Below, in pieces: positions 1 to 48,027 of a DNA stretch of 48,027 nucleotides. How positions within the stretch are numbered: position 1 is the stretch's first letter; each line of letters opens with the position of its first letter. Position numbers and translations under genes: made by a program. Below the pieces are notes generated by a model that was not told the origin of the DNA, ran no database searches, and worked only from the letters and a program-made list of their open reading frames with translations. The stretch is from a bacterium (GTDB lineage: Bacteria > Planctomycetota > UBA1135 > GCA-002686595). The stretch spans positions 1 through 48,027 of the forward strand of contig JAUHYB010000001.1 in NCBI GenBank assembly GCA_030426745.1, in the 5' to 3' direction.

Positions 1-2
1 AC

Positions 3-722
3 CCGCGCCGCACGCCGGCGCTGGAGGTGACGTGGGAGCCGCGCTACCCGTACGTGCCCAGCGCGCCGGACGCGATCAACCACATCATCGACAACGTCGA
101 GGACATCATGGCGCGCGTCGCGCGCAGTGACGTCGAGGGCATGTTGCAGAACATCGACGACACGATCGTGTCGACGCGTACGGCCATCGACGGGCTGAAT
201 ACGCCCGCGCTGTCGCAGGAGGTGCTGGCGCTGGCCGCGGACCTGCGCGAGGTCTCCGGGCAGCTGAACCGCTTCCTGGGCGACCCGTCGCTGGCGGCCG
301 CGCCCGAGGACACCGCCGCGATCCTCGCCAGCACGCGGTCGATCACCGCGCAGCTCGAGGAGCGGCTGCCGACGATCCTGCAGCGCGTGGACGAGGCGAG
401 CGCGTCGCTCAGCGACGGCCTGGCCGCGCTCGACGGCTACCTGCGCGACCCCGAGAGCGAGGCCGCGGTCGACGACGTGCGCGCGATCGCCGCGAACATG
501 CGCCGCGCCAGCGACGAGCTGCCCGCGACCGTCGTGCAGCTGCGCGCCACGCTGCGCGACGTGCAGCGCATGTTCGGCGACAACCAGCAGAGCGTGGAGG
601 AGATCTTCGTCAACCTGCGGGTCGCGACCGAGAACCTGCGCTCGGTGACGGACGAGTTGCGCTCCAACCCTTCGCGCGTGCTGTTCGGCGACCCGCCGCC
701 CGCGGGGCCCGCCGGCCGTTGA
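3..722 (+). CDS. MCE-family (MlaD/PqiB-like) protein, 5'-truncated
   Basis: Only the C-terminal part is present: the frame is open to the left edge of the window, and the first GTG (27) is probably internal. The visible 240 or so residues are almost entirely helical and coiled-coil-like, rich in Asp/Glu/Ala/Arg with repeated blocks (for example around 'DDTIVSTRTAIDGL' and 'ELPATVVQLRATLRDV'). Such a region normally follows the MCE domain in PqiB/MlaD/YebT-type proteins, where it builds a periplasm-spanning lipid tunnel or needle. It ends in a Pro/Gly-rich tail. The next gene, an ABC-type transport auxiliary lipoprotein, supports this assignment. The MCE domain itself lies outside the window, so identification rests on the tail and the neighbour. 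Confidence 0.72.
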   Translation, partial: PRRTPALEVTWEPRYPYVPSAPDAINHIIDNVEDIMARVARSDVEGMLQNIDDTIVSTRTAIDGLNTPALSQEVLALAADLREVSGQLNRFLGDPSLAAAPEDTAAILASTRSITAQLEERLPTILQRVDEASASLSDGLAALDGYLRDPESEAAVDDVRAIAANMRRASDELPATVVQLRATLRDVQRMFGDNQQSVEEIFVNLRVATENLRSVTDELRSNPSRVLFGDPPPAGPAGR

Positions 723-759
723 CCGCTCGCGCATCACACCTGAACGATCGAACGCGACC

Positions 760-1365
760 ATGCGACGCCAACTGCTGACCCTGACGCTGCTCCTCGCGAC
801 CGCCGCCTGCGCGACGGTCTCGCGGGACTACCCCGAGAAGTCGATGTACGCCTTCGACGTCGAGCGACCCGAGCGCGTGGCGGCGACCGGCGACGCGCCC
901 GTGATCCTCGTGCGGCGCTTCCGCACCAGCGCGCTGGGCGGCGGGCGACAGCTCGTGTACCGCACGGGCGAGTCGCGCTTCGAGTCCGACTACTACACCG
1001 AGTTCTTCGACGAACCCGAGGGCCTCCTCACCGGCGTCGTGTCGAACTGGGTCGCGGACTCCGGGCTCGCGGCGGTCGTCGCCAGCGCGGGCGACCTGGA
1101 GCCCGACTTCGTGCTGCACGGCGCGGTGCGCGGCCTGTACGTCGACCTGCGCGGCGACGGGCCCGAGGCCGTCGTCGACGTGCAGTTCGTCCTGTCGCGG
1201 CGCGAGGGCGGCTACACGATCCCGGTCTGGCAGTCGGACCAGCGGCGCGCCGAGCCGGCGGACGGGCCGCGGGGCGCCGACGTGCTGGCGGCCTGGAACC
1301 GGGCGCTGCGCTCGATCCTGACCGACACGGAAGCGGGCCTGCGGGACGCCCTGGCGGGGGCCTGA
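760..1365 (+). CDS. ABC-type transport auxiliary lipoprotein (PqiC-like)
   Basis: The protein has 201 residues and begins with a lipoprotein signal: an Arg-Arg n-region, a Leu-rich core, then a lipobox ending in Cys19 (ATAAC). The body resembles the PqiC/LptE-like 'ABC-type transport auxiliary lipoprotein' family: a short beta-rich domain with 'VILVRRFRTS' near the N-terminus, 'LVYRTGESRFESDYYTEF', and later 'DFVLHGAVRGLYVDL'. Proteins of this family sit at the outer membrane and dock with MCE needles to move lipids between membranes. It starts 37 bp after the MCE gene, so it is probably in the same operon and its last gene here. The function is inferred from family and context. Confidence 0.78.
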   Translation: MRRQLLTLTLLLATAACATVSRDYPEKSMYAFDVERPERVAATGDAPVILVRRFRTSALGGGRQLVYRTGESRFESDYYTEFFDEPEGLLTGVVSNWVADSGLAAVVASAGDLEPDFVLHGAVRGLYVDLRGDGPEAVVDVQFVLSRREGGYTIPVWQSDQRRAEPADGPRGADVLAAWNRALRSILTDTEAGLRDALAGA

Positions 1366-1592
1366 GCGCCCGCGAGTCCCGTCGCGGGACCCCGCCGAGA
1401 TTCCGCTCGTTTTCTTCGCGGAAAGCCCGGCGCCGTTCCTTCCCTGTGCGGAGGCTCGTACGCCGCCGCGCTCCCGGGGTTCCCTCGCCGCGCGGCGCTG
1501 CGAGCGCGTTCTCCTGCCACGTGAGGGCGCCCGCCGCGAATCCCGGTCCGCGAACGGCGCCGCGGCGCGCCACTGGGTGCGCGTCGTACGAG

Positions 1593-1620
1593 GCCGACCC
1601 GGGCTCGCGCTCGGGTCGGC
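1593..1620. terminator. Hairpin between convergent genes
   Basis: A 9-bp perfect stem (GCCGACCCG at 1593-1601 with CGGGTCGGC at 1612-1620) and a 10-nt loop lie between the MCE operon (+) and the glycosyltransferase gene (-), which converge here. It is followed by TTCTAT on the + strand, a weak U-tract. The position suits a bidirectional terminator. The rest of 1366-1648 shows no gene. Confidence 0.55.
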
Positions 1621-1648
1621 TTCTATCCGCCCCGACGCGCGCGCGACG

Positions 1649-3373
1649 TCACGGACGCCCGCGCAGGAGCCACTCGCGCACGAGCAGCAGGTCCATCTCC
1701 CCGCGCAGCAGCATCGCGCGGATCTGCTCGCCGTTGTGGCGCGTGCGCACGTCGACGCGGCTGCCCAGCACCTCGGCGCCGGGATAACGCGCGAGCGGGT
1801 CTTCGCCCTCGGGCAGCACGACGCCGACGACGCCGCCGCGGGCGAGCGCGTCCTCGATCGCGATGCGCGACGGCTCGGGCAGGTCGAGGCCGTGGATCTC
1901 GTACCCGGTGACCGACGCGGGCTCGAGCAGGAAGTGGTAGCGCTCGTGCTTGCGCAGGTGGTTCGTCGGCATCAACAGGTCGGCGCCGCGCGCGCGCGCG
2001 ATCGCGTCGTCGTCGTAGCGCCCCGCCGGCCCCTCGAGCGGCCACAACGCGCCGGTCAGCGCGAGGTAGAGCAGGAACGTCAGCGGCAAGACCGCGCCGC
2101 GCGCGCGCTCGCCGTCGCGGATCGCGCGCCACGCGACCGCCGCGCCGAGCGCCGTCGCGGGCCAGTACCACCACGGGATGCCGGGGTCGAGCACGCCCGA
2201 CAGCTGCACGCGCGCGCCGAGCACCAGGAACAGCGGGAAGGCGATCGCGAACGGCACGATCGCGCCGCGCATCCACCCGGCGGGCACCTCGGTCCAGCGC
2301 AGCGCGAGCAGCACGGCGAGCACGGGCACGCCGCTCATCACGTAGCTGGCTGAGCGCTGGCTGGGCAGGCTGAACGCGACGAGGTACGCCAGCACGAAGG
2401 TCCACCCGAGCGCCTCGGCGCGCGACAGCGACCGCCGCCGGCGCCACGCGACGACGACCAGGCCCAGGAGCGGCAGCGCCAGCAGCACCGCGTTCACGAG
2501 GTGGCCGGCCCACAGCGAGACGATCGTGTGCGATCCGCTGAACAGCCCGGCGAAGTAGCCGCGCTCGTCGACCTTCCCGGCGTTCTCGCCGCGCACGAAG
2601 GTGTCCCACACCTCGGACGGGTCCGGGTCCAGCGCGAACCACAGCCCGAAGCACGCGAGGCCCAGCGCGCCGACGTACGCGACGCGCGGCACGTCGCGCA
2701 CGAGCCAGTCGCGCGCCCACGCGCCGCCGGCGCGGACGCGGTCGCGGCGACACGCCAGCAGCAGGAACAGGCAGTAGGGCGCGACGAGGGCGAAGGAGCG
2801 GTACAGCGTGACGACGCCCAGGATCAACCCCAACGCCGTCCAGTGCAGCCACGAGGCGCCGGCGGACCGCGGGCGGTGGTGCACGACCAGCGAGAACGCG
2901 CAGAAGCTCCAGAAGACCTCCGGCGGGTTCGTCAGGTACGCGCGGCCGTAGCGGAAGCTGGAGAAGCACGCCAGGAAGACCAGCGCGGCCAGCAGGGCGG
3001 CGCGCGCGTCACCGGTCTCGCGGCGCGCGAAGCGCGCGACCAGCGCGGCCGTCGCCAGCGTGTACAGCACGCTGACCAGGCGGTAGCCGAACAGCGTCTC
3101 GCCCAGGAGCTTCGCCGAGGCGATGCCCTGCCAGAACAAGAGCGGCGGCTTGGTGCTCCACGGGCCGTCGTCGGTCGACAGCGGCAGCCAGCCGGGCAGC
3201 GTCGCGGTCACGCGCGCGAGTTGCAGGTAGTTCGTCTCGTCGCCGATCTTGACGTTGTGCAGCCCGCCGAGGTGCAGGAAGTACAGCGCGCAGGCCGCGG
3301 CGAGCAGGGCGCCGAGGCGCCGCGCCGAGCCGCGTTCCACCGGTCTCTTCGCGCGTTGCGGTTCGGTCCCCAT
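1649..3373 (-). CDS. GT-C family (ArnT/PMT-like) integral membrane glycosyltransferase
   Basis: This is a 574-residue polytopic protein with about ten or more hydrophobic segments between residues 20 and 440 and a soluble C-terminal domain (about 450-574). The first extracytoplasmic loop carries an acidic pair, Asp45-Glu46, in 'IGDETNYLQLA', followed by 'KPPLLFWQG'. This is the arrangement in ArnT and protein-O-mannosyltransferase-type enzymes, which use polyprenyl-phosphate sugars. The likely role is transfer of a sugar from a lipid-phosphate donor to lipid A, protein or another envelope glycan; the substrate cannot be read from sequence. It starts 39 bp after the potassium channel gene on the same strand and may be co-transcribed with it. 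The ATG at 3373 gives a normal N-terminus. Confidence 0.78.
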   Translation of the reverse strand: MGTEPQRAKRPVERGSARRLGALLAAACALYFLHLGGLHNVKIGDETNYLQLARVTATLPGWLPLSTDDGPWSTKPPLLFWQGIASAKLLGETLFGYRLVSVLYTLATAALVARFARRETGDARAALLAALVFLACFSSFRYGRAYLTNPPEVFWSFCAFSLVVHHRPRSAGASWLHWTALGLILGVVTLYRSFALVAPYCLFLLLACRRDRVRAGGAWARDWLVRDVPRVAYVGALGLACFGLWFALDPDPSEVWDTFVRGENAGKVDERGYFAGLFSGSHTIVSLWAGHLVNAVLLALPLLGLVVVAWRRRRSLSRAEALGWTFVLAYLVAFSLPSQRSASYVMSGVPVLAVLLALRWTEVPAGWMRGAIVPFAIAFPLFLVLGARVQLSGVLDPGIPWWYWPATALGAAVAWRAIRDGERARGAVLPLTFLLYLALTGALWPLEGPAGRYDDDAIARARGADLLMPTNHLRKHERYHFLLEPASVTGYEIHGLDLPEPSRIAIEDALARGGVVGVVLPEGEDPLARYPGAEVLGSRVDVRTRHNGEQIRAMLLRGEMDLLLVREWLLRGRP

Positions 3374-3412
3374 GGCGGTGCCGGCGGAGGGTGCCAGCGA
3401 CCGCCGCGCGGA

Positions 3413-4546
3413 TCAAGCGGCGCGATCCGGCTCGGGCGCGTCCGCGGGCGCGTCCGCGTCCTCCGACGGCAGCGCCGCGGGCACGGACTCCGGGTCGAGC
3501 GCGTCGATGACCTCGTCCGCGAACGGCCGCGCGGCGTCGCGCATCCACCCGATCTGGTCCGGGTCGCCGGCGGCGATCAGCAGGTCGCCCGCCGCCAGCT
3601 CCAGCCCGCCGCGCGGGGGCGTCAGCGCCTCGCCGTTCTCGCGCTCGAGCGTGACGAACGACACGCGCGAGGCCTCGCGCGACCCGCAGTCCGCCAGCGT
3701 GCGGCCGACCAGCGGCGAGTCCGCGGCGATCAGGATCTCGGCCAGCGCCACCGCGCTGCGCGCGCGGGTCGACGACGCCAGGAAGTCGGCGACGCGCGGC
3801 CGCGTGATCGCGTTGGCGATCTCGAGGCCGCCCAGGTGGAACGGCGCCACGGTGCGCGTCGCGCCCGCCAGCCGCAGCTTGCGGATCTCCTCCGCGTGCT
3901 CGGCGCGCGCGATGATCTGGATCTTCGAGCACAGCTGCCGCGCGCTCAGCGTCGCGACGATGTTCTCGCTCTCGCGGTCCGTCGCGCACACCAGGTGGCT
4001 CGCGCGCTTCACGCCGGCGCGCGTCAGCACGCCGTCCTCGGTCGCGCTGCCGTGCACGACGGCGAAGCCGCGCTCGATGGCCTCGCTCGCGACGGACAGG
4101 TCGCACTCGATCACGACGAAGGGGTGCCCGACCGCGTCGAGCTCGTCGCAGATCGTGCGACCCATGCGGCCGAAGCCGCAGACCAGGACGTGTCCTTCGA
4201 GCTTGTCGATGCGCGTCTGCATGCGTCGCCTCCAGGCGAATTGGTTCGTCACCATGGCCTGCACGACCAGGGCGAAGGTGTAGGACGCGGTGCCGATGCC
4301 GCCGACCAGGAGCAGCGTGGCGAAGCGCTGGCCGACCACCGAGATGCCCTCGTCGCCGTAACCGACCGTCGTGACGGTGATCAGCGTGAAGAAGAACGCG
4401 CGCCACAGGTCCCAGCCCTCGATCCACATCAGGCCGCAGACGCTGATCACGAAGATCGACGCCAGCAGCGTGATCGCGCGGATCAGACGGAGGCGGAGTT
4501 CGCCGGGGACCTCGGGGGTCGGCGCGAGGGGGGATTCGGAAGCCAT
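3413..4546 (-). CDS. Potassium channel with RCK (TrkA-N/TrkA-C) gating domains
   Basis: The protein has 377 residues. Two transmembrane helices (about 22-40 and 75-98) flank a pore loop with the selectivity filter TTVGYGD (59-65), which is diagnostic of K+ channels. A RCK/TrkA-N domain follows: the Rossmann motif GFGRMG is at 124-129, with an acidic end to beta-2 ('VVIECD'). A TrkA-C-like domain around residues 255-345 follows. This is the MthK-type plan of two TM helices plus cytosolic nucleotide- or ion-sensing domains. The tail is acidic and Ala/Pro-rich. The ATG at 4546 was chosen because upstream residues in the open frame are low-complexity Arg/Gly sequence unlike a channel N-terminus. 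Confidence 0.88.
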   Translation of the reverse strand: MASESPLAPTPEVPGELRLRLIRAITLLASIFVISVCGLMWIEGWDLWRAFFFTLITVTTVGYGDEGISVVGQRFATLLLVGGIGTASYTFALVVQAMVTNQFAWRRRMQTRIDKLEGHVLVCGFGRMGRTICDELDAVGHPFVVIECDLSVASEAIERGFAVVHGSATEDGVLTRAGVKRASHLVCATDRESENIVATLSARQLCSKIQIIARAEHAEEIRKLRLAGATRTVAPFHLGGLEIANAITRPRVADFLASSTRARSAVALAEILIAADSPLVGRTLADCGSREASRVSFVTLERENGEALTPPRGGLELAAGDLLIAAGDPDQIGWMRDAARPFADEVIDALDPESVPAALPSEDADAPADAPEPDRAA

Positions 4547-4641
4547 GCGCGGGTGGGGCGCGGGTGGGGACCGCAGGTCCCCATCGACACGGCGGGGTCG
4601 CGCGCCTGGAGCGCGATGCGGGAATCCGTGCCCGGGGGCGC

Positions 4642-7398
4642 TCAGCGCGCGTCGTCGGCGCCCGAGGCGGGCTCGCCGGCGTCCGCGTCCGGGGCGGGCT
4701 CCGGCGCGGCGTCGTCGAGCGCCTCCAGCAGCGCCGCCGCCTCCGCGGCCGAGCCGGGGTCCTCGCCCGCCAGCGCCTCGCGGGCGGCGGTCCACAGCGC
4801 GCGCGCCTCGTCGCGTCGCCCGAGCGACGCCAGCACCTCGCCGTGCAGTACGTCGTAGCGCGCCGCCTCCGCCGTCGACCCCGCGTCGCGCGCGTCGCCG
4901 GCGGCGCGGCGCGCCCAGGGCTCCGCGTCCGCGTCCCGGCCGAGCCGGTGCAGCGCGTTCGCCAGCGCGTTGTCCGTGACGCGCGTCAGCACCGTCGGGC
5001 CCGACAGCTCGCGACCGCGCCGCGCCGCGGGCTCCAGCAGCTCCGCCGCGTCCGCGTCGCGGTCCTGCGACAGGTAGACCTTCGCCAGGTTCAGCGCCAG
5101 GATGCGCGTCGGTTCCGCGTCGTCGCCGAGGTGCTCACGCGCCAGGTCGAGCGCCTCGCGGTACAGCGCTTCCGCGCGCTCCGTGTGGCCCAGGCGGTTC
5201 TCGAGCTCGCCCAGGTTGTTCAGCGACGTCAGCAGGCTGACGTGGCCCGGCTGCAGGATCGCGCGCTTGCGCAGGAGCGCGGCGCGCATCCACTCGAGCG
5301 CCTCGTCCAGCCGGTCGAGGTCGCGCAGCAGCGACGCGACGTTGTTCGCGGTCATCAGGGTGTGCGGGTGGTCCGCGCCGAGCGCCGGCGACGCGACCTG
5401 CGCGTCGAAGACCTCGCGGTACATCGCGAGCGCCTCCTCCTTGCGTCCGACCTCGGAGAGCGCCGCCGCGACGTTGTTGCGCGCCATCAGCACGTCCTCG
5501 GCGTCGGGCTCCGCTTGCCGCTCGAGCGCGTCGAGGACCTCCCGCCGCACGGCGAGGCACGCGTCGTGGTCGCCGACCTTCTCCAGCAGCGCCGCGTAGG
5601 TCGCGGCGGCGGTGCGCGCGTCCTCGTCGTGCGCGAGGTCGACGCCGGCGTAGGCCTCGTGGAGCTCGCGGAGCAGCGGCTCGGCCGCGACCAGCTCGCC
5701 GCGCTGCAGGCGCAGCGTGCCGACGTCGTTCATCGATCGCAGCGTGTCGGGGTGCGCGTCGCCGAGCGCCTCGCGCCGCAGGTCCAGCGCGCGCTCGAGC
5801 AGCGGCAACGCCCGCTGCGACTCGCCCAGCTCCCACCACGCGCCGCCGATCATGCGCGCCAGTTCCGCCTCGGTCGCGGGGGCGTGGTCGTCGCGCTCCA
5901 GGATGTAGCGCTCGGCGCGCTCCAGCATCTCCGTCATCAGCGACGTGTCCGCGCCGCGCGCGACGGACGGCTTGACGGACAGCAGCATGTGTTCGGTCAA
6001 CAGCGCGACGGCGCGGGCGCGCTCGAGCTCCGCGCGCGCCTGGCGCTCGGCCGCCCGCGCGGCGTCGGCGTTGCGGCGCGCGTCGGCCTCCGCGTCCCGC
6101 GCCGCGCGCTCGTTGCGCACCGCCAGCGCCTCGGCCTGGCGCGCGCGCTCCTCGCGGTCCAGCGCGAACAGCAGCGCGACGAGCAGCACCGCGAAGACGG
6201 ACGCGGCGACGGCCAGGCTCACGCGGTTGCGGCGCACGAAGGTCGCGAAGCGGTACGCGACGGTCGGCGGGCCGGCCAGCACCGGCTCGCCGTCGACGAC
6301 GCGCTCCAGCTCGTTCGCCAGCACGGCGGCCGAGTCGTACCGGCGCTCGGGATCCTTCTCCAGGCAGCGCCCGACGATCCAGTCCAGCTCGCGCCGCACC
6401 GTCCCGCGCGTCACGCCGGGGCGCGCGGCCTCGGGGCGGCCGCCCAGGCGCGTCGACGGCCTGGGCGCGCGCTGCGTCGTGATGCGCCGGTGCCAGTCGG
6501 GGTCGCGCGCGGGGTCGCCGCCCTGCGGCGGCTCGCCGACCAGCAGCGCGTGCAGCAGCGCGCCCAGCGCGTACACGTCGGCGCGCGTGTCGACGTCCGC
6601 GCCCGAGCCGAGCTGCTCGGGCGCCATGTACGCCGGCGTCCCGATCCACTGGCCGCGCCGCGTCGCGTGCGCGTCCTCGACCAAGGGGTCCTCGATCGCC
6701 TTCGCGATGCCGAAGTCGATCACGATCGGCCGCGGAGCGCCGTCGACCTCCGTGACCAGCACGTTCGACGGCTTCAGGTCGCGGTGCACGACGCCCTTGG
6801 TGTGCGCGTGTTGCACTGCGCGGCAGACCTCGGCGAGCAGCTGCAAGCGGCTCTGCAGGTCGGCGCGCTTCCGGTCGCAGTAGTCGGTGATCGGCTCGCC
6901 GTCGACGAACTCCATCGCGAACCACGGGCGGCCGCGCTCGGTCTCGCCGGCGTCGAAGACCTTCGCGATGCCGGGGTGTTCCATGCGCGCCAGCGCCTGG
7001 CGCTCGGCCTGGAAGCGCGCGACGACCTCGCGCGTGTCCATGCCCGCCTTCAGCAGCTTCAGCGCGACGGGGCGGCGCACGGGAGCCTGCTGTTCCGCCA
7101 GCCAGACGCGGCCGAAGCCGCCCGCGCCCAGCTCGCGCCGCAGCACGTACTGGCCGACGCGGTCGCCGGGCGCGAGCGCGTCGACCTCGGCCGCGACGCG
7201 CAGGCCGGCCGTCGCGTCGTCGACGTGGCCCAGGACCTCCTCCGCGCGCTCGTGCGCGTCGAGCAGGCCGCGCAGGCGGGCTTCCAGCGACGCGTCGCCG
7301 CCGGCGAGGCGCGCGAGTTCTCCCGCGCGGCGCTCCGGCGCGACGTCGAGCAGCTCCAGGAACAGGCGCTTGTGCAGCGGCGTGGTGGGGCGCGACAC
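4642..7398 (-). CDS. Membrane-anchored Ser/Thr protein kinase with C-terminal TPR repeats
   Basis: The protein has 918 residues. An N-terminal segment of about 80 residues is followed by a complete Hanks-type kinase domain (about 85-370): glycine loop GAGGFG (91-96), VALKLLK with Lys114, catalytic HRDLKPSN (Asp207), DFG (228-230) and APE (259-261). A single transmembrane helix lies at about 395-415, then an Arg/Ala-rich coiled coil. From about 480 to 880 there are tandem tetratricopeptide repeats of the kinesin-light-chain type (recurring 'A-x-x-L-L-x-R-A-L' and 'N-N-L/V'). All catalytic residues are present, so it should be active. The start is GTG with AGGAGG at 7405-7410, one base after the ECF sigma stop. 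The sigma-kinase pair is a standard planctomycete/acidobacterial signalling module; its targets are unknown. Confidence 0.93.
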   Translation of the reverse strand: MSRPTTPLHKRLFLELLDVAPERRAGELARLAGGDASLEARLRGLLDAHERAEEVLGHVDDATAGLRVAAEVDALAPGDRVGQYVLRRELGAGGFGRVWLAEQQAPVRRPVALKLLKAGMDTREVVARFQAERQALARMEHPGIAKVFDAGETERGRPWFAMEFVDGEPITDYCDRKRADLQSRLQLLAEVCRAVQHAHTKGVVHRDLKPSNVLVTEVDGAPRPIVIDFGIAKAIEDPLVEDAHATRRGQWIGTPAYMAPEQLGSGADVDTRADVYALGALLHALLVGEPPQGGDPARDPDWHRRITTQRAPRPSTRLGGRPEAARPGVTRGTVRRELDWIVGRCLEKDPERRYDSAAVLANELERVVDGEPVLAGPPTVAYRFATFVRRNRVSLAVAASVFAVLLVALLFALDREERARQAEALAVRNERAARDAEADARRNADAARAAERQARAELERARAVALLTEHMLLSVKPSVARGADTSLMTEMLERAERYILERDDHAPATEAELARMIGGAWWELGESQRALPLLERALDLRREALGDAHPDTLRSMNDVGTLRLQRGELVAAEPLLRELHEAYAGVDLAHDEDARTAAATYAALLEKVGDHDACLAVRREVLDALERQAEPDAEDVLMARNNVAAALSEVGRKEEALAMYREVFDAQVASPALGADHPHTLMTANNVASLLRDLDRLDEALEWMRAALLRKRAILQPGHVSLLTSLNNLGELENRLGHTERAEALYREALDLAREHLGDDAEPTRILALNLAKVYLSQDRDADAAELLEPAARRGRELSGPTVLTRVTDNALANALHRLGRDADAEPWARRAAGDARDAGSTAEAARYDVLHGEVLASLGRRDEARALWTAAREALAGEDPGSAAEAAALLEALDDAAPEPAPDADAGEPASGADDAR

Positions 7399-7399
7399 C

Positions 7400-7954
7400 T
7401 CAGGCCTCCTCGAGCAGCTCGAAGAGGCGCGCGCGGGCGAAGGCCCACTCGCGGTGCGCGCTGCGCTCGGACACGTCCAGCGCGCGCGCCACGTCCGGCA
7501 TCGACAGGCCGGAGAAGAAGCGCAGGCGCACGACGGCCGCGGCGCGCGCGTCCTCGGCCTCGAGCCGCGACAGCGCGTCGTCCAGCGCGAGCAGCTCTTC
7601 GGGCCCCATCTCCGACGGCGCCTCGGGCGCGCCCAGCGTCACGCGGTCGCGGTCGCCGCCGCGCTTCTCGCTGCGCACGCGGCGCGCGTGGTCGATCAGC
7701 ACGCGGCGCATCGCCTCGGACGCCGCGCCGTAGAAGTGCCGACGGTCGCGCCACTCGATCGCGTCGTTGCCCGCCAGGCGGATCCAGGCCTCGTGGACGA
7801 GCGCCGTCGCCTGCAACGTGTGCTCGCCGCGCTCGCCGCGCATGCGCCCCTCGGCGAGGCCGCGCAGCTCGCCGTAGACGAGCGGCAGCAGCTCGTCGCG
7901 GGCGGCGTCGCCGCCTCGCAGGATGCGGGTCAGTTCACCTGGGTCGCGCGACAC
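7400..7954 (-). CDS. ECF RNA polymerase sigma factor (TIGR02999-type)
   Basis: The protein has 184 residues with sigma-70 region 2 (about 15-85: 'LLPLVYGELRGLAEGRM', then 'ALVHEAWIRLAG' and 'HFYGAASEAMRRVLIDHARR') and region 4 (about 115-180: 'LSRLEAEDARAAAVVRLRFFSGLSMPDVARALDVSERSAHREWAFARARL', given here as family blocks). The 'H-E-A-W-I-R-L' and 'I-D-H-A-R-R' blocks are typical of the sigma family found beside Ser/Thr kinases in Planctomycetes and Acidobacteria. The start at GTG 7954 was chosen because the family normally begins about 8 residues before 'ELTRIL'; no clear ribosome-binding site supports it. It forms a two-gene operon with the kinase and is divergent from the RegB-like gene, with 217 bp between them. 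Confidence 0.88.
   Translation of the reverse strand: MSRDPGELTRILRGGDAARDELLPLVYGELRGLAEGRMRGERGEHTLQATALVHEAWIRLAGNDAIEWRDRRHFYGAASEAMRRVLIDHARRVRSEKRGGDRDRVTLGAPEAPSEMGPEELLALDDALSRLEAEDARAAAVVRLRFFSGLSMPDVARALDVSERSAHREWAFARARLFELLEEA
7405..7410 (-). promoter_or_regulatory. Shine-Dalgarno fixing the kinase GTG start
   Basis: AGGAGG on the minus strand lies inside the last codons of the sigma factor gene, 6 nt before the GTG at 7398. It supports the GTG start and coupled translation of the two genes. Confidence 0.7.
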
Positions 7955-8171
7955 GATGGAGGGGGGCGCGCCGCGGCGGGGAGCCGGCGGTCGTCGCGCG
8001 CCGATTCTAGCGGCGCGCGAAGGAGCGCGCGCCGTCCGGTCGTGTGCGGGGGAGGTCCTCATGCGTGTCACCGGGGGACGAGGCGCGGCGCGCCGCCGGA
8101 CCCTGCCACGCGAAACGCGCGTTCTCGGGCGCTTTCCGCGCGCCTTCCGGGACGCTACGCTCCGCCCCGCG

Positions 8172-9503
8172 ATGATCGAGAGTCCCCATCCCGGCGCCGG
8201 CCCGGTCCTGCGCGAGCGGGAGTGGATCAACCTCGAGTGGCTGATCCGGCTGCGCTGGGCGGCCTTCCTGGGTCAACTGGGCACCGTGCTGTGCGTCGAG
8301 TTCGGCGTCGGCGTGGCGCTGCCCTGGTCGGGCATCCTGCCCGTGCTGGCGATCGAGGTGCTGTCGAACGCGTGGCTCGAGTACTGGATCCGCAGCTGCC
8401 GCGGCGGTCCCGAGAGCCCGCGCGTCGTCGCGCTGCTGCGCTGGATCAAGATCAGCGTGATGGCGGGCGACGTGTTGCTGCTGTCGATCATGCTGTACGT
8501 GACCGGCGGCGTCGCGAACCCGTTCAGCGTGTTCTACGTCGTGCAGCTCGTGCTGGCGGCGGTGCTGCTGCGGCCCAGCCGCGCGGCGGCGGTCTCGCTG
8601 CTGACCGTGCTGTGCTACGGCACGCTGTTGATCGACAGCCGCGACTTCCCGGCCGTGCTGCCGGGCGCGCCGCACCTGCCGCGCGGGCAACTCGTCGCGT
8701 TCAGCACGGCGATCATGGTGATCCTGTACTTCGTCACGCGCGTGACCAGCGCGCTGTTCGAGCACGAGGTGCACCTGCAGGAGGAGCAGGCGTTGCGCTC
8801 GAGGCGCGACCGCATCGAGGCGCTGGGCACGCTGGCGGCCGGCGCGGCGCACGAGCTGGCGACGCCGCTGTCGACCATCGCCGTCGCGTCGTCGGAGCTG
8901 GCGCACCAGCTGGAGAAGGGCCAGGTCGACGAGGACACGCTCGACGACGCGCGGCTGATCCGCGAGCAGGTCGGCATCTGCCGGCGCATCCTGGACCAGA
9001 TGACCGTCGACACCGGCACGCAGGTCGGCGAGCCGATGGTCGACCTGACGGTGGGGGACCTGCTGGAGCAGACCGTGGACGAGCTGCCCGAGCCCGAGCG
9101 CGCCGTGGTCGAGGTGGACGACGCGCTGCGCGGGCGCGAGCTGTTCGTGCCGATGACGGGCCTTTCCATGGCGCTGCGCGGCATCGTCAAGAACGCGATG
9201 GACGCGTCGCCGGACGGCGCGCAGGTGTACTTCCGCGCGGAGGAGGCCGGCGACACGCTGCGCCTGTCGATCCGCGACCGGGGCGAGGGGATGAACGAGG
9301 CGGTGTTGCAGCGCGCGCTCGACCCCTTCTTCACGACGAAGGATCCGGGCAAGGGGATGGGGCTCGGCCTGTTCCTCGCGCGCAGCACCTTCGAGCGCCT
9401 GGGCGGCAGCCTGCGCATCGAGTCGCGACCGGGCCAGGGCACGACGGTCGTCGTGGACCTGCCGTTCGAAGCGCTGCAACGCCGCCGCGGTCCGCTAGGA
9501 TGA
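8172..9503 (+). CDS. regB: RegB/PrrB-like redox-sensing histidine kinase
   Basis: The protein has 443 residues. About six transmembrane helices (25-195) include GGVANPF at 112-118, which matches the GGxxNPF quinone-interaction motif of the RegB/PrrB family. The H-box has His227 in 'GAAHELATPLSTI', and 43 residues later Cys270 lies in 'VGICRRILDQM', at the place of the redox-active cysteine of RegB. The ATPase domain has an N-box with Asn341 ('IVKNAMDAS'), G1 'DRGEGM' and G2 'GKGMGLGL'. Together these identify a membrane kinase controlled by quinone-pool redox state. The start was taken at ATG 8172, because upstream open frame is Arg-rich low-complexity sequence. The response regulator begins 22 bp downstream. 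The gene symbol is by family resemblance only. Confidence 0.9.
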   Translation: MIESPHPGAGPVLREREWINLEWLIRLRWAAFLGQLGTVLCVEFGVGVALPWSGILPVLAIEVLSNAWLEYWIRSCRGGPESPRVVALLRWIKISVMAGDVLLLSIMLYVTGGVANPFSVFYVVQLVLAAVLLRPSRAAAVSLLTVLCYGTLLIDSRDFPAVLPGAPHLPRGQLVAFSTAIMVILYFVTRVTSALFEHEVHLQEEQALRSRRDRIEALGTLAAGAAHELATPLSTIAVASSELAHQLEKGQVDEDTLDDARLIREQVGICRRILDQMTVDTGTQVGEPMVDLTVGDLLEQTVDELPEPERAVVEVDDALRGRELFVPMTGLSMALRGIVKNAMDASPDGAQVYFRAEEAGDTLRLSIRDRGEGMNEAVLQRALDPFFTTKDPGKGMGLGLFLARSTFERLGGSLRIESRPGQGTTVVVDLPFEALQRRRGPLG

Positions 9504-9525
9504 CCGCGCGAGGGACGCACCGGCG

Positions 9526-10092
9526 ATGAGCGAGAACGAAGAAGCGCGCGACACGGTTTCGGCGAAGAGCATGCTGCTCGTGGACGACGACGTCGTGCTG
9601 CGCGAGCGCCTGGCCAAGGCCTTCCGCCGCCGCGAGTACGAGGTCCGCACCGCGGGCAACTACGAGGAAGCGGTCGAGCTGGCGCGCGACGACTCGCCCG
9701 AGTTCGCCGTCGTCGACCTGAAGATGCCGGGCAAGGGCGGGCTGGAGCTCGTCATGGCGCTGCACGAGATCGACCCGTCGACGCGCATCCTGGTGTTGAC
9801 CGGCTACGGCTCGATCTCGACGGCCGTCGAGGCGATCAAGTTCGGCGCCGTGAACTACGTGCCGAAGCCCGCCGACGTCGACGACCTGCTCGCCGCCTTC
9901 GAGAAGGCGGACCAGGAGCGTCCGGACGAGCAGACGCAGGACTACCAGGCGCCCAGCCTGGCGCGCGCGGAGTGGGAGCACATCCAGCGCGTCTACACCG
10001 ACTGCGGCGGCAACGTCTCGGAGGCCGCGCGACGGCTCGGGATCCACCGCCGTTCGCTGCAGCGCAAGCTGCAGAAGCGGCCGCCGAACTAG
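9526..10092 (+). CDS. regA: RegA/PrrA-like response regulator with Fis-type HTH
   Basis: The protein has 188 residues. The receiver domain (about 15-130) has acidic residues Asp20-Asp22, phospho-acceptor Asp64 ('VVDLKMPG'), Thr92 and Lys114. A short linker leads to a C-terminal Fis-type helix-turn-helix (about 145-188) ending 'EAARRLGIHRRSLQRKLQKR', which closely follows the RegA/PrrA/ActR/RegR DNA-binding domain. The short two-domain layout without an AAA+ domain is characteristic of this family. It is the partner of the upstream RegB-like kinase. Three palindromes of the RegA-family recognition type lie just downstream, before the ACIII-caa3 operon, so that operon is the predicted target. 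Confidence 0.92.
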   Translation: MSENEEARDTVSAKSMLLVDDDVVLRERLAKAFRRREYEVRTAGNYEEAVELARDDSPEFAVVDLKMPGKGGLELVMALHEIDPSTRILVLTGYGSISTAVEAIKFGAVNYVPKPADVDDLLAAFEKADQERPDEQTQDYQAPSLARAEWEHIQRVYTDCGGNVSEAARRLGIHRRSLQRKLQKRPPN

Positions 10093-10233
10093 GCGCGTTC
10101 CGGACGGCGGGGGTCGCGAAGTCGCATCCGCTCGACCAGGATCCGTCCCGGCCGAAAAAGTTCCTCTCCGGAGCCACGGGTCCGCAATCGTCGCCCTCCC
10201 GGGGTGGCTCGAGGGGCTCCGCCGTGCGGGGCC

Positions 10234-10250
10234 TGCGACAATCTGCCGCA
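10234..10250. promoter_or_regulatory. RegA-type box 1
   Basis: TGCGAC-AATCT-GCCGCA is an imperfect palindrome that fits GCGNC-N5-GNCGC, the known RegA/PrrA/RegR recognition core, with matching T and A flanks. It lies about 245 bp before the ActA start. Confidence 0.68.
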
Positions 10251-10307
10251 CCGCTTCGACGGTGGAATCGGCCCTATGACCCCCAGGAGGGTGATCCGTG
10301 GCGGGGG

Positions 10308-10324
10308 TGCGGCGATCGGTCGCA
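10308..10324. promoter_or_regulatory. RegA-type box 2
   Basis: TGCGGC-GATCG-GTCGCA is the same pattern with the other half-site arrangement, 74 bp after box 1. It sits within a longer inverted repeat (10303-10329) that could also form a hairpin in RNA. Confidence 0.68.
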
Positions 10325-10382
10325 CCCCCGTCGCGCGGGCATCTCCGGAGGCAGGGGTCCGGAAGGTGCGGCCCGCCCCGCG

Positions 10383-10399
10383 TGCGACGATTTGCCGCA
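10383..10399. promoter_or_regulatory. RegA-type box 3
   Basis: TGCGAC-GATTT-GCCGCA differs from box 1 only in the 5-bp spacer. It starts 75 bp after box 2 and ends 95 bp before the ActA start codon, so it is the copy most likely to be promoter-proximal. Confidence 0.7.
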
Positions 10400-10494
10400 T
10401 GGGCGGAGGGGCGACTGCTCTCTAGTTTGCTCGCTCGATCGCGCGACGGACGACCTCGATGGCGCGCCGACGCCGCCCGCGATCCCCCTCGAGC

Positions 10495-11145
10495 ATGCAG
10501 AGATTCCACTTCCCTCGCTGGACGAACCTCCTCGTCCGCGGCCTGCCGATCGTCGCCGGTCTGACCGGCGTGTACCTCGTCGGGCTCGTCGCCTTCGGCG
10601 GTTCGCCGGACACGCTGGCCGTCGGCTACGCGCCGGAGCAGCCGATCCCGTTCAGCCACCGCCTCCACGCCGGTGAGCTGGCGATCGACTGCCGCTACTG
10701 CCACACGACCGTCGAGGAGACCGCGCACGCCGCGATCCCGCCGGCCGCGACGTGCATGAACTGCCACGAGCGGATCAAGACCGACAGCCCGCTGCTGCGC
10801 CCGCTGCGCGAGGCCGTCGCGACGGACCGCCCGATCGAGTGGATCCGCGTGCACGACCTGGCGGACTACGCCTACTTCGACCACAGCGCCCACGTCACGC
10901 GCGGCGTCAGCTGCGTGTCCTGTCACGGGCGCGTCGACCAGATGGACGTCGTCGAGCAGGTCGAGCCGCTCTCGATGGGCTGGTGCCTCGACTGCCACCG
11001 CGACCCCGCGCCGAACGTCCGCCCCGTCGACAAGGTCTTCGACCTCGCCTGGGAGCCGCGCGAGGACGCGCGCTCGCTGGGCGAGCGATTGATCGCGGAA
11101 CGCGGCATCGCCCCCTCCACGGACTGCTCCACCTGCCACCGCTAG
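10495..11145 (+). CDS. actA: Alternative complex III pentaheme cytochrome c subunit ActA
   Basis: The protein has 216 residues. One N-terminal membrane anchor (about 12-35) is followed by a periplasmic domain with five CxxCH heme sites (Cys66, Cys87, Cys140, Cys164, Cys211 as first cysteines). A membrane-anchored pentaheme cytochrome at the head of this gene order is the ActA signature. ActA passes electrons from the iron-sulfur/quinol module towards cytochrome c or the oxidase. I chose the ATG at 10495 ('MQRFHFPRW'), which resembles ActA N-termini, over the in-frame ATG at 10459 that adds an Arg-rich 12-residue extension. This is the first gene of a long operon preceded by the RegA-type boxes. 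Confidence 0.93.
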   Translation: MQRFHFPRWTNLLVRGLPIVAGLTGVYLVGLVAFGGSPDTLAVGYAPEQPIPFSHRLHAGELAIDCRYCHTTVEETAHAAIPPAATCMNCHERIKTDSPLLRPLREAVATDRPIEWIRVHDLADYAYFDHSAHVTRGVSCVSCHGRVDQMDVVEQVEPLSMGWCLDCHRDPAPNVRPVDKVFDLAWEPREDARSLGERLIAERGIAPSTDCSTCHR

Positions 11146-11149
11146 AGAC

Positions 11150-14100
11150 ATGTCGAACGAGACCGCGACCCACTGGCGCAGCTTGCGCGAACGAGCCGGG
11201 GACGAAGCCCTGGCCGAGCGCGTGTCGCGCGAGTTCACGGACATCGCGCCCGAGACGGCCGACGGCGTGGACCGCCGCCGCTTCCTGCAGTTGATGGGCG
11301 CGTCCGCCGCGCTCGCGACGGCGTCGGGCTGCAACTGGGAGGAAGAGGAGATCCTGACGTTCTCCTCGCGCCCCCAGGACTTCGTTCCCGGCGCGACGAA
11401 GTCGTACGCGACGGCGATGGACCTCTTCGGCGCGGCCAAGGGCCTGCGCGTGACGACCTTCGACGGCCGCCCGATCAAGGTCGAGGGCAACCCGCTGCAC
11501 CCGTCGAGCGGCGGCGCCACCGACGTGCACGCGCAAGCCGCGATCCTCGAGTTCTACGACCCCGACCGCAGCCGCGCGGTGATCCGCGGCGGCGCGCCGT
11601 CGAGCTGGGAGGAGTTCGGCGCGGCCATGTCGACCGCGTTCGACCCCGGCCGCGGCGACCAGGGCGCCGGCATCGGCGTGATCGCCCGCGCGACGGGCTC
11701 GCCGACGGACGCGCGCATGCGCGCCGCGCTGCTCGAGCGCTTCCCGCGCGCGACGTGGGTCGCCTGGGAAGCGGCGAGCGACGAGAACCACGTGCGCGGC
11801 ACGGAGCTGGCGTTCGGCCGGCCGCTGCGCGCGCGCTACGACTTCCGCCGCGCGCGCCGCGTCGTGGCGCTCGACGCCGACTTCCTGCGCGACCACGCCG
11901 ACGGCGTGCGTCACAGCGCGGAGCTGGCCGAAGGGCGTCGCCCCGAGTCCGGCGCGATGAACCGCGTGTACGCGGTCGAGTCGCGCTTCACCGCCGTCGG
12001 CGCGACCGCCGACCACCGCCTGCCGCTGCGCGCGTCCGACGTCCCCGCCTTCCTCGAGCTGCTCGAGGAGCGCGTGATGGGGGACCAGGGCCTGAAGCGC
12101 GGCGCGCCCGCCCCCGGCGCGAACGCGCGTCGCCTGGCGCAGAACGAGACCGTCCGCCACTTCGTCGACGCCGCCGCGCAGGACCTGCTCGCGCACCGCG
12201 GCGAGGCGCTCGTGCTGGCCGGCAAGGGCCAGGCGCCCGAGGTGCACGCTCGCGTCGCTCGCCTGATGGACGCGCTGGACTGCGTCGGCCGCACGGTCAC
12301 CTTCCGCCCCGCGGCGGACGCGACCCGCAGCGACGTGCAGGCGTTGCGCTCGCTGTGCGCGCGCGCCGCGGCCGGCGAGGTCGAGACGCTGCTCGTGCTG
12401 GGCGGCAACCCGGTCTACGACGCGCCCGCCGACGTCGACGTCGCGGCCGCGCTGGAGCGCGCCGAGACCAGCGTCCATCTGGGCCTCGCCGTCGACGAGA
12501 CGGCGCGCGCCTGCGAGTGGCACCTGCCGCAAGCGCACTTCCTGGAGTCGTGGAGCGACGCGGTCGCGCTCGACGGGACGTACAGCGTCGTCCAGCCGAC
12601 GATCCTGCCGCTGTTCGGCGGCCGCGGGGTCGCGCAGGTCGTCGCCATGCTGCTCGGCCGCGACGCGGACGGGCTGGCGCTGGTGCGCGAGACCTTCGCG
12701 CAGCGCTTCGACGCCGCCGGCTGGAACCGCGCGCTGCACGACGGGCTGGTCGCGGACAGCGCCGAGGCGCCGGTCGCCGTCGCGCTCGCCGACGAGTCGA
12801 GCTACCGCCTGTCGGAGCCGACCGGCGACACGGGCCTGGAGCTGAACTTCTACGCCTGCCCGAAGCTGATCGACGGCCGCTACGCCAACAACGGCTGGTT
12901 GCAGGAGCTGCCGGACTTCACGACCAAGCTGACCTGGGACAACGCGCTGATGGTCGGGCCGGCGACGGCGAAGGACCTGGGCGTCGAGCACGAGGACGTC
13001 GTGCGCGTGACCATCGACGGCGCCTCGCTCGAGCTGCCCGTCTTCATCGCGCCCGGCGAGGCGAAGGGCAGCGCTTCGGTCGCGCTCGGTTACGGCCGCT
13101 CGGCCGCCGGCGTGGTCGGCGGATCGACGACCGACGAGGTCTTCGGCGTCGGCGTCGACGTGCGCCCGCTCCGCAAGGGCGACGGGCTGTGGACGGCGCG
13201 CGGCGCCCGCGTGGAGCGCACCGGCCGCACTTACCGGCTGGCGACGACCACCGAGCACCACATGATCGACGCCGCGGGCATGGAGGCCCGCGAGCAGCGC
13301 CTCGACCGCCTGGTCCCGTCGGCGACGGCCCAGGAGTTCGCCGAGCACCCGGACTTCGCGCAGCACGTCGTGCACCACCCGCCGCTCGAGTCGCTGTGGA
13401 AGGACGTCGAGCTGCCGGACGGCCACCGCTGGGGCATGTCGATCGACCTGTCCGCCTGCGACGGCTGCAACGCCTGCGTGATCGCCTGTCAGGCCGAGAA
13501 CAACATCCCGGTCGTCGGCAAGGAGCAGGTGCTGAAGGGCCGCGAGATGCACTGGATCCGCATGGACCTGTACTTCTCGGGCGACCCCGACGCGCCGGAG
13601 GCCGTGACGCAGCCCGTCGCGTGCCAGCAGTGCGAGCACGCGCCCTGCGAGCAGGTCTGCCCCGTCGCCGCGACGGTGCACACGCAGGAGGGCCTGAACG
13701 ACATGGTCTACAACCGCTGCGTCGGCACGCGCTACTGCTCGAACAACTGCCCCTTCAAGGTCCGCCGCTTCAACTTCTTCAACAACACGGCGTTCCTGGA
13801 CGAGCCGGAGAACGAGCTGCTGCAGCTCGCGCAGAACCCGGACGTCACCGTGCGCAGCCGCGGCGTGATGGAGAAGTGCACGTTCTGCGTGCAGCGCATC
13901 CAGCGCACGAAGATCGACGCGAAGAACGACCGCCGTCCGATCCGCGACGGCGAGATCCAGACCGCCTGCCAGCAAGCGTGCCCGCCCAAGGCGATCGTCT
14001 TCGGCGACCTGGCCGACGACGACTCGCAGGTCTCGCGCCTGCACGCGTCGCCGCGCTCCTACGCGCTGCTCGGCGAGCTCAACATCCGCCCGCGCAACCA

Positions 14101-14156
14101 GTACCTGGCCCGCGTGACGAACCCCAACCCGGCCCTCGTGCCCGCTTCGACCGACC

Positions 14157-14179
<23 letters not shown>
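11150..14179 (+). CDS. actB: Alternative complex III molybdopterin-like/iron-sulfur subunit ActB
   Basis: The protein has 1009 residues. The N-terminus has a Tat-like signal, Arg42-Arg43-Arg44 then '[12 protein letters not shown]', ending at Cys61, a probable lipidation site as in other ActB proteins. Residues about 65-730 form the molybdopterin-oxidoreductase-like part (ActB1), which carries no cofactor in known ACIII. Residues about 760-980 form the ferredoxin-like part (ActB2), with four Cys clusters: '[12 protein letters not shown]', '[13 protein letters not shown]', '[11 protein letters not shown]' and 'CTFCV...CQQAC'. These should hold three [4Fe-4S] and one [3Fe-4S] centres. The gene starts 4 bp after ActA and overlaps ActC by 23 bp if ActC starts at 14157. 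Confidence 0.94.
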
Positions 14180-15607
<1,428 letters not shown>

Positions 15608-15611
<4 letters not shown>

Positions 15612-16801
15612 GCGCTCCCGAGCTCCACGGTTACGTCGCCTACTACGACGACGTCGACTCGCTGATCGGCGCGGCGCGCCGCGTCAAGGAATCCGGCTTC
15701 CGCCGCTTCGACGCGCACTCGCCGTTCCCGGTGCACGGCATCGACCCCGCGATGGGCATCCGCCCGACGATCCTGCCCTGGCTGGTGCTGGGCGCGGGCC
15801 TGACGGGCTGCGCCGTCGCGCTGGGCATGCAGTACTGGATGAACGGCGTCGACTACGCCTTCCTCATCTCCGGTAAGCCGCTGTTCGGCCTGCCGGCCGC
15901 GATCCCGGTCACCTTCGAGGTGATCATCCTGCTCAGCGCGATCACGACCTTCGTGGGCATGCTCGCGCTGAACAAGCTGCCGCTCTTGTCGAACCCGCTG
16001 CACCGCACGCCGGGCTTCGAGCGCGTCACCGCGGACCGCTTCGCCATCTCGATCGAGGCCGCCGACGAGCGCTTCGACGAGCAGGCGACGCGCGAGTTCC
16101 TGCGCGAGACCGGCGCGACCGTGATCGAGCGCTGCGAGGCCGACGACTCGCCCGCCGGCCTGCCCAAGATCGTCAAGCAACTGACGATGGTCGCGGCGGC
16201 GATCGCGCTGATCCCGCCGGCGCTGATCGCGATGGAGCGCTACGGCACGCGCACCACGCCGCGCATCCACCTGATCCCGGACATGGACCACCAGCCGAAG
16301 GCGAAGACGCAGTCCGCGTCGTCGATCTTCGAGGACGGCCGCTCGATGCGCGCGCCCGTCGAGGGCACGGTCGCCGTCGGTGAGTGGATCGAGGACGAGT
16401 ACCGCGCCACCGGCAAGGTCGCGGACCAGTGGGGCAGCGGCTTCCCGTTCACGATCGACGAGGTCGTGATGCAGCGCGGCCGCGAGCGCTACGACATCTA
16501 CTGCGGCGTCTGTCACGGCCTGGACGGCCTCGGTCGCGGACCGGTGTCCGTGCGCGCCGAGTCGCTGCAGGAGGCCGCGTGGATCCCGCCGACCAACCTG
16601 CACGACGAGCGCCTGCTGACCGTCCCCGAGGGCCAGCTGTTCGACGTCATCACGAACGGCATCCGCAACATGCCCGCCTACTCCGGGCAGATCACGGTCG
16701 ACGACCGCTGGGCCGTCGTCGCGTACCTGCGCGCGCTGCAGCGCAGCCGCGCCGCCGACCGCGAGGACCTGCCCGCCGAGCGTCAGGAGGACTTCAAGTG
16801 A
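15608..16801 (+). CDS. Fused alternative complex III subunits ActD (DUF3341) and ActE (monoheme cytochrome c)
   Basis: The protein has 397 residues. The N-terminal ~200 residues are ActD-like/DUF3341: a soluble start ('[18 protein letters not shown]'), 'SPFPVHGID', then two transmembrane helices (about 58-80 and 98-118). A third helix (about 196-212) leads into a periplasmic C-terminal domain with one heme site, CGVCH, and a later Met in 'IRNMPAY' as likely sixth ligand; this is ActE-like cytochrome c. The reading frame is continuous with no internal stop. ActD and ActE are usually separate genes. The start is GTG with a strong ribosome-binding site, overlapping the ActC stop by 4 nt; the stop overlaps ActF in the same way. 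Confidence 0.9.
16785..16790 (+). promoter_or_regulatory. Shine-Dalgarno fixing the ActF GTG start
   Basis: AGGAGG lies 7 nt before the GTG at 16798, inside the last codons of the ActD-ActE gene. The arrangement is the same as at 15595-15608. Confidence 0.72.
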
Positions 16802-18024
16802 GCGCCCACGCCACGATCCACGCGCCCGAGCGCGCCAAGGTGACGCCGACCGGCCTCGCGAGCCGCGGCAAGCTGTTCACGATCGCCGGCCTGGCGCTGT
16901 GCGCGCTGGCGCTGGTCCTGGGCCTCGTCCAGGACGGCGGCACGCGCCACCTGCAGCACTCCTGGCTGCTGGCGGTGACCTACTTCATCACGCTCGGCCT
17001 GGGCGGCCTGTTCTTCGTCCTCGTGCAGCACCTGGTGCGCGCGGGCTGGAGCGTCGTCGTCCGCCGCATGGCGGAACACGTCGCCGGCGCGCTGCCGCTG
17101 ATGGGCCTCCTGCTGCTGCCGATCGTCGTCCCGACGTTGTTCGGCAACGGCGACCTGTACCACTGGGCGGACACGCACGAGCGCGAGGTCAGCCACCTGC
17201 TGCACGAGAAGGCGCCGTACCTGAACGGCCCGTTCCTGCTGGTGCGCGTGCTGATCTACGTCGGCGTGTGGACGCTGCTGGTGCGCGCGTTCAACCGCCG
17301 CTCGCTGGCGCAGGACGACACGGGCGACCCGGCGCTGACGCAGTGGATGCAGACGCGCGCCGCGCCGTCGGTCCTGGCGTTCGCGCTGACGCTGACGTTC
17401 TTCTCGTTCGACATGCTGATGACGCTGAACTACGAGTGGTTCAGCACCATCTTCGGCGTGTACATCTTCGCGGGCAGCGCGCTGGCGCTCTTCGCGACCC
17501 TGGTCCTTTTCTCCCGCCGCTTCGAGAAGCGCGGGGAACTCGAGGGCATCGTGACGACCGAGCACTACCACGACCTCGGCAAGCTGCTCTTCGCCTTCGT
17601 CTTCTTCTGGGGCTACATCGCCTTCAGTCAGTACATGCTGATCTGGTACGGCGACATCCCCGAGGAGACGCAGTGGTTCGCGGCGCGCTGGGTCGGCGGC
17701 TGGAAGGTCGTCTCGCTGGTGCTGCTCTTCGGGCACTTCCTGCTGCCCTTCGTCGGTCTCCTGTCGCGCCACGTGAAGCGCAACCGCCTGCTGCTCTCCG
17801 GCTGGGCCGTCGCGCTGCTCGTGATGCACCTGGTGGACCTGTACTGGCTGATCATGCCGACGCTTTCGCCGGAAGGCGTGCGGGTCGGCCTCATCGACAT
17901 CGCTTGTCTGTTGGGCGTGGGCGGTCTCTTCCTCGGAGGAGTCCTGCGCCGCGCGGACGGGCGCCCCCTCGTCCCGCTGCAGGATCCGCGGCTCGACGAG
18001 TCCCTGGCATTCGAGAACATCTGA
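16798..18024 (+). CDS. actF: Alternative complex III membrane subunit ActF
   Basis: The protein has 408 residues with about ten transmembrane helices and shares the NrfD-like fold of ActC. Recognisable blocks are 'LFGNGDLYHWADTHE', 'YLNGPFLLVRVLIYVGVW', 'FSFDMLMTLNYEWFSTIFGVY' and 'SQYMLIWYGDIPEET', all characteristic of ActF. Together with ActC it forms the membrane platform of ACIII. The true start is GTG 16798; the open frame extends further upstream but there it runs antisense-like through ActD-ActE. The start overlaps the preceding stop by 4 nt. A gap of 23 bp separates it from the next small gene. Confidence 0.92.
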   Translation: MSAHATIHAPERAKVTPTGLASRGKLFTIAGLALCALALVLGLVQDGGTRHLQHSWLLAVTYFITLGLGGLFFVLVQHLVRAGWSVVVRRMAEHVAGALPLMGLLLLPIVVPTLFGNGDLYHWADTHEREVSHLLHEKAPYLNGPFLLVRVLIYVGVWTLLVRAFNRRSLAQDDTGDPALTQWMQTRAAPSVLAFALTLTFFSFDMLMTLNYEWFSTIFGVYIFAGSALALFATLVLFSRRFEKRGELEGIVTTEHYHDLGKLLFAFVFFWGYIAFSQYMLIWYGDIPEETQWFAARWVGGWKVVSLVLLFGHFLLPFVGLLSRHVKRNRLLLSGWAVALLVMHLVDLYWLIMPTLSPEGVRVGLIDIACLLGVGGLFLGGVLRRADGRPLVPLQDPRLDESLAFENI

Positions 18025-18047
18025 CTTACGAGAACTGGGTGAACACC

Positions 18048-18356
18048 ATGGTCGAAAAAGACGCTCTCAACACGCCCGCCATCGCCGTCATCGGCGTCGT
18101 CGGAACGATCGTGACCTTCGTGACGGTCCTGTGCCTGCAGGTGCTGTACTACCGCGCCGAGGACTCGCAGGCCGCGTCGCGCGCCGCCGAGGCCGGCACG
18201 CCCGAGATGCGCGTGATGCTCGCCGAGCAGCGCGCCTCGCTCGAGGGCTACGAGTGGGCCGACCGCGAGGCCGGCAAGGTCCGCATCCCGATCGAGGACG
18301 CCATGGAGCTCGTCGCGCGTGAAGCCGCGGCCAACTCCGCCGGCGCCTCCTTCTGA
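18048..18356 (+). CDS. Small one-TM protein in the ACIII-oxidase operon
   Basis: The protein has 102 residues: a short cytoplasmic start, one transmembrane helix (about 11-32), then a periplasmic segment with a tail 'YEWADREAGKVRIPIEDAMELVAREA' (shown as two overlapping blocks in the family). Similar short proteins with a 'Y-x-W-x-D...G-x-V-R-I-P-I-x-x-A-M' tail occur beside SCO and oxidase genes in other bacteria, from memory of such neighbourhoods. It could be an ACIII accessory subunit (ActG-like position) or an oxidase assembly factor. No cofactor motif is seen. An in-frame GTG at 18039 is an alternative start. The gene lies 23 bp after ActF and 13 bp before the preferred SCO start. Confidence 0.72.
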   Translation: MVEKDALNTPAIAVIGVVGTIVTFVTVLCLQVLYYRAEDSQAASRAAEAGTPEMRVMLAEQRASLEGYEWADREAGKVRIPIEDAMELVAREAAANSAGASF

Positions 18357-18369
18357 TCCCGAGCTGCTC

Positions 18370-19212
18370 GTGACGGCCCGGGCCCGCATCCGCACCGCGT
18401 TCGCGGTCGCCTGCCTCCTCGGCGGCGCGACCGCGTCGTCGTGGGCGCTGCCCGCGCAGTGGAACGGGAACCAGCCGGACGAGCTCGAGGGCCTGACGGT
18501 CGACGAGCGGCTCGAACAACGCGTGCCGGCGGACCTCGTGTTCGTCGACTCCGCGGGCGCCGAGCTGACCGCCGCGCAGGCGCTCACCGGCGACGTCCCG
18601 ACGATCCTGACGTTCAACTACAGCGACTGCCCGATGCTGTGCAGCATGCAGCTGAACGGGCTGGTCGACGCGATCGAAGCGTCGGAGCTGCGGCTGGGCG
18701 AGGACTTCCGCGTCGTGACGATCGGGCTGGACCCGCTCGAGACGCCGGAGCGCGCCGCGAAGACGCGCGCCCGCTACTACGACGAGCTCGGCCTGGACCC
18801 CGCGCGGGCCGGGTGGAGCTTCCTGCTGGGCGACGAGCCGACGATCCGCCGCGCCGCGGAGTCGGTCGGCTTCGGCTACCGCTACGTCGAGGACAGCGGC
18901 GAGTACGCCCACGCCGCCGTCCAGATGGTGCTGATGCCCGACGGCCGCGTCTCGCGCTACCTCTACGGCGTGGACGTGCCCGGCCGCGACCTGCGCCTCG
19001 CCCTCGTCGAGGCCTCGGAGGGTCGCATCGGCACCAGCGTCGACGCGTTCCTCCTGTTCTGCTTCCACTACGACCCGGGGACCGGCGGGTACACCTTCGC
19101 CTGGACCACGATGCGCCTCGGTGGGGCGCTGACCATCGCCGCCCTCCTCGGCGGCCTGTACTGGCTGCGCCGCGCTCGTCGCGCGCAGGCCATCGACCGC
19201 GCATACGCATGA
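18370..19212 (+). CDS. SCO1/SenC-family copper chaperone for cytochrome oxidase
   Basis: The protein has 280 residues: an N-terminal signal sequence (about 1-27, ending near 'SSWALPA'), a thioredoxin-like SCO domain, and a C-terminal transmembrane helix (about 250-272). The copper site is complete: Cys87-x-x-x-Cys91 in 'DCPMLCSM' and His181 in 'EYAHAAVQM'. SCO proteins load copper into the CuA site of subunit II, which is encoded immediately downstream. Start GTG 18370 gives a proper signal peptide; an upstream in-frame GTG (18319) would overlap the preceding gene and add a Pro-rich stretch. The stop overlaps CoxB by 4 nt (ATGA). Confidence 0.9.
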   Translation: MTARARIRTAFAVACLLGGATASSWALPAQWNGNQPDELEGLTVDERLEQRVPADLVFVDSAGAELTAAQALTGDVPTILTFNYSDCPMLCSMQLNGLVDAIEASELRLGEDFRVVTIGLDPLETPERAAKTRARYYDELGLDPARAGWSFLLGDEPTIRRAAESVGFGYRYVEDSGEYAHAAVQMVLMPDGRVSRYLYGVDVPGRDLRLALVEASEGRIGTSVDAFLLFCFHYDPGTGGYTFAWTTMRLGGALTIAALLGGLYWLRRARRAQAIDRAYA

Positions 19213-20174
19213 TGCTCACACTCGCGCAAGCCGGCGAGGGCACCTTCTGGTTCCCCGCGCAAGCTGCGGAGGACGCGGCGAAGGTGGACGACCTCTTCTA
19301 CTTCGTCCTCTACGTCAGCGTCTTCTTCTTCCTGCTGATCATGACGATCCTGTCGATCTTCGTGATCCGCTACCGCCGTCGCGACGACAGCGCGCCGCAG
19401 AAGTCGCCGTCGCACAACACGGTCCTCGAGATCGTGTGGTCGGTCATCCCGACGGCGCTCGTCGTCTACATGTTCTACGCGGGCTTCACCGAGTACCTCT
19501 CGAAGCGCCAGCCCCCGGCCGAGACGTACGAGATCGGGGTGACGGCCCAGAAGTGGAGCTGGAACTTCACGTACCCGAACGGGCACGTGACCGACGTCCT
19601 GCACGTCCCGGTCGACGAGAACGTCAGCGTGCTGATGACGTCGGAGGACGTGATCCACTCGTTCTTCGTCCCGGCCTTCCGCGAGAAGATGGACGTCGTC
19701 CCCGGCCGCTACACGAAGGCCTGGTTCAAGCCGACGATGGTGGGGGAGTTCGACCTGTTCTGCGCCGAGTACTGCGGAACGTCGCACTCCGAGATGATCA
19801 CGAAGGTCGTCGTCCACCCGCAGGACGGACCGGACTCCTTCGAGGAGTGGCTGCGCGAGGACTCGGACTTCCTGTCGAAGCTGTCGCCCGTCGACGCCGG
19901 CAAGAAGGTCTACCAGATGCGCGGCTGCGCCCAGTGCCACTCCACCGACGGCACCAGCGGCAACGGCCCGACGTTCAAGGGCGTGTGGGGCACCGAGCGC
20001 CGCATGGCCGACGGCAGCGCCGTGACCTTCGACGAGAACTACGTGCGGGAGTCGATCCTGCAGCCCAAGGCGAAGGTCCTCGTCGGCTACGAGCCGGTGA
20101 TGCCGACCTTCCAGGGCCGCATCAAGGACGACGAGATCACCGCCCTCATCGCGTTCCTGAAGTCCCTCCAGTAG
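19209..20174 (+). CDS. coxB: caa3-type cytochrome c oxidase subunit II with fused cytochrome c
   Basis: The protein has 321 residues. Two transmembrane helices (about 28-52 and 73-95) are followed by a cupredoxin domain with all CuA ligands: His150 ('DVIHSFF'), Cys185, Cys189, His193 and Met196 ('[12 protein letters not shown]'). A C-terminal cytochrome c domain has one heme site, Cys240-x-x-Cys243-His244, and a late Met ('VMPTFQGR') as axial ligand. The fused cytochrome defines the caa3 class and allows direct electron entry from ACIII. The N-terminus is '[11 protein letters not shown]'; the first of two adjacent ATGs overlaps the SCO stop. Confidence 0.96.
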
Positions 20175-20184
20175 AGCCCGCACG

Positions 20185-21864
<1,680 letters not shown>

Positions 21865-21865
21865 G

Positions 21866-22693
<828 letters not shown>

Positions 22694-22701
22694 TCCCCGA
22701 C

Positions 22702-23043
22702 ATGTCCGATCACGAACACGCCGCCGGCGGCGCGCACGTCATGCCGGTGAAGGTGCTGCTGGGGGTCTGGGCGGCGCTGATCGTCCTCACGGTGGTCACC
22801 GTCTGGTCCGCGCAGTACGACCTCGGCCGCATCGACCTCGTCGTCGCGATGGGGATCGCGACGGTGAAGGCGACGCTCGTCGCGCTGTACTTCATGCACC
22901 TCCGCTACGACAAGGGCTTCCACACGGTGGTGATCCTGGGCGCGCTGCTCTTCGTCGCGCTCTTCGTGTCGATGTCGCTGCTGGACCGCGCGGCGTACCA
23001 GCCCGAGATCGACGCCCGCACGGTCGACTTGAAGGCCCGCTGA
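22702..23043 (+). CDS. coxD: Cytochrome c oxidase subunit IV (CoxD/CyoD-like)
   Basis: The protein has 113 residues. A His-rich N-terminus ('SDHEHAAGGAHVMP') is followed by three transmembrane helices (about 18-38, 45-65 and 73-95). The second contains 'ATVKATLVALYFMHLRYDKGF', the signature of prokaryotic subunit IV proteins. It helps assemble the catalytic core. The ATG at 22702 lies 8 bp after CoxC. Confidence 0.9.
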   Translation: MSDHEHAAGGAHVMPVKVLLGVWAALIVLTVVTVWSAQYDLGRIDLVVAMGIATVKATLVALYFMHLRYDKGFHTVVILGALLFVALFVSMSLLDRAAYQPEIDARTVDLKAR

Positions 23044-23066
23044 GCGGCGCTCGCGACGCGTCCCGC

Positions 23067-23072
23067 GGGAGG
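23067..23072 (+). promoter_or_regulatory. Shine-Dalgarno fixing the GTG start of the small CoxC-like gene
   Basis: GGGAGG lies 8 nt before the GTG at 23081. No other start in that frame lies at a suitable distance. Confidence 0.6.
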
Positions 23073-23080
23073 TCCTCCAC

Positions 23081-23656
23081 GTGTGGTTCGGGTTCCGTAG
23101 CGGCGCGGGCGAAGGCCCGTGGTTCGGCGACCCGGACGCGGCTCCGGGCCCGCGCGACGAGGACCTGTCGGGCTGCGGCCTGAACCTGTTCCTGGCGTCG
23201 CTGTCGATGTTGTTCGGCGCGGCGCTGCTGGGCGCCGTGATCGTGCGCAGCGAGCAGGCGCGCTTCGACAACACCATCGGCCCCGCGCAGCTCGCCGGCC
23301 TGGCGCTGGCGACGGCGCTGCTGGTCGCGGCGGAGCGCGCGATGGCCTCGACGCGCGTCGGCCCGGACGTCCGCGCGCGGCGCGGCGCGCTGCTGGGGGT
23401 CGCCTTCCTGCTGGCGCAGGCGTGGAACTGGTGGAGCCTGGACCGCGCGGGCCACGGCGCGACCGCCGGCACCCTCGAGTCGGCGCTGTTCCACATGCTG
23501 ACGATCCTGCACGCGCTGCACGTCGCGGGCGGGCTCGTGGCGCTGGGCTGGGCCGCGCGCCGCGGCACGGAGCGCACCCTGGCGCTGTGCCTGCGGTACT
23601 GGCGGTACCTCGGCATCTGGTGGATCGTGTTGTTGACCGCGCTGCTCGCGTTCTGA
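23081..23656 (+). CDS. Second, small COX3-like membrane protein
   Basis: The protein has 191 residues with about five transmembrane helices. Its C-terminal half has COX3 hallmarks: 'ESALFHMLTILHALHVAGGLVAL' (split block, about 135-157) and 'YWRYLGIWWIVLLTALL' at the end, matching the last helices of heme-copper oxidase subunit III. It lacks the N-terminal helices of the full-length CoxC encoded upstream and begins with a soluble Gly/Pro-rich leader ('GEGPWFGDPDAAPG'). It could be an extra oxidase subunit, an assembly factor, or a relic of duplication that has diverged strongly. It is the last gene of the operon. Confidence 0.78.
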   Translation: MWFGFRSGAGEGPWFGDPDAAPGPRDEDLSGCGLNLFLASLSMLFGAALLGAVIVRSEQARFDNTIGPAQLAGLALATALLVAAERAMASTRVGPDVRARRGALLGVAFLLAQAWNWWSLDRAGHGATAGTLESALFHMLTILHALHVAGGLVALGWAARRGTERTLALCLRYWRYLGIWWIVLLTALLAF

Positions 23657-23664
23657 CCGGGGGT

Positions 23665-23688
23665 GAGGCGGCGATCCGGCGCCGCCTC
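23665..23688 (+). terminator. Hairpin after the respiratory operon
   Basis: GAGGCGGC (23665-23672) pairs with GCCGCCTC (23681-23688) around an 8-nt loop, 9 bp after the last stop codon. There is no U-tract. The position fits termination of the long operon before glpK. Confidence 0.45.
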
Positions 23689-23742
23689 GCGCGCTCGTCC
23701 GCGACCCTTCGTCGCCGCCGCCGCGCGCGCTAGGCTGGCGGC

Positions 23743-25260
23743 ATGAGGACGCTCATCGCCGCGATCGACCAGGGCACGACCAGCACGCGCTGCATCGTCT
23801 ACGACCAGGCCTTCGGCAAGCTCGCGACCGCGCAGCGCGAGCACGCCCAGCGCACGCCGCGGCCGGGGTGGGTGGAGCACGACGCGGACGAGATCCGGCG
23901 CAACACCGAGCGGGTCGTCGCGGACGCGCTGCGCGACGCGGAGGTGCGGCCCGGCGAGCTGGCCGGCGTCGGCATCACGAACCAGCGCGAGACCTTCGTC
24001 CTGTGGGACCGCGCGACCGGCGACCCCGTCGCGCCGGCGATCGTCTGGCAGGACGCGCGCTCGCAGGACCTGTGCGACGAGCTGCGCCGCGACGCGCGCG
24101 CGGGCGAGCTGGCGGCGCGCACCGGCCTGCCGATCTCGACCTACTTCTCCGGGCCCAAGCTGGCGTGGCTCCTGCGCGAGCGCCCCGACGTCACGGCGCG
24201 CGCGCGCGCCGGCGAGCTGGCCTTCGGAACGATGGAGACGTGGCTGATCTGGAACCTGACCGGCGGCCCGGACGGCGGCGCGCACGTCTCGGACCTCTCG
24301 AACGCCTGCCGCACCTTCCTCGTCGACCTCGCGACCGGCGACTGGGACGACGAGCTGCTCGCGTGGATGGACGTGCCGCGCGCGCTCCTGCCGCGGATCG
24401 TCCCGTGCGGCGAGCCCGGCGGCTACGGCACCACGCGCGCGGACGGCCCGTTCGGCGCGCAGGTGCCGGTGTGCGGCGCGATCGGCGACCAGCAGGCGGC
24501 GCTCGTCGGTCAGCGCTGCTTCGAGCCGGGCGACGCGAAGAACACCTACGGCACGGGCTGCTTCCTGCTGTACCACACCGGCGAAGAGCGCGTCGCGTCG
24601 CGGTCCGGGATGCTGACGACGGTCGCCTACCAGCTGCCGGGGGAGTCGCCGCGCTACGCGCTCGAGGGCTCCGTCGCCGTCGCGGGATCGCTGATCCAGT
24701 GGCTGCGCGACCAGCTGCGCATGATCGACACGGCGCCGGAGGTCGAGCAGCTCGCCGCGACCGTCGAGGACAACGGCGACGTCTACCTCGTGCCGGCCTT
24801 CTCCGGCCTGTACGCGCCGCACTGGCGCCCCGACGCGCGCGGCGTGATCTGCGGGCTGACGCACCACTCGAACCGCGGCCACATCGCGCGCGCGGCGATC
24901 GAGTCGACGGCCTTCCAGGTGCGCGAGGTGCTCGACGCGATGCATGCGGACACCGGCGCGCGGCTGCGGACCCTGCGCGTCGACGGCGGGATGGCGGCGA
25001 ACGACGCGCTGCTGCGCTTCCAGGCGGACCTGCTGGGCGTGCCGGTCGAGCGCGGCGTCGACCTGGAGTCGACGGCCCTGGGCGCCGCGACCGTGGCGGG
25101 GCTGGCGCAGGGCGTGCTGCCGGCGCCGAAGACCCTTCGCGCGAACCGCCGCACCGAGCGCAGCTTCGAGCCGTCGATGGACGCGGCGTCCGTCGAACGA
25201 CGCATGCGCGGGTGGCGCAAGGCGGTGGAGCGCAGCCTGGACTGGGCGGCGGCGGACTAG
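23743..25260 (+). CDS. glpK: Glycerol kinase
   Basis: The protein has 505 residues, full length for the family. FGGY-kinase features include 'AIDQGTTSTR' near the N-terminus (phosphate-binding), 'GWVEHD', 'GITNQRET' (glycerol site), 'IVWQDAR', 'GAIGDQQAALVGQ', 'KNTYGTGCF' (adenosine region) and 'LRVDGGMAANDALLRFQAD'. It makes sn-glycerol 3-phosphate from glycerol and ATP. It is separated from the respiratory operon by a hairpin and 86 bp and appears to be transcribed alone; no glpF or glpD is adjacent. The frame is intact and no key residue appears lost. Confidence 0.96.
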   Translation: MRTLIAAIDQGTTSTRCIVYDQAFGKLATAQREHAQRTPRPGWVEHDADEIRRNTERVVADALRDAEVRPGELAGVGITNQRETFVLWDRATGDPVAPAIVWQDARSQDLCDELRRDARAGELAARTGLPISTYFSGPKLAWLLRERPDVTARARAGELAFGTMETWLIWNLTGGPDGGAHVSDLSNACRTFLVDLATGDWDDELLAWMDVPRALLPRIVPCGEPGGYGTTRADGPFGAQVPVCGAIGDQQAALVGQRCFEPGDAKNTYGTGCFLLYHTGEERVASRSGMLTTVAYQLPGESPRYALEGSVAVAGSLIQWLRDQLRMIDTAPEVEQLAATVEDNGDVYLVPAFSGLYAPHWRPDARGVICGLTHHSNRGHIARAAIESTAFQVREVLDAMHADTGARLRTLRVDGGMAANDALLRFQADLLGVPVERGVDLESTALGAATVAGLAQGVLPAPKTLRANRRTERSFEPSMDAASVERRMRGWRKAVERSLDWAAAD

Positions 25261-25284
25261 CGCCCGCGCTGCGTCGACTCCACG

Positions 25285-25326
25285 CCGCGGGGGCCCGGCC
25301 TGCCACGGAACTCGCGGCCCCCCCGG
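25285..25326 (+). terminator. Possible glpK terminator
   Basis: CCGCGGGGGCC (25285-25295) can pair with GGCCCCCCCGG (25316-25326) with one mismatch across a 20-nt loop, 25 bp after the glpK stop. There is no U-tract. Confidence 0.38.
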
Positions 25327-25860
25327 CTCCGTTCGAGGACCAGCACAGCGAGTCGACGCCAGGGCCGGAGGCTCGAGCCGCACGCGGCGTCCGACGCGAC
25401 GAGGCCCGACAGGCCGAGCCGCCGATCCAGCCGAGGGTCGCGTCCGCCGCGCTCCTTGCGTGACGGGACACCGATACGAGCAGAGCCGACACCCGAGGCA
25501 CCGCGAACTCACGCGCACGCGCGAGACCAGGACCACGAGGACGCCCGCCGCTTCACCGCGACGACGCAGTGAACCGCCCGGATACGGCCGAGCGCCCGCA
25601 CGGCTCCAGTCGTGGTCTCACTCGAAGCCGCAAGCGTGCGACCAGCACGAAACAGGACGAACCACGGCCGCACGCGGCCGCATCAGCAGAAGTAGGAGTC
25701 CACCGCCAGCATCCTCCCTTCGGTCGGATCGAGCACCGCGGGGCGGCGCTGCGCCGGTCCGTTCACGGTGCCGGGAACCTGGAGCTGCTCCGTTGCTGCC
25801 GGTGCCGGGGTGGAGGCTGCTTTTCATCCGTTGCTCTTCTCCTGCGCGTGGTTCGTCCTT

Positions 25861-25893
25861 CTTTGCGCTCTTTGCACCTTTGCGGCCTTTGCG
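25861..25893. repeat. CTTTGCG short tandem repeat
   Basis: Four copies of CTTTGCG (one CTTTGCA) start at 25861, 25870, 25878 and 25887, so spacing is 9, 8 and 9 bp. On the other strand this reads as runs of CGCAAAG. Similar degenerate CGCAAAG repeats occur between genes in other bacteria, from memory. It is the AT-richest spot of this part of the window. Confidence 0.6.
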
Positions 25894-26093
25894 TGAAGCC
25901 GCGACGGAGGACTCGCGTTGCCTTCTACGTGTCCCGGCCGTGCAGGACGCCGTTGCCAGGAAGGACCGTGCGTGCGTTCGCAGCCGCCCGCGCGGTCCTC
26001 TCAGGCAACGGCGCAGCGAGGCACCCGGGTCGGCAGGGGTGCGATGCGCGCGGTCCGGGGCCCTCTTCGCCGCCTCGAGCGGGGGGCACGGAG

Positions 26094-27617
26094 TCAGTCG
26101 CCCGTGTAGCCCAGCTCGCGCAGCCGGTCGAGCTGCTCGCGCGTCAGCCCGCCCGTTTCCTCGGGGTCGCCGTACCACGCGCGCAGGAGCGCGTCGTGCT
26201 CGAGCTCGCGGCGCAGGAGCGCTTCCAGCTCGTCCGCGCGCGCCGCGTTCGACGCCGCGACGTCGTCCGTCTCGCCGGGGTCGGTCGAGAGGTCGTACAG
26301 GCTGCGCTCGCCGGTCGCCGCGTTCAGCACCAGCCGCCAGCCGTCGCGCACGATGCTGCGCCGGGGGTCGCGGCCGCCGCGCGCGGACAGCGCCTGGCCG
26401 ACCGCGTGCGTCGACGCGCCGCCGAAGTCCGCGCCGCCCGGGAACAGGTCGACGCCCTGCACGCGGCCGTCGACCGGGTCCACGCCGGCGAGCGCCAGCA
26501 CGGTCGGCATCACGTCCACCGTGCGCACCAGGTCCGGCACGCGCGCGGGCGCCAGTTGCGGCGCGCGGATCGTCAGCAGCACGCGCATCAGCTCGTCCGT
26601 GTAGTCCTCGCCGTGTCCGAGCCGCCCGTGCGCGCCCAGCCCCTCGCCGTGATCGCTGGTCAGCACCAGCACCGTCCCGTTCGGTGACGGCAACCGCTCG
26701 AGCGCCGTGAACAGGCGTCCCAGCTGGCGGTCGGTGTAGCGCACCTCGGCGTCGTACAGGTCCTGCAGCCACTGCCGCTCGTCCGGGTCGAGGCGCGCGC
26801 GGTCCTTCTCCAGCGGCACGCCGACCGCGGCGCAGGCCTGCATCAGCTGGTCGGGCGCCGCGACCGTGGGCATCCCCGCGAAGTCGTGGTGGAAGGAGTG
26901 ACGGCGCAGCACGCGCGCGCCTTCCTCGTCGATCGCGCGCAGCCGGTTCCACGCGCCGATGACGTCCTTCACGCGCCGCAGCTCGGCCTCCTCCGAGTAC
27001 CCCGGTCGCAGCGCGGCCAGGTCGACCTCCGGCGGCCGCAGCGGGTGGTGCACCTCGTAGGTGTGCACGAACAGGAAGCGCGGCCCGGTCCGTTCGTGCG
27101 ACCACCAGGCCAGCGCGCGGTCGACGGTGTTCTTCAGGCGGCTGGGCGCGTCGACGTTCGAGTGGTAGCCGCGCTCGTCGCCGTCGTGCGTCGGGTACTC
27201 GTCGAAGCCGCGCCCGAGCCCGAAGGTCGGCTGCGCGTAACCGCCCTCGGTGAAGGCGGCGGTCTCGTAGCCCGCCTCGCGCAGCGCTTCCGCCAGCGTC
27301 GTCACCCGCGGCGACAGGCGGCCCGGCACGGGGAAGCCCGTCACGCCGTGCACCGCCGGGCGCGTCGAAGTCATCAGCGACACGAGCGACGGCGCGGTCC
27401 AGGGCGCGGGCGCCTGGCACTGCTCGAAGAGCACGCTCTCCGCCGCGACCGCGTCCATGTTCGGCGTCAGGCCGCGCTCGCAGCCGTAGGCGCCCAGGCG
27501 GTCCGGGCGCAGCGTGTCGACGACGACGATCACCACGTCGGGCCGCGCGGGTTCGGGCGCGCACGACGCGACGCCGACGCAGAGGAGCAGCAGGAGCGGG
27601 AGCAGGGCGCGGCGCAT
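26094..27617 (-). CDS. Sulfatase-like (alkaline phosphatase superfamily) lipoprotein with Thr at the nucleophile position
   Basis: The protein has 507 residues. A signal peptide with a lipobox-like end at Cys19 ('GVASC') suggests export and lipid anchoring. The fold is sulfatase-like: Asp34 in 'VVVDTLRPDRLGAYG', the nucleophile loop 'WTAPSLVSLMTSTRPAVHG' (Thr74-Ala75-Pro76-Ser77), and metal ligands Asp322-His323 in 'SDHGEGLGAHG'. True sulfatases have Cys or Ser in C/S-x-P-x-R to form formylglycine. Here the first position is Thr and the Arg is Leu, so it is more likely a phospho- or phosphonate-ester hydrolase or transferase of the same superfamily. It appears monocistronic, and its promoter side faces the 30-bp repeat array. 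Confidence 0.85.
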   Translation of the reverse strand: MRRALLPLLLLLCVGVASCAPEPARPDVVIVVVDTLRPDRLGAYGCERGLTPNMDAVAAESVLFEQCQAPAPWTAPSLVSLMTSTRPAVHGVTGFPVPGRLSPRVTTLAEALREAGYETAAFTEGGYAQPTFGLGRGFDEYPTHDGDERGYHSNVDAPSRLKNTVDRALAWWSHERTGPRFLFVHTYEVHHPLRPPEVDLAALRPGYSEEAELRRVKDVIGAWNRLRAIDEEGARVLRRHSFHHDFAGMPTVAAPDQLMQACAAVGVPLEKDRARLDPDERQWLQDLYDAEVRYTDRQLGRLFTALERLPSPNGTVLVLTSDHGEGLGAHGRLGHGEDYTDELMRVLLTIRAPQLAPARVPDLVRTVDVMPTVLALAGVDPVDGRVQGVDLFPGGADFGGASTHAVGQALSARGGRDPRRSIVRDGWRLVLNAATGERSLYDLSTDPGETDDVAASNAARADELEALLRRELEHDALLRAWYGDPEETGGLTREQLDRLRELGYTGD

Positions 27618-27663
27618 CGCGCCGATTCTAGGGCGCGCGCCGCGGCGAGCGAAGGGGCCGTCC

Positions 27664-27783
27664 CCGCGCGTCACCGCGCGAGCCCTCCGACAGCCGCGCG
27701 TCGACGCGCGAGCCCTCTCATCACCGCGCGTCAACGCGCGAGCTCTCTGACAGCCGCGCGTCAGCGCGCGAGTCGCTCGAGCG
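27664..27783. repeat. 30-bp tandem array, four units
   Basis: Four units of exactly 30 bp start at 27664, 27694, 27724 and 27754. Each begins CCGCGCGTC and continues with a CGCGCGAG block; the central part is palindromic, perfectly so in unit 2 (CGCGCGTCGACGCGCG, 27695-27710). The last unit overlaps the end of the following minus-strand gene and supplies its stop codon and terminal codons. There are no spacers, so it is not a CRISPR array. Confidence 0.85.
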
Positions 27784-28678
27784 CGGCGAGGCCTTCGCGC
27801 ACGAGGGCCGCGTCGCCGACGTCGCTGCCGTAGGCCAGGATCATCAGCGAGCTGTGCAGGGCCTTGAAGCGGCCGACGGCCCAGGTCGTCTCGTCGACGG
27901 CGCCGTAGGCCGCGCGGAAGTCGTCGTGCGCGTCGGCGGGGATCGAGGCGTGGACCAGGCACAGGTCGATCGCCGGGTCGCCGCGGTGGACGTCGCCCCA
28001 GTCGATCACGCCGCAGGCGGCGCCGCGCTCGTCCACCAGGAGGTGGCGCGCGTAGAGGTCGCCGTGCACGACGTGCGTGTCCGCGGCGGCGTAGTCGTCC
28101 GGCACCGCGGCGCGCACGTGGTCCCACGGCCGCGGGTCGCCCAGCAGGCCGACGCGGCGCAGGTCGGCGAAGCGCTCTTGCAGTTGCGCGGCGCGAAAGG
28201 GGACGTCCAGACGGCGGTTGTCGTCCGGCGGCAGCCCCGGCAGCTCGTCGGGCGGCGTCGCGTGCAGCGCGCGCAAGAAGCGGCCGAAGGGCGCGGCCAG
28301 CGCGCGCCGCGCGTCGTCGTCCAGCCCGGCGCGACACAGCGTCTCGCCCGGCAAGCGCTGGTAGCCGTGGAAGGGCCACGGGTAGCCGTCCTGCGGCGCG
28401 CCGACGAAGCGCGGCGTCGGGACCGGCAGCGGCAGGCGGTCCGCGAGGCGCGGCAGCACGGCGTTCTCGACCGCGATCAGCCGCGCGCCCATCTCGCGGC
28501 GCGGCATGCGGAACAACCAGCGCTCGTCGACGAGGAAGCAGGCGTTGTCCCAGCCCCGTGATTCGAACGCGATCGGCGCGTCCGCCAGCTCGGGGAACTG
28601 CGCGGCGAGGATGCCGCGCAGCCGGTCCGCGTCGACCTCGTCGTCGGCTTCCCACGGGCGCTGCATGCCGCGCAGCAT
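27761..28678 (-). CDS. Aminoglycoside phosphotransferase-fold small-molecule kinase
   Basis: The protein has 305 residues. It has the APH fold: an N-lobe with 'DNACFLVDERWLFRMPRR', catalytic loop 'HVVHGDLYARHLLVDE' (His-Gly-Asp-Leu, Asp as base), and 'GVIDWGDVHRGDPAIDL' for the metal-binding Asp. This family includes antibiotic kinases (APH, macrolide MPH), homoserine/choline kinases and many of unknown substrate. The substrate cannot be deduced. ATG 28678 was taken; an in-frame ATG at 28666 is possible. Its stop codon lies within the 30-bp tandem array. It is 30 bp downstream of the DUF2878 gene on the same strand and may be the tail of the lipid operon. Confidence 0.85.
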   Translation of the reverse strand: MLRGMQRPWEADDEVDADRLRGILAAQFPELADAPIAFESRGWDNACFLVDERWLFRMPRREMGARLIAVENAVLPRLADRLPLPVPTPRFVGAPQDGYPWPFHGYQRLPGETLCRAGLDDDARRALAAPFGRFLRALHATPPDELPGLPPDDNRRLDVPFRAAQLQERFADLRRVGLLGDPRPWDHVRAAVPDDYAAADTHVVHGDLYARHLLVDERGAACGVIDWGDVHRGDPAIDLCLVHASIPADAHDDFRAAYGAVDETTWAVGRFKALHSSLMILAYGSDVGDAALVREGLAALERLAR

Positions 28679-28708
28679 GACGCGGGCGCGACGAGTCGCA
28701 AGGCCGCG

Positions 28709-29230
28709 TCAGGCTTTCCGGCGCGGCATCCAGGCCAGCAGCAGCGGCGTCACGACGGCGTACTCCACGCCGAGCCCGACGACGGACACCCACTCCGGAT
28801 CCGACCAGCCCGTCGCCCCGGCGCGCACGCCGCCCCAGTACGACAGCGGCCCGCCGACGGCGCCGAAGAGGACGGCGGCGGCGGTGCGCCCGCGCAGCCA
28901 CGCCAGCGAGTAGCGCGGCAGGCCGGCGAAGCCGATCCACAGCGCGACGATCCACGGCGGCGGCAGCACGCCGAGGATCATCGCGCCGCGCGGGTAGTTC
29001 GTCACGCCGACCGCGTGCAGGCCGGCGTCCAGCAGCGCGCCCGCCGCGCCCGCGACGGCGAGCGCCGCGAGCTCCCGTCGGCGCTCGCAGCGCGGCACGC
29101 CCGCGAAGTGCAGCGCCAGGTGGGGGACCAGCGCGAGCGGCCCCAGCCACGGCGAACCGCCCGCCGCGCCGAACACGGCGGCGAACCACAGGAGCTGGAA
29201 GGTCGCGAAGTGGGCCCAGGTCACGGTCAC
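28709..29230 (-). CDS. DUF2878-family membrane protein
   Basis: The protein has 173 residues with about five transmembrane helices and short charged loops, matching the DUF2878 family ('FQLLWFAAVFGA', 'LDAGLHAVGV', 'PPPWIVALWIGFAG'). Members are repeatedly found after a cyclopropane-synthase gene in gamma- and alphaproteobacterial clusters together with DUF1365 and an FAD oxidoreductase, as here. Biochemical function is unknown; a role in membrane-lipid remodelling is inferred only from context. The start is GTG 29230, overlapping the upstream stop by 4 nt. The next in-frame GTG (29224) is also possible. Confidence 0.8.
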   Translation of the reverse strand: MTVTWAHFATFQLLWFAAVFGAAGGSPWLGPLALVPHLALHFAGVPRCERRRELAALAVAGAAGALLDAGLHAVGVTNYPRGAMILGVLPPPWIVALWIGFAGLPRYSLAWLRGRTAAAVLFGAVGGPLSYWGGVRAGATGWSDPEWVSVVGLGVEYAVVTPLLLAWMPRRKA

Positions 29231-30513
29231 AGCGCGCCGAGCGGCGGCGCGGCCCGCGCGCCCGGGCGCTCCAGGACGAGCTGCACGTCGCTGATGTGGC
29301 GCTCGGCGAAGCCGCCCTCGCAGTAGGCGAAGTAGAACTCCCACAGGCGCAGGAGGTCGTCGCCGAAGCCCTGGTCGCGCAGGTCGTTCCACGACGCGTG
29401 CAGGTTCTCGCGCCAGACGGACAGCGTGCGCGCGTAGTGCTGTCCGATGTCCTCGAGGTGCACCAGGCGCAGGTCGCTCGCGCGCGTCGCCGAGTCCAGC
29501 AGCGCCGTCACGCTGGGGATGCACGCGCCGGGGAAGATGTGCTTCTGGATGAAGTCGACCGACCGCTTCGCGCTCTCGTAGTGCTGGTCGGCGATGGTGA
29601 TCGCCTGGATCGCCATGCGCCCGTGCGGGGCCAGGAGCCGCGCGCACGCCTGGTGGAAGGCGTCGAAGTACTCGTGGCCGACGGCCTCGATCATCTCGAC
29701 GGAGACCAGCTTGTCGTAGGTGCCCTCGAGGCGCCGGTAGTCCTGCTTCAGCAGGCGGACGCGGTCCTCCACGCCGGCCTCGCGGAAGCGCTGCGCGGCG
29801 TAGGCGTGTTGCTCCTCCGAGATCGTCGTGGTCGTCACGCGACACCCGTACTCGCGCGCGGCGTGCAGCGCGAAGGCGCCCCATCCCGTGCCGATCTCCA
29901 GCAGGTGGTCGTCCGGCGACAGGTCGAGCTTGCGGCACAGGCGGTCGATCTTCGCGATCGACGCTTCCTCCATCGTCGCGTCCTCGCGCTCGAAGACGCC
30001 GCAGGAGTACGTCATCGTCGGGTCCAGGAAGGCCGCGAAGAAGTCGTTGGACAGGTCGTAGTGCGCGCGGATGTTCGCGCGACTGCCCGACTCGGTGTTG
30101 CGCCGCAGGAGGTGCGACAGCTTGCGCAGCGGCGCGGCCAGGCGGGCGAGGCCGCCGTCGACGCCTTCCAGCGCCTCGCGGTTGCGCACGAACAGGCGCA
30201 CGACGTCCTGCGGCCGCTCGCTGGTCCACCAGCCGGCGGCCCACGACTCGCCCGCGCCGATCGAGCCGTCGCGCGCGATCGCGGTCCAGAAGCGCGGGTC
30301 GACCACGCGCAGCTCCGCGCGCAAGCCGTCGGGCGCCGCGGCTCCCAGCGTCGTGCGCCGCGCTCCTTCGCGCAGCACCAGCCGGCCGTCCGTGACGCGC
30401 GACAGCCGGTCCAGCACGAAGCGGGCCAGGAAGGGCCGCCGGGCGGGCGCGGCGTCGGGGCGGGCCGCGCGCGTCGCGGCGGCGTTCGTCGAGTTCCTGC
30501 TGAGGGTCGTCAT
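29227..30513 (-). CDS. Cyclopropane-fatty-acyl-phospholipid synthase-like methyltransferase (Cys form)
   Basis: The protein has 428 residues, full CFA-synthase length. An N-terminal lipid-binding region (about 28-120) is followed by the SAM methyltransferase domain with 'LLEIGTGWGAFAL' (from about 204) as the SAM loop. 'MTYSCGVFE' places Cys171 at the conserved active-site Cys known in CFA synthase (bicarbonate/active-site region), and 'VSVEMIEAVGHEYF' carries the conserved Glu and His. It should methylate the double bond of an unsaturated acyl chain in membrane phospholipid. It is the sixth gene of a seven-gene coupled operon; both ends overlap neighbours by 4 nt. Confidence 0.92.
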   Translation of the reverse strand: MTTLSRNSTNAAATRAARPDAAPARRPFLARFVLDRLSRVTDGRLVLREGARRTTLGAAAPDGLRAELRVVDPRFWTAIARDGSIGAGESWAAGWWTSERPQDVVRLFVRNREALEGVDGGLARLAAPLRKLSHLLRRNTESGSRANIRAHYDLSNDFFAAFLDPTMTYSCGVFEREDATMEEASIAKIDRLCRKLDLSPDDHLLEIGTGWGAFALHAAREYGCRVTTTTISEEQHAYAAQRFREAGVEDRVRLLKQDYRRLEGTYDKLVSVEMIEAVGHEYFDAFHQACARLLAPHGRMAIQAITIADQHYESAKRSVDFIQKHIFPGACIPSVTALLDSATRASDLRLVHLEDIGQHYARTLSVWRENLHASWNDLRDQGFGDDLLRLWEFYFAYCEGGFAERHISDVQLVLERPGARAAPPLGAL

Positions 30514-31325
30514 CGTGCCTGGACCTCCGATCCGGCGTCGAGTGTGCGGGGGTGGGGGTGGAAGGTCGCGCGCTTCCACCACAGGCGCGCGGCCTGCCAG
30601 TAGATCGCGAGGTGCATGCGCAGCGGTTGCGCGAGGTAGCGCAGCGCGACGCGCCACAGCTGCGGGGCGGTCCACGGGCGGCGCTCCAGCGTCAACCGGG
30701 CCGTGAAGCACGGCGCGCCGCCGCCCGCGGGTTCGTTGCGCATCGCGATGACGAGCTCGTCGTCGGGCGGCGTCGCGCTCCAGACGTACGTCTGCTCCAT
30801 CGGGTGGAAGGGCGAGACGTGGAAGCGCTTCTCGAAGCGCCACTGCGGCGCGGCGTCGCCGCTCGCGTCGCGCGCGTCCAGCACGTAGGCGTGGCGCTCG
30901 TTCCACGGGGTGTTCGTGATCTCCGCGACGACGGCGACCAGGCGGTCCGCGTCGTAGCAGTAGTAGAAGTCCACCGGGTCGAAGTGGTAGCCCAGCTGGC
31001 GCAGCTGGGTCATCAGCACCACGCGGCCGGCCGGACGGACGCCCAGCTCGGACTCGACGCGGTCGCGCACGACCTCGTCCAGCGGCAGCGCGTGGTCGCC
31101 CATGAAGTCCGCGCGGCGGAAGCGCAGCGGGTTCCACCAGCGCAGCCCGAACGGCCCGCGGCGGCGCGCCAGATCGTCGACCTCCGCCAGGTCCAGCGCG
31201 AACCACGCCACGCGGTAGTCGAAGGCGTGGCGCACGGTCCCGACGCGCGCGTGCGAGACGCGCCCCTCATAGACGGCGCTCGTGACGTCCTCGCGAGGAG
31301 CGCCGCTGTGCTTGCCGGTCGTCAC
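30510..31325 (-). CDS. DUF1365-family protein
   Basis: The protein has 271 residues and fits the DUF1365 family: 'YEGRVSHARVGTVRHAFDYRV', 'FGLRWWNPLRFRR', 'QLRQLGYHFDPVDFYYCYD', 'NERHAYVL' and 'FHVSPFHPMEQTYVW' (each a separate family block). Members nearly always lie between an FAD-dependent oxidoreductase and a cyclopropane-synthase gene, as here. The biochemical role is unproven; participation in modification of unsaturated or cyclopropane fatty acids is inferred from this conserved neighbourhood. It starts at GTG 31325, overlapping the oxidoreductase stop by 4 nt. Confidence 0.88.
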   Translation of the reverse strand: MTTGKHSGAPREDVTSAVYEGRVSHARVGTVRHAFDYRVAWFALDLAEVDDLARRRGPFGLRWWNPLRFRRADFMGDHALPLDEVVRDRVESELGVRPAGRVVLMTQLRQLGYHFDPVDFYYCYDADRLVAVVAEITNTPWNERHAYVLDARDASGDAAPQWRFEKRFHVSPFHPMEQTYVWSATPPDDELVIAMRNEPAGGGAPCFTARLTLERRPWTAPQLWRVALRYLAQPLRMHLAIYWQAARLWWKRATFHPHPRTLDAGSEVQAR

Positions 31326-32575
31326 GCCGCCGCCTCCTCCGCCGGCGCGGCGACGCGCGCGGCGACGGCCAGCCCGCTCTTCACGCCGTCCTCGTGGAAG
31401 CCGTAGCCCCAGTAGGCCCCGCAGAAGTGCACGCGGTCCGCCCCGTCGATCTCTGCGTGCCGCGCCTGCGCGCGCACCCCGTCGACGGAGAAGATCGGGT
31501 GGTGGTAGGAGATGCGTCGCAGCACCTTCGACGGGTCGATGTCGTCGCGGTTCAGCGTGACGAAGTAGTCGCGGCGGCACTCCAGCCCCTGCAGGCGGTT
31601 CATCCAGTAGGTGACGGTCGGCAGCGCGCTCGGCGGATCCATCACGTGGTAGTTCCAGCTGGCCCACGCGCGGCGGCGCTTCGGCATGACCGAGGCGTCC
31701 GTGTGCAGCACGGCCTCGTTCGCCTGGTACGGCAGCGCCGCGAGCACCTCGCGCTCCAGCGGCGTCGCGTCGGCGAGCACCTTCAGGCTGGTGTCCGCGT
31801 GCGTGGCGAGGACGACGCGGTCGTACCGCTGCTCGTCGCCCTTCACGGTCACCAGCACGCCGTCCGGCGCGCGGCGGACGGCCGTCACCGGCGCGCGCAG
31901 GTGCACGCGGTCGCGGAAGGGCGCGACCAGCGGCTCGAGGTACTCGCGCGAGCCCCCGCGGATCGTCAGCCACTGCGGCCGGCCGTCGACCTGCAGGAAG
32001 CCGTGGTTGTCGAAGAAGCGCACCAGGAACCGCATCGGGAAGCGGCGCATGCCCTCCGGCGTGCTGGACCAGACCGCGGCGCCCATCGGGATCAGGTGGT
32101 CCTCGACGAAGGCGCGCGAGTAGCCACGCTCGCGCAGGTAGTCGCCCAGCACGACGCCGTCGTCCGGCCCGTCCAGCACCTCGCGCGACTCGCGGTAGAA
32201 GCGCGCCACGTCGCGCAGCATCCGCCAGAACGACGGACGCAGCAGGTTGGTGCGCTGCGCGAACAGGCCGTTCCAGCTCGTGCCGTTGTACTCGAGCCCG
32301 GCGCGTTCGCTCCGCACCGAGAAGCTCATGTCGCTCTCGCGCCACGGCACGCCGACCTCGCGCATCAGCCCGCAGAAGTTCGGGTAGGTGCGCTCGTTGA
32401 AGACGATGAAGCCCGTGTCGACGGGCACGACGCGGCCGTCCTCGATCACGTCCACCGTGTTCGTGTGCCCGCCCAGGCGGTCCGCCGCCTCGTAGACGTC
32501 GACCTCGTGGTCGCGCGACAGCTCGCGCGCCGCGACCAGGCCGGAGATTCCGGTTCCCACGACGGCGATCCTCAC
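31322..32575 (-). CDS. FAD-dependent amine-oxidase-like oxidoreductase
   Basis: The protein has 417 residues. It has an N-terminal FAD-binding motif GTGISG (7-12) with 'VDVYEAADRLGGHTNTV' after it, and 'CGAYWGYGFHEDGVKSGL' near the C-terminus, the second FAD contact of this family. It resembles the NAD/FAD-dependent oxidoreductases that accompany DUF1365 and CFA synthase genes. In Rhodobacter such clusters belong to the singlet-oxygen response, and related FAD enzymes act on methylated fatty acids (furan or 10-methyl lipids). A substrate in the acyl chain is therefore plausible but not shown. The GTG start overlaps the desaturase stop. Confidence 0.88.
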   Translation of the reverse strand: MRIAVVGTGISGLVAARELSRDHEVDVYEAADRLGGHTNTVDVIEDGRVVPVDTGFIVFNERTYPNFCGLMREVGVPWRESDMSFSVRSERAGLEYNGTSWNGLFAQRTNLLRPSFWRMLRDVARFYRESREVLDGPDDGVVLGDYLRERGYSRAFVEDHLIPMGAAVWSSTPEGMRRFPMRFLVRFFDNHGFLQVDGRPQWLTIRGGSREYLEPLVAPFRDRVHLRAPVTAVRRAPDGVLVTVKGDEQRYDRVVLATHADTSLKVLADATPLEREVLAALPYQANEAVLHTDASVMPKRRRAWASWNYHVMDPPSALPTVTYWMNRLQGLECRRDYFVTLNRDDIDPSKVLRRISYHHPIFSVDGVRAQARHAEIDGADRVHFCGAYWGYGFHEDGVKSGLAVAARVAAPAEEAAA

Positions 32576-33564
32576 GAGCGCCGTCCTTCGCGCAGGACGC
32601 GTTCGGGGACCGGGCGCAGGTGGCGGACGATGCCGACGGCCTGCATGGCCCGCAGCGCCAGGTACGACAGGTCCACCTCGCGCGCGCGGAAGCCCTGTCG
32701 CGCCGACGCCTGGTAGCGGTGGTGGTTGTTGTGCCAGCCCTCGCCGAGCGTCAGCAGCGCCAGCAACCAGTTGTTGCGGCTCTCGTCCGGCGTGTCGAAG
32801 GACCGCGACCCGACGCGGTGCGCGACCGAGTTGATCGAGAAGGTCAGGTGGTACAGCACGACCGTCGAGACCGCGTAGCCCCACACGAACAGCTGCGGGC
32901 CGTCGGTGCCCAGCCCGGGCGCGACGCGCGCCAGGAGCGCGCCGAGGCCCCAGATCGCGGCCATCGTCGCCAGCGGGACCAGCGCGTCGAAGCGGTCCAG
33001 GAAGCGCAGCTCGGGGAACCGCATCCAGTCGGGGACGAGCTCGGTGCGCGTGCGGAAGTTGCCGCGCGCCAGGATCCAGCCGACGTGGCTGTACCAGAAG
33101 CCCTGGCGCTCGGGGGAGTGCACGTCGCCCTCTCCGTCGGAGTGGCGGTGGTGCGCGCGGTGGTGCGCCGCCCACCACAGCGGCCCGCGCTGGGTGGCCG
33201 TCGCGCCGAGCAGCGCGAAGCAGAACTGCGCGGCGCGCGAGGTGCGGAAGGCGCGGTGCGAGAAGTAGCGGTGGTAGAAGGCCGTGATCGCGAACATGCG
33301 CACGACGTAGAACGCGGCGGCGAAGGCCAGCGCGAACGGGCTCCAGCCGACCACGAAGACGGCGAGGCACGCCAGGTGGATGACGATGAAGGGCGAGACG
33401 CGCAGCCAGTCGACGCCGCGCGGGTCGCTCGCGTCGCGCTCGTCCGGCGTCCACGAGTCGAACCAGCGGACGGTGCTGTGCCAGAACCGACGCGCGAAGC
33501 CCCGCGCGCCGGCGGGGTCGGCGCCGCGACCGACGCGCAGCGGCGTGCCCTGGGCGGCGGTCAC
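32572..33564 (-). CDS. Membrane fatty acid desaturase (delta-9 acyl-CoA/lipid type)
   Basis: The protein has 330 residues. The three histidine boxes of integral-membrane desaturases are intact: HRYFSH (98-103), HRAHH (135-139) and HNNHH (278-282), with transmembrane pairs around 55-95 and 190-245. This di-iron enzyme would introduce a cis double bond into a saturated acyl chain. It sits between the two methyltransferase-type modules, so it probably makes the unsaturated substrate for them. The GTG start overlaps the preceding stop by 4 nt. Redox partners are not encoded nearby. Confidence 0.94.
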   Translation of the reverse strand: MTAAQGTPLRVGRGADPAGARGFARRFWHSTVRWFDSWTPDERDASDPRGVDWLRVSPFIVIHLACLAVFVVGWSPFALAFAAAFYVVRMFAITAFYHRYFSHRAFRTSRAAQFCFALLGATATQRGPLWWAAHHRAHHRHSDGEGDVHSPERQGFWYSHVGWILARGNFRTRTELVPDWMRFPELRFLDRFDALVPLATMAAIWGLGALLARVAPGLGTDGPQLFVWGYAVSTVVLYHLTFSINSVAHRVGSRSFDTPDESRNNWLLALLTLGEGWHNNHHRYQASARQGFRAREVDLSYLALRAMQAVGIVRHLRPVPERVLREGRRS

Positions 33565-34604
33565 GACGCGCTCCTCCGGGGGGTCAGGAGCTGGTGGCTG
33601 ACGAACCAACGCTCGCCGTCGCCCCAGGCGAAGAGCTCGGCGCACGCCAGGAAGAACAGGCGCCAGCGCTGGAACCACTTCGGCGCGGCCTCGCGTCCGT
33701 AGGTGGCGCGCAGGATCGGCATGACGTCCTCGCGGCGGCGCTCGAGGTTGCGCAGCCAGTCCTCGCTGGTGCGCGCGTAGTGCGTGCCGTCGACCTTCCA
33801 GCGCCGCTCGACCTCGAACGGCGTGTCGAGGTGGTCCAGCAGGTCGTGCGACGGCATCATCCCGCCCGAGAAGAAGTGGCGGCTCATCCAGTCGGACTCG
33901 TCCCTGACCTCGAAGGGGTAGGCGTAGCGCTCGTGCGCGAAGACGTGCAGGAACAGCTTGCCGTGGGGCGCGAGCCACCCGGCGACGCGCGCCAGCAGCT
34001 GCTCCCAGTTGCGCATGTGCTCGAACATCTCGACGGACACGACGCGGTCGAAGGTCTCGTCGGTGTCGAACACGTTCATGTCGCGCGTGACGACGGTCAG
34101 GTTCGTCAGGCCGCGCCGGGCCGCCTCGCCCTCGATGTGCAGGCGCTGCGAGCCGGAGTTCGACACGCACAGGAAGGTCGATCCGGGGTAGCGCTCCGCC
34201 ATCCAGAGGCTGAGCGATCCCCACCCGCAGCCCAGCTCGAGCACGCGCTGGCCGTCCGCCAGCTCCGCGCGCTCGCAGGTCAGCGCCAGCATCGCCTCCT
34301 CGGCCTCCGCGAGCGTCGCGTCGGCCGTCGGGTAGTACGCGCTGCTGTACTTGCGCCGCGGGCCGAGGACGTGCTCGTAGAAGGCCGCAGGCACCTCGTA
34401 GTGCTGCTCGTTCGCCTTCTCGGGCACCAGCGCGATCGACGAGTCGCGCATGCGTTGCGTCCAGCGCTGCATCCAGGCGTCGCGGCCGTCCGACAGGCGG
34501 CTCTCCTCCTCGGAGATGCGTTGCTTCAGGAGCGAGCGGATCCCGCGGCGCAACAGGGGCGCGGGGACGAGCCCGCGTTCGACGAGACCGATGGCGGCGT
34601 TCAT
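33561..34604 (-). CDS. Cyclopropane-synthase-like SAM methyltransferase (Ser form)
   Basis: The protein has 347 residues: a short N-terminal region, then a SAM domain with 'VLELGCGWGSLSL' (from about 121) and 'VSVEMFEHMRNWEQL'. It belongs to the CFA synthase superfamily but is shorter than the paralogue encoded at 29227-30513. At the active-site position where CFA synthases have YSC it has Tyr86-Ser87-Ser88 ('KYSSAYY'). Loss of this Cys suggests a different reaction, such as simple methyl addition or methylation of another group, rather than ring closure; this is inference. It is second in the operon, with 4-nt overlaps on both sides. Confidence 0.88.
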   Translation of the reverse strand: MNAAIGLVERGLVPAPLLRRGIRSLLKQRISEEESRLSDGRDAWMQRWTQRMRDSSIALVPEKANEQHYEVPAAFYEHVLGPRRKYSSAYYPTADATLAEAEEAMLALTCERAELADGQRVLELGCGWGSLSLWMAERYPGSTFLCVSNSGSQRLHIEGEAARRGLTNLTVVTRDMNVFDTDETFDRVVSVEMFEHMRNWEQLLARVAGWLAPHGKLFLHVFAHERYAYPFEVRDESDWMSRHFFSGGMMPSHDLLDHLDTPFEVERRWKVDGTHYARTSEDWLRNLERRREDVMPILRATYGREAAPKWFQRWRLFFLACAELFAWGDGERWFVSHQLLTPRRSAS

Positions 34605-35407
34605 GCGGAGAGCGCGCGCTCTCCCGCGCGCGGGGGGCCGGGGAAGAAGGCGTTCGTGGTGCGCTGGTAGGCGCGGTAGTCGTCGCCGCGCGACTCGATC
34701 GCGCGCGCTTCGGTCGGCGGGATGCCGGTCACCTTCAGGATCAGGAACAACATCGCGGCCGGCGCCGCCCACAGCCACGCGCCGCCGGGCAGGCCGACGG
34801 ACGCGAGCGGGTAGGCGAACCAGTGCAGCCACTCGAAGAAGTAGTTGGGGTGGCGCGACCAGGCCCACAGGCCCTCGCGACACGTGCGCCCGCGGTTGGC
34901 GGGGTTCGCGCGCCAGCGCGCCAGCTGGCGGTCGGCGATCGACTCGCCGGTCCACGACACGGCGAAGATCAGCGCGGCGGCGACGTCCCACGCGCGGAAG
35001 CCCTCCGCGGCGGCGGTCGCGGGCACCAGCACGACGAGGCTCAGGAGGGCCGCCAGCGCGGCCTGCGCCTGGAAGAACCAGAACAGCCACGCGTCCGCGC
35101 CGTCGCCCTTCGAGCGGCGGATCGCGCGGTAGCGGCCGTCCTCCTCCTCGCCCGCGACGCGGCGCGCCAGGTGCAGCGTGAGCCGAGCGGACCACAGCAC
35201 GACGATCGCGCCGACCAGGACCCGTCGCCCGACCCAGCCGTCCGCCAGCAGCGCGTACCCCGCGCCGAGCAGGCCGATGCAGGCGGCCCACAGCACGTCG
35301 ACGATGCCGGCGTTCTCGGTGCGGCGCTGGCGCGCCCAGGCGGCGGTCATCGCGACGGAGGCGACGGCGAGGCCGCCGAGCGGCAGGAGGATGTCGGTGG
35401 CGGTCAC
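34601..35407 (-). CDS. DUF1295 / steroid 5-alpha-reductase-like membrane protein
   Basis: The protein has 268 residues with about seven transmembrane helices. The C-terminal block 'GLWAWSRHPNYFFEWLHWFAYPL' (spanning two helices) and 'GIPPTEARAIESRGDDYRAYQRTTNAFFPGPP' are the DUF1295 signature. They are related to steroid 5-alpha reductases and isoprenylcysteine methyltransferases, which bind NADPH or SAM with this region. A reductase acting on a membrane lipid is plausible. GTG 35407 was taken as start; it is the first gene of the lipid operon and is divergent from the hydrolase gene, with 111 bp between them. Confidence 0.85.
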   Translation of the reverse strand: MTATDILLPLGGLAVASVAMTAAWARQRRTENAGIVDVLWAACIGLLGAGYALLADGWVGRRVLVGAIVVLWSARLTLHLARRVAGEEEDGRYRAIRRSKGDGADAWLFWFFQAQAALAALLSLVVLVPATAAAEGFRAWDVAAALIFAVSWTGESIADRQLARWRANPANRGRTCREGLWAWSRHPNYFFEWLHWFAYPLASVGLPGGAWLWAAPAAMLFLILKVTGIPPTEARAIESRGDDYRAYQRTTNAFFPGPPRAGERALSA

Positions 35408-35518
35408 GACGAGAGGAACGACGGGCGCCGCGCGGCGGATGCACGGCGCACGGTTCTTCCCGCGGACTTCCCGCGGGTGCCCCGCATCCGCGCGCGGCGG
35501 GGCGGCGATGGCTCTCCC

Positions 35519-36601
35519 ATGAGGACGATCCACGGGACGCGCGGGGTGCTCACCGCGGCGCTGGCGGCGGTGGGGCTCGGCGCTTGCGGCTCGACCGGCA
35601 AGGCCGAGATCGAGGCGGACCTGGGCGCGATCCCCAAGAACCGCGTCACTGCCGAGCTGGGCGTCGCCGAGGGCGAGCTGGAGCTCGAGCGCGACGGCCG
35701 CGCGCACCGCATGGCCTTCCGCTACCACCACGCGCCGGCCCGCGCGCCGCGCCCGGGCGCGCTGCCGATCGTGCTCGTGCACGGCACGCCGTCCACGCTC
35801 TTCGCCTGGAGCGAGGTGATCCACGCGACGGAGGCCGACGGGGGTTTCGAGGGCTTCGCCGCCGATCGCGACGTCTACGCGGTCGAGGTGATCGGACACG
35901 GCGTCGCGCCGGGTGACCTGGCGCCCTACGACTTCGACACCTGCGCGCGCTTCGTCGTCGCCGCGGCGCGGGCGCTGGGGATCGAACGCGCGCACGTCGC
36001 CGGCACGTCGTACGGCGGCGAGTTCGCGTGGCGCGCCGCGCTGGAGGACCCGCGGCGCTTCGCGTCCGTCGTGCTGCTCGACTCCTCCGGCTACCCGCGC
36101 CGCGACGAGGACTGGCTGGACGAGGAGGTCGAGATGCGCGAGCACTGGCTGGCCGACTACGGCTACCTGCTGAACTCCGAGGAGCGCATCCGGGCCGCGC
36201 TCGAGCCGCACTTCGACGTCGTGCCGCCGGGCCGCGTCGAGGAGTTCCGGCTGGTGTGTTCCAACGCGCACAACTGGCGCGCGATGATCGACCTGGCGCG
36301 CGACGAGAACGGCGACCGCGCGGGCGAGATCCCGTCGATCGACGCGCCCGTCCTGCTCCTGTGGGGCGCGAACGACATCGCGTACCCGCCGGACGTCTAC
36401 GCCGCGCGCTTCCACGCCGACCTGCCGCGGTCGGAGCTGGTCGTGCTGGAGGACACGGGTCACTACCCGCACGAGGAGCGCCCGGCGCGCACCGTTGCCG
36501 AGATGCGCGCGTTCTTCACGCGGGTGGAGGGCGGGGCGTTCGAAGCGGACGACACGCGAGCGACGACGACCGAACCCGACGCGACGGAGGCGGACGAGTG
36601 A
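35519..36601 (+). CDS. Alpha/beta-hydrolase lipoprotein
   Basis: The protein has 360 residues. A signal peptide ends at a lipobox (GLGAC, Cys23). The alpha/beta-hydrolase core includes 'IVLVHGTPSTLFAW' (oxyanion region), nucleophile Ser in 'AGTSYGGEFAW', acid Asp in 'LWGANDIAYPP', and His in 'EDTGHYPHEE', a complete triad. The C-terminus is acidic and Thr-rich. It is probably an envelope-anchored esterase, lipase or epoxide/haloalkane-type hydrolase; the substrate is not readable. The stop overlaps the next gene by 4 nt (GTGA), so the two are translationally coupled. Confidence 0.88.
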   Translation: MRTIHGTRGVLTAALAAVGLGACGSTGKAEIEADLGAIPKNRVTAELGVAEGELELERDGRAHRMAFRYHHAPARAPRPGALPIVLVHGTPSTLFAWSEVIHATEADGGFEGFAADRDVYAVEVIGHGVAPGDLAPYDFDTCARFVVAAARALGIERAHVAGTSYGGEFAWRAALEDPRRFASVVLLDSSGYPRRDEDWLDEEVEMREHWLADYGYLLNSEERIRAALEPHFDVVPPGRVEEFRLVCSNAHNWRAMIDLARDENGDRAGEIPSIDAPVLLLWGANDIAYPPDVYAARFHADLPRSELVVLEDTGHYPHEERPARTVAEMRAFFTRVEGGAFEADDTRATTTEPDATEADE

Positions 36602-37662
36602 GGCGCGCTGCCGGTCTCGCGGGGTTCGTGCTCGTCGCGGCGGTCGCGTCCGCCGTCGACAGCGGCGGCACCGTGTTCGTCGTCGAGCCGCGCGCGCTGT
36701 CGTGGGACGAGCTGGACGCGGACACCTTCGACCCCGGCTGGTTCCTGCCGGACCGCCCGTCGGGGGACGACCGCTTCCTGCTGGACGAGATGCGCGCGCT
36801 GGCGGCGCACGAGTTCGACCTGGAGGGTCCCGACGGCGCGCGCATCGCGACGCTGGGGGACTTCCTGTCCGCCTCGCGCGGGCGCGACCTCGCGGACCGC
36901 ACGGCGTGGTGGCGCGCGCTGGAGGCGAAGGCGCCCGAGTGGTTCGCCGAGTGGGGGGAGCGCCTCTACTGGCTGACCTTCGACGACGCGCTGTTCGACG
37001 ACGGGTGGTCACCCGAGCGCGAACATCCCCGCGACGGCATCGCCGAGGGCCCCGACTGGCGCCTGCGCGACGAGGACGGCGCGCCCTGGTCCCAGGGCGG
37101 CGCGAAGGTGTTGCACCAGGCCGCGATCTGGATCGACGCGGACCTCGCGGCGATCAAGGAGGTCGAGTCCGACTTCGACCGCTATCCCGACCACGCGGGC
37201 GCGGACTACGAGGCGATCCATCCGTACGAGGGCGGCGCGTGGCGCGGCGCGGACGCACCGCACGGCGCGTTCGCCGGCGCGCGGCTGTACTTCCGCTGCG
37301 ACTTGCCGTTCCCCTTCGGCGACTACGAGTGCGACCTGCGCATGCTGCACCGGCGCGACGCGGAGGGGCGGCTGGTGACGGACATCTACTCGCCGTCGCG
37401 CGACTTCCGCTGGCTGGCGGGGCGCGACGTGTTCCTGCCGCTCGCGACGGGGGCCGGCGAACCGGCGGGCCACCTGTTGGTGCGCGTCTACGGCTTCGAC
37501 CTGTCGGGCGTTCCGGACAAGGAGACGCACCGCCGCCGCGCGCTGCGCGCGAGCCTGGGCAACCTGCGTCGGAACGCGGAGGCGCACGCGCGCCTGCGCG
37601 ACGACGACGCGCCCGCGGACGACGGCGGCATCCCGCCGTTCACCGTGCGCGGCCGCCGCTAG
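36598..37662 (+). CDS. Secreted protein of unknown function
   Basis: The protein has 354 residues with a probable signal sequence at the start ('LAGFVLVAAVASAVDSGG'). The rest is soluble, Asp/Trp/Arg-rich. I do not recognise the family with confidence. The part around residues 225-285 ('RLYFRCDLPFPFGDYECDLRML' and 'DIYSPSRDFRWLAGRDVFLPL') has the look of START/SRPBCC lipid-binding domains, which often contain 'PFP..DRD', but this is a weak visual match. It is coupled to the alpha/beta-hydrolase lipoprotein by a 4-nt overlap, so the two probably act together at the cell surface or in the periplasm. GTG start. Confidence 0.7.
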   Translation: MRRAAGLAGFVLVAAVASAVDSGGTVFVVEPRALSWDELDADTFDPGWFLPDRPSGDDRFLLDEMRALAAHEFDLEGPDGARIATLGDFLSASRGRDLADRTAWWRALEAKAPEWFAEWGERLYWLTFDDALFDDGWSPEREHPRDGIAEGPDWRLRDEDGAPWSQGGAKVLHQAAIWIDADLAAIKEVESDFDRYPDHAGADYEAIHPYEGGAWRGADAPHGAFAGARLYFRCDLPFPFGDYECDLRMLHRRDAEGRLVTDIYSPSRDFRWLAGRDVFLPLATGAGEPAGHLLVRVYGFDLSGVPDKETHRRRALRASLGNLRRNAEAHARLRDDDAPADDGGIPPFTVRGRR

Positions 37663-37756
37663 CCGTCACGCGGTGCCGTGCCGCGGTTCGGCGGTGCCGA
37701 CGAGGCCGCCGGCATCGACGCTGTGACCGCGCGGTGACCTCGCTGCGCGAACAGCA

Positions 37757-37788
37757 CGAGGCCGGACCACCGTCGTGGCCCGGCCTCG
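37757..37788. terminator. Strong hairpin between convergent genes
   Basis: CGAGGCCGG (37757-37765) pairs with CCGGCCTCG (37780-37788), and inside it CCAC can pair with GTGG after one mismatch. It lies between the unknown gene (+) and hsp20 (-), which converge, so it can serve both. There is no U-tract on either side. Confidence 0.65.
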
Positions 37789-37811
37789 CAGGGGGGGAGA
37801 GAGGAGAGCGC

Positions 37812-38276
37812 TCAGTTCGCGCGGATCTCGATCTTGCGCGGCCGTTCGCGCGAGGACTTCGGCAGCGTGACGGTCAGGACGCCCTTGTCGTGCGTCGCGT
37901 GCACCGCCTCGGGGTCCACCGCGGAGGGCAGGGTCAGCGAACGCTCGAAGCTGCCGTAGCGCCGCTCGGTGTAGAGCTGCTTGTCCTGCTCGCGCTTCTC
38001 CTCCTCGCGCTTCTCGCCGCGGATCGTCAGCACGTCACCGTGCAGCTCGATCGACAGGTCGTCGGGTTCGACGCCCGGCACCTCGGCGCGGACGACGATC
38101 GACTCGTCGTTGTCGTGGACGTCCAGGTCCATTGCGAAGCCGCGCGCGGGACCGTCGTTGTCGAAGACGCCGTCGAAGAAGCGCTCGACGCCCCAGGGGA
38201 GCTGTTGCGAGAGGGTCAGGAACGGGCTCGAGGTGTTCGGGCGCACCTCGCCGCGTCGACGGGGGATCAGGTTCAT
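37812..38276 (-). CDS. Small heat-shock protein Hsp20 (alpha-crystallin family)
   Basis: The protein has 154 residues. The N-terminus contains 'WGVERFFDGVFDND', typical of bacterial Hsp20. The alpha-crystallin domain (about 46-140) includes 'IVVRAEVPGVEPDDLSIELHGDVLTIRGEK', then 'YGSFERSLTLPSAVD' and 'GVLTVTLPK' (seen as successive family blocks), with a C-terminal 'IEI' motif in 'RKIEIRAN' that anchors oligomers. It is an ATP-independent holdase. AGGAGA lies 5 nt before ATG 38276 (38282-38287 on the minus strand), which fixes the start. It is monocistronic; I see no HrcA/CIRCE element upstream. Confidence 0.95.
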   Translation of the reverse strand: MNLIPRRRGEVRPNTSSPFLTLSQQLPWGVERFFDGVFDNDGPARGFAMDLDVHDNDESIVVRAEVPGVEPDDLSIELHGDVLTIRGEKREEEKREQDKQLYTERRYGSFERSLTLPSAVDPEAVHATHDKGVLTVTLPKSSRERPRKIEIRAN

Positions 38277-38622
38277 GTCGGTCTCCTGTGAGTCGTGTCT
38301 CGGGCGCCCGCGCGGGCGCCGGCCGAAGGTGCGGAGGTCGCGGCCGGGCGGCCGGACGCCGGGGACAGAACAAGCGCCGTGCCAGGGGACGGATCGGCCT
38401 CCTCGGGGGCCGCAGGGCCGCTCCGCGCCGCCCGGGGGCCGGGGGACTGCCGTTCCGGCGGCAGTCGGTGCCGTCCTGGCAGGCGGGCCGGCGGCGCCGC
38501 GGAGGGAGCGGCGGCCCCGGCCTCCGAGCCCCACTTGGGGCGCCGGCGATCTCGGGCGCGGCGCTGGCGGTCTCCCGCGCGTCGCATAGAATTGAACACG
38601 TTCAGAAACCGACGGCCACGCC
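38277..38622. other. 346-bp divergent intergenic region with structured repeats
   Basis: The stretch lies between hsp20 (-) and the TetR gene (+). Apart from the TetR promoter and operator at its right end, it holds an inverted pair TGCCAGGGGACGG (38380-38392) / CCGTCCTGGCA (38471-38481). It also has a perfect 8-bp hairpin, GACTGCCG (38445-38452) with CGGCAGTC (38459-38466). No gene is apparent. Confidence 0.55.
38587..38604 (+). promoter_or_regulatory. TetR-gene promoter with palindromic operator
   Basis: TAGAAT (38587-38592) is a good -10 element in an otherwise very GC-rich region; a weak -35 (CTGGCG) lies about 17 bp upstream. Directly after it is the inverted repeat TGAAC-AC-GTTCA (38593-38604), of the short palindrome type bound by TetR-family repressors. 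It ends 18 bp before the TetR start codon. This suggests autoregulation. Confidence 0.6.
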
Positions 38623-39375
38623 ATGCAAGACGACACCCCGCGCGGTCGCGCTCCGCGACCCCGACCCGCCGCCTCACGGGCCGCGCCCCGCACCGCCAAG
38701 GCGCGCCGCACGCGCGACGCGATCCTCACCGCCGCGATCGAACTCCTGCGCGAGCAGGGCTACGAGCGCGCGACGATGCGCGCGATCGCCGAGCGCGCCG
38801 GCGTCTCGGTCGGCAACGCCTACTACTACTTCCGGTCGAAGGAGGAGCTGGTCCAGGCGTTCTACGCGCGCACGCACGTCGAGCACCTCGCCGTCGCGCT
38901 GCCGCGGCTCGCGACGCAGCGCGGGCTGCGCGACCGGCTGCTGGCGACGATGTCGGCCAAGCTGGAGACGGTCGAGCCGTACCACCCGTTCGCCGGCGTG
39001 CTGTTCCGCTCCGCCGCGGATCCGGCGAGCCCGCTGAACCCGTTCTCCGAGGAGTCGCGCGAGGTGCGCGACGAGGCGATCGCGCACTTCGCCGAGGTCG
39101 TGGACGGGGCGCGCGGTTCGCTGCCGAAGGACCTCGCGCGCGAGATGCCGGTGCTGCTGTGGACCTGGCACATGGGCGTGATGCTGTACTGGGTGCACGA
39201 CGACTCGCCGGGGCGCGCGCGGACGTGGACGCTGATGCGCGAGACCGCCGAGCTGATCGCGAGCGCGGTCACCGTCGCCAAGCTGCCGGGCATGTCGCCG
39301 CTGCGGCGCAAGCTGGTCGGGGTCGTGCGCGGCATGCTCTCGGTCGACGGCCACGACGCCGGGGGCGCGTCGTGA
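38623..39375 (+). CDS. TetR-family transcriptional regulator
   Basis: The protein has 250 residues. A basic Pro/Arg-rich leader (1-25) is followed by the TetR DNA-binding domain (about 28-75: 'RDAILTAAIELLREQGYERATMRAIAERAGVSVGNAYYYFRSKEELVQAF' as its continuous family region, here named by its key parts HTH 'AGVSVGNAYYYF'). A larger ligand-binding domain with several helices follows. The ligand is unknown. The stop overlaps the DUF1990 start by 4 nt (GTGA), so regulator, DUF1990 and YndJ-like proteins are made from one message. The palindrome at 38593-38604 is the likely operator. Confidence 0.93.
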   Translation: MQDDTPRGRAPRPRPAASRAAPRTAKARRTRDAILTAAIELLREQGYERATMRAIAERAGVSVGNAYYYFRSKEELVQAFYARTHVEHLAVALPRLATQRGLRDRLLATMSAKLETVEPYHPFAGVLFRSAADPASPLNPFSEESREVRDEAIAHFAEVVDGARGSLPKDLAREMPVLLWTWHMGVMLYWVHDDSPGRARTWTLMRETAELIASAVTVAKLPGMSPLRRKLVGVVRGMLSVDGHDAGGAS

Positions 39376-39977
39376 ACGCTCCGCCCCTCGGCTTCGCGTT
39401 CGGCCCCCGCCTGGCGCCGCTCGACGCCGCGCGCGCGGAGGCGCTGCGCGACGCGCACGGCGGCGGCGCGTTGACGTACGCGGAGCGCGGCGCGTCGTCC
39501 GCCGCGCTGCCGGACGGCTACTTCCACGTCGACCGCGAGTGGCGGCTGGGCGCGGGCGACGACTGCTTCGACGCGGCGCGACGCGCGGTGCTCGCGTGGC
39601 GCGTGTTCCCGCGGCCGTCGTGGTTCCGGGTGACGCCGGAGCCCGCGGATCGCGTCGTCGGCGACGCGCTCCTGTTCGACGTGCGCGCCGCCGGTCTCTG
39701 GTGGGGGTCGCTCGTCCGCGTGCTGGACGTCGTCGACCGGTCGGATCGCGTCGCGATCACCGTCGGGACGCTCGCGCACCACCACGCGCGCGGCGAGGAG
39801 CGCTTCTCCGTCGAGCGCGCGCCCGGCGGCGACGTCGTCTATCGCCTGCGGTCGTTCTCGGTGTGGAACCGCGCGTGGACCCGGGCCTTCTCGCAGGTCG
39901 CGCGCCGCTTGCAGCGCCGGTTCGCGGAGCAGTCGGTCGAGTCCGTGCGCGCCGCGGTCGAAGGTCGGACGCGGTGA
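39372..39977 (+). CDS. DUF1990-family protein
   Basis: The protein has 201 residues and resembles DUF1990: 'LTYAERGASSAALPDGYFHVDREWRLG', then 'AARRAVLAWRVFPRPSWFRVTP', 'LLFDVRAAGLWWGSLVRVLDVVD', 'TLAHHHARGEERFSVE' and 'SFSVWNRAWTRAFSQVARRLQRRF' (separate blocks). The family has a compact SRPBCC-like appearance and unknown function; it is found in bacteria and plants. GTG start overlapping TetR; GTG of the next gene overlaps its stop. The consistent link with YndJ-type genes suggests they work together. Confidence 0.85.
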   Translation: MNAPPLGFAFGPRLAPLDAARAEALRDAHGGGALTYAERGASSAALPDGYFHVDREWRLGAGDDCFDAARRAVLAWRVFPRPSWFRVTPEPADRVVGDALLFDVRAAGLWWGSLVRVLDVVDRSDRVAITVGTLAHHHARGEERFSVERAPGGDVVYRLRSFSVWNRAWTRAFSQVARRLQRRFAEQSVESVRAAVEGRTR

Positions 39978-40993
39978 GCGCGCCCGACCGCGCGAGGCTC
40001 GCGTCAGCGACCGTGGGGGCGCTCGTCGGGTCGGCGTGTCGCAGCCCGGTGGCGCTCGGCTTCGCGGCGTGGTCGGTCGTCGTCCTCGCGCTGCGCCCGC
40101 ATCCCTACGACGAAGCGTGGGCGCGCGCCGTCCTGTGCTTCGCGCCCGCGGTGCTGCTTCCCGCGTGGACCGGCGGGCCCGCGCCGCTCCTGGACGCGGC
40201 GCTCTGGCGCGCGGTCCCGAGCGCGAGCGCTCGCGCGGCGTGGTGGTTCGCCGCGGCGTGCGGCGTCGGCGCGTCGCAAGTCGTCGCGCCGCGCGGCCTG
40301 GGGGTCGCGTTGCTCGTCCCGTGGGGCGCGCTCGTCGGGCTCGTCGCCTGGCGCGCCGCGCGCGAGCTGGCGGCGCGAACGCTCGGGACCGGTCACCGAC
40401 CCGAGCCGCGTAGCGCGCTCGACGCCGACGCGTTCGGACAGCTCGTCGCGCCGCTCTTCGCGGCGGTCGGCGTCGCCTGGGCCGCGTTCGACCGCGCGGG
40501 CGTGCGTCCGCTCGACCTCCCGGCCGAGCTCGTGCTGCTGACCGCGATCCACTTCCACTTCGCCGGCGCGGTGTTGCCGCTGGCCGCGGCCTGGGCGGAG
40601 CGCGGGCGTCGCGGCCCGCGGGCGTGGCTCGCCGTGGTCGCGGCGGCGGCGGGGGTCCCGCTCGTCGCCGCCGGCATCACCGCCACGCAGCTCGGCGCGC
40701 CGCCGATCGTAGAGGCGCTCGCCGCGACGCTCATGGCCGCCGGCGGCGCGTGGGTCGCGTGGCGCGTCGCGGCGCGCGGCCGGCGCGCGGACCGGGTGAC
40801 GCGCGCCCTGGCGACCGGCGCCGCGCTGTGCCTCGCCGCCGGCATGGCGCTCGCGGCGGCCTACGCGTGGCGCGCGCGCCTCGACCTCGCCTGGATGGGC
40901 ATCCCCGCGATGCGCGGGTGGCACGGCACCCTGAACGGGATCGGGTTCGGCCTGGCGGCGACCCTGGCGGCCCGGCGCGCGCCCTCCGCGTAG
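39974..40993 (+). CDS. YndJ-like polytopic membrane protein
   Basis: The protein has 339 residues with about nine or ten transmembrane helices, very Ala-rich. 'AIHFHFAGAVLPL' near residue 193 carries the HFHFAG motif of YndJ-family proteins, and the tail has 'MRGWHGTLNGIGFGL', another family block with a conserved His and Asn. The His-rich intramembrane motifs suggest a metal- or heme-binding site or a transport pore; no function is established. It follows DUF1990 with a 4-nt overlap and ends the TetR operon. Confidence 0.75.
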   Translation: MSAPDRARLASATVGALVGSACRSPVALGFAAWSVVVLALRPHPYDEAWARAVLCFAPAVLLPAWTGGPAPLLDAALWRAVPSASARAAWWFAAACGVGASQVVAPRGLGVALLVPWGALVGLVAWRAARELAARTLGTGHRPEPRSALDADAFGQLVAPLFAAVGVAWAAFDRAGVRPLDLPAELVLLTAIHFHFAGAVLPLAAAWAERGRRGPRAWLAVVAAAAGVPLVAAGITATQLGAPPIVEALAATLMAAGGAWVAWRVAARGRRADRVTRALATGAALCLAAGMALAAAYAWRARLDLAWMGIPAMRGWHGTLNGIGFGLAATLAARRAPSA

Positions 40994-41067
40994 GGCCGCC
41001 CGGCGCCGTCGCGCGTCCGCGGCGATGCTCGTCGCCTTCGCCCCCGGCGCCGTCTACCATGTGGCCG

Positions 41068-43194
41068 ATGTCCGACTCCCCCTCGCCGCAGGCCAAGCTC
41101 AAGAAGGAGCTCCGCCTGTTCGACGTCTACGCGCTCGCCACGGGCGCGACCCTCTCGGGCGGCCTGTTCCTGCTGCCGGGGCCCGCCTTCGCCTCGGCCG
41201 GACCGGCGATGGTGCTGTGCTACGCGCTGGCGGCGCTGGCGCTGGTGCCCGCGATGCTGTGCATCGTCGAGCTGTCCACCGCGATGCCGCGCGCGGGCGG
41301 GGCGTACTACTTCCTGGAGCGCAGCCTGGGGCCGCTGGTCGGCACCGTCGGCGGGCTCGGGACGTGGCTGGCGCTCGTCTTGAAGACGGCGTTCGCGCTG
41401 GTCGGCCTCGGCGCCTACGTGGCGCTGTTCGTCGACCACAGCGAGTGGGCCGTGAAGGCGATCGCCGTGTTCTTCGCGGTGCTGTTCGGCGCGCTGAACC
41501 TGGCCGGCAGCAAGAAGAGCGGCAAGCTGCAGCGCTGGCTGCTCGTCGGCCTGATGGTCGTGCTGGGCGCGTTCCTGCTGCGCGGCTTGCCGGAGATCGA
41601 CTACGCGCAGTTCGAGGGCTTCTTCGACAAGGGCGGCGACGCGGTGCTCGCGACGGCGGGCATGGTGTACATCTCCTACGCGGGCATCACGAAGATGGTC
41701 AGCGTGTCGGAGGAGGTCGCCGACCCCGAGCGCAACCTGCCGCTGGGCGTGTTCCTGTCGCTCGGTACAGCGGTGCTCGTGTACGTGCTGTGCACGATGG
41801 TGCTCGTCGGCGTGCTGCCGGCCGAGGAGCTCGCCGCCACGACGACGCCGATGGCGGACGGCGCCGCGGTCTTCGCGGGCACGCTGGGCAAGGTGCTCGT
41901 CTCGGTCGCCGCGATCCTGGCGTTCTTCTCCGTCGCGAACGCGGGCATCCTGGCGTCGTCGCGTTACCCGCTGGCGATGAGCCGCGACGGCCTCGCGCCG
42001 GAGGTGTTCGGCAAGGTCGCGCCCGCGCGCGGCGTGCCGGTGCCCGCGATCCTGCTGACGGTCGGCGTGACGATCGGCCTGATCATCGGGCTCGATCCGC
42101 TGAAGATCGCGAAGCTCGCCAGCGCGTTCCAGCTGCTGATGTTCGCGCTCTTGTGCGGCGCCGTGATCGTCATGCGCGAGAGCGGCCTGAAGTCGTACGA
42201 CCCCGGCTACAAGGCGCCGCTGTACCCGTGGGTGCCGCTGATCGGCTTGATGGCGCCGTTCCCGCTCATCTTCCAGATGGGCTGGTTGCCGACGGTGTTC
42301 TCCGGCGCGCTCGTGCTGGCCGGCGTCGGCTGGTACACGTGGTACGGGCGCAAGCGCGTCGAACGCCACGGCGCGATCTATCACGTCTTCGCGCGCCTGG
42401 GCGAGGCGCACGACCGCGGCCTCGACGCGGAGCTGCGCGGCATCCTCAAGGAGAAGGGCCTGCGCGAGGACGATCCGTTCGAGGCGATCGTGATGGACGC
42501 GGTCGTGCTCGACGTCGCCGAGGCCAAGGACTTCGACCACCTGGTCAGCCTGGTCGGCGGCGCGCTGGCGGGGCGCTCGGGGCACTCGCCCGACGCCTTC
42601 GTCACCGGCTTCACCGAGGGCACGCTGAAGGGCGCGACGCCCGTCGCGAAGGGCGTCGCCCTGCCGCACATGCACCTCGAGGACCTCGACGGTCCGCTGC
42701 TGGCGCTCGTGCGCGTGCAGAAGCCGCTGCGCTTCCTCGCCGGCGACGTGTTCGGCAAGACCGCGCTGACCGAGGAGGTGCACGCCGCCTTCTTCCTGGT
42801 CAGCCCCGGCCACGACCCCGCGCAACACCTGCGCCTGCTCGCGCAGCTCGCCAGCCGCATCGACCAGGAGGACTTCCTGGAGCACTGGAAGGCGGCGGAG
42901 AACGAGTTCGCGCTGCGCGAGGTCTTCCTGCGCGACGACCGCTACGTGTCCGTGCAGGTCACCGAGTCGAACCGCGCCGCGGCGTGGGTCGGTCAGGAAC
43001 TGCGGCAGCTCGGCCTGCCCGAGGGGTGCCTGGTGGCGGCCCTGCGGCGCGGCGGACGCACGCTCGTTCCGCGCGGCCACACGCGGCTCGAGGAAGGCGA
43101 CAAGCTGCTGATCTTCGGCGAGCCGGAGGTCATCGCCGGGCTGTACGCGCGCCTCGAGGGCGAGCTGGAATCGCGCGCGGCGGGGGCCTCCTGA
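41068..43194 (+). CDS. APC-type permease fused to a PTS EIIA-like domain and an RCK_C domain
   Basis: The protein has 708 residues. Residues about 15-440 form an amino acid/polyamine/cation (APC) permease with about twelve helices ('ATGATLSGGLFLLPGPAF', 'ELSTAMPRAGGAYYFLERSLG', 'VSEEVADPERNLP', 'SRYPLAMSRDGLAP'). About 450-600 is an EIIA (fructose/nitrogen type) domain with His534 in 'GVALPHMHLEDLDG', at the position phosphorylated in PTS enzymes. About 628-700 is a TrkA-C/RCK_C-like domain ('CLVAALRRGGRTLVPRGHTRLEEGDKLLIFG' region), which usually binds small ligands or nucleotides. The layout suggests transport gated by phosphorylation and by a ligand. The ATG at 41068 was chosen; ATG 41059 is an in-frame alternative. 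Confidence 0.88.
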   Translation: MSDSPSPQAKLKKELRLFDVYALATGATLSGGLFLLPGPAFASAGPAMVLCYALAALALVPAMLCIVELSTAMPRAGGAYYFLERSLGPLVGTVGGLGTWLALVLKTAFALVGLGAYVALFVDHSEWAVKAIAVFFAVLFGALNLAGSKKSGKLQRWLLVGLMVVLGAFLLRGLPEIDYAQFEGFFDKGGDAVLATAGMVYISYAGITKMVSVSEEVADPERNLPLGVFLSLGTAVLVYVLCTMVLVGVLPAEELAATTTPMADGAAVFAGTLGKVLVSVAAILAFFSVANAGILASSRYPLAMSRDGLAPEVFGKVAPARGVPVPAILLTVGVTIGLIIGLDPLKIAKLASAFQLLMFALLCGAVIVMRESGLKSYDPGYKAPLYPWVPLIGLMAPFPLIFQMGWLPTVFSGALVLAGVGWYTWYGRKRVERHGAIYHVFARLGEAHDRGLDAELRGILKEKGLREDDPFEAIVMDAVVLDVAEAKDFDHLVSLVGGALAGRSGHSPDAFVTGFTEGTLKGATPVAKGVALPHMHLEDLDGPLLALVRVQKPLRFLAGDVFGKTALTEEVHAAFFLVSPGHDPAQHLRLLAQLASRIDQEDFLEHWKAAENEFALREVFLRDDRYVSVQVTESNRAAAWVGQELRQLGLPEGCLVAALRRGGRTLVPRGHTRLEEGDKLLIFGEPEVIAGLYARLEGELESRAAGAS

Positions 43195-43200
43195 CGGCGT

Positions 43201-43218
43201 GCGCGAGGCGCCTCGCGC
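43201..43218 (+). terminator. 18-bp palindrome after the permease gene
   Basis: GCGCGAGGCGCCTCGCGC is a perfect 18-bp palindrome 6 bp after the stop codon. It may fold as a stem with a tight loop and end the permease transcript. There is no U-tract. Confidence 0.4.
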
Positions 43219-43265
43219 CGCGTCCCCGCGTTCCGCTCGCGGACCGCGCGGGGTAGGATGCGACG

Positions 43266-43457
43266 ATGCGCGACGTGCACGAAGAAGCGGTCTATCCCTG
43301 CCCGAGCTGCGGCGAGTCGATCGTCGTGCCCGTCGACCCGTCCGCCGGCGCGCGCCAGGAGTACGTCGAGGACTGCCCCGTCTGCTGCGCGCCGATCGTG
43401 CTCCAGGTCGAGTGGGAGGACGGACGATCCCCCCGTGTCTCCGCGCGCGCCGAGTGA
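43266..43457 (+). CDS. Small CPXCG-type cysteine-rich protein
   Basis: The protein has 63 residues. Two zinc-ribbon-like knuckles are present: CPSCGE (about 12-17) and CPVCCAP (about 37-43), with 'EYVEDCPVCC' and 'IVLQVEW' matching the CPXCG-motif cysteine-rich family. The four Cys pairs probably bind one Zn. The function of the family is unknown. ATG 43266 follows the TAGGATG region upstream. Its stop codon lies in the first unit of the 23-bp tandem array. Confidence 0.85.
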   Translation: MRDVHEEAVYPCPSCGESIVVPVDPSAGARQEYVEDCPVCCAPIVLQVEWEDGRSPRVSARAE

Positions 43458-43546
43458 GTCCCCGCCCTCGCGCCGAGAGAAATGCCGCCCTCGCGCCGAG
43501 TGAGTCCCCGCCCACGCGCCGAGTGAGTCGCCGCCCACGCGCCGAA
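43447..43546. repeat. 23-bp tandem array, four units and a part
   Basis: Units start at 43447, 43470, 43493, 43516 and 43539 (partial), exactly 23 bp apart. Each begins GCGCCGAG and most continue TGAGTC, a C-rich stretch and CCGCCC. Unit 2 carries GAGAAAT instead of GTGAGTC. The first unit contains the last codons and TGA stop of the CPXCG gene. There are no spacers between units. Confidence 0.85.
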
Positions 43547-43565
43547 CGCCCCTGACGATCCCCGC

Positions 43566-46500
43566 ATGCTGTCCCTGATCCTCTCCCTGGCGGCCTTCCT
43601 GGCGCAGGACACCGGCGCGCCGCCGGAACAGCCCGAGCCCGCCGTCGTCGTCGACGCCGCGGCGTCGGACGGCGCGCGCGCCGTGCGCGAGGTGCGCGAG
43701 CTCTCCACCTCGCTCGCCGCCGACACCCAGGCCCTGCGCGCGATCGCAGCGGACCTCGAGGCGGTGATGGAACAGCTGGCCGCGCCGCTGCCGCCGCACC
43801 CGCTGTCGCTCGCGGAGATGGACTTCGACGAGCTGGACCGCGTGCGCCCGGAGATCGAGCGGGCGAACCTCTACCTGGAGGCGTGGAACGCGCGCGCGGC
43901 CGCGCGGGAGCGCGCCGTCGCGCTGGTCGAGGCGGGGCGCGCCATCGCCGAGACGCTGCCGCGCTCCCGCGAGGCCTTCCACGACGCGCTCGTCGCGCGA
44001 CGGCCCGCGATCATCGAGCTGGAGCGCCGCGTCTCGCGCGGCGAGGTTCGCGAGGCGGACCTCGGTCTGGCGACGAACGACGTGTCGCAGGTCGTGCGCA
44101 AGTCGGCCGAGTGGTTGGCGCAGCGGGACGAGACGCTGGCCGCCGCGCGCGAGTTGCTGTCCGGCTTCGCCGAGGACGCCGCGGCGGTCGACGCGTTGCC
44201 CGCGCCCGACGAGGGCGCCGTCCGCGATGCGCGCCGCATCGAGCTGGCCCTGACGACGATCGGCGAGGCGGTCGCGTCGGAGGCCGAGTTGATCGACCGC
44301 CTGCGCGTCGCGCCGCTCGAGACCGTCCCCGCGGAGCTCGAGCGCCTGTGGCAGGAGTGGGAGGGCCGCCGCGCGTCCGTGCAGACCGCGGCCGAGACCT
44401 TCGCCGCCGCCCGCGAGGAGGTCGTCGCGCTGCGCGAGGAGCGCGCCGCGACCGAGGCGCCGCGGTCCAGCGACGTGCCGGACGGCGACGAGCTGTTCGA
44501 GGTGCGCCGCGCGCGGCGCGACGTCGAGTACTCGCGCGCGCTGATCGCCTGGTTCGAGCGCGTGCGCGGGCTGGAGGCGCGCCTGGAAGCGTCACGCGTC
44601 GCGCTGGCGGCCGCGTCGAAGGAGGCGTCGAAGCGACACGCGGCCTTCAGCCGCCAGAGCGCGCGCGTCCTGTCGGCGTCCGCGCTGTACCGCGAGCGCA
44701 CGACCGAAGAGCTGGGGGCGCCCCGGGCGCTGCCCGAGTCCGTCGAGCCGCACGAGGTGTGGAACGACTGGCGCGCCGCGCAGGACCGCGAGGCGGACCG
44801 CCGCGCGTTCGTCGAGGAGGTGACGGCGAGCGGCGCGGACCACGTCACCGACGAGCGCCTGGAGTCGGAGCGCGACGCGCTGCGCCTGGCCGAACAGCGC
44901 CTGGCGTCGGAACTCTCGCACGCCGAGTTCGTCGCCGGCATGGCGAGCCGCGACGACGCCGAGCTCGTGCGGCTGTTGACGCCGGGCGAGGGGATCGAGG
45001 CGGAGCTGGCGCGGCTGGACGACGAGATCGTCGCGCTGGACGCGCTGCTCGACGACGCCAGCGCGCGTTGCGTCGAGGTCGCCGAGGAGGTCCGCGAGGT
45101 CGAGAGCCCGCACTCGCGGAAGATCATGGGCAACCGCCCGAACCGCAGCGAGGAGATCCTGGCGGCGATCGAGCAGCTGGAGGACGGCGAGGTGTTGCCC
45201 GACCTCTCGGAGGGCGGCCTGGACGTCCGGCCGGAGGACGTGCTGGGCGACGAGGCGCGCCGCAGCCTGACCGACCCGCCGCACGGCGAACCGCTGGAAG
45301 TCGCGCGCTGGGAACAGGACCGCCTGGAAAGCCAGCAGGTGTTCACGCGCCTCTTGCTGTCGTACTACACGCAGCTCGGGGCCGCGCGCGACCGCCTGGC
45401 CGAGGTCGCCGAGGAGCGGCGCGCGCTGGGGGAACAGCGCGAAGCGCTCGCCACCGCGCGCATGCAGCAGATCAAGATGCGCTACGCCGCCGCCAACGAG
45501 CTGGCGGGCCGCGTCGCGCGCGGCGAGTCCTCGATCGACGCGCCGGAGGGCCTCGCCGAGTGGACGTCTTCCGACCTCGTCGCGCGCGCGGGCGAGGACC
45601 TGCGCGACCTGCGCGACGAGGGCGACGAGTTCCTGGCGCGGGTGGACTACCTGCAGGAGCGCTTGGCGACGGTGGCCATCCTGTCGCCGATCGTGCAGTC
45701 CGTGTGCGACTCGGCCGACGCGCGCGCCAGCATCATCGGCACGCCGGTCTCGCGCATGACGTCCGCGCTGACGCCGGTGGAGGAGCTCGACACGGTCGCG
45801 GTCAAGAACCTGAAGTTCGAGGCGGACTCCAGGCGGGCGGAGGAAGAGGGCGTCGTGCAGCGCCTGTGGAAGCGCTTCTCCTCCGAGGACGTGCTGCAGC
45901 GCTACGAGGAGCCGCTCGCGGCCTACTACCTGGAGCTCGCGAACACCGACCGGGTGCTGAACGAGCTGACGGAGGCCGAACGGGCCTACGGGACGATCGC
46001 GGAGACCTGGCACGAGGACCGCTCGCGCCTGTTGCCGGCGCGGGAGTCGTCCAAGGCCGTCGAGGCGCAGCGCGAGTTCGACTACCAGGCGGCGCGCTAC
46101 GCCGCGTCGGTGGCGCGCTTCCCCGACGCCCGCAAGCGCATCGAGCAGGCCTTCCGCACCGCGTTCGGGCGCGACCTGCCGTACCGGCTGGAGGTCGACC
46201 TGGACGAGGTGCGGGAGTCGGCGGACGCGCTCGCCTCGGCGGAGATGCGCTTCACGGCGCAGCTGGCGCTGCGACAGAACCTGGAGCGGCTCCTGTCGAA
46301 GTCCGGCATCGAGCTGGAGGTCAGCTGGTACCGCGAGCAGGTCTCAAGGGTGCGCGCGATGCTGGAACGCGCGAAGAACGACCGCGCGCGGCTGCGCCGC
46401 AGCATCGACGACCTGCGCGGGCGGTACCGCGAGCGGTTGAAGCACAACGCCGTCATCGGCGTCGTGATCACGCTGTGCATCCCGCTGCTGGCGTGGATCA

Positions 46501-47312
46501 TCGTCGCGCTCGTGCGCCGCTTCGCCAAGCGCTTCGAGTACGACGTGGTCGGCGAGCTCGGCGAGCACGCGTCCGACCGCAAGCGCCGCCTGCGCACGCT
46601 CGCGCGGACGATCACCGCCGCGATCACCGTCTTCGTGTGGGCGCTGGCCGCCGTCTACGTCTTCGCGCAGCTCGGCCTGGACATCACGCCTCTGATCGCC
46701 TCCGCGTCCGTCGTCGGTCTGGCGGTCGCGTTCGGCGCGCAGGCGCTGATCAAGGACTTCTTCTACGGCTTCTTCATCCTGCTGGAGAACCAGTTCACCG
46801 TCGGCGACGTGGTGCAGCTGGGCAGCATCTCCGGCACGGTCGAGAAGATCTCGTTGCGCATCACGATCCTGCGCGACCTGAAGGGCGTCGTGCACTACAT
46901 CCCGAACGGCTCGATCGGGCAGGTGTCGAACATGACGCAGGGCTGGGCCCGCGTGGTGCTCGAGGTCAGCGTGCCGTACCGCGAGGATCCCGACCGCGCG
47001 ACGCGCATCCTCGAGGACGTGCTGGCCGAACTCTACGCCGACGAGGCCTGGCAGCCGTTCATCCTGGAACCGCCGGTGGTCGCGGGCGTGCAGAACCTGA
47101 CGGAGCGCTCGATCGACATCCGCTTGATGATCAAGACGCGCCCCGGCCGTCAGTGGGAGGTCGCTCGCGAGGCGCGTCGGCGCATCAAGCAGCGCCTGGA
47201 CCGCGAGGGCATCGAGAGCCCGTTCCCGCACCGCGTGATCCACCACGTGCACCGGGGGCCCGCGGACGAGGACGCGATCGGCGAGGCCGAGAGCGACGAC
47301 CTCGGCGCGTGA
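43566..47312 (+). CDS. Very large MscS-family mechanosensitive channel
   Basis: The protein has 1248 residues. A signal peptide ('LSLILSLAAFLAQD') is followed by some 900 residues of Glu/Arg/Ala-rich helical and coiled-coil sequence, expected in the periplasm. Transmembrane helices near 960-980 and 1015-1060 lead into the MscS core: 'PLIASASVVGLAVAFGAQALIKDFF' region (pore helix with Ala/Gly packing), 'LLENQFTVGDVVQLG', 'GTVEKISLRITILRDLKGVVHYIPNGSI' (beta domain). A C-terminal alpha/beta part follows, ending in acidic residues. Like MscK/YjeP-type channels, it would release solutes on hypo-osmotic shock; the exceptional periplasmic part may sense or bind something else. ATG 43566 lies 20 bp after the repeat array. 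Confidence 0.9.
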   Translation: MLSLILSLAAFLAQDTGAPPEQPEPAVVVDAAASDGARAVREVRELSTSLAADTQALRAIAADLEAVMEQLAAPLPPHPLSLAEMDFDELDRVRPEIERANLYLEAWNARAAARERAVALVEAGRAIAETLPRSREAFHDALVARRPAIIELERRVSRGEVREADLGLATNDVSQVVRKSAEWLAQRDETLAAARELLSGFAEDAAAVDALPAPDEGAVRDARRIELALTTIGEAVASEAELIDRLRVAPLETVPAELERLWQEWEGRRASVQTAAETFAAAREEVVALREERAATEAPRSSDVPDGDELFEVRRARRDVEYSRALIAWFERVRGLEARLEASRVALAAASKEASKRHAAFSRQSARVLSASALYRERTTEELGAPRALPESVEPHEVWNDWRAAQDREADRRAFVEEVTASGADHVTDERLESERDALRLAEQRLASELSHAEFVAGMASRDDAELVRLLTPGEGIEAELARLDDEIVALDALLDDASARCVEVAEEVREVESPHSRKIMGNRPNRSEEILAAIEQLEDGEVLPDLSEGGLDVRPEDVLGDEARRSLTDPPHGEPLEVARWEQDRLESQQVFTRLLLSYYTQLGAARDRLAEVAEERRALGEQREALATARMQQIKMRYAAANELAGRVARGESSIDAPEGLAEWTSSDLVARAGEDLRDLRDEGDEFLARVDYLQERLATVAILSPIVQSVCDSADARASIIGTPVSRMTSALTPVEELDTVAVKNLKFEADSRRAEEEGVVQRLWKRFSSEDVLQRYEEPLAAYYLELANTDRVLNELTEAERAYGTIAETWHEDRSRLLPARESSKAVEAQREFDYQAARYAASVARFPDARKRIEQAFRTAFGRDLPYRLEVDLDEVRESADALASAEMRFTAQLALRQNLERLLSKSGIELEVSWYREQVSRVRAMLERAKNDRARLRRSIDDLRGRYRERLKHNAVIGVVITLCIPLLAWIIVALVRRFAKRFEYDVVGELGEHASDRKRRLRTLARTITAAITVFVWALAAVYVFAQLGLDITPLIASASVVGLAVAFGAQALIKDFFYGFFILLENQFTVGDVVQLGSISGTVEKISLRITILRDLKGVVHYIPNGSIGQVSNMTQGWARVVLEVSVPYREDPDRATRILEDVLAELYADEAWQPFILEPPVVAGVQNLTERSIDIRLMIKTRPGRQWEVAREARRRIKQRLDREGIESPFPHRVIHHVHRGPADEDAIGEAESDDLGA

Positions 47313-47379
47313 GCGTGGGGGAGCGCCGCCCGTCACGCGCTCGCTTGATCGGCGATCTCCGGGCCGCTAGCTTCCCGAC

Positions 47380-47928
47380 ATGAACCGCGCGACTCTCCTC
47401 TTGGCGGCGTTGGCCGCGTGTTCCTCCTTGGCCTCGTGCAACGTCTTCGGCGGCGCGAGCGCCGTCAACCTGCACGGCGGCGGGCGCGACCTGCAGAAGG
47501 CCGCGGACGGGGTCAGCGACCAGTCGGTCTACGGCGCCGAGGTCGTGCTCGGGCTGCCCGGCACCGACTGGGCGCTCGAGGCGCAAGGCTTCCGCGCGGA
47601 GGGCGACGGGCCGGGCTCGGGCGGCTTCGAGTCTGAGGTCGAGACGACCGAGCTCGCGGTCGGCGGCCGCTACACCTTCCTGCCCTCCAGCCCGGTGCGG
47701 CCGTACTTCGGGCTCGGCGCGAACTGGATGGACGCGGAGCTCAGCAACCCGAGCACCCCGACGCTCTCCGACGACGGCTTCGGCGGCTACGCGCACGCCG
47801 GCGTGCTCGCCGCGATCCTGTCGTTCCAGGTCGGCCTCGACGTGCGCGGCGGTCTGTCGGGCGCGAAGCTCGCCGGCGAGCGACAGGACTACGTCCAGGC
47901 GACGTTGTTCCTGGGCCTGACCTGGTAG
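47380..47928 (+). CDS. Outer-membrane beta-barrel lipoprotein
   Basis: The protein has 182 residues. A signal peptide ends at a lipobox (SLASC, Cys20). The mature part shows alternating hydrophobic/polar strands with aromatic ends: 'YGAEVVLGL', 'WALEAQGFRAEG', 'TTELAVGGRYTFLP', 'VRPYFGLGANWMDAEL', 'FGGYAHAGVLAAI', 'FQVGLDVRGGL' and the terminal 'DYVQATLFLGLTW'. This pattern fits an eight-stranded OmpW/OmpA-type or opacity-like barrel. Function is unknown. It starts 67 bp after the mscS-like gene and may be separate. Cys20 and a barrel together are uncommon, so either lipid anchoring or the barrel call could be wrong. Confidence 0.75.
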   Translation: MNRATLLLAALAACSSLASCNVFGGASAVNLHGGGRDLQKAADGVSDQSVYGAEVVLGLPGTDWALEAQGFRAEGDGPGSGGFESEVETTELAVGGRYTFLPSSPVRPYFGLGANWMDAELSNPSTPTLSDDGFGGYAHAGVLAAILSFQVGLDVRGGLSGAKLAGERQDYVQATLFLGLTW

Positions 47929-47970
47929 CCCGACGCACCCCGGGACAGGGGCGCGCCTCGACAGGACTAC

Positions 47971-47994
47971 GGTGCCAGGCACCTTCCTCCGGAA
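47971..47994. repeat. Pair of adjacent short palindromes (REP-like)
   Basis: GGTGCCAGGCACC (47971-47983) is a perfect palindrome with a central A, directly followed by TTCC-TCC-GGAA (47984-47994). Palindromes of the GTGCCAGG type are familiar from interspersed repeats in other genomes, from memory. A related GTGCCAGG word occurs at 38379-38386. Nothing else is seen between 47929 and the window end. Confidence 0.45.
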
Positions 47995-48027
47995 CAGCGG
48001 CCCAGGGTCGGGACCCGCCGGAGGCGG

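Follow-up and report, generated by a model that had tools for sequence, protein, structure and literature searches.

The window analysed here is a stretch of 48,027 nucleotides from an uncultured planctomycete (G000; 4.23 Mb in 704 contigs, 80.8% complete). It contains an operon for alternative complex III (ACIII) and a caa3 oxidase in which actA, actB, actC, actD and the cox genes all run in one direction. A RegBA-like gene pair, recognised by its Pfam domains, precedes this operon, and a gene for a RegA-like regulator lies directly upstream of three short palindromic boxes, as had been claimed in the initial annotation (Table 1). Within the operon, a single frame (ORF 15326-16801) encodes ActD together with an ActE-like, mono-haem cytochrome c domain, which is an apparent fusion.

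Table 1. Features of the regBA-actA region and the operon downstream (positions in the window)
Feature	Position	Strand	Sequence	Remarks
RegB-like sensor kinase	ORF 7923..9503	+		Pfam HisKA/HATPase; true start probably further in
RegA-like response regulator	9526..10092	+		Pfam; receiver and Fis-type HTH, 188 aa
Box 1 (distal)	10234..10250	+	TGCGACAATCTGCCGCA	Pattern scan and matrix score
Possible -10 of putative promoter P1	10275..10280	+	TATGAC	24 bp after box 1; single instance, weak
Inverted repeat with box 2 at its centre	10297..10335	.		17 pairs including three G-T
Box 2 (weaker, opposite orientation)	10308..10324	-	TGCGGCGATCGGTCGCA	Pattern scan and matrix score
Box 3 (promoter-proximal)	10383..10399	+	TGCGACGATTTGCCGCA	Pattern scan, matrix score and -10 spacing
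Putative -10 of promoter P2	10423..10428	+	TAGTTT	23 bp after box 3; predicted transcription start ~10435
actA, multihaem cytochrome c of ACIII	10495..11145	+		ATG 10495 is the probable start; longest ORF from 10459
Remaining operon	11150..22693	+		Starts: actB 11150, actC 14157
Operon genes, later part		+		SCO1 18319; COX2 in ORF 18441-20174; COX1 20185; COX3 21866

The hallmarks of RegB have been listed as the GGxxNPF motif, the H-box and the redox-box cysteine (PMC8191878). All are present in the kinase, at GG195-196xxNP199-201F, His310 and Cys353 in ORF numbering. The quinone heptapeptide reads GGVANPF, and its G, G, N, P and F, like His310 and Cys353, are invariant in 10 homologues. RegB has six transmembrane segments; in the kinase, hydropathy gives several peaks before residue 280, merged to a degree that yields no definite number of segments. 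The best NCBIfam family of the kinase is ActS/PrrB/RegB (NF033792; 231.7 bits, under the equivalog cut-off of 350), and that of the regulator is ActR/PrrA/RegA (NF033791; 192 bits, under the cut-off of 250, with a lead of 99 bits). The regulator has the architecture of RegA, with a receiver and a Fis-type helix-turn-helix in about 180 aa and regB adjacent, and its helix-turn-helix is similar to the PrrA effector domain of known structure, 1umq (E 8.5e-12). It probably works like RegA; the equivalog label is not justified because the score lies below the cut-off.

Three 17-mers between regA and actA fit the pattern TGCGRC-N5-GYCGCA exactly, at the positions first described, and no further match occurs in the window. 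The original estimate of well under one match by chance was borne out: 0.12 are expected in the window, and three were reached in 0 of 100 dinucleotide shuffles. The strict 17-mer is also rare in the 4.23-Mb genome, where a scan suggested in the initial annotation returned five matches, three of them the boxes in the window. Of the other two, one (C292:8635) is situated ~154 bp ahead of cydA, encoding cytochrome bd oxidase subunit I, and one (C265:20841) has a low matrix score. Allowing one mismatch gave 72 matches in the genome vs 152 for the reversed control, and the scan is uninformative at that level. The loose core GCGNC-N5-GNCGC, originally offered as evidence for RegA, fared poorly: its 31 matches in the window are no more than chance provides (36.6 expected), so the rarity argument is valid for the strict 17-mer only. 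The evidence for RegA boxes is thus the stricter 17-mer together with its association with regA, not the match to the loose core.

The three sites differ from one another. In the direction of the operon, sites 1 and 3 read TGCGAC...GCCGCA, and both score ~24 bits, whereas site 2 is reversed, scores 17.5 bits and lies inside a hairpin. The inverted repeat that forms this hairpin is strong and has no T-run; in a transcript from the putative promoter P1, the hairpin would form near the 5' end.

The association of the box with regA was examined in two sets of genomes. The order-level set comprised 30 genomes with a close actA, which were oriented and scored by a symmetric matrix built from sites found with the initial annotation's own pattern; sites of at least 14 bits were counted as boxes. 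A box was present upstream of actA in 8 of the 9 genomes with a RegA-like regulator vs 0 of the 21 without (Fisher 1.5e-6, a value which, like those below, overstates the association because related genomes are not independent). The distance from these upstream boxes to actA is 76-282 bp, and the genomes that carry them are G000 (three), G016 (two), G029, G042, G046, G059, G037 and G050. A RegA homologue was found in all of these except G050 (7 of 8), where regA is most likely unassembled because the contig ends just past the RegB gene following COX3; in the family of G050, regBA comes last in the operon. Scoring G050 as an exception to the association changes the Fisher value to 3e-5. Two genomes added later, G093 and G105, combine RegA with exact boxes upstream of actA. 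Across 29 upstream regions of 500 bp, five exact matches were seen, and ~0.01 would be expected by rough arithmetic based on a frequency of about 4 exact matches in 5 Mb of genome.

The second, independent set was obtained by an actA alignment scan and consisted of 80 named loci. The 500 bp preceding actA (39.6 kb in all) contained six matches of at least 17 bits vs one in the other 1.27 Mb. The box-bearing loci belong to Phycisphaerales, to other Planctomycetota and to loci named Polyangiaceae and Deltaproteobacteria. Among the 50 named genomes searched for RegA, a box was found in 7 of 12 with RegA vs 1 of 38 without (Fisher 6e-5); this test counts boxes down to 12.7 bits, including weak boxes in L176, L187 and L188 accepted by eye at no more than 260 bp from actA, and is therefore less strict than the first. 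The position of regBA varies by family, being before actA in f1 and at the operon end in f7. Conservation in related ACIII operons, as foreseen in the initial annotation, was seen where the regulator is kept (the 8 of 9 in the order) and fails in genus g65 and in G053, which have no box between regA and actA or before actA, respectively. The box-regA association in both sets supports the proposal of RegA-type operators, and these comparisons make it very probable that RegA operators stand before the ACIII-caa3 operon.

Further targets were sought in RegA-positive genomes with a stricter pattern, TGCGRC-R-N3-Y-GYCGCA. The predicted enrichment at respiratory genes was observed: in addition to actA, boxes precede cydA (G000), a cytochrome c/cox2 operon (G002, G088) and ccoNO (G093, with three boxes). 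The boxes are GCGRC-N5-GNCGC palindromes upstream of respiratory genes, as expected of RegA/PrrA/RegR boxes. The stricter pattern also occurs before PEP carboxykinase and ferredoxin genes (G088) and before other genes with no respiratory link. Two candidates were rejected. As a conserved target, cydA fails because it is present in only 4 of the 31 genomes, with a box before it in G000 alone; as a general target, ccoNO fails because boxes are found in G093 and G046, a distant one in G029 and none in most others. Strong RegA-type boxes outside respiration have been noted upstream of PEP carboxykinase (L118 of G088, 1985) and uvrA (L125 of G101, 3341).

The actA upstream regions of 14 genomes were aligned on the promoter-proximal box. 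The dinucleotide TA follows the box by 22-24 bp in 11 of the 14, by exactly 23 bp in eight of these, and among 5,000 shuffles no single offset was shared by more than five; the bases flanking the box are not conserved. If this TA is taken as the first two bases of a -10 hexamer, the box centre lies ~44 bp upstream of the transcription start, where class II activators bind, and the constant spacing gives site 3 the position of an activator in contact with the -35 region. No sigma-70 consensus promoter was found near the boxes, and no -10-like element at the corresponding offset from box 2. At genes other than actA the -10 offset is not clearly repeated, so that the layout is a property of actA promoters. 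This geometry makes class-II-like activation probable.

Taken together, the boxes are likely to be operators of the adjacent RegA-like regulator that convey a RegBA redox signal through class-II-like activation of actA, and good confidence is placed in this explanation. The box sequence, its rarity, the regA association, the constant box-to--10 distance and the signature residues of RegB and RegA were computed directly; binding, activation (not repression) and the redox signal are what we infer. The RegB-like kinase would probably sense the quinone pool via its GGxxNPF site and redox cysteine and would phosphorylate RegA. The Fis-type helix-turn-helix of a RegA dimer would then bind TGCGAC-N5-GYCGCA. 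At box 3, with its centre ~44 bp before the predicted start, the dimer would lie beside and over the -35 region and recruit RNA polymerase, in a class-II-like manner, to a promoter that has a recognisable -10 and lacks a good -35. In this way actA, and with it the ACIII-caa3 operon, would be transcribed. Box 1 may belong to a second such promoter or be an upstream auxiliary site, and box 2 may be an auxiliary site with a hairpin.

A fixed box-to--10 distance is typical of contact activation. This distance, and the lack of an occluded consensus -35 in the searched region, argue against a RegA that binds and represses, with box 3 over the -35 region blocking RNA polymerase. The placement at -35 fits repression too, and RegA of Rhodobacter capsulatus has been shown to activate cco aerobically and repress it anaerobically (PMC5359404). 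Repression is considered unlikely.

Could the boxes instead be operators of another regulator that co-occurs with regBA, RegA being merely a neighbour? Several genomes with RegA have no box before actA (G053, L143, L163, L172 and L205), and L189 has a box with no RegA found. In the nine genomes of genus g65, regBA lies directly before actA without a box in the gap, where nothing of note appeared even at a low threshold. These exceptions fit such a regulator; they can also be read to mean that the link between box and regulator has been lost or rewired in places. Against a mere neighbour, the association spans separate families and phyla with differing gene orders (as in f1 and f7), and the boxes resemble RegA ChIP sites of R. 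capsulatus. A different regulator is thus rather improbable, and operators of RegA are preferred.

Genus g65 includes Planctomycetes bacterium Poly30 (CP036434.1; G095), a member of the host's GTDB family, known as Saltatorellus ferox, of a genus in Planctomycetota. Box-like sites of 14.7-18.5 bits lie between regB and regA in L103, L104, L105 and L108 of this genus, which suggests that regA may be autoregulated there. The g65 gap between regA and actA (L102-L111, alignment A3) has two conserved elements. One, TTGCGAC-N4-TTCTCAAC, is absent or altered in some members; the other, CACTATTCT...GCG...TGAACAGCGTTC, is in several members part of a CTGTTC-N6-GAACAG palindrome. They are possibly a replaced operator or promoter.

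The initial annotation viewed the three boxes as a looped or cooperative nucleoprotein complex at seven-turn spacing. Its arithmetic is correct: with 10.5 bp to the turn, 74 and 75 bp make 7.05 and 7.14 turns. Even helical phasing is nevertheless not sustained as a functional feature: in G016 the interval is 79 bp, which is out of phase by half a turn, and most genomes have one box. Spacing near ActA, said to be a mark of support if conserved, varies accordingly, and the intervals at ccoNO in G093 are 65 and 32 bp. Two near-integral intervals are unremarkable by chance, and box 2 is both inverted and weaker, which leaves a looped complex little chance of being correct. The strong redox switch that was also suggested is no more than conjectural. 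Finally, the boxes might be GC-rich palindromes that arose by chance, box 2 simply forming the stem of a hairpin that resembles a terminator after regA. This is hardly credible. In its favour, the loose core occurs about as often as chance predicts and box 2 lies inside the 17-pair hairpin; the shuffle expectation and the conservation tied to regA argue against it for boxes 1 and 3, and for box 2 alone it is possible.

The regulation of ACIII, and respiratory regulation in Planctomycetota as a whole, have been little studied, and none of the papers in the literature library searched dealt with the promoter or the regulator of ACIII. The predicted operator and the fixed promoter geometry make this regulation directly testable in box-bearing relatives. 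A broader reading of RegBA is tentative in each of its parts. RegBA and the 17-bp operator might form an old respiratory regulon across Planctomycetota, Myxococcota and Proteobacteria, although this is doubtful at present. It is conceivable, at similarly modest confidence, that planctomycete RegB reads the (mena)quinone pool and that RegA sets the amount of ACIII. Equally speculative is a direct feedback loop in which ACIII empties that pool, with a fixed class-II promoter layout. In G000, the arrangement could perhaps have been elaborated into two promoters in tandem, P1 and P2, separated by an inverted operator-hairpin, a suggestion made with the same reserve.

The planctomycete pair resembles RegB/RegA, PrrB/PrrA, ActS/ActR and RegS/RegR, which likewise combine a kinase with GGxxNPF, H-box and redox cysteine and a short regulator with a Fis-type helix-turn-helix, encoded by adjacent genes. 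It differs from known RegB/RegA in scoring under the NCBIfam equivalog cut-offs and in its link to ACIII, and its RegB is presumed, as a prediction, to sense menaquinone instead of ubiquinone. The boxes of Rhodobacter and Bradyrhizobium share the GCGRC-N5-GNCGC design with those of planctomycetes. The planctomycete box is stricter (TGCGAC-N5-GYCGCA), keeps one orientation, lies at a constant distance from a -10-like element and, unlike the others, has actA of ACIII as its main target. Planctomycete homologues of RegB/RegA are already present in a published tree (PMC8191878). The PrrA site YSCGGC-N5-GWCRMA and the RegR site GNGRCRTTNNGNCGC have the same 5/6-N5-5/6 design of half-sites and spacer as the planctomycete box (as quoted in PMC5506826). 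When scored with the planctomycete matrix, 33 R. capsulatus RegA ChIP 15-mers (PMC5359404) average 5.1 bits vs -14.7 for shuffles, which denotes motif likeness, not shared targets, as the 15-mers were themselves picked by motif discovery. The best-scoring of them is the cydA site, and both cydA and ccoN are among the RegA targets of R. capsulatus (PMC5359404). RegBA of Acidithiobacillus ferrooxidans controls respiratory genes too; the known boxes were not found before RegA-bound genes in that species, and no motif could be derived (PMC5506826). In contrast to Acidithiobacillus, the present results suggest that the DNA code read by RegA has been kept between phyla. To conclude, the probable RegA operators described here are ordinary in kind, whereas their lineage and their target are new.
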